Shown here: positions 1-64,000 of the stretch, piece by piece | Layout: each line of letters opens with the position of its first letter | Position numbering within the stretch: position 1 is the first letter of the stretch | From: an uncultured Bacteroidales bacterium | GTDB taxonomy: Bacteria; Bacteroidota; Bacteroidia; Bacteroidales; FEN-979 | DNA: 64,000 nt | Direction of reading: 5' to 3' | Assembly: GCA_903877385.1 (NCBI GenBank) | Contig: CAIRDP010000022.1 | Location: 1-64,000, forward strand | Notes under the pieces: model-generated | What the model was told of the DNA's origin: nothing | The model's input: only the letters and a program-made list of their open reading frames with translations | Databases searched by the model: none | Made by a program: the position numbers and the translations under genes

Positions 1-1
1 A

Positions 2-676
2 GCTAATCTTAAACCGAACACGATAGGATCACACATCAGGCGTATAAAGCGCCTGATGAATGAGGCCAATGAGGACAAACTGACAACAAACCAGGAACAC
101 CGGGCAAGAGGATTTAAGGTATTGAAAGAAGATGCTGACACCATCTATCTTACTGAGGATGATATACAAGCCTTGTACAAACTTAAAATTGATGATTCAA
201 GAATGAGCCGAATCAGGGACCTGTTTGTTTTAAATTGTCACACCGGGTTAAGGCATTCCGACTGGCCAAAAGTCACCATGGGTAATATTGAAGACGGGAA
301 ACTATATGTAAAAACCCAAAAAACGAAGGAACCTGTAATCATTCCCGTTCATCCTATCATTCTTGAGATCATTAACAGACATGGATCAGAGTATCGCATC
401 CCGACCAATCAGGAAGCAAACCGTGTATTAAGATGGGTTGGCGAATATGCAGTGACAAAAAAGATAACCAAAGGGAATCTTGATAAATGGATGCAAATTC
501 GTACACATACAGTCAGAAGGTCATTTGCTACAAATGCCTACCTAAGTGGCGTGCCAATGCTGTCCATCATGCAGATAACCGGGCACCGAACAACTGAATC
601 CTTCCTCAGATATATCCGTATTTCAAAATTGGAAAATGCAATGAAATTAAAAGACCATCCTTTTTTCAATACTTAA
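2..676 (+). CDS. Tyrosine recombinase / integrase, 3' part (5' end outside window)
   Basis: This is the catalytic half of a site-specific tyrosine recombinase, which cuts and rejoins DNA through a covalent 3'-phosphotyrosine link. The frame is open back to base 2, so the gene starts before the window; the ATG at 56 is internal. The residues encoded before it (ending RRIKRLMNEANE) look like the end of a SAM-like core-binding domain. Visible catalytic signature: Arg in TGLRHSD, Lys in the beta-hairpin (VKTQKTKEP), His and Arg in HTVRRSFATN, His in ITGHRTTESF and the Tyr nucleophile in FLRYI. The C-terminus looks complete. This subfamily in Bacteroidota serves both mobile elements and phase-variable inversions. 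The next genes are truncated surface-protein genes, so either role is possible; no attachment site was recognised. Confidence 0.9.
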   Translation, partial: ANLKPNTIGSHIRRIKRLMNEANEDKLTTNQEHRARGFKVLKEDADTIYLTEDDIQALYKLKIDDSRMSRIRDLFVLNCHTGLRHSDWPKVTMGNIEDGKLYVKTQKTKEPVIIPVHPIILEIINRHGSEYRIPTNQEANRVLRWVGEYAVTKKITKGNLDKWMQIRTHTVRRSFATNAYLSGVPMLSIMQITGHRTTESFLRYIRISKLENAMKLKDHPFFNT

Positions 677-723
677 CCTATGTAAAAAGGATTGCGTTAT
701 TGAGAATATTAGTTGAATTATAG

Positions 724-1713
724 TCAGAATCCCAGGTTCTTGGTATGCGAATTGGTTTTCAGGGAATCCTTGGTAATGTCTGCAAATTGAATAGTATCGA
801 ATGAAACCGCATGTCTGCTGGCAAACAAACCCACTCCGTTTGTGATGTTTGAAAACGCGGTAATGGGGCCAGCGATAAAATTAGAGTAATCTGCCACCTC
901 CAAATATGTATCCAAGGCACCAGATCCTACAAAAAAAATGTAATCACAATTTCCCAACGACCTTTCGATATCAGGATCAGGGATGAGTTTAGATTCTAAA
1001 AATTCATAAAACAACACCCCTGGAATAGTATAGGTAATAGTTTGTCCACCATTGTCATAAAAAGATTTTACATTATTAAAGACTAACCAGTCGAGTTTGT
1101 GAAAAGTTTTCGCAGAATCACCTTTCCTGAATTCTGAATAATATATCCTGATAGTAAGTTGAAATCTTTTCCCTCCTGAAGGGGTTACCCACTGAACGTC
1201 GCTACCTCTGTTAGGAACCATTATTACTCCTGGAAGATAAGCAGGCTTTTCCAAAGGGAATTCAGTAATCATTTTCGTACTTGCCTCAATCGTTTTTGAT
1301 GTTACAGTATCAATGATGGTTAGTTTGTAGTCCTTAAGTTCTGAAAGTTTTTCTTTGGAGTAAAATAACTTCTGAACAGGGAAATAGAATATCCCGCTAT
1401 CTTTATTGGTTATCAGTGTATCCCTTAACATTATTTTTCTACCCGGATTTCCATTGGTATACTCATTCAGGCTGACCTTGAGGATATCAGGGTAATTGCT
1501 TGAATCCGGATTCTTGGCATATTCCAATGCATCACCTGGCCCTAAAAAAGCCTTAGTTATCTTAATATAGTGAATCGTGTCTGACTGGTTTAAAATGCCA
1601 TAAACAACCGTAACATCTTTCCAGTCGGCATTCACGTCAAGACTTTTTTTGCATGACACAAGCAAAGTTGTAATAAAGAGTAAAATTAATAGATGCCTGG
1701 AAAGCTGTTGCAT
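724..1713 (-). CDS. Outer-membrane-type lipoprotein, DUF4249-like
   Basis: This encodes a predicted lipoprotein of 329 residues. Residues 1-20 form a signal peptide ending in a lipobox (LLVSC), so Cys21 should be lipidated. The rest is beta-rich, with alternating polar and hydrophobic stretches and no membrane segment. The overall pattern (lipoprotein signal, short N-terminal strand stretch, long Ser/Thr/Asn-rich body) resembles DUF4249-type Bacteroidota lipoproteins, but the family assignment is weak. It starts 9 bases after the stop of the broken T9SS gene 1723-3073 and runs in the same direction, so the two probably formed one operon. Its function is unknown; a surface or periplasmic accessory role is inference. 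Confidence 0.7.
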   Translation of the reverse strand: MQQLSRHLLILLFITTLLVSCKKSLDVNADWKDVTVVYGILNQSDTIHYIKITKAFLGPGDALEYAKNPDSSNYPDILKVSLNEYTNGNPGRKIMLRDTLITNKDSGIFYFPVQKLFYSKEKLSELKDYKLTIIDTVTSKTIEASTKMITEFPLEKPAYLPGVIMVPNRGSDVQWVTPSGGKRFQLTIRIYYSEFRKGDSAKTFHKLDWLVFNNVKSFYDNGGQTITYTIPGVLFYEFLESKLIPDPDIERSLGNCDYIFFVGSGALDTYLEVADYSNFIAGPITAFSNITNGVGLFASRHAVSFDTIQFADITKDSLKTNSHTKNLGF

Positions 1714-1722
1714 TATAATGGG

Positions 1723-3073
1723 TTACTTATGGCAAACAGTCCAACGGCATACAGACGAAACTCCATCCTCCCTTGTCATCTGAATAATATAAATGCCATT
1801 CGAATAATTTCCGGCATTCAACTGGATATAAGGAACTGATGAGAGAAAGTTTATAGTCTCCATCTCTTTACCTGTGATATCAAGAATTCGAATTATCCCT
1901 GATGATGCCGAAGAATTTGCAGAGACTTTTAATATGGCTTCTGCTGATGAGGGATTGGGATAAACCATCATGTGTGGCGTATCGCCGATGATTGTCTGAA
2001 CACCAACGGGTAAGGTACCTGTATATTTGTAAATACTAGTATTATAATTACCATCTCCTGCAAGCCAACCGGATTGGTTGTTGTAGAAATTACATCCCGC
2101 GTCTGATGAAAGACCAGATTGAATGAGTGTAAGAGTATTGAAAAAATCAGGAGTATATAAAACAGATGTAGATGTATAGCCGCCGTTATCATAAGCCGCT
2201 ACTAGCATTCCACCACTAACACCCGGGACTCGTGAAAAATCCCGTATAGAATACCTTGTTGCCAAGCTTTGCTGAGTCCAGGTTATACCTCCATCGGTAG
2301 TCACAAAATAATTATTATAGGAAGCGGGACTTTTTTTGAATACCGGAACAGGTTGCCAGAATACCCCCCGAAGATTGTCCACAAAACAAACATTATAGTT
2401 GTTCCCAGTACCAGTTACTTGTGCAAATGTCCAGTTCAATCCTTTATTGACTGATCGATAACAACGACCTTTGTTAGAGGCAAACCAGATATAATTTCCT
2501 ACAGCACTTTAAGCTGATGAAGATCCATATTCATTAGCAAGCGGAGTGGGAATATTTGCAGAAGGAACTCTCGACCATGTATTTCCACCGTCATAAGTCA
2601 GGCAAATGTCCCAATATCCTCCATTGGGATCTCCACCGGCTACTCCAGTATCTGCAGATATAGCATGATAAAAATTCGCCCAACTTCCTACAAATTGTGT
2701 CGTGGTTTTATTAGTCCAGGAAAGTCCGCCGTTTTCGGTTTTCCATATATTCCCATTCCCATTAAATTCAACATAATAACAGGTACTTGCATTCAAAGCA
2801 CAAACATTACTAATAATAACCGTGCCTGTATCAGGTATGGAAAAAAATTGCCAAGTATTGCCCCCATCGGAGGTTTTAATTGCATTAGAATATGAAGTAT
2901 AACCAGCATGATTAGGAATATAATCCACTCCAACCCAAATAGTGTTAGAATCTACAACATCATTGTACCAGGTATAATAACCAGTTCCCGGAAAGGTCAA
3001 TGATTGAGGGACAAACTGAGCCTTTACTTCTGTTACAATAATACCAATGAACAAAAAAAAAAAGCTTTTTCAT
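1723..3073 (-). pseudogene. T9SS-sorted BNR/propeller protein, broken by a frameshift and an in-frame TAA
   Basis: This was one gene for a secreted repeat protein. It carries repeated Asp-box/BNR-like motifs (SDGGNTWQ, ENGGLSWT, YDGGNTWSR, NKGLNWTF, TDGGITWT) typical of Ycf48/sialidase-like propellers. Its last ~80 residues form a type A T9SS sorting domain (YPNPS, then LDITGKEM, then YSNGIYIIQM). Two lesions are visible. The natural ATG at 3073 (MKKL, signal peptide ending in VKAQ) is out of frame because the homopolymer at 3053-3063 has 11 bases instead of 10. A TAA at 2509-2511 interrupts the frame, but the same frame continues directly with SAVGNYIWFASNKG, a good propeller strand. Apparent starts at 3054 and 2439 are TTG codons and not convincing. 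This could be true decay, or the homopolymer lesion could be a sequencing error. Confidence 0.8.
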
Positions 3074-3204
3074 AACTCCTGAATTTAATGGTGACATTGT
3101 TTTCATCAGTAAAAATACAACAGTACTTTCAATTTGTCAATAGGACATAAAAGAAAAAGCTTCATATGATGAAATATATAAACTTCGGGAATTAGATATC
3201 TTGA

Positions 3205-3795
3205 TCATTCATTTGGACATTTAAATACTGAAAGTTTCAGATTATCAGTAAGTTTTGAAGTTGAATTCTGCAATCTACCCTGGGCATTCACAATATATCC
3301 CATATTTTCCAGGGATCCCACGGCTCCATCGATCCCCAGGACCTGTTTTGTCAATGAAATCTTGAAATAATCTTCTTCTGCCGCTTCAAACTCCGCCCTG
3401 GTCGGATGTGGAAGCTTCTGCCAAAAGGAATACAGCAGTTCCACTTCTTGAATTGCATCAATGAGAAGCTTTTCATTATCCCGTTGCTGGGAAATCTTCT
3501 GTTCATAATCAATTTCCATCCTTCTTCGGGCAAACTTATCGGTGGCCGGATCACCGATCTTTTCTTGCAATTCATCAAGATCCACCTGGAATTTCAATTG
3601 ACCATAATACGCTTCATTAAGCGTTAATATTTTATCACGCAATGAAAGACATACCGCCCGAAAAGCACGCTCAGGAGTTTGGGCACCGTTTACAATGAAA
3701 TTGGCAATCTGAAAATCGGAATTGCTAAAAGGAATGCTTAAAAATGAATCCTGAATCTCGCTTAAACGCGTTTTGTATTTTGTTAAATCTTGCAT
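3205..3795 (-). CDS. Hypothetical alpha-helical protein
   Basis: This encodes a 196-residue protein that I do not recognise. It has no signal peptide and no membrane segment. It is rich in charged residues and predicted helical, with a likely coiled-coil stretch in the middle (the ARRRMEIDYEQKISQQRDNEKLL region). I chose the ATG at 3795 (MQDLTKYK) over the upstream TTG at 3804. It lies 22 bases downstream of the truncated GYW-repeat gene on the same strand and may have been co-transcribed with it. A cytoplasmic or structural role is possible, but nothing in the sequence decides it. Confidence 0.6.
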   Translation of the reverse strand: MQDLTKYKTRLSEIQDSFLSIPFSNSDFQIANFIVNGAQTPERAFRAVCLSLRDKILTLNEAYYGQLKFQVDLDELQEKIGDPATDKFARRRMEIDYEQKISQQRDNEKLLIDAIQEVELLYSFWQKLPHPTRAEFEAAEEDYFKISLTKQVLGIDGAVGSLENMGYIVNAQGRLQNSTSKLTDNLKLSVFKCPNE

Positions 3796-3817
3796 AAGTT
3801 TCAAGTTTTAAGAGTTA

Positions 3818-4168
3818 TTATTTTATTCCTGTCCAATAATTTAGAGCAATGGAATAAGACATTGCTTGATAAACATTTTGACCAATTCCATAAACAGTTT
3901 CATTGGAAAACGCAAATGCCGAAATGCCATTGGTATAATTGCCACCCAGCCAATAGCCTTTTGTGAGTGAGCTTCCGCTTCCCTGGCCATATAATCCGCC
4001 TGTTGTAGTAAGCAGTGCAACGGTTTCCGCTGAAAAGCTCAAGGCATCTATTCTGCTATTGGTTGGGCTTCCCCCGTTCCAATATCCCTTATTGGGCGAA
4101 AACACGCTTCCTGCACAATATCTTGCCATTGTAAGGACTGCCGAAAGGCTGAACAAGGTATCACTGTC
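3818..4168 (-). pseudogene. GYW-repeat (kelch-like) surface protein, 3' fragment lacking its 5' end
   Basis: The reading frame encodes two and a half units of a repeat with the pattern FSxETV...Sxx(N/T)KGYWxGG (NKGYWNGG, TKGYWLGG, then a final unit ending ALNYWTGIK), resembling tail-fibre or kelch-like propeller repeats in phages and surface proteins. Repeat-like sequence stops near 4165. Upstream of that the minus frame stays open to 4330, but it is antisense to a clear plus-strand coding domain, so the true 5' part of this gene is missing. There is no start codon or signal peptide at the truncation point. The gene is therefore a fragment joined head to head with the plus-strand gene that follows. 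The upper coordinate is approximate. Confidence 0.65.
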
Positions 4169-5501
4169 GGTGACCATTTCCACGCCCTCGGATACGGTTT
4201 GCCAGGGGACTCCGGTTTTGTTCAACGCGCATCCGGTCAATGAAGGGTTAACACCAATATACCAGTGGAAAGTGAACGGGGTGAATTCAGGTGCGAACTC
4301 ATTCACCTTTTCATACACTCCTGTGAACAATGATGTGGTGAGCTGTGTGCTTACCTCTTCCTACACTGCATGCACCACCAACAACCCGGCAACAAGCAAT
4401 GCCGTGACGATGACTGTGATCAATAATCTTATAGCAGTGGTATCCATTACAGCCGTTCCCAACCCATTTTGTTCGGGAAGTACAGTGAACTGCTAAGCCG
4501 TTCCCACCAATGGTGGATTTACACCTTCGTACCAGTGGAAAGTGAACGGGGTCAATGCAGGGAGCAACGCATCCACCTATTCTTTCGTTCCCCTGCAAGG
4601 GGATATCTTGCAATGCGAGATGAATTCCAGCCTGTTTTGCATCACCAATAACCCGGTAAGTTCGAATACCATTATGATGAATGCCCTGGCTGCTCCTTCG
4701 GTTTCCTTCACCCTGTGTTTTGACAGCATCACTACGTTCAATGCTGCAGCTTTCAAACTTAAAGGAGGGGTGCCAATAGGTGGAATCTATTCAGGACCGG
4801 GGGTGAATTCAGGAACCGGTGTATTTACGCCTTCTTTAGCCGGTATTGGTACAAAAACAATTACGTATTTCTATCAGAACTCTTTCTCCTGCGCTGATTC
4901 CAAATCAAAGACGATTATCGTACAGGCAGCACCTTCGTTCAACTGCGGTCAGAACCTGACCGATATCCGGGATAACAAGGTCTATTCCACGGTCCAGCTT
5001 GGAACCCAATGCTGGATGCAAAAGAACCTCAATTACGGAACCTCCCTCCAGGGTGTAACAGAACAGACCGACAATTGTATCAACGAAAAATACTGTTACA
5101 ACGACAATGCTGCAAACTGTACTCTTTACGGAGGCTTGTATCAGTGGGATGAGATCATGGCTTATGATAATACACCAGGATCAAAGGGACTTTGTCCGCC
5201 GGGATGGCATATACCCGCACAAAGTGAATGGAATACCCTGTTTACGTTTTACCAGCAGCAGGCATTGGCAGGTAAACCTTTGCAGGATACCATTATTATG
5301 GGATTCCGTGCAAAGGAAAGTGGAGTGATCTACAGTAATTTTTCATGGAGCTTCCAAGGGTTCGCCACCATTTTCTGGACTTCAACACCCTCGGGAACCA
5401 TCAAAGCCATGTCCCACGGCATGAATCTTATCAATTTCAGCGTATCGGACTATCCCGCCAACCGATCAAACGCTTTTGCGGTGAGATGTTTGCACGATTG
5501 A
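4158..5501 (+). pseudogene. Ig-like repeat / FISUMP-domain surface protein, truncated 5' and interrupted by TAA
   Basis: The frame starts abruptly inside coding sequence (VSLSVTIST) and carries two Ig-like modules of about 90 residues, each with Cys pairs and the motif YQWKVNGVN. A linker domain follows (APSVSFTLCFDS) and then a C-terminal FISUMP domain (Fibrobacter succinogenes major paralogous domain): QCWMQKNLNYG, CYNDNAANC, GGLYQWDE, LCPPGWHIPAQSEW, FWTSTPSG and final AVRCLHD. A TAA at 4494-4496 interrupts the second module in frame; the sequence after it (AVPTNGGFTPSYQWK) continues the same module without a frameshift. No start or signal peptide is present because the 5' end is lost at the junction with the minus-strand fragment. 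Such proteins are usually extracellular. An intact copy may exist elsewhere in the genome. Confidence 0.75.
4260..4552 (+). repeat. Direct repeat of Ig-module sequence, 270-bp period
   Basis: The same 23 bases occur at 4260-4282 and 4530-4552, exactly 270 bases apart. They encode the YQWKVNGV motif of consecutive 90-residue modules. Near-identity at the DNA level suggests recent module duplication or gene conversion and gives homology for recombination or misassembly. Confidence 0.8.
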
Positions 5502-5830
5502 GAATCATCATTTACAATGTGAATTTACGATCATAAAAAAACGTTCCGTCTTTCGACGGAACGCTCGATTCGTAAAAAAAAGCCGAAAGTCTGAAAGTGA
5601 TTTTCAGGTCATTTCTTTCTTCGGCCCAGGGGAAGGAATAACCAGCTTCTCAGGTTCAATCATAATCAGAGCTTTTTTCTATTCAGGCTTGTTTGCCTCA
5701 GGCTTCGTCTATTTTATCGACTTCTTTCTTCATCATCATAAAAATTCTCAATACATTTACATCGGGACTCCGGATTCCCGGTTCAGACTGTACTCCGTTC
5801 CCGATTCATCCATAAATCAATTCAAACTGT
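5502..5830. other. Gene-free interval before the M16 protease
   Basis: This interval of 329 bases has no convincing gene. It holds a strong hairpin at 5542-5563 and a second, weaker paired region (GCCGAA at 5582-5587 with TTCGGC at 5620-5625, enclosing a CTGAAA/TTTCAG stem at 5591-5607). A short open frame at 5689-5937 overlaps the protease start and looks spurious. No exact TAnnTTTG box was found near the protease start. Confidence 0.6.
5535..5563 (-). terminator. Rho-independent-like hairpin, minus orientation
   Basis: A perfect 9-bp stem (CGTTCCGTC at 5542-5550, GACGGAACG at 5555-5563) has a TTTC loop. On the minus strand it is followed by seven T (A-run 5535-5541), the standard terminator form. 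No minus-strand gene lies upstream within reach, so it may be a relic, or act on plus-strand transcription as the hairpin alone. Confidence 0.5.
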
Positions 5831-8641
5831 ATGAAAAAGACATTATCCAAGATCGTGCTTATAATGGCACTGATGCTGGCATGGACGCACTTTGTTCTTG
5901 CCCAGAATTACAACCTGAAAGACATGCCCCCTCTTGATCCCAAAGTCAGGACCGGCGTTCTGCCAAACGGCATGCATTATTTCATCCGGGCCAACAACCT
6001 TCCCGAGAAGAGAGGTGAATTTTATATCGCGAATAATATAGGAGCCATACAGGAAAACGATGACCAGAACGGCCTTGCCCATTTCACCGAGCATATGTCG
6101 TTCAACGGGACAGTCCATTTTCCCAAGAAAGGCATCCTTGATTACCTGGCAACCATAGGTGTTAAATTCGGTACTAATGTCAATGCGTCAACAGGACTTG
6201 AGCAAACCGTGTTCAACCTGTCGAATGTACCGCTGTCACGTGAGAGTATTACCGACTCCTGCCTTTTGATCCTCCGCGACTGGGCACATTATGTGGCATT
6301 TGAGGATACCGAGATAGACCTCGAAAGGGGCGTTATCATGGAAGAATGGAGGATGTACGGCACGGCTTCCGAAAGGATGAACAATAAACTCGCCCCTGTG
6401 ATCTACCAGGGTTCGAAATATGCCAAAAGGGATGTGATAGGTGATACTGCTGTCATCGAACATTTTAAATACCAAACCATTAAAGATTTTTACAATACCT
6501 GGTACCGTACCGGCCTCCAGGCTATTATCCTTGTGGGCGACTTTGATATAAATGCGGTGGAAGCTAAAGTCAAAGAAATCTTCGGCGTAATTCCAAAGGT
6601 GCCCAATCCAAAGGCAAAAGAGCTCTACCCTATGCCCGACAACAAAGACCCTCTCATTGCAACAGCTACCGACAAGGAAGCCACAAACACCATGGTGAGG
6701 GTTAGTTATAAGCATGATGCGGTTCCTGATGCTGATAAAAACCTGGGGTATATGAGAACCCAGCTTGTAAGGACCTTTGCCAATGTGATGCTCAGCATGA
6801 GGCTCAACGAGCTGGCCCGCAGCGAAAATCCGCCTTTCATTTTTGCCGGGAGCAATTACAACAGGTATTCAGCCACTAAGGATGCATTCAACTCCATGGC
6901 CCAGGCCTCCGACAACAATGTGCCGAAAGCGCTGAACGCTTTACTTACCGAGTTGCAGAGGATGAAATTATATGGTTTCACGCCCGGAGAATACGAACGA
7001 GCCAAAGCCGAGTTCATGCGAAGCCTTGATTCGCGTTATATGGACCGTGATAAACGCAAGAACCGCGAGCTGGTACGCCCCATCACCGGCTATTTCCTTA
7101 CAAACACACCCAACCCGGGAATTGAGTATGAATATGCCTTCGATAAAGCAGAGATCCCCGGGATCAGCCTGGAGGAGATTAATACTACAGCAAAAAGCTT
7201 TGTGACCGACAACAACATGGTCATCACAGTTACCGGGCCCGAAAAAGAAGGTGTTAAACTGCCCACTGTTGCGGATCTGCAGAATGTGCTGAACACCTTT
7301 GCCCTGGCAAAGATCGGCCCGTATGTGGATAATGTTTCGGGTAAAAAACTCATTGAGAAGGACCCGGTTCCCGGAAAAGTTACTGCCACGGCATCCAATG
7401 CTGTTTTCGGGACTACCGAATGGACCCTTTCAAACGGGATGAAAGTCGTGTTCAAACCTACTGATATCAGGGAGGATGAACTTACCGTTACAGGATGGTC
7501 TGCAGGCGGAGCATCGGCATTGAAAGATGAAGAGCTCACTGCTGCTGATTTCCTTGGAGATGCACTCTCGGCCATGGGCCTGGGGAGTTTTTCACGTAAT
7601 GACCTGACCAAGGTCCTTGCCGGCAAACGTGCAAATGTTTCAATGATGATATCCGACGAACAGGATCTGATTTCAGCCCGCACTTCGCCAAAGGACATTG
7701 AAACAGCACTTCAGATGATTTACCTCAGTTTTACAAATCTGCGATGGAACGAAGCCGATTACAAGACCTGGCTCGAAAAGGTGAAAGCTTCCCTGGTCAA
7801 TGCCGATGCCGAACCCCGTAAAGCCTTTACCGATACCATAGAAGTAATGATGAGCAGCCACAACAAGCGTGTGCGCCCGACAACTTACAAATCCCTGGAT
7901 GAAATCTCTTTTGATTTGCTGCAGAAAGTATACAGGGAAAGGTTTTCCGACCCAGGTAATTTCACCCTGCTGTTCACCGGCAAGGTCAATCCCGAGACCG
8001 TCAAACCCCTGGTTGAAAAATACCTTGCCTCTCTTCCGGTTGCATCCGGTAAGGATGTTTACGTTGACCGTGGCATCAGGCCTCCCAAGGGCCACGTCAA
8101 ACGCGACTTCCACAGGACGGCCACAACACCGAGGACATCCATCTATGTCAATTATAACGGGAAGTGCGATTACAATACCGATAACCGCCTGCTGGGAGCT
8201 GCCATGAGGCATATCCTGGAGCTTCGGTATATCGAGAAGATACGCGAGGATGAAGGCGGGGCATACAGCGTGCGAGTATCGTTCATGACCATTAAATTGC
8301 CTGTCCAGGGGTTCAATTTCATCATCACTTTCGAAACGGATCCAGCCAAGGCAGACAAACTCCTCGGGATTGTACACAGCGAGATTGTGAAACTGATTAA
8401 AAACGGTCCCGATAACGCAGACCTTCAGAAATTCAAGGAATATGCCCTAAAACAAAGGCCCGAGGACATGAAAGAGAATACCTGGTGGAATGCCCAGGTG
8501 CAGGAATACTATATTAACAAACTGGATTACATTACCGGGTTTGAGGGCAAAGTTAAAGCCCTCGATACAAAAGCCGTACAGGACTTTGCTAAAAAAATGC
8601 TCAGCCAAGATAATGTTGTTGAAGTTATAATGCGGCCGTAA
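5831..8641 (+). CDS. M16 family zinc metallopeptidase (pitrilysin/insulinase type), secreted
   Basis: This is a full-length two-lobed M16 protease of 936 residues that should cleave peptides in the periplasm. Residues 1-25 form a signal peptide ending in FVLAQ. The inverted zinc motif HxxEH is intact (His84, Glu87, His88: HFTEH), and the third ligand is probably Glu165 in the LERGVIMEEW segment, 76 residues later, as in pitrilysin. The N-terminal half (about 30-500) carries the active site; the C-terminal half (about 520-936) is the non-catalytic M16C lobe with the usual late Arg/Tyr segment (GGAYSVRVSF). The ATG at 5831 is chosen because it starts the signal peptide. The next gene starts 2 bases after its stop, so the two are co-transcribed. 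Substrates are unknown. Confidence 0.93.
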   Translation: MKKTLSKIVLIMALMLAWTHFVLAQNYNLKDMPPLDPKVRTGVLPNGMHYFIRANNLPEKRGEFYIANNIGAIQENDDQNGLAHFTEHMSFNGTVHFPKKGILDYLATIGVKFGTNVNASTGLEQTVFNLSNVPLSRESITDSCLLILRDWAHYVAFEDTEIDLERGVIMEEWRMYGTASERMNNKLAPVIYQGSKYAKRDVIGDTAVIEHFKYQTIKDFYNTWYRTGLQAIILVGDFDINAVEAKVKEIFGVIPKVPNPKAKELYPMPDNKDPLIATATDKEATNTMVRVSYKHDAVPDADKNLGYMRTQLVRTFANVMLSMRLNELARSENPPFIFAGSNYNRYSATKDAFNSMAQASDNNVPKALNALLTELQRMKLYGFTPGEYERAKAEFMRSLDSRYMDRDKRKNRELVRPITGYFLTNTPNPGIEYEYAFDKAEIPGISLEEINTTAKSFVTDNNMVITVTGPEKEGVKLPTVADLQNVLNTFALAKIGPYVDNVSGKKLIEKDPVPGKVTATASNAVFGTTEWTLSNGMKVVFKPTDIREDELTVTGWSAGGASALKDEELTAADFLGDALSAMGLGSFSRNDLTKVLAGKRANVSMMISDEQDLISARTSPKDIETALQMIYLSFTNLRWNEADYKTWLEKVKASLVNADAEPRKAFTDTIEVMMSSHNKRVRPTTYKSLDEISFDLLQKVYRERFSDPGNFTLLFTGKVNPETVKPLVEKYLASLPVASGKDVYVDRGIRPPKGHVKRDFHRTATTPRTSIYVNYNGKCDYNTDNRLLGAAMRHILELRYIEKIREDEGGAYSVRVSFMTIKLPVQGFNFIITFETDPAKADKLLGIVHSEIVKLIKNGPDNADLQKFKEYALKQRPEDMKENTWWNAQVQEYYINKLDYITGFEGKVKALDTKAVQDFAKKMLSQDNVVEVIMRP

Positions 8642-8643
8642 AC

Positions 8644-10035
8644 ATGAAAATTACAGTGCTAGGGGCCGGTGGAGGCGAAGTCACCGGCTCCGCTTATCTT
8701 GTCGAGACCGGCAATGCCCGGGTTCTGGTCGATTGCGGGATCTTCCAGGGCGGAAAGAAAGCAGAAGCCATGAACCGTTTTGATCTTAAGGATGTATCAG
8801 GCCTGGATGCTGTGCTCATAACCCACGCCCACCTGGACCATACAGGGCGTCTTCCCCTGCTCAGCAAGATGAAAGTTCCCGCACCCGTGTTCTGCACTCA
8901 GGCCACTCTTGAACTCTCCTCGCTGATCCTCAGGGATTCAGCCCACGTTCAGGAGCAGGAGACCATGCACCTGAACAAAAAACGGCAGAGGGCGGGGTTG
9001 AGCCCCGTACAGCCACTGGTATCCCATGATGACACTGAAGGCATTATCAAAAAATTTATTGCCTTGCCTTACGACAGGGACCTGCCGGTTGCCAGGGGAA
9101 TGAAGGCCAGCTTTGCCGAAGCCGGGCATATGCTGGGCTCTTCGTGCATACAGTTAAGCGTAGAGGAAAACGGGCAGGTAAAAAAGATTGTCTTCTCAGG
9201 CGACCTGGGACCGAAGGGCGCTCCTATTCTCAAGGACTTCGAAGAACTGCACCAGGCCGATGCGGTGTTCATGGAAACCACTTACGGGGACCGTGACCAT
9301 AAACCTCTGGATGAAACCATAAGCGAATTTATTTCAATAGTTAAGTCAGCCGTGGAAAGCAAGGGGAAGATCCTGATCCCGACATTTGCCGTTGGACGGG
9401 CCCAGCTGATGATCTCGATACTGGCCTCGATGTTCAGGTCAAAGCATATGCCTCCTTTCCCTATTTTTCTTGACAGTCCCATGGCAATCGAAGCCTCAAG
9501 GATCTATATGGGACATAAGGAACTCTATGATGATGAGCTGCTCGAGTTTATCAGGGAGAAACCATTGATGGAGGATCTTAAAACACTGAAAATCTGCCCT
9601 ACAGCCGAAGATTCGATTGCCATCAACAAGGTCCCCGGCCCGGTGATGGTGCTTGCTGGCGCCGGAATGTGCAATGCGGGCCGCATACTTCACCATCTCA
9701 AATATAATCTCTGGAAACCAGAGACCCATGTGATCATTGTGGGTTACCAGGGCAATGGGACCCTTGGAAGAAGGCTGGTTGACGGCGCTAACAAGGTGAG
9801 GATATTTGGAGATGACATAGCCGTGAAAGCAAGCATTCACACGCTTGGCGGGTTCAGCGCACATGCAGGCCAGAAAGACCTGCTTAACTGGTTCTCCCAC
9901 CTGGCACCCTCCAGGCCGAAACTGTTCTTAATACATGGTGAAAACGGCCCAAGGAATGCCCTCGGTTCAAAGATCAAAGAACTTTACAATACCGGGGCCA
10001 ATTATCCCGGTATGAAAGAAGAGATTATTCTCTGA
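8644..10035 (+). CDS. MBL-fold beta-CASP/RMMBL hydrolase (CPSF73/YsmA-like, putative RNase)
   Basis: A 463-residue metallo-beta-lactamase-fold enzyme of the RNA-processing branch. It has HxHxDH (His61, His63, Asp65, His66: THAHLDHTG), a later SGDLG metal-binding segment, the beta-CASP region (about 200-370, with PTFAVGRAQ) and the C-terminal RMMBL motif (GFSAHAGQKDLLNW, ending LIHGE). Members are related to CPSF-73 and to bacterial exo/endo-RNases and act in the cytoplasm; this protein's actual substrate is unknown. No signal peptide is present. It lies 2 bases downstream of the M16 protease stop, so it is likely translationally or transcriptionally coupled, though the two act in different compartments. 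Confidence 0.92.
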   Translation: MKITVLGAGGGEVTGSAYLVETGNARVLVDCGIFQGGKKAEAMNRFDLKDVSGLDAVLITHAHLDHTGRLPLLSKMKVPAPVFCTQATLELSSLILRDSAHVQEQETMHLNKKRQRAGLSPVQPLVSHDDTEGIIKKFIALPYDRDLPVARGMKASFAEAGHMLGSSCIQLSVEENGQVKKIVFSGDLGPKGAPILKDFEELHQADAVFMETTYGDRDHKPLDETISEFISIVKSAVESKGKILIPTFAVGRAQLMISILASMFRSKHMPPFPIFLDSPMAIEASRIYMGHKELYDDELLEFIREKPLMEDLKTLKICPTAEDSIAINKVPGPVMVLAGAGMCNAGRILHHLKYNLWKPETHVIIVGYQGNGTLGRRLVDGANKVRIFGDDIAVKASIHTLGGFSAHAGQKDLLNWFSHLAPSRPKLFLIHGENGPRNALGSKIKELYNTGANYPGMKEEIIL

Positions 10036-10083
10036 TCACACGATAAAACCCCGGGCTAACTAAACATGTTTTATAAAAAACAT

Positions 10084-10091
10084 TAGATTTG
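10084..10091 (+). promoter_or_regulatory. Bacteroidota -7 box (TAGATTTG), candidate pyk promoter
   Basis: An exact match to TAnnTTTG lies 112 bases before the pyruvate kinase start. This leaves a 5' leader that contains the palindrome at 10117-10133. Confidence 0.35.
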
Positions 10092-10116
10092 ATCTGAAAA
10101 TAAATCGGTATTAACT

Positions 10117-10161
10117 CCAGGGCAGAGCCCTGGACCCGGGTTCCGCCCCAAAGGGGGGGGG
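10117..10161. repeat. GC-rich palindrome followed by a 9-G run
   Basis: CCAGGGC at 10117-10123 pairs perfectly with GCCCTGG at 10127-10133 around a 3-base loop. It is followed by a CCCGGG site and a run of nine G at 10153-10161. It lies between the beta-CASP gene and pyk. It could be a REP-like intergenic element, or a weak terminator for the upstream operon; there is no T-run. Confidence 0.45.
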
Positions 10162-10202
10162 AATTTACCGGGAATGATTAAAAAAACCAAAGCCCTTCAA
10201 CT

Positions 10203-11618
10203 ATGAACGATTCGATACGCAGGACTAAAATTGTGGCGACCATCGGGCCCGCAAGCAATACACCTGAAATGATCCGTGAGCTTATTGGAGCTGGTATGAA
10301 CGTTGCCCGCCTTAACTTCTCACACGGCAGCTATGGCGATCATGCGATGGTCATTAAATATTTAAGGGATATTTCAAATGAAATGGATACCCCTGTTACC
10401 CTTCTCCAGGACCTGCAGGGGCCTAAAATCAGGGTCGGAAAGCTCAAAGGTGATCAGCTCCTGCTTAAAAAGGGCGAAGTGTTAAGTATTATACCGATGG
10501 AGGAGTATACAGGTCAGCCCGATGTTATTCCTATCGACTATCCTCATGCTGCTGAAGAAGCTGTATGCGGGATGAGCATATTGCTCGACGACGGGCTTCT
10601 TTCGCTTACTATCACGTCTATCAAGGATCATGCCTTAATATGCATTGTCGAAGACGGCGGCATTCTGAAAAACAGGAAAGGGGTTAATTTCCCTAACCTC
10701 ACACTTAAGCTGCCTTCGCTTACCGATAAGGACAAGCAGGATCTCAAATTCGGCCTGGAACAGGGAGTGGACTGGGTATCGCTGAGCTTTGTACGCTCTG
10801 CCTCAGACATCATCGAGCTTCGTGATTTCATTACCAAAGCCGGATACCGTAAACCCCTTATTGCCAAGATTGAAAAACCCCAGGCGATCGAGCACCTCGA
10901 TGAAATCATCCGGGTTACCGACGGGGTGATGGTCGCGAGGGGTGACCTGGGTGTTGAAATGAGCCCCGAGAAAGTTCCCTTGCTTCAGAAGTTAATAATC
11001 GAGAAATGCAACCGGATGAGCAAACCGGTCATTACGGCAACCCAGATGCTTGAATCGATGATCCACGAACCGAGGCCCACCAGGGCTGAAGCAAATGATG
11101 TCGCAAATGCCATTATTGACGGCACGGATTGCACCATGCTTTCGGGGGAATCGGCCGTTGGAGAATACCCCGTGAAGGCTGTGGAAATGATGAACAAAAT
11201 AGCCATGGAAGTGGAATCCAAGATTGAATTCAGGACCTATCCTTCGATGGAACATTCAGAGATCGGGGCCATTTGCGAGGCGGTAAACCGTATTGAAAAA
11301 GTTATAAACGTATGTGCTATCGCCGTCCTTACTTCCAGCGGAAGCAGTGCAAAATTTATTGCTTCCGGAAGACCCAAGGCGCCGATCTATGCCCTGACCG
11401 ACGACAAGGTTGTATATCACGGTCTGAACCTTTTATGGGGGATACATCCTATCCTTATAAAGCATAAATGCAAGACGTTTGACGAAATGATACTCCTGGC
11501 CGAAAAGAACATCAAAGCTCACCAGCAGTCAAAAAAAGGAGATAAAATTATTGTTATCGCCGGGATCCCGCCCAACATACCGGGAGGCACCAATTGTTTA
11601 AAGATACACACAATGTAA
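10203..11618 (+). CDS. pyk: Pyruvate kinase
   Basis: This encodes pyruvate kinase (471 residues, normal length), which converts phosphoenolpyruvate and ADP to pyruvate and ATP in the last step of glycolysis. It opens with the standard RRTKIVATIGPAS motif and carries NFSHG, the catalytic-lysine segment IAKIEKPQAIEHLDEI, the metal-binding VARGDLGVE and the TATQMLESMI signature. The C-terminal domain (about 350-471) is present, with a Ser/Gly-rich SSGSSAKFIA segment. It is a single-gene unit: a candidate -7 box lies 112 bases upstream and a strong hairpin lies directly after the stop. Confidence 0.97.
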   Translation: MNDSIRRTKIVATIGPASNTPEMIRELIGAGMNVARLNFSHGSYGDHAMVIKYLRDISNEMDTPVTLLQDLQGPKIRVGKLKGDQLLLKKGEVLSIIPMEEYTGQPDVIPIDYPHAAEEAVCGMSILLDDGLLSLTITSIKDHALICIVEDGGILKNRKGVNFPNLTLKLPSLTDKDKQDLKFGLEQGVDWVSLSFVRSASDIIELRDFITKAGYRKPLIAKIEKPQAIEHLDEIIRVTDGVMVARGDLGVEMSPEKVPLLQKLIIEKCNRMSKPVITATQMLESMIHEPRPTRAEANDVANAIIDGTDCTMLSGESAVGEYPVKAVEMMNKIAMEVESKIEFRTYPSMEHSEIGAICEAVNRIEKVINVCAIAVLTSSGSSAKFIASGRPKAPIYALTDDKVVYHGLNLLWGIHPILIKHKCKTFDEMILLAEKNIKAHQQSKKGDKIIVIAGIPPNIPGGTNCLKIHTM

Positions 11619-11619
11619 A

Positions 11620-11658
11620 ACACAACGGGCTGCCGGTTTCACCGGCAGCCCGTTGTGT
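11620..11658. terminator. Bidirectional hairpin terminator between pyk and the outer-membrane gene
   Basis: A perfect 18-bp stem (11620-11637 with 11641-11658) has a 3-base loop and sits in the 55-bp gap between convergent genes. There is no long T-run on either side, so termination probably relies on the stem alone. Confidence 0.75.
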
Positions 11659-11673
11659 AAAAGAGCCCGGTGA

Positions 11674-12321
11674 TTACCTCAGCATATAGGTAAGGCCAAT
11701 ACTGAAATTCAGCCCCTGCATGGTGCTGAAAGTTTTGTAATCGGTAAAATTGTATGAATTGGTATTAAACCAGTACTGGGCGCTGATATTGGCTCCCCAA
11801 TGCGAATACTTCCCGAATTTAATGAGAACCCCGACCTCGGGCGACATGGTAAATCCCCATTGGGTGTTATAAATGTCATACTCCTGTATCATTATATGCT
11901 CTTCCATATAATCACCACCCAAAGACAGGCCGACATAGGGGTCGGCAATGCCTGAAGGCAGGAAATAATAATAAGCACCCACCTTCCAGGGTACAAGCAG
12001 GGCATAGGTGTAATGTATACCCGTTATTGCCAGCCCATCGGGGCCATAGTAGGTGTTGCGGGGATACTTCTTGTAATAATTGTTCCATCCGAATTCAAAA
12101 CCTACGGCAAATCCTTTCTTAAGGAGATAACGTCCCGCGAAATTCCCTCCTGCAGGGCTTACATTGTTGATGAAGTTATTGAAGCTTCCAAGCGGAACAC
12201 TCAGGGACCAGGAAAGAGTGTAAAGTGAAGTCGGGCTGTATCCCGAGGCAGCCTGTTCCTGTGCATGAACTGTCACAGCCAGAAGCAATGCCGCTACGAT
12301 TGCTATATATGTCTTTTTCAT
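11674..12321 (-). CDS. Outer-membrane beta-barrel protein
   Basis: A 215-residue protein with a signal peptide (MKKTYIAIVAALLLAVTVHAQ) followed by alternating aromatic and polar strands, ending in a short strand with a C-terminal aromatic pattern (NFSIGLTYMLR). This is typical of small OmpX/OmpW-like barrels in Bacteroidota. The start is the ATG at 12321 (MKKTY); the TTG at 12327 is a less likely extension. It follows the DUF4136 lipoprotein on the same strand by 49 bases. The function is probably structural or a small-solute pore; this is inferred from fold pattern only. Confidence 0.75.
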   Translation of the reverse strand: MKKTYIAIVAALLLAVTVHAQEQAASGYSPTSLYTLSWSLSVPLGSFNNFINNVSPAGGNFAGRYLLKKGFAVGFEFGWNNYYKKYPRNTYYGPDGLAITGIHYTYALLVPWKVGAYYYFLPSGIADPYVGLSLGGDYMEEHIMIQEYDIYNTQWGFTMSPEVGVLIKFGKYSHWGANISAQYWFNTNSYNFTDYKTFSTMQGLNFSIGLTYMLR

Positions 12322-12370
12322 TGTCAATTCTTTATTTATGGATTAAATTCAGGTTCCTTTCAGAAAGTGG

Positions 12371-13012
12371 TTAGCTGTTCGTCCTGATCTGGGGCGTTTG
12401 GGCAAAACACTGGTCCACATTATCCAGCACATCCTGGGTGGTATGGTACCCCGTCATCAGCCCCCTGATTATGGCAACCCACACTACATAGATCTTGTTG
12501 TTATGGAGAGGGGCATTTTTCAGGTCCACCATATCTATAATGACTGTTCCCGTGCTGTATGAAGTTACTTCAGGAGGATAATAAGGATACCAGTATTCGT
12601 AGCTTGGATACCCCCAGTAGGCAGGGTTATAATAACCGTAATCCCAGTACCATCCCGGGTAATAGTAGGAAACGTTTGTAATCTTCACCACTCCTACGTT
12701 GATGCCGAGGTTGGGATTGCCTGTTTTGCGGTCCACTTTTGTGTACCCCCTTGACTGCATGTCGCCGACAATCTGGTTAAGGAGGGCCTGCGCCTGGGAA
12801 TTGAGCACTTTGGAACTGTCGTTGTCGTAAATGACAGAAACCGAATCTACAATGGAAAAGGTTTTGAACTGGGTGAAATCAGTTTTGACATCATATTTCG
12901 TGATATCGACAAGGTCCTCCGCTAACCTGGAATCAAGTCCCGGGTAAGTAGCGCAGGACGTCATGAAAACAACTGCCGCTGCAGTTGCCAGCATTTTGAT
13001 TTTTCTTTTCAT
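12371..13012 (-). CDS. DUF4136 lipoprotein
   Basis: A 213-residue lipoprotein with a signal peptide and lipobox (VVFMTSC). The mature part matches the DUF4136 pattern: an early YDVKTDFTQFKTFSI strand stretch, then ILNSQAQALLNQIVGDMQSRGYT, and a Tyr/Pro/Trp-rich middle (YYPGWYWDYGYYNPAYWG). The domain is common in envelope lipoproteins of Bacteroidota and Proteobacteria and has no known biochemical activity. It lies between the amylase gene and the barrel gene on the same strand and probably forms a pair with the barrel. Confidence 0.85.
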   Translation of the reverse strand: MKRKIKMLATAAAVVFMTSCATYPGLDSRLAEDLVDITKYDVKTDFTQFKTFSIVDSVSVIYDNDSSKVLNSQAQALLNQIVGDMQSRGYTKVDRKTGNPNLGINVGVVKITNVSYYYPGWYWDYGYYNPAYWGYPSYEYWYPYYPPEVTSYSTGTVIIDMVDLKNAPLHNNKIYVVWVAIIRGLMTGYHTTQDVLDNVDQCFAQTPQIRTNS

Positions 13013-13099
13013 AAGCTTGTTTTTAATATGAATATATTCGGGTTTCCTGATTTATTATGACCAGGGAATTCTATTCATTTTAATTTTTCTCCTTACCGG

Positions 13100-14581
13100 C
13101 TATACCATGCTGAACATCTGGAAAAAATGGAATCCCCAGGCATCCAGCCCAACATACAAACCGCTCACCTTAAGTTCATCCCCCATCCTGATATAATGGT
13201 CCTGGGTAAAAAGGTCAACCAGCCTCCATGCCTTGCCCCCCAGTTCAAATGCCGGCATGAAAACAAACCCCTGTGAGGGCTTCGGGCAATAATTAATGGC
13301 AATGAGGCATGCCTTTTCCCCGAATTTCCAGTACCAGGCCAGGATATTCCTGCAACTCTGGTTATCGTCCCACCCGCTTACCGGGCAAAGCGACCATTCT
13401 CCTTTATGCAGTTCCTCCATAGCCGTGATTTCCAGGATGGTTTCATAGAAATTCCTGATAAATGCATTGGAAGTTTCCTGTGGCCTTCTCCTGAGAAAAA
13501 CCGGCAAACGTACCGTCCTTCCTTCCAACTGCCCTTCATGGATCAGTTTTGCCCCCGGAAGGGTAAGGCTTATGATGGCGGCAGCTTTCTCCTTATCGGG
13601 TCTGAAGACCGAAACTGCCCTTTCTTCATCATGATTTTCGATAAACCTTATAAGTTTTGACTGGTATGCGCTATCAGCCAGCAGGTGATGCCTGACAGCT
13701 TCGGCGTTTTCGGCTTTCAACCTGTCGTACAAGCGTTTATCATAACAAAAATCAAAACCGTTTTGCTGCAGGATATATTCCATATCCCAGTATACTTCGG
13801 CAATAAAGATAAAATCAGGAAATTCTTTTTTCACTTCGCCGATGACAAGCTTCCAGTATTCATCGGCCGGGACAGTCCCTGCCAGGGAGCCCCAGGTCTG
13901 TACAAACACATCGTTCAGCATCAGCATGGCCATATCGCAACGGATACCGTCACATAATCCTGCAATTTCCTTCAGGGTTTCTATCACTTCCAGCCTTAAG
14001 TCGAGGCTGAACGCATTTACCTGGACCACATCCTCCCAGGCAGGATAATAAGGGTCTTTGCCACAGGCAAAAATACCCTGGCCTGTCAGTTTAAAGGTCA
14101 CAGGATCCCGGGCAAGGTCATCCTCACTCCCACTGATGAAGAAGCCGGGATGTGAGCTAAGCCATGGATGGTCAAACGCAAGGTGGTTGGGTACAAAATC
14201 AAGGATCAGCCCTATATTCCTTTCGGCCAGTTTTTCACGGGCAATAGCAAGTCCATTATTACCTCCCAGTGAGGGATCTACTGAATAATTTTTTATACAA
14301 TAGGGAGAGCCTGTATTATCCTCAGGTGAAAAATCGGGAAGGGCCCTGTGGAAATCGGAGAGGTTACCTGCGTCGGCATTGGAGATCCTGATGCATTCGG
14401 GGCTTCTTTCCCAGACTCCCATAAACCATACAGCATCTATTTTAAGCCGGTTCAGCTCATCCCATTTATAATCCGGGACATTGGCAAGGGTAATTTCCGA
14501 CTGGCATTCCCTGCTTATTTCGCCCAGCCATACCAGAGTATTGATCTCATAGATGACAGGGTTGCTTACATTTGTTTTCAA
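13100..14581 (-). CDS. GH13 alpha-amylase family enzyme, cytoplasmic
   Basis: A 493-residue glycoside hydrolase family 13 protein with no signal peptide, so it is probably cytoplasmic and may act on glycogen or maltodextrin. All four GH13 regions are visible: DFVPNH (128-133), GIRCDMAML with nucleophile Asp216, AEVYW with acid/base Glu262, and ENHDEERA with Asp318. Residues 400-493 form the C-terminal beta domain. The sequence is a compact single-chain amylase rather than a branching enzyme or maltosyltransferase; the exact substrate cannot be read. It is separated by 87 bases from the DUF4136 gene, so it is probably its own unit. Confidence 0.9.
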   Translation of the reverse strand: MKTNVSNPVIYEINTLVWLGEISRECQSEITLANVPDYKWDELNRLKIDAVWFMGVWERSPECIRISNADAGNLSDFHRALPDFSPEDNTGSPYCIKNYSVDPSLGGNNGLAIAREKLAERNIGLILDFVPNHLAFDHPWLSSHPGFFISGSEDDLARDPVTFKLTGQGIFACGKDPYYPAWEDVVQVNAFSLDLRLEVIETLKEIAGLCDGIRCDMAMLMLNDVFVQTWGSLAGTVPADEYWKLVIGEVKKEFPDFIFIAEVYWDMEYILQQNGFDFCYDKRLYDRLKAENAEAVRHHLLADSAYQSKLIRFIENHDEERAVSVFRPDKEKAAAIISLTLPGAKLIHEGQLEGRTVRLPVFLRRRPQETSNAFIRNFYETILEITAMEELHKGEWSLCPVSGWDDNQSCRNILAWYWKFGEKACLIAINYCPKPSQGFVFMPAFELGGKAWRLVDLFTQDHYIRMGDELKVSGLYVGLDAWGFHFFQMFSMV

Positions 14582-14657
14582 ACCTATAAAGTATTGCCTG
14601 AATGTAAATATAAGACAATTTAAGCTAAAAAAGGCTTGCAGGGATTAAAAAAAAGAT

Positions 14658-15407
14658 CTACATATTCAGGATCTGCTTAAGCAGTTTGTACCCGCTTGTG
14701 CTGGCTCTGAGGCTTGCCCCGTTCTTGAGAAGCACAGAATAGTTTTCCTTATCATAAAGTTCTATTCGTTCAATAGACTCAGCATTTACTATATAGGAAC
14801 GGTGGATCCGGATAAATTTAGCCGGATCGAGGTGAGACTCAAAATATTTCATCGTCTTTTCCTTTAGGTAATTGCCGTCCTTGACATGGATCATTACATA
14901 ATCCCCTTCGGCTTCAAGATAAATGATCTCATTTACACCAATCACATGTACTTTATGCCTTGTTTTAACGGCTATCCTCTGAAGCAATTCATCTTTGTCA
15001 TCCGCAGACTGTATAATCTTTTGTATTTCAGGCTGAATAGCGATACCGCCCTGCAGCTTGGCAACGGCTTTAGCGACGGCCTGGGTGAACCTTTCCCTGG
15101 AATAGGGTTTTAAAATATAATCCGTGGCATTCATTTCAAATGCCTTTATGGCATACTGGTCATAGGCTGTACTGAAAATAATGAGGGGAGGATTTTCAAT
15201 CAGTTCCAGCACTTCAAAGCCTGTAAGTTTAGGCATTTGGATATCAAGGAACACCAGGTCGGGTTTCAAATCCTGTATGGCTTTCAAACCGGCAAATCCG
15301 TCCTGACATTCGGAAATCACCTCAATGCCGGCAATATCTTTCAGAAAGGTCCTGATGATATCCCTGGCGGGCTTCTCATCATCGATGATAATTGCTTTGT
15401 ATGTCAT
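14658..15407 (-). CDS. LytTR family response regulator
   Basis: A 249-residue response regulator. Residues 1-120 form a receiver domain with phosphoacceptor Asp55 (LVFLDIQMP), acidic pair IIDDE near residues 8-10 and Lys in ILKPYSRERF. Residues about 145-249 form a LytTR DNA-binding domain (IYLEAEGDYVMIHVKDG, then FIRIHRSYIVN). It overlaps the histidine kinase stop by 4 bases (15404-15407), showing translational coupling. It is likely the output of a LiaF-like/kinase/regulator operon, with targets unknown. Confidence 0.95.
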   Translation of the reverse strand: MTYKAIIIDDEKPARDIIRTFLKDIAGIEVISECQDGFAGLKAIQDLKPDLVFLDIQMPKLTGFEVLELIENPPLIIFSTAYDQYAIKAFEMNATDYILKPYSRERFTQAVAKAVAKLQGGIAIQPEIQKIIQSADDKDELLQRIAVKTRHKVHVIGVNEIIYLEAEGDYVMIHVKDGNYLKEKTMKYFESHLDPAKFIRIHRSYIVNAESIERIELYDKENYSVLLKNGASLRASTSGYKLLKQILNM

Positions 15408-16477
15408 TGTGCAAGATTATTTTCAAAAGGTTTATCAGGGATTGTCAAAACTACCTGGAATAAATTATTAATAACAGAGGTCTTTAAGAGTGAATCATTG
15501 CGGTACATAAGCCTCAATCTTTCCCTTATATTTCTCAATCCTATGCCTGATCCTCTCCTTGCCGGGGCCGATGGGTCGAAATCGTTGCTGATACTGATCT
15601 CGAAATAAGAGGGAAAGGTTTTGCAGCTGGTTAGCACCTTCACCGGCTCAGTACTTTCATAAACCCCGTGTTTGATGGCATTTTCAAACAAGGGCTGAAG
15701 TATCATGACCGGAACAAGCCGGGAGGAGCATCCGGGCTGCATTGAGAATTCGAAAACCAGTTTCTCACCGAAGCGGATCTTCTCTATCTCGAGGTATCTT
15801 TGAATATTCTGCATTTCCTTATCCAGTGTTGTAAACGTGTTGATATTCGAGGAAACGCTGTATCGAAGGAATTCTGATAGTTTTACAACCATTTCCTGGG
15901 CTTTTCCCGGATCGGTAATGGTTAGGGAGCTTATGGAATTCAGGCTGTTGAAAAGGAAGTGCGGGTTGATCTGCGATTTGAGCATATTAAGCTCTGATTC
16001 TTTGAGGAGTTCATTCAGACGGGTCTCGGCCTTAGCCTTATCCTGAAGATCACGGTACATGATTATGAGGTAATAACCCAGGCCTATGAAAGCGTAAAGG
16101 AGAACGCCGATGACGAAGCGGTATGGGATGGAGAGGCCCAGGAAATTCATGTATACCGTAATTTCCTTGAATAACATGTTCAGGAAGGCATAGCCTGCTC
16201 CTACCCAGAACACCATGAGAAGGACCAGGGAAGTAAAATGGTTGAATATAAAATTAAACCCTGATAGGTTACCCGGCATGGAGTACCTGATCACATACCA
16301 GATTGCTATTCCTATCATGCAAAGGATGCTGTTGTAAATTAGCGTATCGGCCAGGGAGATATTGAGCGGGATTCGAAACTGGAAAAACAAAATGGAAAAG
16401 TGGATCCCCGCCAGGAGGATCCACGTTCCAAAATACACGGATATGGACCTGAGATTTTGAAAGACCGGATGTATCAT
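15404..16477 (-). CDS. LytS/YehU-type sensor histidine kinase
   Basis: A 357-residue membrane kinase. Four hydrophobic segments occupy roughly residues 15-140, then a short coiled linker (DLQDKAKAETRLNELLKESELNML, about 144-166), the phosphoacceptor motif NPHFLFNSLNSI with His173, and an HATPase domain with N-box-like ENAIKHG and G-box GSGIGLRNIRERL. The TM sensor region has no known extracellular domain, as in LytS-like kinases. It is coupled to the LytTR regulator by a 4-base overlap and starts 21 bases after the LiaF-like gene. Confidence 0.94.
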   Translation of the reverse strand: MIHPVFQNLRSISVYFGTWILLAGIHFSILFFQFRIPLNISLADTLIYNSILCMIGIAIWYVIRYSMPGNLSGFNFIFNHFTSLVLLMVFWVGAGYAFLNMLFKEITVYMNFLGLSIPYRFVIGVLLYAFIGLGYYLIIMYRDLQDKAKAETRLNELLKESELNMLKSQINPHFLFNSLNSISSLTITDPGKAQEMVVKLSEFLRYSVSSNINTFTTLDKEMQNIQRYLEIEKIRFGEKLVFEFSMQPGCSSRLVPVMILQPLFENAIKHGVYESTEPVKVLTSCKTFPSYFEISISNDFDPSAPARRGSGIGLRNIRERLRLMYRNDSLLKTSVINNLFQVVLTIPDKPFENNLAQ

Positions 16478-16498
16478 TCTCTATCCCCAGGTTTTATT

Positions 16499-17248
16499 TT
16501 AATACGTTTTGATTTCGCCCCCGCCGAAAACAGCAGAAGCCCTGATGGTAAGAACCCTCGAAGGGTCAGCAGATTCCTTGATGCAGAACCGTTTGTCGGA
16601 AAACCCGCCAAAAACAGAAGTATTTTTCAGCTGTATTTTCCATTCGCAGGGCACGATGATGGTAGCGCCTCCGAAGATGACGTTTAATTCAAGGTCGTTA
16701 TTGCCTTCGGCAAGGCTGGCCTGCGTAAGATCAAGTTTGATGCCTCCGAAGATGATGTTAACCCTACCGCCTTTGAATTCTTTATTGATGATGCGCTTTT
16801 CGGTGCCGCTGAAAATATGGTCTTCATAAATGAGGCCCTGGTCGCTGGCAGCCGCGGCATTTTTAGGGTTTGTTCCCATGCGGTGGCTCCATTCCCTGGG
16901 ATGAGGGAACCTGCGGAACAGGATGAGTATCCCAATGCAGATAAGAATGAGCGGCCAGAAAAGATGGGCAAAGTTGATATCCAGGTCAAATATTCTCGGG
17001 AAGAGGAAAAAACCTCCGATCAGGATAAGGATAATGCCGGGGATCCTGTTCCCCGAGCCCATAAGGCTGACTACTCCTATAGCAAGGAGAAGCATCGGCC
17101 AGGAGATGATTACATGCCTGAAATAATGAGGGAGGAACCCTGTATTGAAGAGCAGCAAAGCAAGACCGGCCAGGATTACGATAATTCCCAGCATGCCTTT
17201 TTTCTGGTAGTTATCGTAACGGGTTTTATGTTCGTGATTTGGTTCCAT
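16499..17248 (-). CDS. LiaF-like membrane protein (DUF5668/LiaF C-terminal)
   Basis: A 249-residue protein with about four membrane segments in residues 17-115 (a LiaI/LiaF-like TM region) and a C-terminal domain with repeated FGG turns (NIIFGGIKLDL, NVIFGGATI, TSVFGGFSDKR, SAVFGGGEIKTY), the short beta-helix seen in LiaF. In Firmicutes LiaF restrains the LiaS kinase under envelope stress; the same role here is inference. The ATG at 17248 (MEPNHEHKTRYDN) is chosen; an upstream TTG at 17320 is not supported. A -7 box lies 36 bases upstream, and the kinase gene starts 21 bases downstream. Confidence 0.88.
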   Translation of the reverse strand: MEPNHEHKTRYDNYQKKGMLGIIVILAGLALLLFNTGFLPHYFRHVIISWPMLLLAIGVVSLMGSGNRIPGIILILIGGFFLFPRIFDLDINFAHLFWPLILICIGILILFRRFPHPREWSHRMGTNPKNAAAASDQGLIYEDHIFSGTEKRIINKEFKGGRVNIIFGGIKLDLTQASLAEGNNDLELNVIFGGATIIVPCEWKIQLKNTSVFGGFSDKRFCIKESADPSRVLTIRASAVFGGGEIKTY

Positions 17249-17283
17249 AATATTCGAGTTTAAAATTAGTGATTTTCTGGAAG

Positions 17284-17291
17284 CAAAAGTA
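17284..17291 (-). promoter_or_regulatory. -7 box TACTTTTG for the LiaF-like operon
   Basis: An exact TAnnTTTG match on the minus strand, 36 bases before the ATG at 17248. It would drive the LiaF/LytS/LytTR operon. Confidence 0.5.
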
Positions 17292-17387
17292 TTCTCATAT
17301 TCAGGCGATAAAAAGGACAAATCGACAAACAGGGGAAATGACCCGATGAATTAAGGTCAGGATTCTTTTAATATGAAGATTTGTTCA

Positions 17388-17395
17388 TAGATTTG
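17388..17395 (+). promoter_or_regulatory. -7 box TAGATTTG for dapF
   Basis: An exact TAnnTTTG match 17 bases before the GTG start of dapF, divergent from the LiaF-like operon promoter. Confidence 0.5.
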
Positions 17396-17412
17396 CGGCA
17401 TAATGCATTCAG

Positions 17413-18201
17413 GTGAAAATTGAGTTCTGTAAATACCATGGCAACGGGAATGATTTTATCATCGTGGATAATCGTTCCAGGCAAATAAACCCCGGGTCCG
17501 GACAGATTGCTTTTCTTTGCGACAGGCATTTCGGAATTGGGGCCGACGGGTTTATGCTCCTCGAAGACCAGGAGGGGTATGATTTCTCGCTGAAATACTA
17601 TAATTGCGATGGAAATGAAAGCACAATGTGCGGGAACGGCGGCCGTTGCATGACAGCTTATGCAAATGCGCTGGGGATCATTAAAAACAAGGCGGCATTC
17701 GTTGCAATCGACGGTGACCATGAAGCTGAGATCCTGTCACAAAACGGGTCAGAATGCATGGTCAGGCTGAAGATGAAAGATACGGTGCCGGGACAAAAAT
17801 TTGATGACGGATACCTGATTGACACCGGCTCCCCTCATTTCGTGAAATTTGTTCCGGATGCGGGGGCGGTTGATGTTGAGGTTGAAGGCAGGGCCCTGAG
17901 GAATGACAGGAGATTCGCAAAAGGGGGATGCAATGTGAATTTCGTGGAAATATCATCCGCAGTCATTAAAGTAAGGACCTATGAACGGGGAGTGGAACAC
18001 GAAACCCTGTCGTGCGGAACCGGTGTTACTGCTTCGGCCCTGATCACAGCTTTAACAAACAAGGAAAATCCCGGCTTTTATATGCTAAGTACGCTGGGGG
18101 GGGATTTTAAAGTTCATTTTCACAGTTCGGATGCGGGATTTACCGAAGTTTATCTCGAAGGTCCGGCTGTTTGTGTTTTCAAAGGAGAGATAACAATTTA
18201 A
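17413..18201 (+). CDS. dapF: Diaminopimelate epimerase
   Basis: DapF converts LL- to meso-diaminopimelate, for lysine and meso-DAP peptidoglycan. The 262-residue protein opens with KYHGNGNDFI and has both catalytic cysteines: Cys73 in NESTMCGNGGR and Cys201 in ETLSCGTGVTA. The two-fold pseudo-symmetric alpha/beta domains are complete. The start is GTG at 17413, placed right behind a -7 box; no in-frame ATG fits. The next gene follows by 7 bases, so dapF probably heads a plus-strand operon that runs through at least mltG. Confidence 0.97.
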   Translation: MKIEFCKYHGNGNDFIIVDNRSRQINPGSGQIAFLCDRHFGIGADGFMLLEDQEGYDFSLKYYNCDGNESTMCGNGGRCMTAYANALGIIKNKAAFVAIDGDHEAEILSQNGSECMVRLKMKDTVPGQKFDDGYLIDTGSPHFVKFVPDAGAVDVEVEGRALRNDRRFAKGGCNVNFVEISSAVIKVRTYERGVEHETLSCGTGVTASALITALTNKENPGFYMLSTLGGDFKVHFHSSDAGFTEVYLEGPAVCVFKGEITI

Positions 18202-18208
18202 ACGGGTA

Positions 18209-18754
18209 ATGGAATACGAAATTCTGAAAGGAAAAAGATTGCAGTTACGGGCGGTGGAACTATCCGATATTGATCTTCTGTATAAATGGGAGAATGATCC
18301 CTCGATATGGAAAATCAGCAGTACCATAACACCTTATTCGCGGTTCCAGATCGAGGAATATGTAATGAATGTGCAGAACGACATTTATGCTTCAAAACAA
18401 TTAAGGCTGATGGCTGTGGGCCATAGCGGGGAAATCAAGGGGAAAAGCATAGGGGCTATCGACCTGTTTGATTTTGATCCTTATCATCTCAGGGCCGGGA
18501 TCGGTATCCTCCTGAGGGAGGAATTCAGGGGTAACGGTTATGCCTCCGAAGCTCTTGAGATTCTTATAAAGTACGCATTCGGGATCTTAAATCTCAGGCA
18601 GTTGTATAGCAATGTAACTCCAATAAACACTGCCAGTATTTCGCTGTTTGAAAAGTGCGGATTTGAACGCTGCGGTATTAAAAAAGACTGGGTCAGGAGC
18701 GGAAGCAGCTGGATGGAAGAATGGATGTTCCAATTGATCAGGCCCAAAGATTAA
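18209..18754 (+). CDS. GNAT family N-acetyltransferase (RimL/SpeG-like)
   Basis: A 181-residue GCN5-type acetyltransferase of the RimJ/RimL/SpeG branch. It has the start pattern LKGKRLQLRAVELSDIDLLYKWENDPSIW, a central acetyl-CoA-binding loop (GIGILLREEFRGNGYASEALEIL) and the late NTASISLFEKCGFERCG segment. It would transfer an acetyl group to an amine such as a polyamine, amino sugar or protein N-terminus; the substrate is not determinable. It follows dapF by 7 bases and precedes mltG by 21. Confidence 0.92.
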   Translation: MEYEILKGKRLQLRAVELSDIDLLYKWENDPSIWKISSTITPYSRFQIEEYVMNVQNDIYASKQLRLMAVGHSGEIKGKSIGAIDLFDFDPYHLRAGIGILLREEFRGNGYASEALEILIKYAFGILNLRQLYSNVTPINTASISLFEKCGFERCGIKKDWVRSGSSWMEEWMFQLIRPKD

Positions 18755-18775
18755 GTAAAACAAGATTTTCGATTG

Positions 18776-19846
18776 ATGAATTCTGCAAACCGTGAATCAC
18801 TCTGCCACAGAAACCAGAGTTATATTGCCCCGATTACAGTTTCACTCATTACAATCCTGCTGCTGGGATTTTTTTCTTTAAGGTTTTATCATTTCGTTAA
18901 ATCTCCGAATGTGAGCCTGAAAGGAAAAGCCAGTACTTACCTGTACATTCCTACCGGAACCGATTTCAGGGGTTTGCTGGGCATTATGAAACGGAGGGAG
19001 ATACTGAAGAATAAGAAAGGGTTCATCTTCGTTTCTGCAAGGAAGCATTACGATGCAAGGGTTAAAGCCGGGAAATACCTTCTCAGGGCCGGGATGAGCA
19101 ACAATGAACTTGTCAATCTTTTAAGATCGGGCAAGCAGGTTCCCGTGAGGCTAAATATCCAGAGTGCAAGATCCGTAGCGGAGCTCGCGGGAAAACTCAG
19201 CCACCAGGTCGAGGCGGATTCGGCCAGCCTGATGAAACTCTTCAATGATCCGTTATGCCTGCAACAATTCGGGATTGATCCTGATAACGTATTTGTGCTC
19301 TTTTTGCCCAACACTTATGAGATTTTCTGGAATACTTCGGCTTCACAGCTGTTATGGAAAATGAGCCTGGAACAAAAATCATTCTGGAATCCGGTTCGCA
19401 GGCAGCAGCTCAGTGCGACAGGACTGGATATTAACCAGGTTGTGACTATCGCTTCGATTGTTGACAAAGAGACGAACAAGGATTCGGAGAAACCCGACAT
19501 TGCCGGGGTCTATATTAACAGGCTTCATAAAGGGTGGCCATTGCAGGCCGACCCTACGGTAATTTATGCCTGTGGGGATTACAGTATCAGGAGACTCAAC
19601 GTACAACTTCTGAAGACAGAGTCAAGATATAATACATACCTGCATACGGGGCTTCCTCCAGGCCCCATCTGCATTCCTTCGGTCAGTTCAATTGACGCTG
19701 TTTTAAATTTCAGAAATCACAAATACATGTATTTCTGTGCGAAGGATGATCTTTCGGGATATCACAACTTCGCTGCCGACCTTGCCGGGCATATGCGGAA
19801 TGCAAAGAATTACCAGAAAGCCCTTGACCATTTAAACATCAAATAG
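18776..19846 (+). CDS. mltG: Endolytic murein transglycosylase
   Basis: MltG cleaves nascent glycan strands endolytically and ends their synthesis. The 356-residue protein has one N-terminal membrane segment (residues ~17-36), a LysM-like/YceG N-domain (IPTGTDFRGLLGIM), the LPNTYEIFW motif and the active-site region with catalytic Glu232 (ASIVDKETN), followed by VYINRLHKGWPLQADPTVIYA and TGLPPGPICIPS. The start is ATG at 18776; the TTG just before it was ignored. It works at the cytoplasmic membrane, facing the periplasm, and sits with dapF, a good match for wall metabolism. Confidence 0.95.
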   Translation: MNSANRESLCHRNQSYIAPITVSLITILLLGFFSLRFYHFVKSPNVSLKGKASTYLYIPTGTDFRGLLGIMKRREILKNKKGFIFVSARKHYDARVKAGKYLLRAGMSNNELVNLLRSGKQVPVRLNIQSARSVAELAGKLSHQVEADSASLMKLFNDPLCLQQFGIDPDNVFVLFLPNTYEIFWNTSASQLLWKMSLEQKSFWNPVRRQQLSATGLDINQVVTIASIVDKETNKDSEKPDIAGVYINRLHKGWPLQADPTVIYACGDYSIRRLNVQLLKTESRYNTYLHTGLPPGPICIPSVSSIDAVLNFRNHKYMYFCAKDDLSGYHNFAADLAGHMRNAKNYQKALDHLNIK

Positions 19847-19868
19847 CAGGCCCTTGTAAACTACGGAG

Positions 19869-20783
19869 ATGAGATTGTGGTTATTGTTCATAGGGCTTTT
19901 TGTATCCCTGGAAGTTTACAGCCAGGACAGCATTCCCTATCATTCTCTGAGGACGGATACCGCAGTAGTACGGAAAGGCAGGCTGGCAGCGGTTTTATCG
20001 GTACAGGGAGCGCTTTACATAGGAAGCCTTGGGGGACTTTACTTCCTGTGGTATAAGAATTATCCCCAGAGCAGTTTCCATTTCTTCAATGATAATAATG
20101 AGTGGCTTCAGATGGACAAATGCGGCCATGCGACTACATCGTATTATATCAGCATGGTCGGTAACTGGTCGTACCGATGGGCCGGGCTGAGCAAGACACA
20201 ATCGGCCTGGTACGGGGGCTTGCTTGCCGAAGCCTACATGCTTAATATCGAGATACTCGACGGTTTTTCGTCGGAATGGGGCTTTTCGCCAGGAGATTTC
20301 ACAGCCAATACCCTGGGGGCTGCGATCTTCGTAAGCCAGCAACTTATCTGGGACGAGCAAAGATTCAGGCTGAAATTTTCATTTCACCAGACGACATACC
20401 CGGTTTATAACCCCGAACAGTTGGGATCAAACCTTATCCAGCAGATCCTGAAAGATTATAACGGGCAGAGTTACTGGTTATCGGGGAACATAAGTTCCTT
20501 CCTGCCAAAAACAAGCAGATTCCCTAAATGGCTGAATATGGCCTTCGGTTACGGAGCCGGGGGTATGACAGGAGCCTCGGCAAACGTAACCGGTCAGAAT
20601 ATCCCTCCCCAGCAAAGGTACCGCAGGTTCATGCTTTCGGTAGATGTTGACCTTACCCGCATACCGACTCACTCAAAAACCCTTAAAGCCATATTAACGG
20701 TTTTAAGCTTTATCAAGATCCCTGCTCCTGCAATTGAATATAACACCCTGGGGAATTTCAGATTCTATCCGCTGTATTATTAA
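19869..20783 (+). CDS. DUF2279 family envelope protein
   Basis: A 304-residue protein with a signal peptide (ending VYSQD) and the conserved DUF2279 core: FHFFNDNNEWLQMDKCGHATTSYYIS, ILDGFSSEWGFSPGDFTANTLGA and IWDEQRFRLKFSFH. The family is common in Bacteroidota and related to YfiM; no activity is established. The conserved Asp/His/Lys pattern near DKCGH may be functionally important, but that is inference. It follows mltG by 22 bases and is likely in the same operon. Confidence 0.85.
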   Translation: MRLWLLFIGLFVSLEVYSQDSIPYHSLRTDTAVVRKGRLAAVLSVQGALYIGSLGGLYFLWYKNYPQSSFHFFNDNNEWLQMDKCGHATTSYYISMVGNWSYRWAGLSKTQSAWYGGLLAEAYMLNIEILDGFSSEWGFSPGDFTANTLGAAIFVSQQLIWDEQRFRLKFSFHQTTYPVYNPEQLGSNLIQQILKDYNGQSYWLSGNISSFLPKTSRFPKWLNMAFGYGAGGMTGASANVTGQNIPPQQRYRRFMLSVDVDLTRIPTHSKTLKAILTVLSFIKIPAPAIEYNTLGNFRFYPLYY

Positions 20784-20825
20784 CGACATTTTTTGTAACT
20801 TTACTCATTGATAAAATCCTCTTTT

Positions 20826-21194
20826 ATGGAAGAGCAAGCTTTTAATTCAAAGCCGGGCGGAGATGCAGGGAATAGCGCGTTCATACAGCAAAATCTCCCA
20901 AATGCAAACACCATCCTGGTTTTAGGTATCCTTTCAATTGTGTTTTGCTGGTGGAAGCTGATCTCCTTTGCAGGAATAATCATGGGAATAATAACCCTGG
21001 TGCTTGCAAGGAAGGAGATTATGCTGTTTAATGCGGCTCCACAGAATTACACGATCAGTTCACTGAACAATGTGAGGACCGGGAGGACCTGTGCGATAAT
21101 CGGACTTATCATCTCGGTTGTGATCTTTGTGCTGGCGGTATTGTTCCTGATCGGATTCCTGGCCACTCTGCCTTTCTGGGGGATGATCGGATAG
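20826..21194 (+). CDS. Small membrane protein, DUF4190/CCC-motif-like
   Basis: A 122-residue protein with two clear hydrophobic regions, residues about 30-60 and 85-122, separated by a short cytoplasmic loop (LARKEIMLFNAAPQNYTISSLNNVRTGR). This matches small Bacteroidota proteins with a hydrophilic N-terminus and a DUF4190-like or 'CCC motif' helix pair; the match is by pattern only. The ATG at 20826 was chosen over the TTG at 20808. It sits 3 bases upstream of nnrE-nnrD, so co-translation is likely. Confidence 0.7.
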   Translation: MEEQAFNSKPGGDAGNSAFIQQNLPNANTILVLGILSIVFCWWKLISFAGIIMGIITLVLARKEIMLFNAAPQNYTISSLNNVRTGRTCAIIGLIISVVIFVLAVLFLIGFLATLPFWGMIG

Positions 21195-21197
21195 AGC

Positions 21198-22718
21198 ATG
21201 AAAATACTTCCTGTTGAAAAGATTCGTGAGGCTGACGCATTTACCATTGCAAACGAGCCGATTGCCGACATAGACCTGATGGAGAGGGCGGCTACTGCAT
21301 GTTTCTCCTGGATAGCCGGGGAACTTGACACAAAAAGGAACATTCATGTGGTTGCCGGGACAGGCAATAACGGGGGCGACGGATTGGCCATTGCAAGGAT
21401 GCTTCAGCTGAAACATTTTCCGGTGCAGGTATACCTTGTGGGCCCACTGGAAAACCTGTCCCCTTCGTGCAGGACAAATTTCGAGCGCTTTAAGAATATT
21501 GCTCCGAAAAACATCACAATTGTTAATGGGTCCGGTTCTTTGCCCGTGATCAATCCCGGGGATGTCATTATCGACAGCCTTTTCGGCAGCGGTTTAAGCC
21601 GGCCGGCCGGGGGGGTCGCGGCAACTGTGATAAGGCATATCAATGAGTGCATGGCCCTGACAATTTCTATCGATGTCCCTTCGGGCTTGTTTTGCGACAG
21701 TTCTTATAAAACTGCAGAGAAGCCGGCGGTTGTTGAGGCGGACTACACCCTGTCGTTTTCGCCTCCCAAGCTGGCTTTCTTCTTTCCCGAGAATGACATT
21801 TACCTGGGTAAGTGGCAGTTGCTGGATATAGGTATCTCTGAGGAGTTTGTGGAGCTGACCTCTGTTAAAAATTATGTTCTCGACCGTCAGATGCTTGCCC
21901 CAAAGCTAAAAACACGAAACAAATTCGACCATAAAGGCACATTCGGGCATGCACTGCTAATCTGCGGGGGATACGGCAAAATGGGAGCTGCAGTGCTTTC
22001 ATCTCATGCAGCGATACGTTCCGGGGCAGGACTGGTGACTTTACATGCTCCCGCATGCGGCCTGACTGTTATTCAGACTGCAGTTCCCGAGGTTATGATG
22101 AGCATTGATAAAAATGAAATGCTTGTGAGCAGCATCCCTGATCTTGCTCCCTATACGGCAATAGGGACAGGCTGCGGCCTGGGCATGGGGGAAGAAACGC
22201 AGAAAGCCCTTAAACTCCTGATCCAGGAAGCAAATCAGCCCCTTGTGTTTGATGCAGATGCTATCAATATTATTGCCGGGAATAAAACCTGGCTGGGGTT
22301 CCTGCCAAAACACTGTATTTTCACCCCTCATCCTAAGGAATTTCAAAGGCTTGCCGGAAAGCATAAAGATGATTATGACAGGCTTCAGTTACAGAAGGAA
22401 TTTTCGTTCCGGAACCAGGCATACGTTGTCCTGAAAGGCGGGCATACTGTAATAACAACACCTGAAGGGGAATGTTATTTCAATTCCACCGGCAACCCGG
22501 GAATGGCAAGCGGGGGCAGTGGTGATGTTCTTACAGGAATGATAACAGGATTAAAGGCCCAGGGCTACACTTCTCTGGATGCCTGCCTGCTCGGGGTGTA
22601 TCTCCATGGTCTTGCCGGCGATTTTGCCTGCAAGGAAACCGGGGTGGAAGCCCTGATCGCAGGTGATATTATTAAACACATAGGAAAAGCATTTCAAATG
22701 TTGTATGGAAAATTTTGA
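21198..22718 (+). CDS. nnr: Bifunctional NAD(P)H-hydrate epimerase / dehydratase
   Basis: This 506-residue fusion repairs damaged NAD(P)H. Residues ~1-215 (YjeF_N) epimerise (R)- to (S)-NAD(P)HX, with motif GTGNNGGDGLAIARML. Residues ~225-506 form the ADP-dependent dehydratase, with GGYGKMGAAVLSS, a GTGCGLGMG segment, and NPGMASGGSGDVLTGMI near the end. It is cytoplasmic. Its last 14 bases overlap the start of the HD hydrolase gene, so the two are translationally linked. Confidence 0.96.
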   Translation: MKILPVEKIREADAFTIANEPIADIDLMERAATACFSWIAGELDTKRNIHVVAGTGNNGGDGLAIARMLQLKHFPVQVYLVGPLENLSPSCRTNFERFKNIAPKNITIVNGSGSLPVINPGDVIIDSLFGSGLSRPAGGVAATVIRHINECMALTISIDVPSGLFCDSSYKTAEKPAVVEADYTLSFSPPKLAFFFPENDIYLGKWQLLDIGISEEFVELTSVKNYVLDRQMLAPKLKTRNKFDHKGTFGHALLICGGYGKMGAAVLSSHAAIRSGAGLVTLHAPACGLTVIQTAVPEVMMSIDKNEMLVSSIPDLAPYTAIGTGCGLGMGEETQKALKLLIQEANQPLVFDADAINIIAGNKTWLGFLPKHCIFTPHPKEFQRLAGKHKDDYDRLQLQKEFSFRNQAYVVLKGGHTVITTPEGECYFNSTGNPGMASGGSGDVLTGMITGLKAQGYTSLDACLLGVYLHGLAGDFACKETGVEALIAGDIIKHIGKAFQMLYGKF

Positions 22719-23286
22719 AAGAGAAGAATTAGTAAACATGGTGCTTGCGCCGTATGTTCAGAAAGCAACGGCATTACGGGGTATTAAGCGTCACGTGGGC
22801 GGGAACCAGTTCAGGCATGCCCTGATGACTTACGCCATCCTAATTGATTATCATTATGTTGACCATGTTCTTTTAAAGGCGTCGGTAATCCATGATATTT
22901 TTGAGGATGTAAAATGTGTTACATTTGATGAAATAACGAACCTTGACAAGGATGGTCCGGCCGTACTGCAGCTGGTTCTTGAGGTGACCAAGAAGAAGGA
23001 AGAAAGCAAAGACGTTTACCTGGAGAGGTTGTTTGATAAAGGCAGTGAAAATGCTAAAATCCTTAAATGTGCCGACCGCATAAGCAACCTCACTGACCTT
23101 CACCCCGACATCTTTGACAGGGAATTTATCAGGAGGTATATTGATGAAACCAGGAAATGGGTCATCCCCATGGCCGAGCAGGTCAACAGGAACATGCTTT
23201 ATGAGCTTGAAGACCTTCTTGCCCGGAGAGAACTCCTTCTGAGTTTTGCAGCAACAATATGGCCCTTCAGGAAAAAGATTGATTAG
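22705..23286 (+). CDS. HD-domain hydrolase, RelA/SpoT- or MESH1-like
   Basis: A 193-residue single-domain HD protein. Metal-ligand pattern: His38 (FRHAL), His63-Asp64 in VIHDIFEDVK with Glu67/Asp68, and Asp124 in KCADRISNL. The HDxxED spacing is that of SpoT-type and MESH1-type (p)ppGpp hydrolases rather than general HD phosphatases, so a small alarmone hydrolase (or NADPH phosphatase, as reported for MESH1) is the leading guess. No synthetase domain is present. The 14-base overlap with the NAD(P)HX repair gene makes a nicotinamide-nucleotide link worth noting. Confidence 0.78.
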   Translation: MENFEREELVNMVLAPYVQKATALRGIKRHVGGNQFRHALMTYAILIDYHYVDHVLLKASVIHDIFEDVKCVTFDEITNLDKDGPAVLQLVLEVTKKKEESKDVYLERLFDKGSENAKILKCADRISNLTDLHPDIFDREFIRRYIDETRKWVIPMAEQVNRNMLYELEDLLARRELLLSFAATIWPFRKKID

Positions 23287-23351
23287 CAGGGATTGACCAA
23301 GGCCAGGTACCCGCGTTTACAAATAAAAATGAGGGGAATTGAACAAAAGTA

Positions 23352-25217
23352 TTAAACCAGGGCAACTTCCTCCAGCATATCATCTTCGACTTTCAGGTTA
23401 TCGATAATGAAATTCTGACGTTCGGGTGTGTTTTTTCCCATATAAAAGTTAAGAACCTCCTGGAAAGCCGAATCCTTTGTAAGAATCACAGGATCAAGAC
23501 GAACATTCGCCCCGATAAAATATTTAAACTCATCCGGGGAGATCTCGCCCAGGCCTTTAAAACGGGTGATTTCGGGGTTTGCTCCGAGTTTTTCGATGGC
23601 CGAAAGCTTCTCTGTTTCCGAATAGCAATAGATGGTTTTTTGTTTATTCCTTACCCTGAAAAGCGGGGTTTGCAATATGAACAGGTGGTTATTGCGCACC
23701 AGGTCAGGGTAAAACTGTAAAAAGAAAGTGAGCATGAGAAGCCTGATATGCATACCATCGACATCGGCATCAGTTGCAATCACGACATAATTATAACGCA
23801 GGTTTTCAAGCCCTTCTTCTATATTCAATGCCGACTGCAGCAGGTTGAATTCTTCGTTTTCGTACACAACTCTTTTGCTCAGGCCGAAACAATTCAGAGG
23901 TTTTCCTTTCAGGCTGAAAACCGCCTGCGTATTTACATCCCTTGCTTTTGTAATCGAGCCGCTTGCAGAGTCACCTTCGGTTATGAAAATACTTGATTCG
24001 TAACGCCTGTCATCATGATTATTGTAATGGATACGGCAATCCCTTAGTTTTTTATTATGAAGGCTGACTTTTTTAACGCTTTCCTTGGCGATCTTTTTGA
24101 TGTTGGCCCATTCCTTACGTTCTTTCTCGGACTGCATTATTTTCCGTAGCAGGGCTTCGGCAGTCTCGGGGTTCATGTAAAGGTAGTTGTCGAGGTACTT
24201 TTTCACAATATCCATTACATAATTCCTTATGGATTGCCCGTCGGGTTCTATGCTAACCGACCCCAGTTTGGTCTTGGTCTGGGATTCGAACACGGGATCC
24301 TGTACCTTGATGCTTAAAGCGGCTATCAGGGAAGCTTTTATATCATTGACGTCAAAATCCTTTTTATAAAACTCCCTGATCGTTTTGACCAGGGCTTCAC
24401 GGAAGGCGGCCTGGTGTGTCCCCCCCTGGGTTGTATGCTGACCGTTAACAAATGAATAATATTCCTCCCCGTACATTTCACAATGGGTGAATGCGAATTC
24501 GAGATCCCCTTCCTTAACATGAACAATGGGATACAGTTTGGGTGTATCGATGTAAGAGTTAAGAAGGTCGAGGAGGCCATTCTGGGAATAATAACGTTCT
24601 CCATTGAAGATCATGGTGAGACCGTTGTTCAGGAACACATAGTTCCACAGCATCTTCTGAATATATTCCGGAATAAAATGATATTTCCCGAACAGGTCCT
24701 CGTCAGGGGTAAAGCTCACTATAGTTCCGTTCCTGAGGTCACAGGGTTTGTCATTTTCATCATGGGTAAGATCTCCCCTTGAAAACTCGATGATCCTGGT
24801 AAGCCCGTCACGGATTGCCTGAACTTTAAAATAGGAAGACAGCCCGTTTACTGCCTTTGCTCCGACCCCGTTAAGGCCTACCGCCTTTTTAAATACCTTG
24901 GAGTCGTATTTTGCACCGGTATTGATCCTTGAGACACATTCAACAAGCTTTCCAAGGGGGATTCCCCGGCCATAGTCCCGCACGCAAACCTGCTGGTCCT
25001 TGATCGTAATCTCAATGGTTTTACCATAACCCATTACATATTCATCTATGGCGTTATCAACGATCTCCTTGATCAAGACATAAATCCCGTCGTCGGGAGA
25101 AGAACCATCGCCCAGTTTGCCGATATACATTCCAGGGCGCAGGCGAATGTGTTCCTTCCATTCGAGGGACCGTATACTATCTTCGTTATATACTTCTTCT
25201 TTGAACATGCTGAGCAT
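23352..25217 (-). CDS. parE: DNA topoisomerase IV / gyrase-type subunit B
   Basis: This is the ATPase subunit of a type IIA topoisomerase, about 621 residues. It has the GHKL ATP site ([38 protein letters not shown]), a transducer domain, and the TOPRIM region ([12 protein letters not shown], then [16 protein letters not shown]) ending in [16 protein letters not shown]. The ParE-like short C-terminus and [30 protein letters not shown] start suggest ParE rather than GyrB. I chose ATG 25217; ATG 25208 is also possible and an N-terminal extension to 25334 is unlikely. The partner parC is not adjacent in this window. Confidence 0.9.
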
Positions 25218-25290
25218 TGATGTTAAATCAAAATGGCATATTCCGGCTACCAGCCGCATATGCTTCCTTATCGATTTTAACAGATTGCCG

Positions 25291-25298
25291 CAAATATA
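25291..25298 (-). promoter_or_regulatory. -7 box TATATTTG upstream of parE
   Basis: An exact TAnnTTTG match on the minus strand, 74 bases before the chosen ATG at 25217. It argues against the longer reading frame that starts at 25334. Confidence 0.4.
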
Positions 25299-25409
25299 AA
25301 GGAATCTCAGTGCCTGCCCTGACGGATTTACCAAATATTATGGGAAAGTTATTCACAGAAGCAAGTATTTCTGTTATTTTGCATACAGTAATAATCTGAT
25401 CTTGCGCAT

Positions 25410-26189
25410 ATGGAACTAGTAAAAAATGAAATCAGGGATTCGATCGGGTGGATCACACTCAATCATGACGCCAAACGCAATGCATTAAGCCGTGCTCTTC
25501 TGAACGAATTACTCGAGGCATTGCACGAATTGGAACAGCAAAAGGTAAGGGTCATCATCCTAAGGGCTAACAAAGGAGCGAAAGTCTGGTCATCGGGTTT
25601 CAATATTGACGAACTGCCCCGTGACGGCAGCGACCCCCTGGCCTATGACAATCCCCTGCAAAAAGTAATACGGGCCATCATGAGGATCCCTATCCCGGTG
25701 ATAGCAATGGCCGAAGGAAGTATCTGGGGAGGGGCCTGCAATGTTGTTATTATATGCGACATCGTGATCGGGACCAAAGACACCTGCCTTGCGATAACGC
25801 CTGCTAAGATCGGGGTGCCTTACAATACGTCGGGGATACTGCAGTTCCTCGACATCATGGGTGCCCATATTGCAAAGGAGATGTTTTTCACTGCAGACCC
25901 GATATCGGCCGAAAAAGCCCACAGTCTTGGGATCATCAACCATATCGTCGAGGCGGAAGAACTTGAGAATTTCACCATTAAACTGGCCAACCGTATCATT
26001 GCCAATTCCCCTCTCAGCATCCAGGTCATCAAGGAGCAGCTCAATATTTTAGGAAATTCCTTACCCATCTCACCCTCAGTGTTTGAGCATATTGACATGC
26101 TCAGGGGGAAAGCCGGGACCAGCACCGACTATATCGAAGGGATAAGGTCTTTTTATGAAAAGAGAAAGCCGATCTTTATAGGTGAGTGA
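25410..26189 (+). CDS. scpB: Methylmalonyl-CoA decarboxylase
   Basis: A 259-residue crotonase-fold enzyme very close to E. coli ScpB, which decarboxylates methylmalonyl-CoA to propionyl-CoA. Shared ScpB motifs: SGFNIDELPRDGSDPLAYDNPL, an oxyanion stretch AEGSIWGGACNVVIICD, ITPAKIGVPYNTSGI, the GIINHIVEAEELE segment and the final KRKPIFIGE. It lacks the usual enoyl-CoA hydratase Glu pair, as ScpB does. It is a single-gene unit here, with no mutase or epimerase beside it. ATG 25410 fits the N-terminal MELVKNEIRD. Confidence 0.9.
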   Translation: MELVKNEIRDSIGWITLNHDAKRNALSRALLNELLEALHELEQQKVRVIILRANKGAKVWSSGFNIDELPRDGSDPLAYDNPLQKVIRAIMRIPIPVIAMAEGSIWGGACNVVIICDIVIGTKDTCLAITPAKIGVPYNTSGILQFLDIMGAHIAKEMFFTADPISAEKAHSLGIINHIVEAEELENFTIKLANRIIANSPLSIQVIKEQLNILGNSLPISPSVFEHIDMLRGKAGTSTDYIEGIRSFYEKRKPIFIGE

Positions 26190-26243
26190 CAGATCAAAAT
26201 AAGGTTTTTACCGATATATGTTTTATCGGGAGGAAGAAACATA

Positions 26244-26251
26244 TATTTTTG
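26244..26251 (+). promoter_or_regulatory. -7 box TATTTTTG for the beta-helix gene
   Basis: An exact TAnnTTTG match 18 bases before the ATG at 26269. It supports that start over the upstream in-frame codon at 26218. Confidence 0.5.
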
Positions 26252-26268
26252 GGGAAAATCTGAAAAGC

Positions 26269-27702
26269 ATGAAAAAAACCTTCCTTCTCATCATCTGCAT
26301 CATAACGGTATTACCTGTCGTGAATGCAACAAGGAGGCTTGTTCCTCAACAATACACAAGCATACAGGCAGCAATCAACGCAGCCGTTACTCATGACACG
26401 GTCCTTGTTTCCCCGGGGACTTATTACGAAAACATCAACTTCAGGGCCAAGGGCATTGTTGTTGCCAGCAATTTCATTCTGACCAACGATACGGCAACAA
26501 TTGATGCTACGGTAATTGACGGGAGCCAGCCTGTAATTCCCGACTCTGCAAGTTGTGTGATCATAGCCGGCAAGGATGCCACGACTTCGATGGATACCAA
26601 TGCGGTTATAACAGGATTTAAGATTACCGGAGGAAGCGGAACGAAATGGAACGATGAACATAATTCCGGGACAATATACCGGGAAGGTGGCGGCATCCTG
26701 GTACAGTATTTTTCGCCCAGGATACTCCACAATCATATCACTTATAATCATGCCACGGACATGAGCGGCGGGATGGCAAGTGCAGGCGGAGGGGCGATCC
26801 GCTGTGGCGACAGCAATCCCCTGATACATAATAACGTGATTGACAATAACATGGGCAGGTACGGAGCCGGTGTGGTTTTCAACTATTGCGGGGGGATCAT
26901 CAGGAATAACCTTATAGCCCATAATACCGGGGGGCAGGATTTCGGCGGCAGCGGTTTATGGATACTTGGCGCCAATTCCCAGGCATCGCCCCGAATTGTG
27001 GCCAACAATACTATTATTTACAATCATTCGGGCGGGCCCGGCGGGGGAATCAGGGCATGGAGCACAAACATGAGCGTAATTAACAACATCCTCTGGGGAA
27101 ATACAGCATTTACGGGGAACCAGATATTTTCGGGCGGAAGCACAGTCACTGCAACATACAATGATATCGAGGACGGTTATTCAGGTTCAGGGAACATCAA
27201 TATTGATCCTGAATTTGATGCAAGCAATTATTTTCTTTCAGGCACTTCCCCCTGTATCGACAAAGGGGATTCCACGGCCGGGTATAATGACCTGCCTGAT
27301 CCACTGAATCCATCTTCGGCGAACTTCCCCTCGAAAGGGAGCCTGAGGAACGACATGGGTGCATACGGAGGTCCGCATTGCAGCCTGCTTTCATCATTAA
27401 ACACAATCTGGACCGGGCAGGGCCCGGCTACGAACATGGGTCCTGAGCCGGAAATAAAAATCATTCCTAATCCTGTCAGGTACGAAGCAGATATTGTTAT
27501 GAATGTCGGAACTGAAAATGCCCTGAGTACCGAGCTCTTCGATATGAACGGCCGCAGTGTGAGAAGACTGCCTGTTGATCCTGTACAGCAGGGGAAATGC
27601 AGGTTCAGGTTTTTTCGCGGCAGCCTGCCCAGCGGGAATTATTTGCTTGTTTTGAGTTCTTACCGTAATGTGCTGGCAAAGAAATCACTGATCATCGACT
27701 GA
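26269..27702 (+). CDS. Right-handed parallel beta-helix protein with T9SS sorting domain
   Basis: A 477-residue secreted protein. Signal peptide MKKTFLLIICIITVLPVVNA; then a pectate-lyase-like beta-helix region (about 30-370) of repeating N/D-rich turns (HNHITYNHATD, HNNVIDNNMG, RNNLIAHNTGG, ANNTIIYNHSGG, INNILWGNT), and a C-terminal type A sorting domain (IKIIPNPVRYEADI, ELFDMNGRSVRRL, LPSGNYLLVLS). It is therefore exported by T9SS and anchored or released at the surface. A DUF1565-like N-terminus (QQYTSIQAAINAAVTHDTVLVSPGTYYENI) precedes the helix. The enzyme activity, if any, is unknown. Its 3' end overlaps the convergent flippase gene by 18 bases. Confidence 0.9.
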   Translation: MKKTFLLIICIITVLPVVNATRRLVPQQYTSIQAAINAAVTHDTVLVSPGTYYENINFRAKGIVVASNFILTNDTATIDATVIDGSQPVIPDSASCVIIAGKDATTSMDTNAVITGFKITGGSGTKWNDEHNSGTIYREGGGILVQYFSPRILHNHITYNHATDMSGGMASAGGGAIRCGDSNPLIHNNVIDNNMGRYGAGVVFNYCGGIIRNNLIAHNTGGQDFGGSGLWILGANSQASPRIVANNTIIYNHSGGPGGGIRAWSTNMSVINNILWGNTAFTGNQIFSGGSTVTATYNDIEDGYSGSGNINIDPEFDASNYFLSGTSPCIDKGDSTAGYNDLPDPLNPSSANFPSKGSLRNDMGAYGGPHCSLLSSLNTIWTGQGPATNMGPEPEIKIIPNPVRYEADIVMNVGTENALSTELFDMNGRSVRRLPVDPVQQGKCRFRFFRGSLPSGNYLLVLSSYRNVLAKKSLIID

Positions 27703-29004
27703 TACAGGCAAATCAGCTTTCCAGGTAAAGTTCCTGACTTCATTGATCAGCAGGATGATTTCAGACCGGGTTAGCAAAAAGTCCCTGGCTTTCAGTCGGG
27801 TCATCCTGATGAATACAATAAGCTGGTAAATTGTTGAAATGGTGTATGATACCGATGCAGTGACTGCCGCACCCAGTATTCCATAGCGGGGAACGATGAG
27901 CAAACCGAGCCCAACAGTAAAAACCAGGCCTATTGCCGAGCTGATCATATTATGATGCGGCTTGTTGATTCCCGAGAAGAAATGGCTTAAAATCATTGAG
28001 AAACTGAGGGTGACAATACCGACTCCAAGGCAGGCTATAACAATCCTGATCATTCCGAATTCATGATGGAAATAAATCAGCCTGTAAAATGATTCAGGCA
28101 AAGCCAGCAAACAAAGCAAGGCAAGCGAGGTCACCACGAGGGATATCTTTGACAGTATCAATGTAAGGCTCACACTGTAATTGAAATCCATTGCATTGGA
28201 AATGCGGGTGAACTGCACAAGGGCCAGGCTGCGGCTGATGATCCAAAGGCCTTCGGCAATCTGAAAACCGGTTGACATTACGCCCAGGGCCGCCCTTCCG
28301 TACCACACCTCGACCATATAATAACCAATACGGTAATTCATCAGCTGAAAGATGTTGCCAAACTGAGCATAAGTCCCAAACTGCATCATTGAGCGAAAAA
28401 TCGGTTTTAAGCCCTTCAATGGTTCCGCCTTAAAGAATCCCAGTAAGGGGAACAGGCTGAAAAAATAAGAAAACAGGAATGAGATCAGTATGGCCCAGTA
28501 GTAGGCCATCACGGTACGAACATGAAACATGTAAACCGCCGTAAGCAGGCAGGCAATAAGAACAATTATCTGAACAAGGCTTAAAATATTGAAGGTCCTA
28601 ACTCTTTCCTTGCCAAGAAGCAGCATGTAGTTTGCCGAAGTAAATGACATTACCAGGGCAAGAAAAAGGACCTCAACAAAGTACCCCTTTGGAATCACCT
28701 CGAGCTGTTTTGCCAAAGTTCCTATAAATTCAAAGAAAAAGGTCGCCAGGATGGTAACACCCAGTATCCACACATAGCTTAACAGGAACAGTTTTAAAAA
28801 GCCTGCTCTCGGGGTCATGTAAACCAGGGCACCCCCTCCTATGAAATTGTTGAAGAGCTGAATAAATGTTACCGAGAGGATAATAAGCGAGATTGTTCCA
28901 ACATTGGCCGTACCGAGAAAACGGGCATTAAGAACGCTTATCAGAAGTGTCAGGAATGCACTGATCACCCGTGTTCCTATAGTGCCAATTATTTTTCTGA
29001 ACAT
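27685..29004 (-). CDS. Polysaccharide flippase (Wzx/MATE-type, oligosaccharide flippase)
   Basis: A 439-residue integral membrane protein with about 12 membrane segments in the pattern of MurJ/Wzx-type flippases. The N-terminus (IGTRVISAFLTLLISVLNARFLGTANVGTISLII) matches the polysaccharide_synt family. It would move lipid-linked sugar units across the inner membrane for surface polysaccharide assembly. It is 8 bases downstream of the formyltransferase/propeller gene and probably last in an operon with it and the GT4 gene. Confidence 0.88.
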   Translation of the reverse strand: MFRKIIGTIGTRVISAFLTLLISVLNARFLGTANVGTISLIILSVTFIQLFNNFIGGGALVYMTPRAGFLKLFLLSYVWILGVTILATFFFEFIGTLAKQLEVIPKGYFVEVLFLALVMSFTSANYMLLLGKERVRTFNILSLVQIIVLIACLLTAVYMFHVRTVMAYYWAILISFLFSYFFSLFPLLGFFKAEPLKGLKPIFRSMMQFGTYAQFGNIFQLMNYRIGYYMVEVWYGRAALGVMSTGFQIAEGLWIISRSLALVQFTRISNAMDFNYSVSLTLILSKISLVVTSLALLCLLALPESFYRLIYFHHEFGMIRIVIACLGVGIVTLSFSMILSHFFSGINKPHHNMISSAIGLVFTVGLGLLIVPRYGILGAAVTASVSYTISTIYQLIVFIRMTRLKARDFLLTRSEIILLINEVRNFTWKADLPVSVDDQ

Positions 29005-29012
29005 CCGGGCTG

Positions 29013-30683
29013 TTAATGTTTCCTGAATTTATGACGGGTCTGCCGTCCAAAATGGAAGAAATTGAACTTGGTCCGTTTGGCATCGATAAGGGTATATCTT
29101 CCCAGGCCAAACACCGTATGGAAGCCTTTTGAATACCTGCAATTCATCAAAGGCCCTAAATACTTTACCAGTTCTTCCTCGAATTCCGTCTCGGTAAGTT
29201 TGACTATCCTGTTGATTGCAACCCTCCTGCCGTAGGATTCTGAGCAATCCTGGGCAGGCCGGTAAAGCTGGTCTTCAAAAACAAACGGCAGTCCTGCAGG
29301 CCTTGAAGACCGTACATCCATTTTTACCGGGTTGGCGGGATGAGGCTTGTATTTGCCTTCAAGTTCATCGGCATAATAAATATATAAATGCGTATTGGAA
29401 TACTTTCTCAGCGTAAAAAATAACCACCATTTGTCGTTATGATTAATGAGAGTAGGATCCACTGCATCAATATGGTCAAGAAGAACATGGTCTTCGACGA
29501 AAATACCTTCAGAATAATTACGCTTGTATAAACCGATATAGCCATACCTGTACGATTCGGGCAAACAGTATATATTCTCGCCGAAAACAAATATAAAAGG
29601 ATAAGAAAGATGTTCCTTGGTTTCTATGGATGTGAGAGGAACGGAGAAAGTACTTGTGAGAGGATCAAAAACAGCCTCTGAGATATGGGCCTTGTTCTTT
29701 GAATAGGAATAGTCCTCCATGAGGATATGGACCTTGTTTTCTTCAATGAAACCTGCAGGATCAGCAAAATAGTTTCGCGAACTTCTTTCCTTCATCCATA
29801 ATATATTTTCAAAACCGACTTTAGGATCGGTGAAGGCAAGTTCCTGTATCGAGCGGTTAATAATTCCGACATTCCACCTCTCAGCCCTGAAAAGATCTCT
29901 CCAGTAAAAAACGATCCTGTTTTTTAACAATTTTAGAAGAAAAATAAACATTTTCAGGTTCCCGGGAACCTTATGGATGGCGGCAGAAGTTTTGGAAGGG
30001 GGGCCGGGATTGTATCCCTTGAGGCATATCTGGTTTGCCACATCGGCAGGCCAGGCTGATGAAATGAGCAGGAGTACATCCAGGTTGGCCTTATATGAAT
30101 GCATAAGTGTCTTAAGCCAGGCTTTTTTCAGGACGATACCCGAGTCAAGCTTTTCGGTGAGTCTTTGCATCATTGCTGCGCTTACCGGATCATTTGTATA
30201 AATAGGCCAGAAGCCCGGAGGCCCCCCCCGGTATTTTTCTTCATCATCATGATGAAAAGACCAGATACCGTATTTTGCCGTATTCAGGATTTCACCGCGG
30301 ATGATATTAAATCCGAAACGAAGTATGAAATCAAGATTGGCCGATTTGATGGAGTTCACATCTTCATCGGAGAAGTATTCCGAATGTTTTTGAGTGGTAA
30401 CAGTACAAATCCTCCTTGCAACATTGAGCAGCCCGGGTTCCATTTCAATCTTTTCCTTTTCCTTATGGTTGAATAGGAATTTGCTGGCAGCCCTCCAAAG
30501 GAAAGAATATTTATGCGCCGGATCAGCCGGCTTACCGTCCTGCGTCTGAGATAACGCACGGCCATCGATAATAAGCAGAGCTAAATTATGATCGTTTTGA
30601 ATCAGGAGGTTAATGGCTTCGGCCTGCCATTTCTGGAAAACAGTGCCGGAACACATTACTCCAAATGTTAATCCTTTTGCCAT
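29013..30683 (-). CDS. Formyltransferase-like / glucosamine-IPC-transferase-like bidomain protein
   Basis: A 556-residue two-part protein. Residues ~1-240 look like a formyltransferase fold (LDFILRFGFNIIRGEILNTAKYGIWSFHHDDEEKYRGGPPGFWPIY), as in sugar formyltransferases. Residues ~280-545 show repeated blades (YFADPAGFIEENKVHILMEDYS, PFIFVFGENIYCLPESY, DPTLINHNDKWWLFFT, PAGLPFVFEDQLYRPAQDC) matching the glucosamine inositolphosphorylceramide transferase N-terminal-type propeller found next to formyltransferases in polysaccharide loci. It is between a GT4 and a flippase gene, so a role in modifying a surface polysaccharide is likely. It overlaps the GT4 stop by 16 bases. Confidence 0.75.
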   Translation of the reverse strand: MAKGLTFGVMCSGTVFQKWQAEAINLLIQNDHNLALLIIDGRALSQTQDGKPADPAHKYSFLWRAASKFLFNHKEKEKIEMEPGLLNVARRICTVTTQKHSEYFSDEDVNSIKSANLDFILRFGFNIIRGEILNTAKYGIWSFHHDDEEKYRGGPPGFWPIYTNDPVSAAMMQRLTEKLDSGIVLKKAWLKTLMHSYKANLDVLLLISSAWPADVANQICLKGYNPGPPSKTSAAIHKVPGNLKMFIFLLKLLKNRIVFYWRDLFRAERWNVGIINRSIQELAFTDPKVGFENILWMKERSSRNYFADPAGFIEENKVHILMEDYSYSKNKAHISEAVFDPLTSTFSVPLTSIETKEHLSYPFIFVFGENIYCLPESYRYGYIGLYKRNYSEGIFVEDHVLLDHIDAVDPTLINHNDKWWLFFTLRKYSNTHLYIYYADELEGKYKPHPANPVKMDVRSSRPAGLPFVFEDQLYRPAQDCSESYGRRVAINRIVKLTETEFEEELVKYLGPLMNCRYSKGFHTVFGLGRYTLIDAKRTKFNFFHFGRQTRHKFRKH

Positions 30684-31849
30684 GTACTTATTATTTCATT
30701 ATAAATACCGAGAAGTTCTTCGGAAACCTGATTACCGGAAAACCTGTCAGAAACTGCTTCATGCAACTTGATCCGATCAAATGTAGGGTAAATATTCAGC
30801 ATTTGCTCCATGCAATGAACAATTTCACCAACACCCTCTTGTTGAATAATAATTCCATTACTGTCATTGATGATGGATGCTGCGATCCCGGTATTTGTTG
30901 AGACAACAGGGAGCCCGCATGCAAGCGCCTCTATAACCACGGTGCCAAACGTCTCATAATGGCTTGACTGCACCAGAAATGAAGCGGACTGGTAAAGCCT
31001 GATAAGTTCATCTCCTTGTTTAAGCCCGGCAAATTCAAGCTGCAGCTTATTCAGTCCGAGCTCAAGTGCATATTTTTGCATTGCCCGGTAATCAGGCCCA
31101 TCTCCGACCAGGAGGACACTGAAATCCTGCCTGTGTTTATAAAGTTCAGAAACAGCCTCAAGGAAACCTGAAATATTTTTGGATTTATTTTCAAAACAGG
31201 AAACGTGGAGAATTAAAGCCCTGTCTCTTACAGGTTTATCGATAGTCGGGATAAACGCTGAAACATCTATCACGTTCGGGACAATGTAGGATCTCGGGTG
31301 CAGGAGTTTTTCGTAATTCATGGCTTGCAGAAGGGGCCCACTAACTGCGATCAGACCAGAAGATTTCCTAAGCAGGAATGATGAAATCCTTCTTCTTAAA
31401 AAGCCCCTGTAGGATGCGTTCCCGGGGAAATACCTTGACCAATGCTCGGAGATTAAATAAGGGCGTTTTTGCTTGCGGGCCATATACCAGGTAAAGAAGA
31501 TCTCTCGGGTGAGTATATGCCCATGGACGATATCAACCGAAAACCTTCCCAGGCTGGTATACCCGAGATGATGCGCCTTAACGTAACGAAAGAAATTAAT
31601 GAAGGCTGAAATTGAAGAAAGCTTTTTTTCTTCCCTGTAGTAAACCCTGCAAACATTCACCGAATTCTCGACCGAGTGTACAACTTCATATTTGTCCTTG
31701 CAAAGGGGATCAGGATGGATTGAAATAACCCTCACTGATTGTTCCCTTGCCAGGGCCTCGGCCTGCCGCTGTATAAACAGCCCCGGCATGGGATCGGTAC
31801 GGGCAGGGTACCACCTGGGAACAAAGAGGATTTTAAGGGAAGTGTCCAA
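30668..31849 (-). CDS. Glycosyltransferase family 4 (GT-B)
   Basis: A 393-residue GT-B glycosyltransferase. The N-domain starts LFVPRWYPARTDPMPGLFIQRQAEAL, and the C-domain carries a nucleotide-sugar site (LLVGDGPDYRAMQKYALELGL, then EFAGLKQGDELIRLYQSASFLVQSSHYETFGTVVIEALACGLPVVSTNTG, the GT4 EX7E motif region). It would transfer a sugar to a lipid-linked or growing polysaccharide; donor and acceptor unknown. It leads the three-gene polysaccharide operon, and a -7 box lies 9 bases upstream. Confidence 0.93.
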   Translation of the reverse strand: MDTSLKILFVPRWYPARTDPMPGLFIQRQAEALAREQSVRVISIHPDPLCKDKYEVVHSVENSVNVCRVYYREEKKLSSISAFINFFRYVKAHHLGYTSLGRFSVDIVHGHILTREIFFTWYMARKQKRPYLISEHWSRYFPGNASYRGFLRRRISSFLLRKSSGLIAVSGPLLQAMNYEKLLHPRSYIVPNVIDVSAFIPTIDKPVRDRALILHVSCFENKSKNISGFLEAVSELYKHRQDFSVLLVGDGPDYRAMQKYALELGLNKLQLEFAGLKQGDELIRLYQSASFLVQSSHYETFGTVVIEALACGLPVVSTNTGIAASIINDSNGIIIQQEGVGEIVHCMEQMLNIYPTFDRIKLHEAVSDRFSGNQVSEELLGIYNEIISTWQKD

Positions 31850-31857
31850 TTTCCTCG

Positions 31858-31865
31858 CAAATTTA
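31858..31865 (-). promoter_or_regulatory. -7 box TAAATTTG for the GT4/formyltransferase/flippase operon
   Basis: An exact TAnnTTTG match on the minus strand, 9 bases before ATG 31849, giving a very short or leaderless 5' region. Confidence 0.4.
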
Positions 31866-31877
31866 GATTAACAGAAA

Positions 31878-32405
31878 TTATTCTTCTTTAAACTGATCAT
31901 TAATGATTTTCACCGCGTTCTCCAGTCGCCTGTAACCTGTTCCCCTGACAATATGAAACGGGAACCCCCGGGAAGTCAATTCGGCGCAATATAGTTCAAA
32001 AAGCTCTTTTCTCATCCCTGGATGCTCCCTCAGGGGATCAAATTCCCAGGGTAGATCGATATCGCATAACAAATATAGGTCATAAACATGGTTTTCGACC
32101 TGGCTTATGATCCATGGATGGCATCTGCCGTATTTAACCTCGCTCCAGATTTTTGTCACGATAAATTCAGTATCGCAGAAAAGATAAGATGAAGCATTAG
32201 CCAAAGCCCTGGTTTCACGTTCAAGTTGTTCCCGGGCTATGATTAAAATATCCTCTTCGCGGTATGCAGGGCCGTTGACCTCAAGGTAATGCCTTGCATA
32301 TTCAGGCACCCAGGCTGTGCCGTAAAACTTCGCCAGTTCGGCAGAAAGCATGGATTTACCCGTTGATTCGGGACCTGTAATCGCTATTTTCCTGGATTTT
32401 TCCAA
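31878..32405 (-). CDS. nadR: NadR-type ribosylnicotinamide kinase
   Basis: This 175-residue ATPase matches the ribosylnicotinamide kinase domain of NadR, which phosphorylates nicotinamide riboside to NMN. Visible: P-loop GPESTGKSMLSAELAKFYG, a WVPEYARHYLE segment, FCDTEFIVTKIW, and a PWEFDPLREHPGMR region. It lacks the NadR transcription-factor and adenylyltransferase domains. The start is uncertain: no in-frame ATG fits, and the TTG at 32405 sits 4 bases past the pnuC stop; a longer form to 32468 would overlap pnuC. With pnuC it forms an uptake-and-trap pair for NAD salvage. Confidence 0.88.
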   Translation of the reverse strand: MEKSRKIAITGPESTGKSMLSAELAKFYGTAWVPEYARHYLEVNGPAYREEDILIIAREQLERETRALANASSYLFCDTEFIVTKIWSEVKYGRCHPWIISQVENHVYDLYLLCDIDLPWEFDPLREHPGMRKELFELYCAELTSRGFPFHIVRGTGYRRLENAVKIINDQFKEE

Positions 32406-32409
32406 AAGA

Positions 32410-33018
32410 TCAATATGTTTGAGTACCCTTGACTTTATATTTCCATTCCATCCATCCCAAAGCAGCAATCACAGTATAAACCAGGTACTGGAAGCCAAGA
32501 AAATACCATTTAAGAAAAATGCAGAGCATGACCATGACCACATCCCCGATGATCCAGAGAGGCCAGTGCTGGATTTTCTTCCTCGCCATGAGCCACATGG
32601 CAATTACGTATAGCGAAGATGTAAATGCATCATAAACGGCATATTGATTATCGGCCATCTTTCTCAGGATGTACCAGAGTGCGAGGAACATGAAAATTAT
32701 AAAGACTGCATAAACCTGCATTTCCTTCCGGCTGCATGATGTAATCATCAGGTGTTTGTCTTCTCCAGTTTTCCTGAGCCAGTTATACCAGCCATAAATA
32801 TTCATGATGAAGTAGAAGAGGTTTATCCCGGCATTGGCATATATATTGCCTGCGAAATAGATGTATGCCGACAGCAGTACACTCACACCGCCAATGGGAA
32901 AAGCCCATACGTTCTCCTTCTTGACCAGCCACACACTTACCAGGCCGGATATGACAGCAGTAAGTTCAACGACAGATGCCTGGAAAAGACCAAAATTGAT
33001 TAAGAAATCATGATTCAC
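32410..33018 (-). CDS. pnuC: Nicotinamide riboside transporter
   Basis: PnuC imports nicotinamide riboside; the cytoplasmic NadR kinase next door would trap it. The 202-residue protein has about seven membrane segments, a pattern of PnuC proteins (NIYANAGINLFYFIMNIYGWYNWLRK; WPLWIIGDVVMVMLCIF; LGFQYLVYTVIAALGWMEWK). GTG at 33018 is chosen: it is 5 bases behind a -7 box, and the upstream TTG at 33051 overlaps that box. The pair is the usual Bacteroidota NAD-salvage unit. Confidence 0.9.
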   Translation of the reverse strand: MNHDFLINFGLFQASVVELTAVISGLVSVWLVKKENVWAFPIGGVSVLLSAYIYFAGNIYANAGINLFYFIMNIYGWYNWLRKTGEDKHLMITSCSRKEMQVYAVFIIFMFLALWYILRKMADNQYAVYDAFTSSLYVIAMWLMARKKIQHWPLWIIGDVVMVMLCIFLKWYFLGFQYLVYTVIAALGWMEWKYKVKGTQTY

Positions 33019-33022
33019 GCCG

Positions 33023-33030
33023 CAAAGGTA
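33023..33030 (-). promoter_or_regulatory. -7 box TACCTTTG for pnuC-nadR
   Basis: An exact TAnnTTTG match on the minus strand, 5 bases before the GTG at 33018. The mRNA would be leaderless or nearly so. Confidence 0.5.
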
Positions 33031-33063
33031 AATTAATACAGCAGTTTGCAAATCAGAAAAGAC

Positions 33064-33071
33064 TAATTTTG
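33064..33071 (+). promoter_or_regulatory. -7 box TAATTTTG for the antiporter gene
   Basis: An exact TAnnTTTG match 26 bases before the ATG at 33097, divergent from the pnuC promoter 34 bases away. Confidence 0.55.
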
Positions 33072-33096
33072 CTGTCTGTAAGGATCATGTTAGATT

Positions 33097-34332
33097 ATGT
33101 TCCATATTTTTCACACCCAGCTGCCCTTCATTGTTAACCTGCTGGTCCTTTTGCTTGCGGCGAAAATCCTGGGTGAAGTCGCGGAACGCCTTGGCCAGCC
33201 TGCCATGATTGGCGAAGTGCTTGCCGGTGTGATCCTGGGCCCATCCCTTTTCAATATCATCCCTATCGTGGGAGATATAAAACCCATAGCCGACCTTGGT
33301 GTTTTCCTCCTGATCTTCATGGCCGGGATGGAAATTGAAGCCGAGGAGATACGGAATTCAATACGTGGGAAAAACCTGTGGATTGCCCTGCTGGGGTTTC
33401 TCATTCCATTGGTGAGCGGACTATTGATAGGACATCTCTTTCATTTCAGCAATATTTTCACGATTTTCCTTGGGCTTTGCATTGCGATCACAGCTTTGCC
33501 GGTGAGCATAAGAATACTTATGGACATGGGGAAATTGCATACGGATGTAGGCCAGAGAATAATCTCGGCAGCCATATTCAACGACATCGTTTCACTGATG
33601 GTGCTGGGGATCATTCTCGACTATAACGGCGCCTCCGGCAAACTTGAAGATGTGACGTTCTCAATACTTCTGACCAGTGCAAAAGTGATATTTTTCATAT
33701 TCTTCATGGTTGCCGCCTACCGGCTCATAGGCATGACCAAAACGAGGGTGAGCACACTCAACCCAAAAATGGACAAATTCCTTCACTACCTCAAGGGCAA
33801 AGAGTCCATGTTTGCCATGGTAATACTGTTCGTACTGATATTTTCGAGCATTGCCGAGCTGCTCGGCCTTCATTTTATTGTAGGGGCCTTTTTCGGAGCC
33901 ATGCTTTTTCCAAGGACCCTCTTTAAAAAATCGGAGTTTGAACAGGTAAAACATTCCACCTCCAGCTTTACAATGGGGTTCCTTGCCCCAATCTTCTTTG
34001 CTATCATGGGGGTGCAGTTTGATGCCGGCGCACTCACCAACGGCTTGCTCCTTACGGTTGTGCTGGTTGCGTCCTTCCTGAGCAAGATCCTCGGGGGTTA
34101 TTTCGGTTCCAGGCTCGCCGGATTCAACAACCTGAAAGCAATCACCGTAGGCCTGGGGCTCAATGCCCGTGGCATCATGGAACTGGTCATAGCCAATATT
34201 GCCCTGCAAAAAGGATTCATCGACGTTCCCATTTTTTCCATCCTTGTGATGATGGCCCTTCTGACTACTCTCATCACCCCTTTCCTGTTGAAAGATGCGT
34301 TTGTAAGGATAGAGAAAACCGAAAGCCCTTAG
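33097..34332 (+). CDS. Cation:proton antiporter (CPA2-like)
   Basis: A 411-residue inner-membrane sodium or potassium/proton antiporter with about 12 hydrophobic segments. It has the CPA2-like early region (GQPAMIGEVLAGVILGPS), an IAITALPVSIRIL loop and the central NDIVSL motif with Asn162-Asp163, where electrogenic family members carry two acids. The Asn-Asp pair suggests an electroneutral exchanger, which is inference from the family's motif rule. No C-terminal NAD-binding domain (Kef type) is present, so the protein is short. It has its own -7 box. Confidence 0.87.
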   Translation: MFHIFHTQLPFIVNLLVLLLAAKILGEVAERLGQPAMIGEVLAGVILGPSLFNIIPIVGDIKPIADLGVFLLIFMAGMEIEAEEIRNSIRGKNLWIALLGFLIPLVSGLLIGHLFHFSNIFTIFLGLCIAITALPVSIRILMDMGKLHTDVGQRIISAAIFNDIVSLMVLGIILDYNGASGKLEDVTFSILLTSAKVIFFIFFMVAAYRLIGMTKTRVSTLNPKMDKFLHYLKGKESMFAMVILFVLIFSSIAELLGLHFIVGAFFGAMLFPRTLFKKSEFEQVKHSTSSFTMGFLAPIFFAIMGVQFDAGALTNGLLLTVVLVASFLSKILGGYFGSRLAGFNNLKAITVGLGLNARGIMELVIANIALQKGFIDVPIFSILVMMALLTTLITPFLLKDAFVRIEKTESP

Positions 34333-34351
34333 CTTAAAAATGAAAAACTGC

Positions 34352-34359
34352 TACCTTTG
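34352..34359 (+). promoter_or_regulatory. -7 box TACCTTTG for the DedA gene
   Basis: An exact TAnnTTTG match 23 bases before ATG 34383. Confidence 0.55.
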
Positions 34360-34382
34360 CCCTCCCAACTAAACCCATAAAC

Positions 34383-35030
34383 ATGGAACTTGTCAGGCAA
34401 TTAATAGATTTCATACTGCATATAGACCAGCACCTGCTGAAAATCGTAGCCGACTACCAGACCTGGACATACCTTATCTTTTTCCTCATCATTTTCATGG
34501 AAACCGGGCTTGTAGTCACTCCGTTTCTCCCTGGTGACTCCCTGCTGTTTGCCGCAGGCACCATTGCCGCAATGCCCGGTGAACCCCTTCAAATGATGCC
34601 CCTGATCATCCTGCTGATCTGCGCGGCTTTCGGAGGCGACAATACCAACTATTTCATAGGCAGGTTCCTCGGGCATAAAGTGTATGAGAAAAATTACCGG
34701 CTCATCCGCAGGGAATACCTTGACAAGACGCATGCATTCTATGAAAAACACGGGGGGAAAACCCTTATCATTGCCAGGTTCATGCCCATTATACGCACTT
34801 TTGCCCCGTTCGTAGCCGGGGTTGGAAGCATGACCTATATCAGGTTCATCAGCTTCAGCATTATCGGGAATGTTCTCTGGGTTATTCTATTTACCCTGGG
34901 AGGCTATTTCTTCGGGAATATCCCTTTCATCAAAAGCAACTTCACCCTGGCAATCCTGGCGATAATCTTCATTTCCCTGCTGCCGATGATCATCGCATTT
35001 ATCCAAAGCCTTTTTAAGAAAAAAGCATAG
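34383..35030 (+). CDS. DedA family membrane protein
   Basis: A 215-residue DedA/SNARE-associated membrane protein. Key patterns: FMETGLVVTPFLPGDSLLFAAGTIAA, FYEKHGGKTLIIARFMPIIRTFAPFVAGVGSM (the conserved GR.. and Arg/Pro/Phe segment) and about five membrane segments. The family transports or flips lipid carriers such as undecaprenyl phosphate in some members; its role here is inferred only from the family. Stop is 2 bases from the convergent transketolase stop. Confidence 0.93.
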   Translation: MELVRQLIDFILHIDQHLLKIVADYQTWTYLIFFLIIFMETGLVVTPFLPGDSLLFAAGTIAAMPGEPLQMMPLIILLICAAFGGDNTNYFIGRFLGHKVYEKNYRLIRREYLDKTHAFYEKHGGKTLIIARFMPIIRTFAPFVAGVGSMTYIRFISFSIIGNVLWVILFTLGGYFFGNIPFIKSNFTLAILAIIFISLLPMIIAFIQSLFKKKA

Positions 35031-35032
35031 TC

Positions 35033-35992
35033 TCAGGATCTTTTCCTGACCAGGACAGCTTTAACGGCCTTAAGCACGTCGGGAGTATCGAGCCCGAATT
35101 TCCTCAGGAGTTCTTCAGGGGTGCCGCTTTCACCGAATGAATCATTCACGGCAACCATTTCCACGGGAACCGGGCATTTCCTGGCAAGCAGCTGGGCAAT
35201 GCTGTCGCCAAGGCCCCCGTTCATCTCATGTTCCTCGGCTGTAACAACACATCCTGTTTTATGCACAGAAGCCAGCACGGCTTCCTCATCCAGGGGTTTT
35301 ATGGTATGAATGTCAATGACTTCGGATGAGATCCCCTGTTCCTCAAGCAAACGGCAGGCTTCAAGCGCCTTCCACACCAGGTGGCCTGTGGCAAAAATAC
35401 TCACATCTTTTCCTTCATTCAGCACCAGGGCCTTCCCTATCTCAAATTTTTGGCCGGGAGCGGTGAAATTAGGGACTTTAGGGCGGCCAAACCTCAGATA
35501 TACCGGCCCTTTATGCTGGGCAATAGCAAGAGTGGCCGCTTTGGTCTGGTTGAAATCGCAGGGATTGATCACCGTCATGTTTGGCAGCATCTTCATCATA
35601 CCCAGGTCTTCCATATTCTGATGCGTGGCTCCGTCTTCACCGAGTGTGATGCCGGCATGAGATGCGCAAATTTTTACATTTTTATCAGAATAAGCCACCG
35701 ACTGCCTTATCTGGTCATATACACGGCCTGTCGAAAAATTGGCAAAGGTGCCGGTAAACGGGATCTTCCCTCCTATGGTAAGTCCGGCCGCAATACAGAT
35801 CATATTGGCTTCGGCAATGCCTGTCTGAATAAACCTTTCGGGGAAATCCTTTGCAAAGGCTTCCAGTTTCATTGAAGGGGTGAGATCGGCACAAAGAACA
35901 ACAACAGCGGGATTGGTCTTACCCAGTTCATGCATAGCCTCTCCAAACCCCGAACGGGTATCTTTGGAACCGGAATTGGTGTATTCTTTCAT
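35033..35992 (-). CDS. tktB: Transketolase, C-terminal subunit (split)
   Basis: This is the second polypeptide of a split transketolase (pentose phosphate pathway). It holds the pyrimidine-binding and C-terminal domains: ADLTPSMKLEAFAKDFPERFIQTGIAEANM, AGITLGEDGATHQNMEDLGMMKMLPNMTVINP, GPVYLRFGRPK, and a C-terminal TAEEHEMNGGLGDSIA. The N-terminal partner lies at 37518-38363, but a VWA gene of about 1.4 kb sits between them. The ATG at 35992 starts MKEYTNSG. The symbol is used for the second half by position, not from exact match. Confidence 0.9.
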   Translation of the reverse strand: MKEYTNSGSKDTRSGFGEAMHELGKTNPAVVVLCADLTPSMKLEAFAKDFPERFIQTGIAEANMICIAAGLTIGGKIPFTGTFANFSTGRVYDQIRQSVAYSDKNVKICASHAGITLGEDGATHQNMEDLGMMKMLPNMTVINPCDFNQTKAATLAIAQHKGPVYLRFGRPKVPNFTAPGQKFEIGKALVLNEGKDVSIFATGHLVWKALEACRLLEEQGISSEVIDIHTIKPLDEEAVLASVHKTGCVVTAEEHEMNGGLGDSIAQLLARKCPVPVEMVAVNDSFGESGTPEELLRKFGLDTPDVLKAVKAVLVRKRS

Positions 35993-36004
35993 AGATCAAT
36001 ATTT

Positions 36005-36040
36005 TTAAATGTACCATGTACAATGTACAATATACAAATG
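36005..36040. repeat. GTAC-rich intergenic repeat, copy 1
   Basis: The bases at 36011-36030 (GTACCATGTACAATGTACAA, 20 bases) are identical to 61085-61104. The copy lies between the VWA and transketolase-C genes, directly before the latter's start. It resembles a short REP-type element or the core of a MITE. A third related repeat at 56510-56534 shares the GTAC core. Confidence 0.7.
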
Positions 36041-36074
36041 ATGGTAATAGTTAATAATTGCGGGTTCGGGATCA

Positions 36075-37508
36075 TTAATTTGAATACATTTTGACATTCG
36101 TAGTCTGTCCGCTTTCAACTTTAAAGGACTTCTCCTCGGTATAAGAGGAGGAGTTTGAATATTTCGGCCTGAAAACCACCCTGTAGTTTCCCGGCTGAAG
36201 GTAAAGCGTTTCCTGCTGCTGCTGCGTATCCTTAAGGTTATACAACCATGTAAGCCCTTTCTTTTCTTCAATGTACAGGCTGCCATAGCCATTGGTTACC
36301 CTCTGGATGACAGCTATTCCCGGAGTAGGTATTTCTACAAAGGTGGTATGGCTCTGGGTTACTTCCACATCTTTGACTAAAATCCGGGGCATACACAGTA
36401 TTTCTATATCATATTCCCCAATAAGGTACTTCTCAACCTGGTCGAACTGCTGAACGTTCAGGGTCTGTGTCTGGCCTGATTTCCTGATAATGCAGGGCAG
36501 GTACTTCAGCGTAGCATTGCCCGTTGCCCTGAATGTGAGGTACCCCTGGGGAGCGTCGATGCCGACCACGGTATGTTTGCCTGGTGTAAGCTTAACGGAG
36601 TCCTTCCTGAGTGAAGGTATGGTATGGACCACTATATTGTAGGTGGCCAGGGGATCCACGTCCAGTGTATCAGGAAGTCCCTTTGCATTGAGTGAATGAA
36701 TGAAATTGTATTTGATCAGCCCGCTCCTGCTGTCATAAAAGGTCATTGCAACATTCGTTTCGGTAGGGTTATGCGATTGGTCGAGCAGGTTAACCTGCAT
36801 GGTTGTGGGGTTCAGGGTACGGCTGATGATGACCTTGAGGGCATTTGCAAACTCCTTTTCATTACTGGCGTCAAAATAGGTTCCAACGCAATCAAACTGG
36901 TCTTTGAAGTTTTTACCTATCCCCACGATAAACGGTTTTAGTGCAATGCCTTTCTGCTGGAGCTCGGCTGAAACCGCACAGGGGTCTCCCCCGCATTCTT
37001 CAAGGCCGTCGGTAATCAGGATGATGACATTACGGCAATGATCGCAGGGAGGGAAGTCTTTTGCGGCCAGGGAAAGGGAATAGGCTATAGGGGTGGTTCC
37101 GCTCGGGCTGATGACTTTAAGCACATGTTTTATCTTTGCCGTATTGTCAATGGCAAAAGGGACCTCCAGCTTGGAATCGCTGCAGTCCTGGGGCGGAAAT
37201 GGTTTCTGATGACCATAAACCCTCAGTGCCAGTTCCAGGTCGGGCAGTGTTTTGAGGCTGTCGAGCAATGCCGAGAAAAGCCGGGTGGCAATATTGAACT
37301 TGGAATCGCTCTGCCACCTCCCGTACATACTCTGGGAGGCATCGAATACGAATAATATCCTTGTGACAATTTTGGGTTTATCAGGTTCCTTCCTGGCCTG
37401 GCTGTATACTTCGGGCATTAAGGTCGGCAGAAGCAAGAATAAAAAAATTCCAGATGACTTCCACAATGTATGCATGAGCTTTATAGTTTTTCCTGTAAGT
37501 GATCGCAT
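36075..37508 (-). CDS. VWA domain-containing secreted protein
   Basis: A 477-residue protein. After a signal-like N-terminus (SSGIFLFLLLPTLMPEVYSQ), residues ~45-205 form a von Willebrand A domain with a near-perfect MIDAS: FDASQSMYG (Asp-x-Ser-x-Ser), a mid-domain Thr (PSGTTPIAYSL) and LITDGLEECGGDPC. The remainder (about 220-477) is beta-rich with PEGA-like segments (GSLYIEEKKGLTWLYNLKD, LQPGNYRVVFRP). It is probably periplasmic or surface-exposed and may bind a protein partner through the metal site. It sits between the two halves of transketolase, in the same direction; no functional reason is visible. ATG 37508 begins 9 bases after the transketolase-N stop; ATG 37475 is an alternative. 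Confidence 0.88.
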   Translation of the reverse strand: MRSLTGKTIKLMHTLWKSSGIFLFLLLPTLMPEVYSQARKEPDKPKIVTRILFVFDASQSMYGRWQSDSKFNIATRLFSALLDSLKTLPDLELALRVYGHQKPFPPQDCSDSKLEVPFAIDNTAKIKHVLKVISPSGTTPIAYSLSLAAKDFPPCDHCRNVIILITDGLEECGGDPCAVSAELQQKGIALKPFIVGIGKNFKDQFDCVGTYFDASNEKEFANALKVIISRTLNPTTMQVNLLDQSHNPTETNVAMTFYDSRSGLIKYNFIHSLNAKGLPDTLDVDPLATYNIVVHTIPSLRKDSVKLTPGKHTVVGIDAPQGYLTFRATGNATLKYLPCIIRKSGQTQTLNVQQFDQVEKYLIGEYDIEILCMPRILVKDVEVTQSHTTFVEIPTPGIAVIQRVTNGYGSLYIEEKKGLTWLYNLKDTQQQQETLYLQPGNYRVVFRPKYSNSSSYTEEKSFKVESGQTTNVKMYSN

Positions 37509-37517
37509 AGCTGTAAG

Positions 37518-38363
37518 CTAATAATCGCCCAGGGTTTCCTGTAACTGGCTTAATGCCTTTGCCGCCTGTTCATTATTCGGAGGAACCCCGTGCCATTCAT
37601 GGTTGTCCATCATAAAGTCCACACCGCAGCCCATATGCGTATGCATGATGATCATATTGGGTTTTCCTTTGCCTGTCCTGGTCTTTACGGTATTGAGAAC
37701 GCTCAGTACTTCCCTGGTATTATTCCCGTCCATATCGGTTACTTCCCAGCCGAAGGCTTCAAATTTGGCTCTCAGGTTACCCAATGGCATCACCTTATCC
37801 ACAGGGCCGTCGATTTGTTTCCCGTTATAATCGACCACGGCGACCAGGTTATCCACTTTCCTGGCAGGAGCAAACATCAATGCCTCCCAGTTCTGGCCTT
37901 CCTGGAGTTCACCATCCCCGCACAGGGTATAAATAAGATGAGGGTCGCCGTTCATTTTTTTTGCAATCGCAGCCCCTATGGATACCGAAAGGCCCTGGCC
38001 CAGGGAACCTGATGCAATACGTATGCCGGGAAGTTTATCCATTGGCGAAGGATGGCCCTGAAGGCGGCTGCCGAGCTTGCGCAATGTGCCCAGTTCATGA
38101 ACCGGGAAGAAGCCGTACCTGGCCATAACGCTGTACCAGGCCGGGGCAAGATGGCCGTTTGAGAGGAAAAAGAGATCTTCCTGTTTGCCGTCCATATCGA
38201 AGGCGGCAGCATCGGGACGCATGATTTCAAAGTATAAAACGGTTAAAAAATCAGCTACCCCCAGGGATCCGCCCGGATGCCCTGAAGCGGCCCCGTTAAC
38301 CATCCTGATGATATCCCTCCTTACCTGTGTGGAAATCTGCTGCAGTTCTTCTATAGTAGGCAT
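37518..38363 (-). CDS. tktA: Transketolase, N-terminal subunit (split)
   Basis: A 281-residue thiamine-diphosphate-binding half of transketolase. Visible: MVNGAASGHPGGSLGVADFL, LSNGHLAPAWYSVMA, the ThDP motif GDGELQEGQNWEALMFA (Gly-Asp-Gly...Asn), IDGPVDKVMPLGNLRAKFEAFGW. It would pair with the product of 35033-35992. A -7 box lies 29 bases upstream. The next gene (VWA) starts 9 bases after its stop. Confidence 0.93.
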   Translation of the reverse strand: MPTIEELQQISTQVRRDIIRMVNGAASGHPGGSLGVADFLTVLYFEIMRPDAAAFDMDGKQEDLFFLSNGHLAPAWYSVMARYGFFPVHELGTLRKLGSRLQGHPSPMDKLPGIRIASGSLGQGLSVSIGAAIAKKMNGDPHLIYTLCGDGELQEGQNWEALMFAPARKVDNLVAVVDYNGKQIDGPVDKVMPLGNLRAKFEAFGWEVTDMDGNNTREVLSVLNTVKTRTGKGKPNMIIMHTHMGCGVDFMMDNHEWHGVPPNNEQAAKALSQLQETLGDY

Positions 38364-38391
38364 CGCATTACTTAAATTTGCATATACCGGC

Positions 38392-38399
38392 CAAAGATA
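38392..38399 (-). promoter_or_regulatory. -7 box TATCTTTG for the transketolase/VWA operon
   Basis: An exact TAnnTTTG match on the minus strand, 29 bases before ATG 38363. Confidence 0.5.
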
Positions 38400-38519
38400 T
38401 GGGAATCATCCCTGCCGGGCAGGCTGATGTTAATAAAAAGGGATAAGATTTCATCCGTTTCACTGCAATTTTAGCTTCTTTTGTTTTGCAGCAAATAAAG
38501 GCATTTTACTAAGGATACA

Positions 38520-41438
38520 GTGAAGAAACTTATAATTATATTTCCCCTGGTTTTCCTGGCAGGCATTATGGTTCAGGCCCAGGGCATTCAAAGGGCCGAC
38601 AGCCTTTGGGCCGACTCGGTATTCAGGCAGCTTTCGCCCGAGCAGAAGATAGCCCAGCTGTTCATGATAAGGGCATACTCTTATAAAGATTCAACTTACA
38701 AGGACAGCCTTACATCGGTTGTTTCAAGCTGCCAACCGGGAGGGATATGTTTTTTTAAGGGCACGCCTTACGCCCAGGCCGGTTTTACAAACAGGCTGCA
38801 AACGGCCAGCAAGGTTCCATTGCTGGTTGCAATCGACGCCGAATGGGGGCTCGGAATGCGGCTCGACAGCGCCATTGCTTTTCCCAGGCCGATAACGCTT
38901 GGCGCCATGTCCGACGATACGCTGATTTACCAGATGGCGGCAGGGATTGCGGCCGACTGCCGAAGGCTGGGCATCCAGATAAATTTCGCCCCTGTGGCCG
39001 ACATCAACTGCAATCCTTTGAACCCGGTGATCAATTTCAGGTCATTCGGGGAGAACAGATACAGGGTGGCTTCCAAAAGCCTCGCTTATATGAAAGGGCT
39101 GCAGGATAACGGGGTCATGGCTGTTGCAAAACATTTCCCCGGGCATGGAGATACCGATTCCGATTCACACCTTACCCTGCCCATCATCAGGCATTCCGCT
39201 GAAAGGATGGATTCGGTGGAACTATACCCTTTCAAGGTTCTGATCAATAACGGAGTGGAGGGGATCATGATCGCACATCTCTTCCTTCCCTGTTACGATT
39301 CCGCCCTCAATGCAGCTGCAACGCTTTCAAAGCCGGTGGTAAGCGGGCTGCTCAGGGATAAACTCGGCTTTAAGGGCTTTGCCATTACCGACGCACTTGA
39401 CATGCAGGGGGTTGCAAAATATTTCAAACCCGGGGAGATAGAGCTGAAAGCATTGCAGGCCGGCAATGATATTCTCCTTCTTCCCCAGCATCTGGATGAA
39501 GCCATCAGTTACATAAAAGCAGCCGCCGACAGCAATATTGTTCCCTGGGCGGTAATCGATAAAACATGCTTCCGCATACTGATGTTAAAAAGCGGGCTGG
39601 GTGCCAGTAAAACGCCTGTGGACCTGCATAATCTCTATGCCGACCTGAACCGGAGGTCGTCGGTTCTGCTTCAGAAGGAAGGGTTTGCTTCGGCCCTCAC
39701 TCTGGTAAAAAACGATGTAGGTTTAGTCCCCCTCATTTCTCTCGATAAAAGGCATATAGCATATCTGGGCATAGGCGATAAACCCGGGAATAAATTCTCG
39801 GAAACCCTGGGCAAATATGCCGATGTGAGTTCTTTTTTTTTACCCCATGAATTTGGTAATCAGGCACGTGACAGCATACTAAACAAATTGAAAACATTCG
39901 GGGCGATCATCATCGGCTTGCATAATATGACCGGCTATCCCACCGATAATTTCCATCTTTCGAGGCAGGCGCTCGAGTTGGCCGATACAATTTCAAAGAT
40001 CTCCAGAACAGCCCTTGTTGTATTTGGCAACCCTTATTCACTGGGACTTCTGCCTAAGGACTTCAAGGCCGAATCCATCCTGGTTGCTTACCAGGACTTC
40101 CCCGTAACCCAGCTTCTTGCCGCCGAAGTCCTTTTTGGAGGAATAACTGCCCGGGGTCATTTGCCTGTGAGCCCCTCGGGCTTCCATTATGGAGAAGGAG
40201 AGGAAACCGATAAAACCAGGGTCTCCTTTGTGATGCCCGAAGAGATTGGGCTCACCGAATCTTCACTTGGGGTCATCGATTCCCTGGCCGGGGACGGTGT
40301 TGTGAGTGGCGCTTATCCCGGATGCCAGGTACTGCTTGCCAAAGACGGCAAAGTATTCTATAACAAGGCATTCGGTCATCCGCAGTATAATGACACAGTT
40401 ACAACAGTTAATACTGATCTTTACGATATTGCTTCGGTAACGAAGGTGGCAGCCACTACCCTGGCCATCATGAAACTGTACGAGGAGGGGAAATTGAATC
40501 CCGGCGACAGCCTTGGCAGGTTCCTGGCCGGAGTAAAAGGTTCGAACAAGTCGGGCATGAGCATCCGCGACATCATGACTCACAGGGCGGGGCTTCAGTC
40601 ATGGATCCCGTTTTACAAAAAAGTGAGCAGTGCGCATGCCCGGGATACCAGCGTTTTCAGAAGCGATTCAAGCGGCAGGTTCCCGCTTAAGGTCGCTGAG
40701 CATCTGTATATACTGGCATCATACCCCGACTCGATATACAAGCAGATCATTCAAACGCCCCTAGGCGAGAAAGGGAAATACCTTTACAGCGATATAGGCT
40801 TTTACCTTCTGAGGCTGGTGGTTGAAAAACTAAGCGGGAAACCGTTTGATATTTACCTTGACGAGACCTTTTACAAGCCCCTGGGGCTCAGCCATACAGG
40901 TTTCAACCCATATAAAAAATTCCCGATCGGGATGATCATGCCCACCGAAAACGATACGGAGTTCAGGAAACAGCTGGTGAGGGGGTACGTTCATGACCCG
41001 GGGGCTGCCATGCTGGGAGGGATATCGGGGCATGCCGGTATATTCACAAACTCCCTTGAACTTGGGGTAATCATGCAGATGTTGCTGAACCGCGGAAGTT
41101 ACGGGGGGAAGCAATTCCTGCTGCCTTCCACCGTAAAAGAATTTACAAGCTGCCAGTTTCCCGGCAGCGGGAACCGCAGGGCCCTTGGTTTTGACAAACC
41201 TCTTCAGAATTATAAACCCGACAGTCCCAGCTGCAAAAGCGCTTCCACCGAAAGCTTCGGCCATAGCGGATTCACAGGCACCTACACCTGGGCCGACCCT
41301 TCAAACGGCCTGCTTTATATCTTCCTTTCAAACAGGGTTTGTCCTTCGGCAACCAACCAGAAGCTGAGGGATATGAATATCCGCACGAATATTCAGCAAG
41401 CTGTATATGATCTGTTTGAAAAGTTTGGAGTCAAATAA
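38520..41438 (+). CDS. GH3 N-acetylglucosaminidase / serine beta-lactamase-like fusion, secreted
   Basis: A 972-residue fusion of a NagZ-like glycosidase and a beta-lactamase/PBP4*-like hydrolase. Signal peptide 1-20. GH3 (about 25-380): NagZ signature AKHFPGHGDTDSDSHL (Lys204, His205, Asp213/Asp215 with His217 as the His/Asp dyad) and the nucleophile Asp in FAITDALDM. A GH3 C-domain-like region spans ~400-560. Beta-lactamase-like part (about 580-965): SVTK with Ser639 and Lys642, YSDIG for the Tyr-x-x motif, and HSGFTGTYTWADP. The two activities may cut glycan and stem peptide of peptidoglycan. Such fusions are known in Bacteroidota. The start is GTG. Confidence 0.92.
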   Translation: MKKLIIIFPLVFLAGIMVQAQGIQRADSLWADSVFRQLSPEQKIAQLFMIRAYSYKDSTYKDSLTSVVSSCQPGGICFFKGTPYAQAGFTNRLQTASKVPLLVAIDAEWGLGMRLDSAIAFPRPITLGAMSDDTLIYQMAAGIAADCRRLGIQINFAPVADINCNPLNPVINFRSFGENRYRVASKSLAYMKGLQDNGVMAVAKHFPGHGDTDSDSHLTLPIIRHSAERMDSVELYPFKVLINNGVEGIMIAHLFLPCYDSALNAAATLSKPVVSGLLRDKLGFKGFAITDALDMQGVAKYFKPGEIELKALQAGNDILLLPQHLDEAISYIKAAADSNIVPWAVIDKTCFRILMLKSGLGASKTPVDLHNLYADLNRRSSVLLQKEGFASALTLVKNDVGLVPLISLDKRHIAYLGIGDKPGNKFSETLGKYADVSSFFLPHEFGNQARDSILNKLKTFGAIIIGLHNMTGYPTDNFHLSRQALELADTISKISRTALVVFGNPYSLGLLPKDFKAESILVAYQDFPVTQLLAAEVLFGGITARGHLPVSPSGFHYGEGEETDKTRVSFVMPEEIGLTESSLGVIDSLAGDGVVSGAYPGCQVLLAKDGKVFYNKAFGHPQYNDTVTTVNTDLYDIASVTKVAATTLAIMKLYEEGKLNPGDSLGRFLAGVKGSNKSGMSIRDIMTHRAGLQSWIPFYKKVSSAHARDTSVFRSDSSGRFPLKVAEHLYILASYPDSIYKQIIQTPLGEKGKYLYSDIGFYLLRLVVEKLSGKPFDIYLDETFYKPLGLSHTGFNPYKKFPIGMIMPTENDTEFRKQLVRGYVHDPGAAMLGGISGHAGIFTNSLELGVIMQMLLNRGSYGGKQFLLPSTVKEFTSCQFPGSGNRRALGFDKPLQNYKPDSPSCKSASTESFGHSGFTGTYTWADPSNGLLYIFLSNRVCPSATNQKLRDMNIRTNIQQAVYDLFEKFGVK

Positions 41439-41439
41439 T

Positions 41440-41447
41440 TACCTTTG
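41440..41447 (+). promoter_or_regulatory. -7 box TACCTTTG for the unknown membrane protein gene
   Basis: An exact TAnnTTTG match, 27 bases before ATG 41474, right after the GH3 fusion stop. Confidence 0.5.
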
Positions 41448-41473
41448 CCCGCAAACCAAAAACCAGGACCAAA

Positions 41474-42298
41474 ATGAAAAATTACCAATCAGCCCTGATC
41501 TGGGTGTTTGCCTTCCTTTTTACGGCAGGCCTTGCAGTATATCAAAAGATGACAGGACCCACATACCCGGCGCGCAGTGAAATACAGCTGGAATCAACAC
41601 TTGTAAAATACAAACTTCCCCGTTCGGGCGACTGCGGGCAGGATATGCCTGTACAGATCAGCATTGCCGACACCTCGGTTCACGGTAAATTCACTTTTAA
41701 GCGGTATAAAAGCAATGACGAATGGACCACTGTTCCCATGATCAGGGAGGGTGGTGAACTGGTATCCATGGTACCCATGCAGCCTGAAGCAGGTAAAGTG
41801 TCGTATAAAATAGACCTTGTAAAGAACGGGCAGATCTATCCCCTGTACAACGGCCATGAAGTTGTTCTGAGGTTCAAGGGCCATGTACCTTTGATCATAC
41901 TGATACTGCATATATTTGCGATCTTCGGAGCCATGCTGCTATCGACCGTCACCTGCCTGATGGCGATTTTCAAAGGAAAAAACATCCTCAGGTACATCTG
42001 GCTTACCGTGATATTCTTCTTCGCAGGAGGTTTGATCCTTGGCCCCATCGTCCAGAAATTCGCCTTTGACGCGTTCTGGACGGGATGGCCTTTCGGCCAT
42101 GACCTTACCGATAACAAAACATTCCTCGGTCTGGTTTTCTGGATCATTGCACTGGTTATACAATACCGTAAACCCGGCAACCGCACCTGGCCGGTTATTG
42201 CAGGGATTGTTTTCCTGGTCGTGTTCCTGATCCCGCACAGCGCGCTCGGTTCTGAGATCGACTACACAAAACAGCCCCCTGCTCAACAGGGAAAATAA
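41474..42298 (+). CDS. Hypothetical membrane protein
   Basis: A 274-residue protein with one N-terminal membrane anchor, a soluble beta-rich region (about 30-135) with conserved-looking stretches (CGQDMPVQISIADTSVHGKFTFKRY), and four or five membrane segments (about 138-265), ending in a short cytoplasmic or periplasmic tail. The layout suggests an extracytoplasmic beta domain fixed to a membrane module. I know no named family for it. It has its own -7 box. A role in the envelope is inference. Confidence 0.65.
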   Translation: MKNYQSALIWVFAFLFTAGLAVYQKMTGPTYPARSEIQLESTLVKYKLPRSGDCGQDMPVQISIADTSVHGKFTFKRYKSNDEWTTVPMIREGGELVSMVPMQPEAGKVSYKIDLVKNGQIYPLYNGHEVVLRFKGHVPLIILILHIFAIFGAMLLSTVTCLMAIFKGKNILRYIWLTVIFFFAGGLILGPIVQKFAFDAFWTGWPFGHDLTDNKTFLGLVFWIIALVIQYRKPGNRTWPVIAGIVFLVVFLIPHSALGSEIDYTKQPPAQQGK

Positions 42299-42322
42299 TA
42301 AGTCTTTAAGGTTGTTTGCGGA

Positions 42323-44386
42323 TTACTTTTTCCGTTCGATCCTGATCCTCGCGTCTACTGCGAGGATTCTATCTTCTTTCCCGAGAAGGGGATTGAAATC
42401 CAGTTCAACAATTTCAGGAGCAGCCTGCAATAAAGCCGAAAGGCGTACCAGAACATCGGCAAAAGCCTCTTCGCTTATGCCTTTTTGACCTCGCACTCCC
42501 TGAATGATCCTGTAGCTTTTCAGGCTGCGGATCATTGACAGGGCTTCATCGGTTGAGAGAGGTGAAAGCCCGGCTGCGACATCTTTCAGGACTTCTATAA
42601 ATATCCCGCCCATACCGCAGAGTATCATATGCCCGAATTTGGGTTCATACTTGGCGCCGGCGAAAAGTTCAGTTCCCGTAAGCATAGGCTGGATAAGGAT
42701 TGCAGTAGTGTCCTTTATCCTGATCATGCGGTCGAATTCGGCCATTGCCCCGGCCTCATCCTTAACGTTAAGCACCACGCCCCCGACATCCGATTTGTGG
42801 ACAGGGCCAACAACTTTCATAACTACAGGGAATCCCAGCCTGGCTGCGGCTTTGGCAGCATCTTCCCGGCTCTTCACTACGCTCTCCCCTGCCCTGGGTA
42901 TACCGGCGGCATCCATCAGTTCCTGTATGGAAGCAGGGTTAAGATAGCCATCGTCGGAAGTAGTGATGATTCTGCGGATGACGTCCACGTTAACTTTGGG
43001 CAGTTCCGGTTCGGCCAAAGCCGGAGCCGGGGTATTGTAAACCCTGCAAAGGGCATTTCCAAAACTCACCTCATCGGGGAAAAATGTCTTGCCTTTATCC
43101 AGGAAATCAGCGATCTCTTCGGCAGCCGTCATTACTGAAGGAAGAACAGGGAATATCGGTTTGGCCGAGGTTCTCATTTTATCAAGCAAAACCTCGTATA
43201 CATCGAAAATGCGGGTCAGCCCGGGGGTTCCGAAAATGACGGCCATGCCGTCGATCTCCCTGAACTGCTTGTCACAGTAATCGATGATGAGGCCAAGCTG
43301 GTGTGCGGTACCTGTAGCCAGGAAATCAATGGGATTTCCCACCGAGGAGCCGGGGTAAAGCTGGGAGAGCAGTTCTTTGGCTTCAGGACTTTCAATATGG
43401 GGTACAAACATCCCCCCGTTTGACAAGGCGTCGGTGAGCATCACGGCAGGACCTCCTGCGTGGGTGATCACGGCGATGTTCTTCCCCTTCAGTTTAGGGT
43501 ACATGAAGATGGATGCGACGCTGATCAGGTCTCCCCTTCCGTAGCAGCGAACGATGCCGGCCTTACGGAATAATGCGTTCACAGCAACATCCGGGCTGGC
43601 CAGGGCTCCGGTATGCGATGATGCGGCCCTGCTGCCGGCTTCTGAGGACCCGGCCTTGATGGCAGCTATCCTGCAGCCTTTCCTGATCAGTGATGAAGCG
43701 TGCTTCAGGAGCATTGCAGGTTTTGTGATATTTTCGAGGTAAAGCAGTTTGACTGGCGCGCTGGTTTCCGGGTCATAATTCTCATCAAGGTAGGCAAGGA
43801 TCTCTTCGGCACCCATCTGGGCGCTGTTCCCCACCGAGAAAACATTTGCAAAAGTAAGTCCGTTGGGTATGCCTGCCTCCATGATGAAACAGGCGGTAGC
43901 CCCGGAACCCGAAATGAAATCGCATCCCCTGGGATCCAGTTTCGGCACAGGATGAGTAAATATACCGGTATAATGAGGAGTCATAACTCCGACGCAGTTT
44001 GGTCCGATAAGAGCTCCGTTTACGCTGTTTACTATTTCAACGATTTGTCTTTCAAGTTCTTTACCGGCCTGGCTTTCTTCGCTGAACCCTGCAGAAAGGA
44101 TGATAAATGCATGTGTATTTTTCCGGTAGGCAAGCAGCTCTACTGTTTCAGGAATATAGTTGGCCGCTATGGCAATAATAGCAAGATCCACCTCGGGCAG
44201 GTCATTCAGGTCCTTATAGCATGTGATTCCCTGGACTTCAGATTCTTTGAGATTCGTTACATATAAGCGGCCCTTGAAATTACCGTCAAGCAGGTTTTTA
44301 AGAATGGCTCCTCCGGGTTTCCGGGTATCATTGGATCCTCCCACGACGACTATGCTTTGTGGATGCAGTAGCGATTTGTTCAGCAT
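42323..44386 (-). CDS. ADP-forming acyl-CoA synthetase (acetate-CoA ligase type), fused alpha-beta
   Basis: A 687-residue NDP-forming acyl-CoA synthetase, normally converting an acyl-CoA, ADP and phosphate to an acid, CoA and ATP. Residues ~1-130: CoA-binding Rossmann domain (VVVGGSNDTRKPGGAILKNLL). ~140-450: two succinyl-CoA-ligase-like domains, with the phospho-His region SSHTGALASPDVAVNA. ~470-687: ATP-grasp (AAKAAARLGFPVVMKVVGPVHKSDVGGV; GAKYEPKFGHMILCGMGG). The enzyme can give ATP from fermentation products such as acetate or propionate. It stands 8 bases from the DUF1295 gene. Confidence 0.93.
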   Translation of the reverse strand: MLNKSLLHPQSIVVVGGSNDTRKPGGAILKNLLDGNFKGRLYVTNLKESEVQGITCYKDLNDLPEVDLAIIAIAANYIPETVELLAYRKNTHAFIILSAGFSEESQAGKELERQIVEIVNSVNGALIGPNCVGVMTPHYTGIFTHPVPKLDPRGCDFISGSGATACFIMEAGIPNGLTFANVFSVGNSAQMGAEEILAYLDENYDPETSAPVKLLYLENITKPAMLLKHASSLIRKGCRIAAIKAGSSEAGSRAASSHTGALASPDVAVNALFRKAGIVRCYGRGDLISVASIFMYPKLKGKNIAVITHAGGPAVMLTDALSNGGMFVPHIESPEAKELLSQLYPGSSVGNPIDFLATGTAHQLGLIIDYCDKQFREIDGMAVIFGTPGLTRIFDVYEVLLDKMRTSAKPIFPVLPSVMTAAEEIADFLDKGKTFFPDEVSFGNALCRVYNTPAPALAEPELPKVNVDVIRRIITTSDDGYLNPASIQELMDAAGIPRAGESVVKSREDAAKAAARLGFPVVMKVVGPVHKSDVGGVVLNVKDEAGAMAEFDRMIRIKDTTAILIQPMLTGTELFAGAKYEPKFGHMILCGMGGIFIEVLKDVAAGLSPLSTDEALSMIRSLKSYRIIQGVRGQKGISEEAFADVLVRLSALLQAAPEIVELDFNPLLGKEDRILAVDARIRIERKK

Positions 44387-44394
44387 AAACAGTA

Positions 44395-45153
44395 TTATAA
44401 GAATTTAACAAATGGAACGAAAGCAGCCGTATTCCGCTTGTATTCCTCCCAGTCGGGCCGGCCGCTGTATTTTTTTTCTAACATAGGAACCCCTGAAACA
44501 AATCGTAAAAGCAGAGTTATGACCAGGGGGCTCACCAGGGTCATCCAGCCGTGAGGCAGGTTCATTGCATAGAAACCCAGGCCCCACCACACCAGGGCTT
44601 CCCCGAAATAATTCGGATGACGGCACATTTCCCACAGGCCTGTCGTTATGATCCTTCCACGGTTCTCAGGCTTCTTTTTAAACTCCATCAGCTGGAAATC
44701 GGCAAACGCTTCAAAGAAGAAACCAATTCCGAAAACCACAAGCCCCAGGGTGTCCATGAACCCAAGGGGTTCTTTTGAATAAAAATTGATATAATAAATG
44801 GGCGAAGCGATGATAAACATGAACAAACCCTGCAGTATAAATATCTGAAAAAAGCTTCGGAGAATAAAGAACTTCCATGTTTCCCTCCAATGCCTGTACC
44901 TGAAATCCTCTCCCTTTCCCCGGTTCCGCATAAACACATGAACACTGAGCCTGATACCCCACAATGCTACAAGAAAAGTCACTATCCATTTCCTCAGGTC
45001 GGGTTCCGTATCCTGGATGAGGGAGTAAATGGCGATCAGGATAAAACCCAGCCCCCAGAAAATATCCACTATTGAATTATCCCTTACGATCTGTGCAAGC
45101 ACGAAGACCAGGGTCATATATATCAATATAAGCAGCACGATTTCTGTAAACAT
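44395..45153 (-). CDS. DUF1295 / steroid 5-alpha-reductase-like membrane protein
   Basis: A 252-residue membrane protein of the DUF1295 (isoprenylcysteine-methyltransferase/SRD5A superfamily). About six membrane segments; the conserved C-terminal part includes the pattern GRIITTGLWEMCRHPNYFGEALVWWGLGFY and a late EEYKRNTAAFVPFVKF. The RHPNY motif is diagnostic of the family. Substrate unknown; reductase activity on lipids is only implied by homology. The acyl-CoA synthetase gene starts 8 bases after its stop, so both are probably in one transcript. Confidence 0.9.
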   Translation of the reverse strand: MFTEIVLLILIYMTLVFVLAQIVRDNSIVDIFWGLGFILIAIYSLIQDTEPDLRKWIVTFLVALWGIRLSVHVFMRNRGKGEDFRYRHWRETWKFFILRSFFQIFILQGLFMFIIASPIYYINFYSKEPLGFMDTLGLVVFGIGFFFEAFADFQLMEFKKKPENRGRIITTGLWEMCRHPNYFGEALVWWGLGFYAMNLPHGWMTLVSPLVITLLLRFVSGVPMLEKKYSGRPDWEEYKRNTAAFVPFVKFL

Positions 45154-45199
45154 ATTTCAGGATTTAAACGGAATTAAGCTTGTTAGCAATTTAAAAAAA

Positions 45200-46999
45200 T
45201 TATTCCAGCAAGTAGGAAATACAAACTATACCCGGACCGGTATGGGTCACAAGCACAGGGGAAGCATGATCCAGGTAAAGGGGTTTTTTGCCTGTAATCC
45301 TTTCCATTTCGCCTGCATAGTAATTTGCCGTTTCGGAATTACTGGCATGAGTTATGGTATATTCCCATATCCTGTTTTTGTGGTGTATCCGTTCCATTTC
45401 ACGGATCACTTTCCTGCCGCAGCCTTTCTCGGTGAACGATTTGCCTGATAACACAGCTTTCCCGTTCTCATCCAGGGCAATGATGGGTTTAAGGTCAAGG
45501 TTGCGGGCAATAAAACTCTTCATCGGGCTCACCCGGCCTGTGCGGATGATATATTTAAGAGTTTGTACGCTTACCCTTATACCTGATTTCGGGATCCATT
45601 CCTTTATCCTGGCCGAAAGTCCGTCAGCATCCATTCCATTTTCAAGCGCTCTGGCAGCACGGATAAGAAGCAAGCCAAGTGCACCTGTAACAACCTTTGA
45701 ATCAAACACCTGTATAGGCCTTCCCGTACGGGCCGAAACTTCCCTGCCTGCGATCTCAGCATGCCCGAAGGTACCGCTGAGCCCGCTGGAAAGCTGTATG
45801 CCGAAAATATTTTTATAATGGGTGCTGAGGTATTCAAATTTATTCTGAAAGTCCTTGGTTGATGGCTGGGAGGTGGTAGGGCTTTTCTCGGAATGCTCCA
45901 GCTTGTGATAAAATTTTTCGGGATTGATTGTAAGCCGGTCAAGGTAATAGGTTTCCCCAAAGTGAAGGTTCAGGGGGACTATATGAATCTGATAACGGTC
46001 AATCAGTTCCTGGGGGAGATCGCAGGTTGAATCCGTGATCAGGGCCACATCCGATTTACGTTCAAGCAGAATGCTGTTCTGGAAGATCATATCATCAACC
46101 TTCTGGTACGTAATTTCGCCAAACCTGTGAAGATGCGACATGACTTCTATCGGGTGATCGGTATGAATGTGGACCCTTATTTTGCTGTGCGAACCGGCAA
46201 CAACCAATGAATCTCCCGAATGCTCAAGGGATGAACGGATCTTCTTTTGATCCAGGTTCTGGCCGTTGATCAGGGCCTCGGTGCAATACCTGAAAGTTAT
46301 AACATCATGTTGAACTTCAACCTGTTCAGCCGCTGACTGGTCGGCATGCGAGATGATCGCGGTCTCAGGCTGCCCAAGGGTAAAGAAATCCTTGATCCCT
46401 TCAAGGAAATAAACAAACCCTTTTGCGCCTGCATCAACAACATGCGACTTTGCAAGGACTTCCAGCTTCTTTGTTGTTCCAGCCAGGGCCTCGAGAGCTT
46501 TATTGTATGCCTCGATAAGCAAACGGATAAAATCATCGATCCTGTCCTTAATTTTATCAAGATGCTCGGCCCATTCCTTTATCACGGTAAGAATTGTGCC
46601 TTCAACGGGGTTTGCAATAGCGTCATAAGCATAGGCCACTGCCTTTTTCATGCTTTCGGCGAAGGATTTGATATCCAGGGTCTGGTCTGTACTGAGCTCA
46701 TTTCCGAAACCATAAAGGAACTGCGCGAAGATGATGCCCGAATTGCCCCTTGCACCGCTAAGGGCGGCATCGGCCATGGCAACCGCGGTCTGTTTTAAAT
46801 TATCGGTAGGGATGATGGCATCCATGATGGACCTCATGGTTGATGCCAGGTTGGTACCTGTATCGGCATCGGCAACAGGAAAAACATTGATTTTATTTAG
46901 CAGTTTCTGCTGCTCAAAAATCCTTTGAGCTCCGGCAAGAAATGAGTGGTAGAGCTGCTTGCCGTCAAGTTCCTTTATTTTCTGAGTCACTTCAGCCAA
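45200..46999 (-). CDS. Fused fatty acid kinase: FakA (DAK2) plus FakB (DegV) in one polypeptide
   Basis: A 599-residue protein with the kinase and fatty-acid-binding parts of the FakAB system joined. Residues 1-205: DAK2/DhaL domain with metal and ATP motifs FPVADADTGTNLASTM (Asp44, Asp46) and DAALSGARGNSGII. 230-310: FakA-type DAK1_2 domain (FRYCTEALI, GDSLVVAG, RVHIHTDHPIEVM). 316-599: DegV/FakB (ALITDSTCDLP, QLSSGLSGTFGHAE, KVVTGALGLLLIRA) with the Ser/Thr lipid-phosphate site region. In Firmicutes FakA phosphorylates fatty acids held by FakB. A -7 box lies 24 bases upstream. No frameshift is visible between the parts. Confidence 0.88.
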   Translation of the reverse strand: MAEVTQKIKELDGKQLYHSFLAGAQRIFEQQKLLNKINVFPVADADTGTNLASTMRSIMDAIIPTDNLKQTAVAMADAALSGARGNSGIIFAQFLYGFGNELSTDQTLDIKSFAESMKKAVAYAYDAIANPVEGTILTVIKEWAEHLDKIKDRIDDFIRLLIEAYNKALEALAGTTKKLEVLAKSHVVDAGAKGFVYFLEGIKDFFTLGQPETAIISHADQSAAEQVEVQHDVITFRYCTEALINGQNLDQKKIRSSLEHSGDSLVVAGSHSKIRVHIHTDHPIEVMSHLHRFGEITYQKVDDMIFQNSILLERKSDVALITDSTCDLPQELIDRYQIHIVPLNLHFGETYYLDRLTINPEKFYHKLEHSEKSPTTSQPSTKDFQNKFEYLSTHYKNIFGIQLSSGLSGTFGHAEIAGREVSARTGRPIQVFDSKVVTGALGLLLIRAARALENGMDADGLSARIKEWIPKSGIRVSVQTLKYIIRTGRVSPMKSFIARNLDLKPIIALDENGKAVLSGKSFTEKGCGRKVIREMERIHHKNRIWEYTITHASNSETANYYAGEMERITGKKPLYLDHASPVLVTHTGPGIVCISYLLE

Positions 47000-47023
47000 T
47001 ACCGGAATTTTTTAATTAAGATG

Positions 47024-47031
47024 CAAAGGTA
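47024..47031 (-). promoter_or_regulatory. -7 box TACCTTTG for the FakA-FakB gene
   Basis: An exact TAnnTTTG match on the minus strand, 24 bases before ATG 46999. Confidence 0.55.
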
Positions 47032-47098
47032 AACAATTTCAGGAACCAATTTCCGACATTCCCGCTTAGTGAACCAAGTCAGGCAATTTTAACATTTT

Positions 47099-48322
47099 TT
47101 AAGAAAAGCGTATGGCCTTTACCGGATTGACCTTTGTGATGATAAACGAAGGGATTATGAGCATAAGATAACAGGCCGTGACAGATATCAAATTGAGCAG
47201 GAGTATGTTGACGACATCAAGGTGGATGGGGACCACCGAAACATAATAGAATTCCTGGGGCAGTCCTATGATCCCGAACTTCTGCTGGATAAAGCAGAGG
47301 GTGAAACCCACAAGGTTGCCGATGCCGACTCCCCATCCCAGAATATACAATGCATGGTATACAAAGATCTTGCGGATCCTTCGGTTGGGAAGGCCCAGGG
47401 CTTTGAGCACCCCGATCATCGAAGTCCGTTCCAGGATGAGTATCAATAGGGTCGAAATCATGGTTATGGCCGAAACAGCGATCATCAGGGCAAGGATGAT
47501 CACCACGTTCATATCCTGGAGGGCGAGCCAGTCGAAGATCTGCGGATATAACTGGTAAATTGTTGAGGCATCAAGCTGGAACCCGATCTGGTGGTAAATA
47601 TACTTCCCCATTTTCTCAACATCCCTGAAATCCTTCAGCAGGACTTCAAACCCTCCTACCTGTGTATTGCTCCAACCGTTGATCTTCTGTATATGGATAA
47701 TGTTCCCGATCACATACAGCCTGTCAAATTCATCCAGTCCGGTTTCGAAGATCCCTGAAATCCTGAATTTCCGTCCCAGGGTATGATCGCCCACGACAAA
47801 ATACATCCTTGCAGGGTCATTGGCCTTCAGGTTCAACAGATCGGCCAGTGCTCTGGAGATGATCACGTCATTTTTCTGAGCCGAATCTGAGTAATCGGGG
47901 ATATGCCCGCCTACCATCCTTTTACGGAAGAAATCCCAATCATAATCATCTCCCACTCCTTTAAGGATAACCCCCTGGATCTGGCCTGAAGTTCGGATTA
48001 TCCCTGTTTTGCTGGCATAAACCTGGATATGGCTGATGGCGGGATGAAGGCGGAGTGCAGGAAGGAAGGTTTGCTGTTTCTCAACAGCAAAAGGCACAAG
48101 GCTGGTATTTTCGGAAAACCTGGTGATCTGGACATGCCCGGTAAAGCCTATCACCTTATCGCGGATCTCCTTCTGGAAGCCGGTAAGGATGGCGATGGAA
48201 ACGAACATTATGGTCAGGCTCAGCGAGATGGCCAGGATTGAAATCCTGATCACGGGGCGGGAGTAATAATGGCCCCTGCTCCCTTTGATCATTCGTTGGG
48301 CTATGAAGAGATCGGTATTCAA
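47099..48322 (-). CDS. FtsX-like ABC transporter permease (LolC/LolE type)
   Basis: A 407-residue permease with one N-terminal and three C-terminal membrane segments, separated by a large periplasmic MacB-PCD-like domain, the FtsX/LolCE architecture. The start MNTDLFIAQRMIKGSRGHYYSRPVIRISILAISLSLTIMFVSIAILTGF and the late ILERTSMIGVLKALGLPNRRIRKIF match lipoprotein-releasing permeases. The partner ATPase (LolD) is not in this window. A -7 box lies 20 bases upstream. Confidence 0.9.
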   Translation of the reverse strand: MNTDLFIAQRMIKGSRGHYYSRPVIRISILAISLSLTIMFVSIAILTGFQKEIRDKVIGFTGHVQITRFSENTSLVPFAVEKQQTFLPALRLHPAISHIQVYASKTGIIRTSGQIQGVILKGVGDDYDWDFFRKRMVGGHIPDYSDSAQKNDVIISRALADLLNLKANDPARMYFVVGDHTLGRKFRISGIFETGLDEFDRLYVIGNIIHIQKINGWSNTQVGGFEVLLKDFRDVEKMGKYIYHQIGFQLDASTIYQLYPQIFDWLALQDMNVVIILALMIAVSAITMISTLLILILERTSMIGVLKALGLPNRRIRKIFVYHALYILGWGVGIGNLVGFTLCFIQQKFGIIGLPQEFYYVSVVPIHLDVVNILLLNLISVTACYLMLIIPSFIITKVNPVKAIRFS

Positions 48323-48341
48323 GCAAATTGATATATCTTTA

Positions 48342-48349
48342 CAAAAGTA
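48342..48349 (-). promoter_or_regulatory. -7 box TACTTTTG for the LolC/E-like gene
   Basis: An exact TAnnTTTG match on the minus strand 20 bases before ATG 48322, within the 40-bp gap to the divergent DUF1343 gene. Confidence 0.5.
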
Positions 48350-48362
48350 GAAAACTTATTCC

Positions 48363-49538
48363 ATGCCCAACAGAATGAAACTGTATCTTATCCTCATTGT
48401 ACTGCTTTCGGCGGTATATACCCAGACTTCTTTTACTCAGGTGAAGCCTGCAGCGTACCAGACGGAAAAATATTTCAGGATCCTGCACGGCAAAAAGATA
48501 GGAGTCGTAGCCAATGCCTCTTCAGTTGTAGGCGGGGTTAACCTTGTCGACACCCTCATCCATTCGGGCATTGACGTAAAGGTGGTTTTTTCGCCTGAGC
48601 ACGGGTTCAGGTTAAAAGACGAAGCCGGGCAGTCATCCGCAGACTATACAGATCCAATTAATGGGTATCGTGTAATTTCTCTTTACGGCCTTAAGAAAAA
48701 GCCTGCCGCATTGGACCTTGACGGCCTCGACATGGTGGTATTCGACATACAGGATGTGGGCGCCAGGTTTTACACTTATATAAGTACGTTGAGCCTGGTT
48801 ATGGAAGCCTGTGCCGAGAGCAATATTGCGTTGCTGGTGCTTGACAGGCCAAACCCCAATGCCTTCTATATTGACGGGCCGGTTCTTGACCTTAAATACA
48901 AATCATTTGTGGGGATGCACCCTGTACCTGTTGTTTACGGCATGACCATAGGCGAATATGCAAAAATGGTGAACGGGGAAGGCTGGCTTAAAGCTGGAGC
49001 CAGCTGCAGCCTCAGTGTTTTGCCAGTTGAAAATTACACACACGGCACGGCCTGGTTCCCCGATGCAAAACCCTCGCCCAACCTTCCGACTGCCAATTCG
49101 ATTTTACTTTACCCCTCGCTCTGCTTCTTTGAAGGCACGGTGATCAGTGTGGGCCGCGGTACTGTTACGCCCTTCGAGGTATACGGCCATCCCGGCCTGC
49201 AGGGATATTCCTACAGCTTCATGCCCGAAGCAAGTAAAGGAATGGATTCCAGGCCGATGTACAAAGATAAAATCTGTTACGGGGAGAACCTTCAGAAATA
49301 TTACACCCAGCATGCCCCCGACAAGGGGAGGATCAATCTTTCGTGGCTGATAAAGACCTTTCAGGCGCTGGGCAGCAAAACCGATTTTTTCAACCCCTAT
49401 TTTGACCAGCTTGCAGGAACATCAAGGCTGCAGGAGCAGATCGTAAAAGGGACTAAGGAAGAGGATATCAGGAATAGCTGGAAACCAGGGATAGAAGCAT
49501 TCAAAAAGATAAGGGCAAGGTACCTGCTGTACCCCTGA
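48363..49538 (+). CDS. namZ: DUF1343 exo-beta-N-acetylmuramidase (NamZ/GH171-like)
   Basis: A 391-residue secreted protein with a signal peptide (LYLILIVLLSAVYTQTSF) and the full DUF1343/NamZ core: GKKIGVVANASSVVGGVNLVDTLIHSG, VVFSPEHGFR, FDIQDVGARFYTYI, PGLQGYSY and the late Tyr-rich segment. NamZ enzymes release MurNAc from the non-reducing end of peptidoglycan fragments, working with NagZ. Here it shares the window with a NagZ-like GH3 fusion. No exact -7 box for this gene was found; TATCTTTA lies just upstream. Confidence 0.88.
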   Translation: MPNRMKLYLILIVLLSAVYTQTSFTQVKPAAYQTEKYFRILHGKKIGVVANASSVVGGVNLVDTLIHSGIDVKVVFSPEHGFRLKDEAGQSSADYTDPINGYRVISLYGLKKKPAALDLDGLDMVVFDIQDVGARFYTYISTLSLVMEACAESNIALLVLDRPNPNAFYIDGPVLDLKYKSFVGMHPVPVVYGMTIGEYAKMVNGEGWLKAGASCSLSVLPVENYTHGTAWFPDAKPSPNLPTANSILLYPSLCFFEGTVISVGRGTVTPFEVYGHPGLQGYSYSFMPEASKGMDSRPMYKDKICYGENLQKYYTQHAPDKGRINLSWLIKTFQALGSKTDFFNPYFDQLAGTSRLQEQIVKGTKEEDIRNSWKPGIEAFKKIRARYLLYP

Positions 49539-49539
49539 A

Positions 49540-50739
49540 CTATATTGTCCTCCCCGGGTAAACCTTAAGGGCTGCCTCAAGGCATTTCATGGATTCACGC
49601 AGGTCGTTCACATTCAGAACGTAACTGATGCGCACTTCATCGATACCTCTGCCTTTTGTGGAATAAAAACCTGTTGCTGGTGCAAGCATCACGGTTTTAC
49701 CTTCACAACTGAATTCCTGCAGCAGCCACTGGCAGAATTTATCGGAATTATCGATAGGAAGTTTGGCCATGGCATAGAAAGCGCCTCCGGGATTGGGGCA
49801 GAAACAGCCTTTCATTTTATTCATGGATTCCACAACCACGTTGCGGCGCAGGAGGTATTCATCGAGTACGCCCTCGATGTAGGACTGAGGCGTGTTGATG
49901 GCTTCCTCCCCGATGATCTGGCCGAAAGTGGGGGGGCTCAGCCTGGCCTGGGCAAACTTGAGGGCCGTGGACATCACCTCCTTGTTATGGGATATCATGA
50001 CGCCGATACGGGCACCGCAGGCGCTGTATCTTTTGGAGATGGAATCGAGAAGAACCACATTCTGCTCTATTCCTTTAAGGTTCATTACCGAGAAATGTTC
50101 CCGGCCGTCATAGACGAATTCACGGTACACCTCATCGGCAAACAGGTAAAGGTCATGTTTAAGAACGATCTCTTTTAGCAGTTCAAGTTCTTCCCTGGAA
50201 TACAGGTAGCCTGTAGGATTATTCGGGTTGCATACCATGATCGCCTTGGTTCTGGGTGTGATGGCCTTTTCAAAAGCCGACATGGGGGGAAGCGCAAAAC
50301 CGTTTTCGATGACTGAATCTATGGGTTTTACAGTGACCCCGGCAGCAATCGAGAAACCGTTATAATTGGCATAAAAAGGTTCGGGAATGATGATCTCGTC
50401 GCCTGGGTTCATGCAGCTGAACATTGCAAACATAATTGCTTCACTGCCTCCGGTCGTCACAATCATTTCTTCAGGACTGACGTCTATGTTGCAGGTTTTG
50501 TAATATTCGGCAAGCTTTTTACGGTAGGAAGGAATCCCGGCCGAATGGCTGTATTCTATCACCCTGATGTCGGTATGCCGGATTTTATCCATGGCATTTT
50601 CAGGAGTGGGGATATCGGGTTGCCCGATATTCAGGTGGTATACTTTGATGCCCTTTTTCTTTGCTTCATCAGAGAAAGGAACGAGTTTGCGGATTGGCGA
50701 GGGGGGACAAATCTGTCCGCGGTTTGAAATGGCAGGCAT
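49540..50739 (-). CDS. PLP-dependent aminotransferase (class I/II, AspB-like)
   Basis: A 399-residue fold-type I aminotransferase. Lys236 in LLDSISKRYSACGARIG is the PLP-binding lysine; other expected features are GGSEAIMFAMFSCMNPGDEI, NPNNPTGYLYSREEL, and FADEVYREFVYDG with the Asp/Tyr that contact PLP. AspB-type or other amino-acid transferase; the exact substrate cannot be told. It is convergent with the DUF1343 gene (1-base gap) and its start is 69 bases past the DUF1573 stop. Confidence 0.93.
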   Translation of the reverse strand: MPAISNRGQICPPSPIRKLVPFSDEAKKKGIKVYHLNIGQPDIPTPENAMDKIRHTDIRVIEYSHSAGIPSYRKKLAEYYKTCNIDVSPEEMIVTTGGSEAIMFAMFSCMNPGDEIIIPEPFYANYNGFSIAAGVTVKPIDSVIENGFALPPMSAFEKAITPRTKAIMVCNPNNPTGYLYSREELELLKEIVLKHDLYLFADEVYREFVYDGREHFSVMNLKGIEQNVVLLDSISKRYSACGARIGVMISHNKEVMSTALKFAQARLSPPTFGQIIGEEAINTPQSYIEGVLDEYLLRRNVVVESMNKMKGCFCPNPGGAFYAMAKLPIDNSDKFCQWLLQEFSCEGKTVMLAPATGFYSTKGRGIDEVRISYVLNVNDLRESMKCLEAALKVYPGRTI

Positions 50740-50765
50740 AACTCAGGTTTTGGATAAAGCAGCAA

Positions 50766-50784
50766 AGCCAGCTTTTGGCTGGCT
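50766..50784. terminator. Hairpin between the DUF1573 and aminotransferase genes
   Basis: AGCCAGC (50766-50772) pairs with GCTGGCT (50778-50784) around a TTTTG loop, with imperfect extension to AGCAA and TTGCT outside. There is no T-run, so it is a weak terminator candidate for the DUF1573 gene. Confidence 0.35.
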
Positions 50785-50808
50785 GTGTTGCTAAAATTAA
50801 TTTATTAT

Positions 50809-51273
50809 CTACTTGTTAACGGGGGTTGCTCCCTGTTCATTCGGTTTTTCGGGTGTTGTAGTAGCCGGCTTGGCGACCACGGTTCCTTTAATGGAAAGCC
50901 TTACCATGGATGTTTTGCCATTGGAATTAACCGTGATGGTCTTGTTGATAGGGCCGATATTGTTTGTATTGTAAGTCACCTTGATCACATCACTTTTGCC
51001 GGGGAGTATCGGTTCCTGTGGCCAGGAAGAGGTAGTGCATCCGCATGATGTAATAGGTTTAGAAAGAATAAGAGGTTCTTTACCGGTGTTTGAGAATTTG
51101 AATTCGCAAGCGCCGTCGGCTCCCTGGAAGATTGTACCGTAATCGTGCACCAGGTTGTCAAAAGAGATTTCAGGTGCATTCGGATTTACCGGTGGCTGTG
51201 GTGTTGCATCCTGGGCTTTAACTGCAAAAGCAGCAAAAACTACGAACAGGACTGAAAGCAAAATTTTCTGCAT
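50809..51273 (-). CDS. DUF1573 secreted protein
   Basis: A 154-residue protein with signal peptide (LLSVLFVVFAAFAVKAQ) and a single DUF1573 domain (FDNLVHDYGTIFQGADGACEFKFSNTGKEPLILSKPITSCGCTTSSWP, VTYNTNNIGPINKTITVNSNG), an ASPM/SPD-2/Hydin-like Ig fold typical of Bacteroidota. The CGCT pair may bind a metal or form a disulphide. Function unknown. It starts 36 bases after a -7 box. Confidence 0.9.
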   Translation of the reverse strand: MQKILLSVLFVVFAAFAVKAQDATPQPPVNPNAPEISFDNLVHDYGTIFQGADGACEFKFSNTGKEPLILSKPITSCGCTTSSWPQEPILPGKSDVIKVTYNTNNIGPINKTITVNSNGKTSMVRLSIKGTVVAKPATTTPEKPNEQGATPVNK

Positions 51274-51308
51274 ATTATTCTGGTTTGTAGGGTTTGTTAA
51301 ATGGGATA

Positions 51309-51316
51309 CAAAAATA
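51309..51316 (-). promoter_or_regulatory. -7 box TATTTTTG for the DUF1573 gene
   Basis: An exact TAnnTTTG match on the minus strand, 36 bases before ATG 51273. Confidence 0.45.
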
Positions 51317-51404
51317 CATAAAAAATTTCTTTATGGGGAAGAGAAATGTTAATATTTTATAAAGACAGCAAATTGAAGGGGTATTGAATGGCAGGTTGAA
51401 ACGC

Positions 51405-53492
51405 TTACTTTATACTGTCAAGTATCTCAATAAGTTCCTCGAGCTTGAACGGTTTGGAAATGTAACTGTCGACTCCCGACTGGTAGCATTTTTCCTCATC
51501 ATCCTTATCGGCATTGGCAGTGATGGCGCAAATATGAATCGCTTTCTCCATAGGCCCTGACTGTTCGATATGCCTGATTTCCCTTGTGGCTTCAAGTCCA
51601 TCCATCTCGGGCATGAAGATATCCATAAGGATGAGATCGTACTTGTTCTTTTTATACATAGCCACTGCAATATTCCCGTTTTCGGCTATATCGATCTGAT
51701 GGCCCAGTTTGCTCAGGGTAACCTGGGCCACTTTCTGGTTGATGAGGTTGTCTTCGGCAAGCAAAATCCTGAGCTGCCTGGCTTCATGCCCGGCCGGTGG
51801 CCGGAATGCAGCTTTCACAGCAGTAACGGGTGTTTTATGTGTAATGGTATTGAGTATGGCCGATGAAAATTCAGCGGGAAGGAACGGGCGTTTCATAACC
51901 GTATGGAATCCCATTTCGCTGACTTTTTTCGGAATCCCGGTTCCGGGATAATAAAGCAGGATCTTATTAAGCTCCTCCCAGGCTTGACCCGGTTTGAAGG
52001 AGCCCATTGCCATCATGGCCGCTTCCAATTCAACAATCAGCAGGTCGACAGGCCTCCTGATCTTATGGCGGTGAGCCAATTCCTGGAGCCCTTCGGTAAG
52101 ATTGGAAAAAATCACCGTGTCACAATCCATCCTGCCCAGGTAATCAATAATGATGCCCGACCTTGAAGGGTGGGAATCAATTACCATGACTTTAAGTCCC
52201 TTTATCCCGGGTTCGCAAAAAGGCGGTTCCGATCCGGGGACCTTCTCAAGCAATACATTGAATACAAACGAGGAGCCTTTTCCAGTCTGGCTTTCAACAT
52301 GAACTTCCCCTTTCATTTTTATAATCAGGTAGCGGGCTATAGCCAGGCCAAGACCGCTGCCGCCGTATTTGCCGGTCGAGGGGCCTATCCTGGTAAATGA
52401 GGTGAATATCTTTTTCAGGGCTTCCACAGAAATACCTATTCCCGTATCGGTAACCTTAAACTGCAGGTTCACAGTATCCTCGTCCCAGGAAAGGAAATTT
52501 GCCGAGATGCTGATCTCGCCATTCTCGGTGAATTTAACTCCGTTGTCGGCAAAAACCCTTAGTACCTGTTTCAGGCGTATGGCATCCCCCTTTACCAGCA
52601 TGGGAATGTTCGGGTCGACAAACGAAAGAACTTCCAGCTCCTTGCCGGCTGCTTCGGGTATAAGGGATGAAACCAGGTCCTCCATCAGTTCATAAACGCT
52701 GAAAGCACTGTTTGTCAGCTCTATCTGGTCAGCCTCGATTTTAAGAAAATCCATGATGGTATTGAACACCGAAAGGAGGTTGGTAGCTGAATCCACAATA
52801 ATTTCAAGGTATTCCTTCTGTTCCGGTGAGAGCTCAGATTGCTTCAGTATCTCGGCCATGCCTACAACACCCGAAAGGGGCGTATATATTTCGTGGGCCA
52901 TATTAGCCAGGAACGAACTTTTTGCCTTATTCGCCCCATCGGCTTTTTCAAATTCGGCAAGCAGCCTGTTTTCATGTGTTTTCTTTCTTTCAACATCCAT
53001 GACCACGCCTAGCAGCCTCAGCGGCTTGCCAATTATATCCCTTTCCACGATTTTACCCTTGTCGAAAACCCATTTCCAGTCACCGCGGGCAGTTTTCAGC
53101 CTGTATTCCGATTCAAAAAAAGGAGTGATCCCGTTGATGTGCTTTTCAAGGTTTTCCCTGGCTTCCCTAACATCATCAGGGTGAATAAGCTCAAGAAAAG
53201 CAGAGAAGGTAACAGGAAAAGCCTCTTTGCCAAACCCCAGCAAATGAGCCATGTTCTCTCCGCACTCCAGCTTACCGCTCTTGAAATCCCAATCCCAGTA
53301 TGCCAGCTGGCTGGCTTCAAAAGCCATGGTCAGCTTTTCGTTCACCTGGTTGAGTTCACTGTATACCTGCTGCAGGCGGTCATTTGATTTCTGATAGGTC
53401 CGCTGGATCTCCTCCCACTGCATAGAAGCAAGCCTCACTACTTTGAGTTCCGCTTCAAGTTCCTTTATTTTCTTTCTCAGATCTTCTGACAT
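51405..53492 (-). CDS. Hybrid histidine kinase (PAS-HisKA-HATPase-REC-REC)
   Basis: A 695-residue soluble hybrid kinase. N-terminal coiled coil (~1-50), PAS sensor (~55-170, with WDWDFKSGKLECGENMAHLLGF and a PAC tail), HisKA with His200 in HEIYTPLSGVV (a Tyr replaces the usual Arg), HATPase (N-box and GSGLGLAIARYLI), a degenerate receiver (KVMVIDSHPSRSG; no clear phosphoacceptor Asp) and a good receiver with Asp624 (LILMDIFMPEMDG) and Lys680. No membrane segment, so it senses something in the cytoplasm. It lies 25 bases downstream of the di-iron MBL gene, suggesting that the latter is its input. Confidence 0.93.
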   Translation of the reverse strand: MSEDLRKKIKELEAELKVVRLASMQWEEIQRTYQKSNDRLQQVYSELNQVNEKLTMAFEASQLAYWDWDFKSGKLECGENMAHLLGFGKEAFPVTFSAFLELIHPDDVREARENLEKHINGITPFFESEYRLKTARGDWKWVFDKGKIVERDIIGKPLRLLGVVMDVERKKTHENRLLAEFEKADGANKAKSSFLANMAHEIYTPLSGVVGMAEILKQSELSPEQKEYLEIIVDSATNLLSVFNTIMDFLKIEADQIELTNSAFSVYELMEDLVSSLIPEAAGKELEVLSFVDPNIPMLVKGDAIRLKQVLRVFADNGVKFTENGEISISANFLSWDEDTVNLQFKVTDTGIGISVEALKKIFTSFTRIGPSTGKYGGSGLGLAIARYLIIKMKGEVHVESQTGKGSSFVFNVLLEKVPGSEPPFCEPGIKGLKVMVIDSHPSRSGIIIDYLGRMDCDTVIFSNLTEGLQELAHRHKIRRPVDLLIVELEAAMMAMGSFKPGQAWEELNKILLYYPGTGIPKKVSEMGFHTVMKRPFLPAEFSSAILNTITHKTPVTAVKAAFRPPAGHEARQLRILLAEDNLINQKVAQVTLSKLGHQIDIAENGNIAVAMYKKNKYDLILMDIFMPEMDGLEATREIRHIEQSGPMEKAIHICAITANADKDDEEKCYQSGVDSYISKPFKLEELIEILDSIK

Positions 53493-53517
53493 GGTGCAAG
53501 GCTTTAAACAGGTTTAA

Positions 53518-54315
53518 TTATTTTCTTTTTTTATCAGGATAAAGGATATCCAACCCGCAACGCAGGTTGTAAAGATAACGGAATGCATCTTCCACGAAGG
53601 GTTCAGGGATCACCGAACCATGCTGGGGAAGAATGGCTTTCACCTTTATGCCTTTCAAACGATCAATAAAACCCCGGGCAGCAACATTCCCTGCCATATA
53701 ATCAAGATGGAAGAGGTTCATTTTAAATTCATGACTACGGAAGTCGCTGATAACCAGCTTCCAGTCCATATCTATGGCAGCCCAGATATCTCCCGATAAA
53801 AGGTAGGCTGAAGTTTCGTCGTAAGTGGCAAAAGCTCCCGGGAAATGAAGGAAAGGGGCTTCGATAAACCTTAAGCTCCGTCCCGAAGAGAAAGTGTAAG
53901 TTGCAAATTCGGTTATGTTAAAGAATTCATAATCATCTTTCCCGTAATGAGAGATCAGAATGTTGGTGCGTGTGCTTGTGATAACTTTCATTTCGGGATT
54001 GACATCCAGCCACCTCACCATGGACCCTGCCACATCAGGATCCTGGTGGCAGAGGATCTGGGCCGAAACATGCGCAGGTTCAATGATCTGCTCAACACGG
54101 CGCCTGATAAAGTCGAACACTTCGGCCCCGCCAGGATCCACGATAATGGCTTCATCCCCATCGGTTATCAGGTAGGTGTTACAGCGGAATGCCGAGTTTT
54201 CGGGTGTTCCCAGCCAGTAAACTGCATGGTATTCATTCTGGTACAAAGGGGTTGGCTGCTCGAAACTCTCCTCAAAAAGTTCGCTTATTGTAGCAAGGTT
54301 CACAGTATTGCTCAT
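53518..54315 (-). CDS. MBL-fold oxygen-binding di-iron protein (ODP-like)
   Basis: A 265-residue metallo-beta-lactamase-fold protein of the flavodiiron/ODP branch. Expected ligands: His90 and Asp94 in CHQDPDVAGS (H-x-D/E-x-D region), Asp in LLSGDIWAAID and His in LPQHGS. There is no flavodoxin domain, as in the oxygen-binding di-iron proteins known from chemotaxis systems. It would bind O2 or a reactive species rather than act as a full reductase (inference). It sits between cysH (6 bases) and a hybrid kinase gene (25 bases), all in one direction. Confidence 0.85.
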   Translation of the reverse strand: MSNTVNLATISELFEESFEQPTPLYQNEYHAVYWLGTPENSAFRCNTYLITDGDEAIIVDPGGAEVFDFIRRRVEQIIEPAHVSAQILCHQDPDVAGSMVRWLDVNPEMKVITSTRTNILISHYGKDDYEFFNITEFATYTFSSGRSLRFIEAPFLHFPGAFATYDETSAYLLSGDIWAAIDMDWKLVISDFRSHEFKMNLFHLDYMAGNVAARGFIDRLKGIKVKAILPQHGSVIPEPFVEDAFRYLYNLRCGLDILYPDKKRK

Positions 54316-54321
54316 AAAAAA

Positions 54322-55029
54322 TTATTTTTCATTGTTATGAAGACCGCATTCTTTACCCGATTCACTTTCCCACCACCAGCGGCCGGCCCTGAAATCCTCA
54401 CCCGGCATGACCGCCCGTGTGCAAGGCAGGCAGCCTATACTAGGGAAACCCTTGTCGTGAAGGCTGTTATAAGGAATTTTATTCCCCCTTATGTACTTCC
54501 ACACCTCATCCCCGGTCCAGTTTATCAAAGGATTCAGCTTCAATATGCCCTGGGTTTCATCCCAATTCACCATTTCAAGCCCTGCCCTTCCCACGGACTG
54601 TTCCCTTCTCAAGCCGGTGATCCAGACTTTCATGCCCTTAAGCATCCGCTCCAGGGGTTCGATCTTGCGCACATGGCAGCATTCCTTACGATTTTCCACA
54701 CTGTCGTAAAAAAGGTTGACCCCTTTGGAATTAACCATTTTTTCAACCTGAAAATGCTCAGGGAAAGCTATGCCGATCTTAACATTGTATTTTTGTTCTG
54801 TAATGCTGATGAGTTCGTAAGTTTCCTGGAACAGCCTGCCCGTATCAAGGGTAAATATCCTGATCCCCGGAACTTCCTTGGCGATAATGCGGGTAAGCAC
54901 CTGGTCCTCTGCACCCAGGCTGGTCGAAAAAATGCATTGTGAGGGGAACAGTGTATTAAAATACCTGATGGCTTTTGCCGGATCGGCTGTTAATAAGTTC
55001 TTATTGTATTGATCTGCAATATTTTTCAT
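54322..55029 (-). CDS. cysH: Adenylyl-sulfate (APS) reductase, [4Fe-4S] type
   Basis: A 235-residue CysH. The cysteines for a [4Fe-4S] cluster are present, Cys117-Cys118 (KECCHVRK) and Cys200/Cys203 (GCLPCTRA), marking the APS-reducing class rather than cluster-free PAPS reductase. Catalytic Cys228 is in ECGLH near the C-terminus. It reduces APS to sulfite for assimilatory sulfur use; thioredoxin is the usual donor. No other sulfate-assimilation gene (cysDN) is adjacent. It leads a three-gene operon with the di-iron MBL and hybrid kinase. Confidence 0.95.
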   Translation of the reverse strand: MKNIADQYNKNLLTADPAKAIRYFNTLFPSQCIFSTSLGAEDQVLTRIIAKEVPGIRIFTLDTGRLFQETYELISITEQKYNVKIGIAFPEHFQVEKMVNSKGVNLFYDSVENRKECCHVRKIEPLERMLKGMKVWITGLRREQSVGRAGLEMVNWDETQGILKLNPLINWTGDEVWKYIRGNKIPYNSLHDKGFPSIGCLPCTRAVMPGEDFRAGRWWWESESGKECGLHNNEK

Positions 55030-55115
55030 TATTTTCTTACAAAATATGAATTTCAGAATGTGAAATTATGAAAATCCGCCTCCGAAAACAACAGTTTTAC
55101 AATAATAATAAACTG

Positions 55116-55123
55116 TATTTTTG
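55116..55123 (+). promoter_or_regulatory. -7 box TATTTTTG for mpl
   Basis: An exact TAnnTTTG match, 15 bases before ATG 55138. Confidence 0.5.
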
Positions 55124-55137
55124 AGAAAAATTGATGC

Positions 55138-56499
55138 ATGAGGGTTCATTTCATAGCGATTGGCGGAAGCGCAATGCATAATCTTGCATTAGCTCTTCAT
55201 TATAAAGGGTATACCATAAGCGGCTCCGATGACGAGATCTTTGAGCCATCGAGGAGCCGGCTCCTTAAACAGGGCCTGCTTCCTGCCGCAGAGGGCTGGG
55301 ATGTTTCACGCATAGTCCCCGGGATTGACGCTGTCATTCTGGGAATGCATGCCAAAGCCGACAATCCCGAACTTTTAAAGGCAAAGGAACTTGGATTGAA
55401 GATTTTTTCCTACCCCGAATATCTTTACGAGCAGTCGAAGGATAAAAAGAGGGTGGTTATCGGGGGCAGCCACGGGAAGACCACCATAACCGCAATGATA
55501 TTGCATGTTTTGAAAACAGCCGGCCTTGACTGCGACTATATGGTTGGCGCCCAGCTGGAGGGTTTTGATGTGATGGTCAGGCTTAGCGAAAAAGCAGGGA
55601 TCATGATATTCGAAGGGGATGAATACCTCACCTCATCCATAGATCCCAGGCCCAAATTCCATCTTTACAAGCCCGATATAGCCCTGCTGAGCGGGGTAGC
55701 CTGGGACCACATCAATGTATTCCCTACTTTTGAAAATTACGTTGAGCAGTTCAGGGAATTCATCAGGCTGATCACGCCTGGCGGGACACTGATATATTGT
55801 GCCGATGATGAAACCTTATGTCGCATAGGCTCCGGGTCCCGGGCCGACATCAGGCTGATTCCTTATTCTGTTCCTGAATATTTCATTTCTGATGGGGTAA
55901 GTTCTCTGATAGACCGGGGCCTTGCTTATCCCCTGGAGATTTTCGGACGCCACAACCTGATGAACCTGAACGGGGCAAGATGGATATGCCGGGAATTGGG
56001 GATTACCGATGAACTTTTCATTGCTTCAATACAGTCCTTCAAAGGAGCTTCAAAACGTCTCGAGCTGGTCGCCGGGAATGCGGGGACCAAAGTATACAAG
56101 GATTTTGCCCATGCCCCATCGAAGGTCATGGCAACGCTCAATGCCGTAAAGGAACAATTTCCTTCCAGAACCATTGTTGCCTGCCTCGAGCTTCACACAT
56201 ACAGCAGCCTGAGCAAAGACTTTCTCTCACATTATCTTCACAGTCTCGACGGGGCCAGCGTACCCATGGTTTATTTCAACCCGCATGCAATTCAGCTGAA
56301 ACGCCTTCCACCAATTACAAAAGAACAGGTAAAAGAAGGTTTCGGGAACCCAAACCTGGAAATTTTCACAGATTCCAAAGAACTGCAGTCTGCCCTTCTT
56401 TGCATGGAATGGGAAAACTCGGTACTGCTGCTTATGAGCAGCGGCAATTACGATGGAATGGATATAGCGCGTTTAGCAGCACAGATCGTGGAAAAATAG
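55138..56499 (+). CDS. mpl: UDP-MurNAc:tripeptide ligase (murein peptide ligase)
   Basis: A 453-residue Mur-ligase-fold enzyme that attaches recycled L-Ala-D-Glu-meso-DAP peptide to UDP-MurNAc. Opening MRVHFIAIGGSAMHNLALALHYKGY, P-loop GGSHGKTTITAMILHVL, a middle DEYLTSSIDPRPKF, ALLSGVAWDHINVFPTFENYVEQF, and C-domain DFAHAPSKVMATL (Mpl-type DFAHHP-like loop). ATG 55138 fits the conserved beginning. This, with dapF, NagZ-like GH3, NamZ-like DUF1343 and mltG, shows cell-wall recycling. Confidence 0.95.
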   Translation: MRVHFIAIGGSAMHNLALALHYKGYTISGSDDEIFEPSRSRLLKQGLLPAAEGWDVSRIVPGIDAVILGMHAKADNPELLKAKELGLKIFSYPEYLYEQSKDKKRVVIGGSHGKTTITAMILHVLKTAGLDCDYMVGAQLEGFDVMVRLSEKAGIMIFEGDEYLTSSIDPRPKFHLYKPDIALLSGVAWDHINVFPTFENYVEQFREFIRLITPGGTLIYCADDETLCRIGSGSRADIRLIPYSVPEYFISDGVSSLIDRGLAYPLEIFGRHNLMNLNGARWICRELGITDELFIASIQSFKGASKRLELVAGNAGTKVYKDFAHAPSKVMATLNAVKEQFPSRTIVACLELHTYSSLSKDFLSHYLHSLDGASVPMVYFNPHAIQLKRLPPITKEQVKEGFGNPNLEIFTDSKELQSALLCMEWENSVLLLMSSGNYDGMDIARLAAQIVEK

Positions 56500-56509
56500 C
56501 ATGTATATT

Positions 56510-56534
56510 GTACTGGGTACTGGGTACTGGGTAC
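56510..56534. repeat. GTACTGG short tandem repeat, GTAC-element relative
   Basis: Three perfect 7-base units GTACTGG (56510-56530) then GTAC, in the 49-bp gap between the convergent mpl and rho stops. It ends in GTACATGG, like the GTAC elements at 36011 and 61074-61129. Confidence 0.6.
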
Positions 56535-56548
56535 ATGGAACATCCTTC

Positions 56549-58441
<1,893 letters not shown>

Positions 58442-58646
58442 GTATAAATGAATTTGGTTTTAGAATTACCATTAAATCAAATGAATGGAATTGTATTTAA
58501 AGAATTGCTCCGTGAATATAACGTAATGAGATATGAAGGGAACGATATCGCCTGCAAAGATACTACATAAAACATTAATGTCAAAAAAAAATACCTGATT
58601 TTACAAAAATTACCGAACTTTGCCGGTATCACCAACCTCAACTTCC

Positions 58647-59123
58647 ATGATCCAACGTATTCAAAGCCTGTTTCTTGTCATCGCCGCTGCGGCTGCCCTG
58701 CTGATGCTGTTCTTCCCTGTCGCCGATTTTTTCAGCGGCACCGAACTCGGCAATTACAAACTTGTCGCCACAGGGCTCAAATGCATGGATCCCAACCCGA
58801 AATTCCATACTTCCTCCTGGTTCGGCTTTCCCCTCTTAGCCCTGGTCTCGGTATCGATTATCCTCCCTGTCCTGATCCTCGGCCTGTATAAAAACCGCGG
58901 CCTCCAGATCAGGTTGTTGGCGTTCAACATCCTGATAACCATTGTGTTAATCATAGTAGTACTAATGTATTACATGAGTTCGGTACAGAAACTTACCGGG
59001 ATACAGCCGTCTTACCAGTTCGGGGCTTTCTGCCCCCTCATCAGCCTGATCTTCCTGGTTCTTGCAAACCGCTTCATCCGCAAGGATGAAAACCTTGTAA
59101 AATCGGCCGACAGGCTAAGGTAA
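58647..59123 (+). CDS. DUF4293 membrane protein
   Basis: A 158-residue protein with four membrane segments (about 8-24, 52-76, 83-106 and 125-142), matching the DUF4293 family (MIQRIQSLFLVIAAAAALLMLFFPVADF). DUF4293 genes often lie next to rho in Bacteroidota, divergently, as here; the reason is unknown. ATG 58647 is chosen (MIQRIQ); an upstream codon at 58620 is not convincing. Function unknown. Confidence 0.85.
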   Translation: MIQRIQSLFLVIAAAAALLMLFFPVADFFSGTELGNYKLVATGLKCMDPNPKFHTSSWFGFPLLALVSVSIILPVLILGLYKNRGLQIRLLAFNILITIVLIIVVLMYYMSSVQKLTGIQPSYQFGAFCPLISLIFLVLANRFIRKDENLVKSADRLR

Positions 59124-59125
59124 GA

Positions 59126-59617
59126 TCATCTCGGGATATCCAGCACCTCAAGGTCTTTCATATCCTTCCCTTCGATCTTCAGTCGAACCACGGTCACCGA
59201 CTGGTGTAAGCCATAGGTTCCGGCCGCACCCGGATTGATATGCAGCATCGAAAATTTTTTATCATAGATCACTTTGAGAATGTGCGAATGCCCGCAAACA
59301 AACAAGCCGGGTTTTTCAAGTTCAATAATTTTTTTTGACTGCGGATGATATTTCCCCGGGTACCCGCCTATGTGGGTCATGTAAACCTTAAGCTTTTCGA
59401 CCTGGAACACAAGGGCTTCGGGGCATAATGAGCGTATGTCGTTACCGTCGATATTGCCGTAAACAGCCCTTAAAGCTGCAATTCTTCTCAGTGAAGTGAT
59501 CACTTCCGGCGAACCGATGTCGCCGGCATGCCAGATCTCATCAACCACCGACAGGAATTCACCGACTTTCGGCAGCAGCCTGCCGTGGGTATCCGATAAA
59601 ATCCCTATCCTGATCAT
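59126..59617 (-). CDS. YfcE-type metallophosphoesterase
   Basis: A 163-residue calcineurin-like phosphodiesterase of the YfcE/MJ0936 group. Metal motifs: GILSDTHGRL, WHAGDIGSPEV, YGNIDGNDI, CGHSHIL and LHINPGAAG. It hydrolyses phosphodiesters, substrate unknown. Its stop is convergent and 2 bases past the DUF4293 stop. A -7 box lies 24 bases upstream. Confidence 0.93.
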   Translation of the reverse strand: MIRIGILSDTHGRLLPKVGEFLSVVDEIWHAGDIGSPEVITSLRRIAALRAVYGNIDGNDIRSLCPEALVFQVEKLKVYMTHIGGYPGKYHPQSKKIIELEKPGLFVCGHSHILKVIYDKKFSMLHINPGAAGTYGLHQSVTVVRLKIEGKDMKDLEVLDIPR

Positions 59618-59640
59618 GGCGATTGTTGAAAACTGGACTT

Positions 59641-59648
59641 CAAAAGTA
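59641..59648 (-). promoter_or_regulatory. -7 box TACTTTTG for the phosphoesterase gene
   Basis: An exact TAnnTTTG match on the minus strand, 24 bases before ATG 59617. Confidence 0.5.
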
Positions 59649-59725
59649 CGATGCCTACGTAAATATCAAAGCGATAATTGTTAATTTTACACAGGATTCA
59701 ATTTCGCTGTTTCGCTACTTATTTT

Positions 59726-61072
59726 ATGCAGGAAATACTTTTAATAATTCTCGGCCTCATCCTTATCTCAGGGTTCGGTATCCTATTGTACAGGATAAAG
59801 CCAAAATCCCAGGATGCCCCTGTCGCAGATATTGAGACAATCCGCAAACAGGCAGAGACTCTGAATTCTGCAAAGATCACAGCTGAAGAGAGGAGCAGGA
59901 TGCTGGAGCAACAGAACACCGAAATCAGGCAGCAATTAAAAGAAAAAGAAATCCTGATCAACGATCTCAGTTCCCGGCTGTCGCGCAAAACCACCGAAAA
60001 TGAGGGCCTGAATGAAAAGCTGTCCTCCTTAAAATCAGACATAGAAAAACTCCAGGATAATTTCAGGAACGAATTCAAGAACCTGGCCAACGACATCCTC
60101 GAAGAGAAAACAAAAAAATTCACCGAGCAGAACAGGACGAAACTCGATGAAATACTCAAGCCCCTGGGCGAAAAGATCAGGGAATTCGAGAAGAAGGTTG
60201 AGGATACTTACGATAAGGAGTCGAAACAGAGGTTTTCGCTGGAGAAGGAAATTAAAAACCTGGCCGAGCTCAACCAGCAGATCAGCAAGGAGGCTAACAA
60301 CCTAACGCATGCGCTCAAGGGGCAGACCAAGACCCAGGGGAACTGGGGTGAGATCATCCTTGAAAGCATTCTCGAAAAGTCGGGGCTGGTGCGCGACAGG
60401 GAGTATTCGGTGCAGGCCAGTTATACCAACGAGCAGGGTAAAAGGCTGCAGCCCGACGTGATCATAGCGTATCCCGGCGACCGGAGCCTGGTTGTCGATT
60501 CCAAGGTCTCCCTGCTGGCTTATGAAAGGTTTTCATCGGCCGAAACAAAAGAGGAGCAGGATAAGGCACTTAAGGACCACCTTCAGTCGGTAAGGACCCA
60601 TATTGCGGAACTCAGCGCCAAAAACTACCAGGACCTCTACCAGCTTAAAGGCCTGGATTTTGTGATACTGTTCATGCCGGTTGAGCCTGCTTATCTGATT
60701 GCCATGCAGGCCGAGCCCGATCTCTGGTCGTACGCCTATGAACGCAGGGTGCTGCTCATAAGCCCCACCAACCTCATCGCCGTGCTGCGCATGATCTCCA
60801 ATCTTTGGAGGGTGGAGTACCAGAATAAGAACGCCGTGGAGATAGCGAAGCAAAGCGGCGACCTGTTTGATAAATTCGTGGGTTTTCTTGAAGACCTGGA
60901 AGATATAGGGCGTAAACTGGAGTCGACCAGGCTGAGTTTCGATGCATCGGTGAACAAGCTCAGTACGGGAAAGGGAAACCTCATCCGCCGTGCCGAAAAA
61001 ATAAAAGAACTGGGGGCCAAAACCACCAAGGAATTACCAAGAACCTTACTTGATAAAGCGGAGGAAACATAA
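59726..61072 (+). CDS. rmuC: DNA recombination protein RmuC
   Basis: A 448-residue RmuC. One N-terminal membrane helix (MQEILLIILGLILISGFGILLY), a long coiled coil (about 35-180) and the RmuC domain with nuclease-like core: QGNWGEIILESILEKSGL, RLQPDVIIAYPGDRSLVVDSKVSLLAYERF, FVILFMPVEPAYLIAMQAEPDLWSYA. RmuC limits inversion and rearrangement at short inverted repeats. ATG 59726 is chosen over the TTG at 59678. rlmB follows by 73 bases across a GTAC element. Confidence 0.94.
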   Translation: MQEILLIILGLILISGFGILLYRIKPKSQDAPVADIETIRKQAETLNSAKITAEERSRMLEQQNTEIRQQLKEKEILINDLSSRLSRKTTENEGLNEKLSSLKSDIEKLQDNFRNEFKNLANDILEEKTKKFTEQNRTKLDEILKPLGEKIREFEKKVEDTYDKESKQRFSLEKEIKNLAELNQQISKEANNLTHALKGQTKTQGNWGEIILESILEKSGLVRDREYSVQASYTNEQGKRLQPDVIIAYPGDRSLVVDSKVSLLAYERFSSAETKEEQDKALKDHLQSVRTHIAELSAKNYQDLYQLKGLDFVILFMPVEPAYLIAMQAEPDLWSYAYERRVLLISPTNLIAVLRMISNLWRVEYQNKNAVEIAKQSGDLFDKFVGFLEDLEDIGRKLESTRLSFDASVNKLSTGKGNLIRRAEKIKELGAKTTKELPRTLLDKAEET

Positions 61073-61073
61073 A

Positions 61074-61129
61074 CCATGTACAATGTACCATGTACAATGT
61101 ACAAATAGGGAAACATTTGTACATTGTAC
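61074..61129. repeat. GTAC-rich intergenic repeat, copy 2, with strong hairpin
   Basis: A 14-base direct repeat (61074-61087, 61088-61101) merges into a perfect 15-bp inverted repeat (61092-61106 with 61115-61129, 8-base loop). 20 bases here match the copy at 36011-36030. It lies between rmuC and rlmB and could act as a terminator or mobile-element relic. Confidence 0.75.
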
Positions 61130-61145
61130 TTTCAAATAAAAAAAC

Positions 61146-61892
61146 ATGCCAAAAGAGCAATACATATACGGGATACGGCCGGTGATCGAAGCGATCAGGG
61201 CAGGCAAGCAGGTTGACAAACTTCTCATCCAGGCGGGGCTCAAAGGGCCCGGTTTTCATGAACTTTTCGCCCTGGTCAAGGAAGTCGAGATCCCATACCA
61301 GTTCGTGCCGGTGGAAAAGCTGAACCGCCAGTCGAAACAGAACCACCAGGGGGTGATCGCATACCTTACCGAGATTGTTTACCAGAAGCTCGAGGACCTG
61401 ATCCCCTTCATTTTTGAACAGGGGCGAACTCCCCTGATCCTTGTCCTGGACCAGGTTACCGATGTGCGCAATGCCGGGGCCATTGCCCGTACTGCAGCCT
61501 GTTCGGGAGCCGATGCAATGGTCATCTCCATGTTTGGATCGGCCCAGCTCAATTCCGATGCCGTGAAAACTTCGGCAGGTGCTTTATACACCCTGCCCGT
61601 GGTAAGATCGGCCAACCTCAAGGACAGTTTGCAGTTCCTGAAAGACAGCGGGCTTACCATTGTTGCAGCCACGGAAAAAGCTGAGAAAAATTACACCCGG
61701 GCTAAATTCACCGGCCCCGTGGCCATCATCATGGGCTCTGAAGACAAAGGCATTTCGGGCGAATACCTGAAATTTGCCGATGAAAAGGTAAGCATCCCCA
61801 TCATGGGTGATATCGCTTCGCTTAATGTTTCAGTGGCAGCGGGAGTGCTGCTGTATGAAGTCAACCGTCAACGAAACCATTTAGCTGAATGA
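61146..61892 (+). CDS. rlmB: 23S rRNA 2'-O-methyltransferase (RlmB)
   Basis: A 248-residue SPOUT methyltransferase for Gm2251 (E. coli numbering) of 23S rRNA. N-terminal substrate-binding domain (IYGIRPVIEAIRAGKQVDKLLIQAGLKG), then SPOUT core: LILVLDQVTDVRNAGAIARTAACSGADAMVI, VAIIMGSEDKGISGEYLKFADEKVSIPIMGDIASLNVSVAAGVLLYEV. The stop overlaps the next start by 4 bases. Confidence 0.95.
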   Translation: MPKEQYIYGIRPVIEAIRAGKQVDKLLIQAGLKGPGFHELFALVKEVEIPYQFVPVEKLNRQSKQNHQGVIAYLTEIVYQKLEDLIPFIFEQGRTPLILVLDQVTDVRNAGAIARTAACSGADAMVISMFGSAQLNSDAVKTSAGALYTLPVVRSANLKDSLQFLKDSGLTIVAATEKAEKNYTRAKFTGPVAIIMGSEDKGISGEYLKFADEKVSIPIMGDIASLNVSVAAGVLLYEVNRQRNHLAE

Positions 61893-63718
61893 AGTATTTA
61901 TCCCGATTTACACCGGAACTCATTTTACTGCTTTACGTCTGTCTTTTCCTGGGGTTCAAGAGCCCCGAGAAGCCTTGGGACAGGGTTATCAACAGCGACG
62001 GGAAAGCGTATTATGCATACCTTCCGGCCATCTTCATCCATAACGACTTCCGTTATAAATTCGTGGAGGATTACGAATGGGTGTATTACCCCCACGACAA
62101 GGCAGCGTTCAAGGAATTCAGGATGAAGACCGGGAACGGGGTGGTCAACAAGACCTATCCCGGCATGGCCGTGGTTTGGACTCCTTTCTTTTTACTGGCT
62201 CATTTTGTTGCTTACCTGGAACTTTTCCCTACCGACGGCTACTCCCCTCCTTACCAGTATATGATCGCATTGGCCTCGCTCTTCTTTCTATGGCTGGGCG
62301 CAAGGACCCTGATGAGGCTGCTGATAAAGTTCGGTTCTTCGGCTAAAAATGCGGCTTTTATTGCTTTTGTTATTGCCGTGGGGACCAACCTGGTGTATTA
62401 TACCATCACCGAAGGCTCTATGACGCATGTGTATTCATTCGCCCTCATAACGAGTTTCCTGCTCACGACCTATAATCTCACCCATACCGAAAAAACAAAG
62501 TGGGTTGTGATCTCCCTTTTCCTCCTGGCCCTGATCATACTGATTCGTCCAACCAATGCCCTTGTTTTACTGCTTCTTCCTTTTGTCACGGGTAGCCGCG
62601 AAAGGCTTGCGGCAACCATTGCAAGGCTCAAAACACACAGGTCTTCGGTAATCGCCGGCAGCATTATTTTTTTGCTGCTGATGTTCCTTCCTTTCCTGCT
62701 GTGGAAGCTGCAATGCGGCAGCTGGGTAGTATATTCATACGGAAACGAGGGGTTCAACTTCCTGAATCCCCGGATTTTCAGCATTCTCAGCAGTTATAAC
62801 AGGGGATGGTTCGTTTACACCCCGGTAGCCTTTGTATCCATGTTCGGGTTCATCGGGCTTTACCGCATGAGCTGGTTCCATGCTGTTGTCCTGTTTATTT
62901 TCCTTGTCCTTTTTACCTACGTGGCTTCCAGCTGGTGGGTATGGTATTATGCCTCGAAATGCGGTCAACGGATATTCATCGACATTTACGCCCTGCCCGG
63001 GCTGTTGCTGGTTTTCCTGTACCTCAATTTCAGATCGGTGAACATCCGCCGTTTGATAACAGCCCTGCTTATTGCCTTATCGGCCCTTAACATTTTCCAG
63101 TACTACCAGCATACGAAATGGATATTCCCTCCTTACATCATAACTTCCGAAATATTCTGGGATTCCTTCTTCAGCACCCAAAAAACATCCAAGGCATACA
63201 TCCCCAGGGAGGCCATTGTCGCTATAAGGACCTATGCCAACGACATGGAAAAGGAGCTTAACTGGATGAACAATAAAAGCCGGACCAACCTGGTATCTTA
63301 CAGCGGCAGCTGGTCATCAAAAGCCGACACCCTCCTGCCCTACAGTTCGGGGATGGAAGTCAAAGCCGACAGCCTGTTCACAACGGCCAACCGCATCATA
63401 AGGGTCACTGCCATGGTACTTTCGCCGCATGAGCGGCCCGATGCCACGCTGATTGCCGACTTTGGGATAAAGGGCAAAGAGATCAGCTACAACCCATTCT
63501 ATCTCGAGATGTTTGTCAGTCCCGATGAGTGGGTCAGGGTTCAGGTCGCATTTTATGTCCCCCCCGGGCTTCCCAGGGATGCCATAGCCAAAGTTTATTT
63601 TTTCAACCCTGCAAAATACCTCCCGATATTTATTGATGATATGAAGGTGGATTACATCTCCCTTAAGGATGAAGCGGAGTATAAAAAAATTGAAGGAGTT
63701 GTTTTACCTGCACATTAA
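61889..63718 (+). CDS. GT-C-like multi-pass membrane protein, function unknown
   Basis: A 609-residue protein with about 11 membrane segments (about 8-25, 85-480) and a soluble C-terminus (~510-609). The first periplasmic loop carries Asp-rich text (PWDRVINSDGKAYYAYLPAIFIHNDFRYKFVEDYEW), typical of GT-C glycosyltransferases where early acidic residues act on lipid-phosphate sugars, but no named family is clear. A later NTLVYYTITEGSMTHVYSFALI segment recurs in Bacteroidota homologues. It overlaps rlmB by 4 bases and precedes ftsE. Confidence 0.7.
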   Translation: MKYLSRFTPELILLLYVCLFLGFKSPEKPWDRVINSDGKAYYAYLPAIFIHNDFRYKFVEDYEWVYYPHDKAAFKEFRMKTGNGVVNKTYPGMAVVWTPFFLLAHFVAYLELFPTDGYSPPYQYMIALASLFFLWLGARTLMRLLIKFGSSAKNAAFIAFVIAVGTNLVYYTITEGSMTHVYSFALITSFLLTTYNLTHTEKTKWVVISLFLLALIILIRPTNALVLLLLPFVTGSRERLAATIARLKTHRSSVIAGSIIFLLLMFLPFLLWKLQCGSWVVYSYGNEGFNFLNPRIFSILSSYNRGWFVYTPVAFVSMFGFIGLYRMSWFHAVVLFIFLVLFTYVASSWWVWYYASKCGQRIFIDIYALPGLLLVFLYLNFRSVNIRRLITALLIALSALNIFQYYQHTKWIFPPYIITSEIFWDSFFSTQKTSKAYIPREAIVAIRTYANDMEKELNWMNNKSRTNLVSYSGSWSSKADTLLPYSSGMEVKADSLFTTANRIIRVTAMVLSPHERPDATLIADFGIKGKEISYNPFYLEMFVSPDEWVRVQVAFYVPPGLPRDAIAKVYFFNPAKYLPIFIDDMKVDYISLKDEAEYKKIEGVVLPAH

Positions 63719-63730
63719 CTTAAGGATTGC

Positions 63731-63802
63731 ATGAACCAGCCAGCTTCGGAACGCATGAACCAGCTATTTTCGGAACGCATGAACCAGCCATTCCAGGAAC
63801 GA
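63731..63802 (+). repeat. Three 24-bp tandem repeats at the ftsE start
   Basis: Units [16 protein letters not shown] and MNQPFQER are encoded by three 24-base repeats, each starting with ATG. They give three possible starts and a repeat that could expand or contract without a frameshift. Confidence 0.75.
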
Positions 63803-64000
63803 ACCATTGAACTTGACAAGGTTTCGGTTTACCAGAACGAGAACCTCGTACTTGCAAGCGTAAGCCTCTCGGTGAGCAAGGGTGAGTTTGTTTACCTTAT
63901 CGGCCGCACCGGCAGTGGCAAAAGCAGCCTGCTTAAAACCATTTATGCCGAGCTGCCGTTGAGGAACGGGACTGCCCGGGTCGTAGGCTATGATCTGAGG
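63731..64000 (+). CDS. ftsE: FtsE-type ATP-binding protein, 5' part (runs off window)
   Basis: The first 90 codons of an ABC ATPase. After a repeated N-terminus comes [52 protein letters not shown], with Walker [10 protein letters not shown] and the FtsE-specific beginning. FtsE works with FtsX in division and wall hydrolase control. The ATG at 63731 is followed by two further in-frame ATGs at 63755 and 63779, each opening a nearly repeated octapeptide. Confidence 0.85.

Follow-up and report, generated by a model that had tools for sequence, protein, structure and literature searches.

ODPs are known from chemotaxis, where passages of one paper (PMC7666581) describe the Treponema denticola ODP as genetically coupled to TDE2496, an MCP homologue without membrane and sensing modules, and report that ODP loss alters CheA ordering. 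A second arrangement is that of H-NOX and NosP, separate gas-sensor proteins that passages of PMC8738867 present as heme proteins, described as NO sensors and often encoded near the kinase that they bind and regulate. Our literature search found no paper that links an ODP to any histidine kinase apart from the CheA of chemotaxis, and the original ODP description may list such neighbours; PMC9665402 contains both ODP and histidine-kinase terms, in unrelated passages. Here we describe a locus from an uncultured Bacteroidales bacterium in which an ODP is encoded beside a soluble hybrid histidine kinase. In the stretch of DNA analysed (64,000 nucleotides, hereafter the window), an earlier note had picked out three tightly packed same-strand genes, and their open reading frames were confirmed: the order of transcription is cysH, ODP, kinase, with gaps of 6 bp and then 25 bp (open reading frame list), and the three are probably co-transcribed. 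The domain scan at the locus covered seven proteins (48363-56499), and Rfam and ARAGORN returned no match in the window. The features are:

54322-55029, minus strand: cysH, APS-reductase type (TIGR02055), first in the same-strand run and judged a neighbour outside the sensory unit
53518-54315, minus strand: ODP-family metallo-beta-lactamase-fold protein, 265 aa (PF19583, PDB matches, structure model, site residues)
51405-53492, minus strand: soluble hybrid histidine kinase, 695 aa (Pfam, alignment, AlphaFold2 model)
53319-53492, minus strand, inside the kinase gene: N-terminal 58-residue helix of the kinase (profile search), a candidate ODP docking or dimer helix
55138-56499, plus strand: Mur-ligase-family gene, divergent from cysH and part of an older block (PF08245, PF01225, PF02875; synteny)
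47099-48322, minus strand: FtsX-like permease gene, 61% identical to the FtsX gene of another locus (L123), in which PF02687 is found

The product of 53518-54315 matches PF19583 with an E value of 3.1e-59 and 200.5 bits (gathering score 27.2), and only ODP and Lactamase_B domains were reported in it, which bears out the earlier description of an ODP-like metallo-beta-lactamase protein without a flavodoxin domain. PF19583 alone is not decisive for an ODP, because the flavodiiron-like protein of the same genome also passes the threshold at 83 bits; this other match is a 408-aa open frame at contig C51, 25% identical to the window ODP, that by its length and match we take for a flavodiiron protein. 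A sequence search of the PDB matched the window protein to the ODP 6qrq (E 4.3e-38), and its structure model (pLDDT 89.4) retrieved ODP entries at ranks 1-10, with TM scores of up to 0.84 of the query, flavodiiron proteins beginning at rank 11. Class A flavodiiron proteins (FprA, ROO) share the diiron metallo-beta-lactamase fold (TM 0.75 of the query to 1e5d), but the flavodoxin domain of flavodiiron proteins is missing here. From sequence and modelled structure together we are confident that the window protein is an ODP. It shares with the T. denticola (TDE2498) and Thermotoga maritima ODPs both the PF19583-type stand-alone metallo-beta-lactamase fold and all seven site residues, among them the Gln that precedes the final His.

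All seven of the metal-site residues expected are present (H90, D92, D94, H157, D176, Q231 and H232), and the pattern H-x-D-x-D, H, D, Q-H matches that of solved ODPs in an alignment to the 6qrq and 6qnm sequences; we take these positions to be ligands. The complete site occurs in 48 of 50 ODPs aligned, and the two ligand-poor proteins, those of G018 (H157P) and G430 (H90G, H157P, Q231H), both keep the kinase. At this site the window ODP would bind two metal ions, most likely iron. The layout of sensor gene beside kinase gene resembles that of H-NOX and NosP in layout only: the window protein is a metallo-beta-lactamase-fold diiron candidate with a different fold, and Pfam and structure matches revealed the ODP fold and no H-NOX or FIST domain in it. 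Elsewhere in the window genome (L164), a FIST protein is encoded beside a hybrid kinase, a NosP-like layout.

Both the T. denticola ODP and the window ODP are encoded with a soluble signalling protein; in T. denticola an MCP homologue fills that role, here a PAS-containing hybrid histidine kinase, and no MCP was found among the seven proteins scanned. The soluble PAS-containing hybrid kinase of the earlier note was recovered by Pfam (PAS_3, HisKA, HATPase_c and Response_reg), and no membrane segment is expected because the highest 19-residue Kyte-Doolittle mean is 1.31. From its N-terminus, the protein comprises the helix, PAS, HisKA with an HEIYTP box, HATPase, a degenerate receiver and a receiver (AlphaFold2 model, pTM 0.50). 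Pfam and alignment place the conserved boxes and the phospho-Asp in the HisKA, HATPase_c and receiver domains, with Tyr or Phe replacing Arg in the H-box in 10/10 family alignment rows and the rest of the box kept. The degenerate first receiver (residues ~425-545), a feature absent from the earlier note, is drawn from a weak sub-threshold receiver match plus alignment; in the alignment its phospho-acceptor position is E or D, and R replaces the expected Lys.

The trio of cysH, ODP and kinase recurs across one Bacteroidales family, in which 28 of 43 genomes contain the ODP and 25 of 43 a kinase with the N-terminal helix, in each of the 25 beside the ODP. A profile search found no such kinase in any of the 14 checkable ODP-less family genomes, and in all 14 cysH meets ftsX directly. 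In the wide-flank loci of other genera, the ODP-kinase pair sits between cysH and ftsX in 4/4 genomes; across the other family genera, the FtsX gene lies directly behind the pair, or behind cysH where the pair is absent. ODP and kinase are thus a cassette between cysH and ftsX of an older mur-cysH-ftsX block. G035 was kept outside the ODP-less set; its contig C81 ends inside a kinase beside ftsX (L200). A test aware of relatedness used a block tree of 40 of the 43 family genomes (all but G004, G029 and G035); its starred branches gave only 4 independent pairs, with 3.9 in the same direction and 0 opposite (sign test p 0.125). We do not rely on a Fisher test (p 5.4e-9), which counts G035 as negative and ignores relatedness. 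In a kinase tree built from the catalytic core, the ODP kinases group together with weak support (78/62); the two kinases of locus L119, described below, were omitted for a mismatch to the H-box pattern.

The pairing also occurs in a second family, f100, where in genomes G380 and G1193 a full-length kinase begins 4 bp behind the ODP with no cysH adjoining. When the G380 kinase was compared with the window genome, the window kinase was the best of 131 matches (E 3.1e-111, residues 4-687). A profile of the N-terminal helix matched in 26 of 394 genomes, every match beside an ODP, and a version built without f100 still detected the f100 kinases (E 4e-12 and 7e-11). In a further count, an ODP was present in all 114 matching loci. 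Aligned between the first family and f100, helix residues 1-45 share 13-21 of 45 positions and the PAS domain only 15-21 of 97, with residues 46-60 at 0-2 of 15. We had considered the PAS domain as the main route by which the ODP acts on the kinase, and demoted it because it has diverged between the families while the helix has been kept. The helix is a possible docking element for the ODP or, alternatively, a dimer helix. Other ODPs lie near two-component genes of different form: in L119, of the same phylum, a receiver-ODP fusion is flanked by two PAS-HATPase kinases, and in L122, of family f212, the ODP is followed by a REC-HisKA-HATPase protein.

The reading we favour, and regard as reasonably probable, is that the ODP senses O2/Fe as a stand-alone diiron protein and regulates the hybrid kinase, probably through the N-terminal helix, in the manner of H-NOX and NosP. 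That it signals to the adjacent kinase, as the earlier note had suggested, is most likely, given the cassette-like presence and absence, the second pairing in f100 and the common helix. ODP and kinase would form a two-gene sensory cassette in which the ODP, with two metals that are most likely iron, switches state with O2 (peroxo-diiron form) and/or iron availability and so controls autophosphorylation of the soluble kinase; contact would probably be made at the N-terminal 45-58-residue helix and not at PAS. The C-terminal receiver (D624) would next take over the phosphoryl group and hand it to an HPt or response regulator, proposed to be unlinked because the scan of seven proteins at the locus reported no HPt. 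Several observations count against this reading: the two ligand-poor ODPs that keep the kinase, ODPs retained where the kinase is missing (below), the scarcity of recognised kinase neighbours in f212, the small number of independent pairs in the relatedness test and the weak grouping of the ODP-kinase catalytic cores.

The same architecture could carry a signal other than O2, with redox state, NO or the availability of Fe(II) as what the ODP reports. Sequence does not reveal the ligand, and the T. denticola ODP is called a sensor of both Fe[II] and oxygen in the title of its paper; on the other side, the window ODP shares its site residues with ODPs for which a peroxo-diiron form has been solved (6r9n, by its entry title), and we consider such a signal unlikely. 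It is somewhat less likely again that the ODP is an enzyme (a reductase of O2, NO or peroxide, or a hydrolase) that is merely co-transcribed with a kinase sensing through its own PAS domain. Flavodiiron proteins, the fold relatives of ODPs, are O2/NO reductases, and the PAS domain could sense by itself. Moreover, three genomes (G034, G428 and G429), which group as a single clade in the ODP tree (99/98), keep an ODP with intact ligands and no kinase, so this protein may serve some purpose apart from the kinase, and in f212 an adjacent kinase was recognised only at L122, most ODPs there having no recognised kinase neighbour. Against an enzyme stand the missing flavodoxin domain, the lack of a rubredoxin among the seven proteins scanned, the finding that the helix-bearing kinase was never seen away from an ODP (G035 aside, at its contig end) and the retention of the helix between two families in which PAS is poorly conserved.

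The cysH product is a thioredoxin-dependent APS reductase (TIGR02055, E 2.9e-79), a normal member of the assimilatory CysH group, with the full cysteine set noted earlier: Cys117, 118, 200, 203 and 228 are all there, and among 40 rows of relatives they are kept in 40, 40, 39, 39 and 39 respectively; the one exception at Cys200, at Cys203 and at Cys228 is in each case a gap. Its adjacency to the ODP extends beyond the window genome: it was seen in 27 of the 28 family genomes that carry an ODP, the contig of the 28th ending inside the ODP. In the window cysH lies directly upstream on the same strand, 6 bp away, and in relatives the end of one hit and the start of the next differ by 9-33. The same adjacency is nevertheless expected from one old insertion, or from an ancestral position with later losses. 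Since cysH keeps its position and its cluster cysteines in 14/14 checkable genomes without the cassette, and the f100 pairs have no cysH alongside, we placed it outside the sensory unit and rejected a single functional trio; a cassette dedicated to coordinating sulfur assimilation, the coupling proposed earlier, or to shielding the O2-labile APS-reductase cluster is therefore very unlikely. In the mechanism favoured here, cysH would have no part beyond preceding the cassette, with which it is probably co-transcribed.

An ODP-like sensor and a soluble kinase travelling as a cassette suggest that such sensors can feed ordinary two-component signalling and not swimming control alone. The N-terminal helix offers a concrete docking element open to experiment, and nature supplies variant sets, with ligand loss in G018 and G430 and partner loss in G034, G428 and G429. 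More broadly, though we advance this tentatively, phosphorelays may quite generally use ODPs as plug-in diiron O2/Fe sensors, sometimes fused to a receiver (as in L119), with the helix marking the hybrid kinases that read them and the metallo-beta-lactamase fold serving as a sensory domain outside chemotaxis. A conserved cassette of ODP and hybrid kinase would mean that diiron oxygen/iron sensing also serves to control phosphorelays in the Bacteroidota.

Listing the ORFs confirmed that the three genes proposed in the earlier note lie at their reported positions; all three are on the minus strand, cysH first, then ODP and then the kinase, with intergenic gaps of 6 bp between cysH and ODP and 25 bp between ODP and the kinase gene. 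The features, with the window's FtsX gene, are:

54322-55029, minus strand, cysH product (Pfam PAPS_reduct; NCBIfam TIGR02055)
53518-54315, minus strand, MBL protein (Pfam ODP and Lactamase_B)
51405-53492, minus strand, kinase (Pfam PAS_3, HisKA, HATPase_c and Response_reg)
47099-48322, FtsX gene

NCBIfam assigns the cysH product to the thioredoxin-dependent APS reductase subfamily TIGR02055. With a maximum 19-residue hydropathy mean of 1.31, the kinase is expected to lack membrane segments, and none of the seven proteins scanned around the window locus was reported to carry an HPt domain.

The top two matches to the MBL protein in a phmmer search of PDB sequences were the ODPs 6qrq (E 4.3e-38) and 6qnm (E 1.9e-32), above flavodiiron proteins. 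When its structural model (pLDDT 89.4, pTM 0.89, 25 aligned sequences) was compared with the PDB, ranks 1-10 were all ODP chains, and flavodiiron proteins appeared from rank 11. The ODP chains include 6qwo (TM 0.84 of the query) and 6r9n, whose title names a peroxy diiron species. Residues H90, D92, D94, H157, D176, Q231 and H232, the presumed metal ligands, align with solved ODPs. Q231 is consistent with PMC7785958, in which T. maritima ODP has a motif-5 Gln in place of the third motif-2 His. Of 50 ODPs gathered across the phylum, 48 have the complete set of seven, the exceptions being G018 (H157P) and G430 (H90G, H157P, Q231H). At the loci of these two genomes (L023 and L068, respectively), metal-site residues are lost, H157P in both, and the kinase gene is retained.

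ODPs as close as the window's are rare in the order (3/393 genomes, E<=1e-30), class (1/395) and phylum (5/395, E<=1e-25) samples, the window genome being counted in each. ODP is present in 28 of 43 genomes of the window's family, and in two other families, f100 (3/11 genomes) and f212 (17/54). A public genome scan returned 10 ODP loci, every title a MAG, naming Bacteroidales (5), Bacteroidetes (3), Draconibacterium orientale (1) and Alphaproteobacteria (1). The locus titled Alphaproteobacteria (L040, SACF01000008.1) shares the Bacteroidales block, its ODP hardly differs from the one at L038, and its title looks wrong.

The ODP-kinase cassette is real and conserved. A profile of the kinase's 58 N-terminal residues matched 26 of 394 relatives (E<=0.001), namely 25 family genomes and G380 of f100, all at the ODP-adjacent position. 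Because some rows of this profile derived from the matched loci, we rebuilt it without f100 and ran it on a redundant set of 844 ORFs, each 150 aa or longer, from the collected loci; 114 ORFs in 114 loci matched, and ODP was present in every such locus. The f100-free profile detected the f100 kinases of G380 (4.3e-12) and G1193 (6.8e-11). The non-matching control was small (18 of 131 ORFs with a histidine-kinase H-box), and included repeats and the f100 REC-kinase upstream of ODP. G380 and G1193 both encode a REC-kinase upstream of ODP and, after a 4-bp gap downstream of it, a hybrid kinase, with no cysH alongside; in G1196, the third f100 genome with ODP, the contig stops behind ODP. Searched against the window genome, the f100 kinase gave 131 matches, the window kinase being best (E 3.1e-111, span 4-687). 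In a catalytic-core tree, ODP kinases cluster weakly (78/62).

Between the window family and f100, kinase residues 1-45 are identical at 13-21 of 45 positions, residues 46-60 at 0-2 of 15, PAS at 15-21 of 97, HisKA at 37-43 of 65 and the C-terminal receiver at 59-68 of 118-119. AlphaFold2 predicts a single helix at residues 3-60, with low confidence at 41-60 and a whole-model pTM of 0.50, and we regard this N-terminal helix as a candidate coiled coil or docking site for ODP. In the family, the first receiver has degenerated (acceptor E or D; R for K), whereas that of f100 is canonical; the last receiver retains D624 and K680. The H-box reads HEIYTP, HEIFTP or HDIYTP in family rows and HEIRTP in f100. 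Tyr or Phe replaces the H-box Arg in the family rows of the ODP kinase (51405-53492 in the window); this Arg is kept in all seven window-genome paralogues inspected (HEIRTP in five, HELRTP and HEFRTP in one each).

Other ODPs are also linked to two-component proteins. L119:7254-9014 (G816) encodes a 586-aa fusion of a receiver domain to an ODP domain, flanked on one side by a PAS-HATPase protein and on the other by a hybrid kinase with five PAS domains, and at L122 (G934) a REC-HisKA-HATPase gene lies 52 bp behind ODP. At the f212 loci other than L122, no directly adjacent kinase was recognised, mostly by blastp against a small reference set and in several cases within 1.5-kb flanks. Pairing of ODP with a kinase is thus recurrent, yet not universal. 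In f212, a 244-263-aa protein usually precedes ODP, as it does in 11 of 15 further loci; these proteins are mutually related by blastp, and three scanned cases gave no Pfam match. ODP adjoins this protein at L120, L121, L122 and L130-L140.

Within the window's family, cysH is best read as a neighbour of the cassette and not as a member. It was detected in 41 of 43 genomes and lies immediately upstream of ODP in 27 of the 28 with ODP; in the 28th, G004, the contig stops within ODP. The earlier note's proposed coupling to sulfur assimilation is unsupported: of 15 family genomes without an ODP match, 14 keep mur-cysH followed immediately by the FtsX-like gene, and the CysH cluster cysteines are identical with and without ODP (40 rows, 26 with ODP). 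In 13 of these 14, namZ lies past the FtsX-like gene, and in the other, G026, the contig stops; the contig of the fifteenth, G035, stops inside a kinase adjoining ftsX. The cysH match of G427 is divided over two frames. In four ODP-kinase genomes of other genera obtained with wide flanks (G022, G011, G033 and G430), the cassette lies between cysH and ftsX; in the window's genus, the kinase is followed by DUF1573, aminotransferase and namZ.

Against the pairing, three family genomes carry a ligand-intact ODP followed directly by ftsX, with the kinase absent, and form a single clade in the ODP tree. On a block tree of 40 genomes, ODP requires 7 changes and the kinase 9; among the only 4 independent pairs on starred branches, the two changed the same way 3.9 times on average and opposite ways 0 times (p 0.125).

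The papers found contained no experiment on these ODP or kinase proteins. PMC7666581 describes T. denticola ODP as a sensor of oxygen with genetic coupling to a receptor homologue that has neither sensing nor membrane modules, and reports that deletion of ODP alters CheA ordering. The window ODP has a hybrid kinase as its partner. In layout, H-NOX and NosP (PMC8738867) are analogues of ODP-kinase. Elsewhere in the window genome (L164:186-3093, contig C38), the gene for a FIST-domain protein extends into the 5' end of one for a PAS hybrid kinase, and the pair resembles the NosP-kinase layout. ODP is a known kind of sensor, and its cassette with a hybrid kinase is a new variant.
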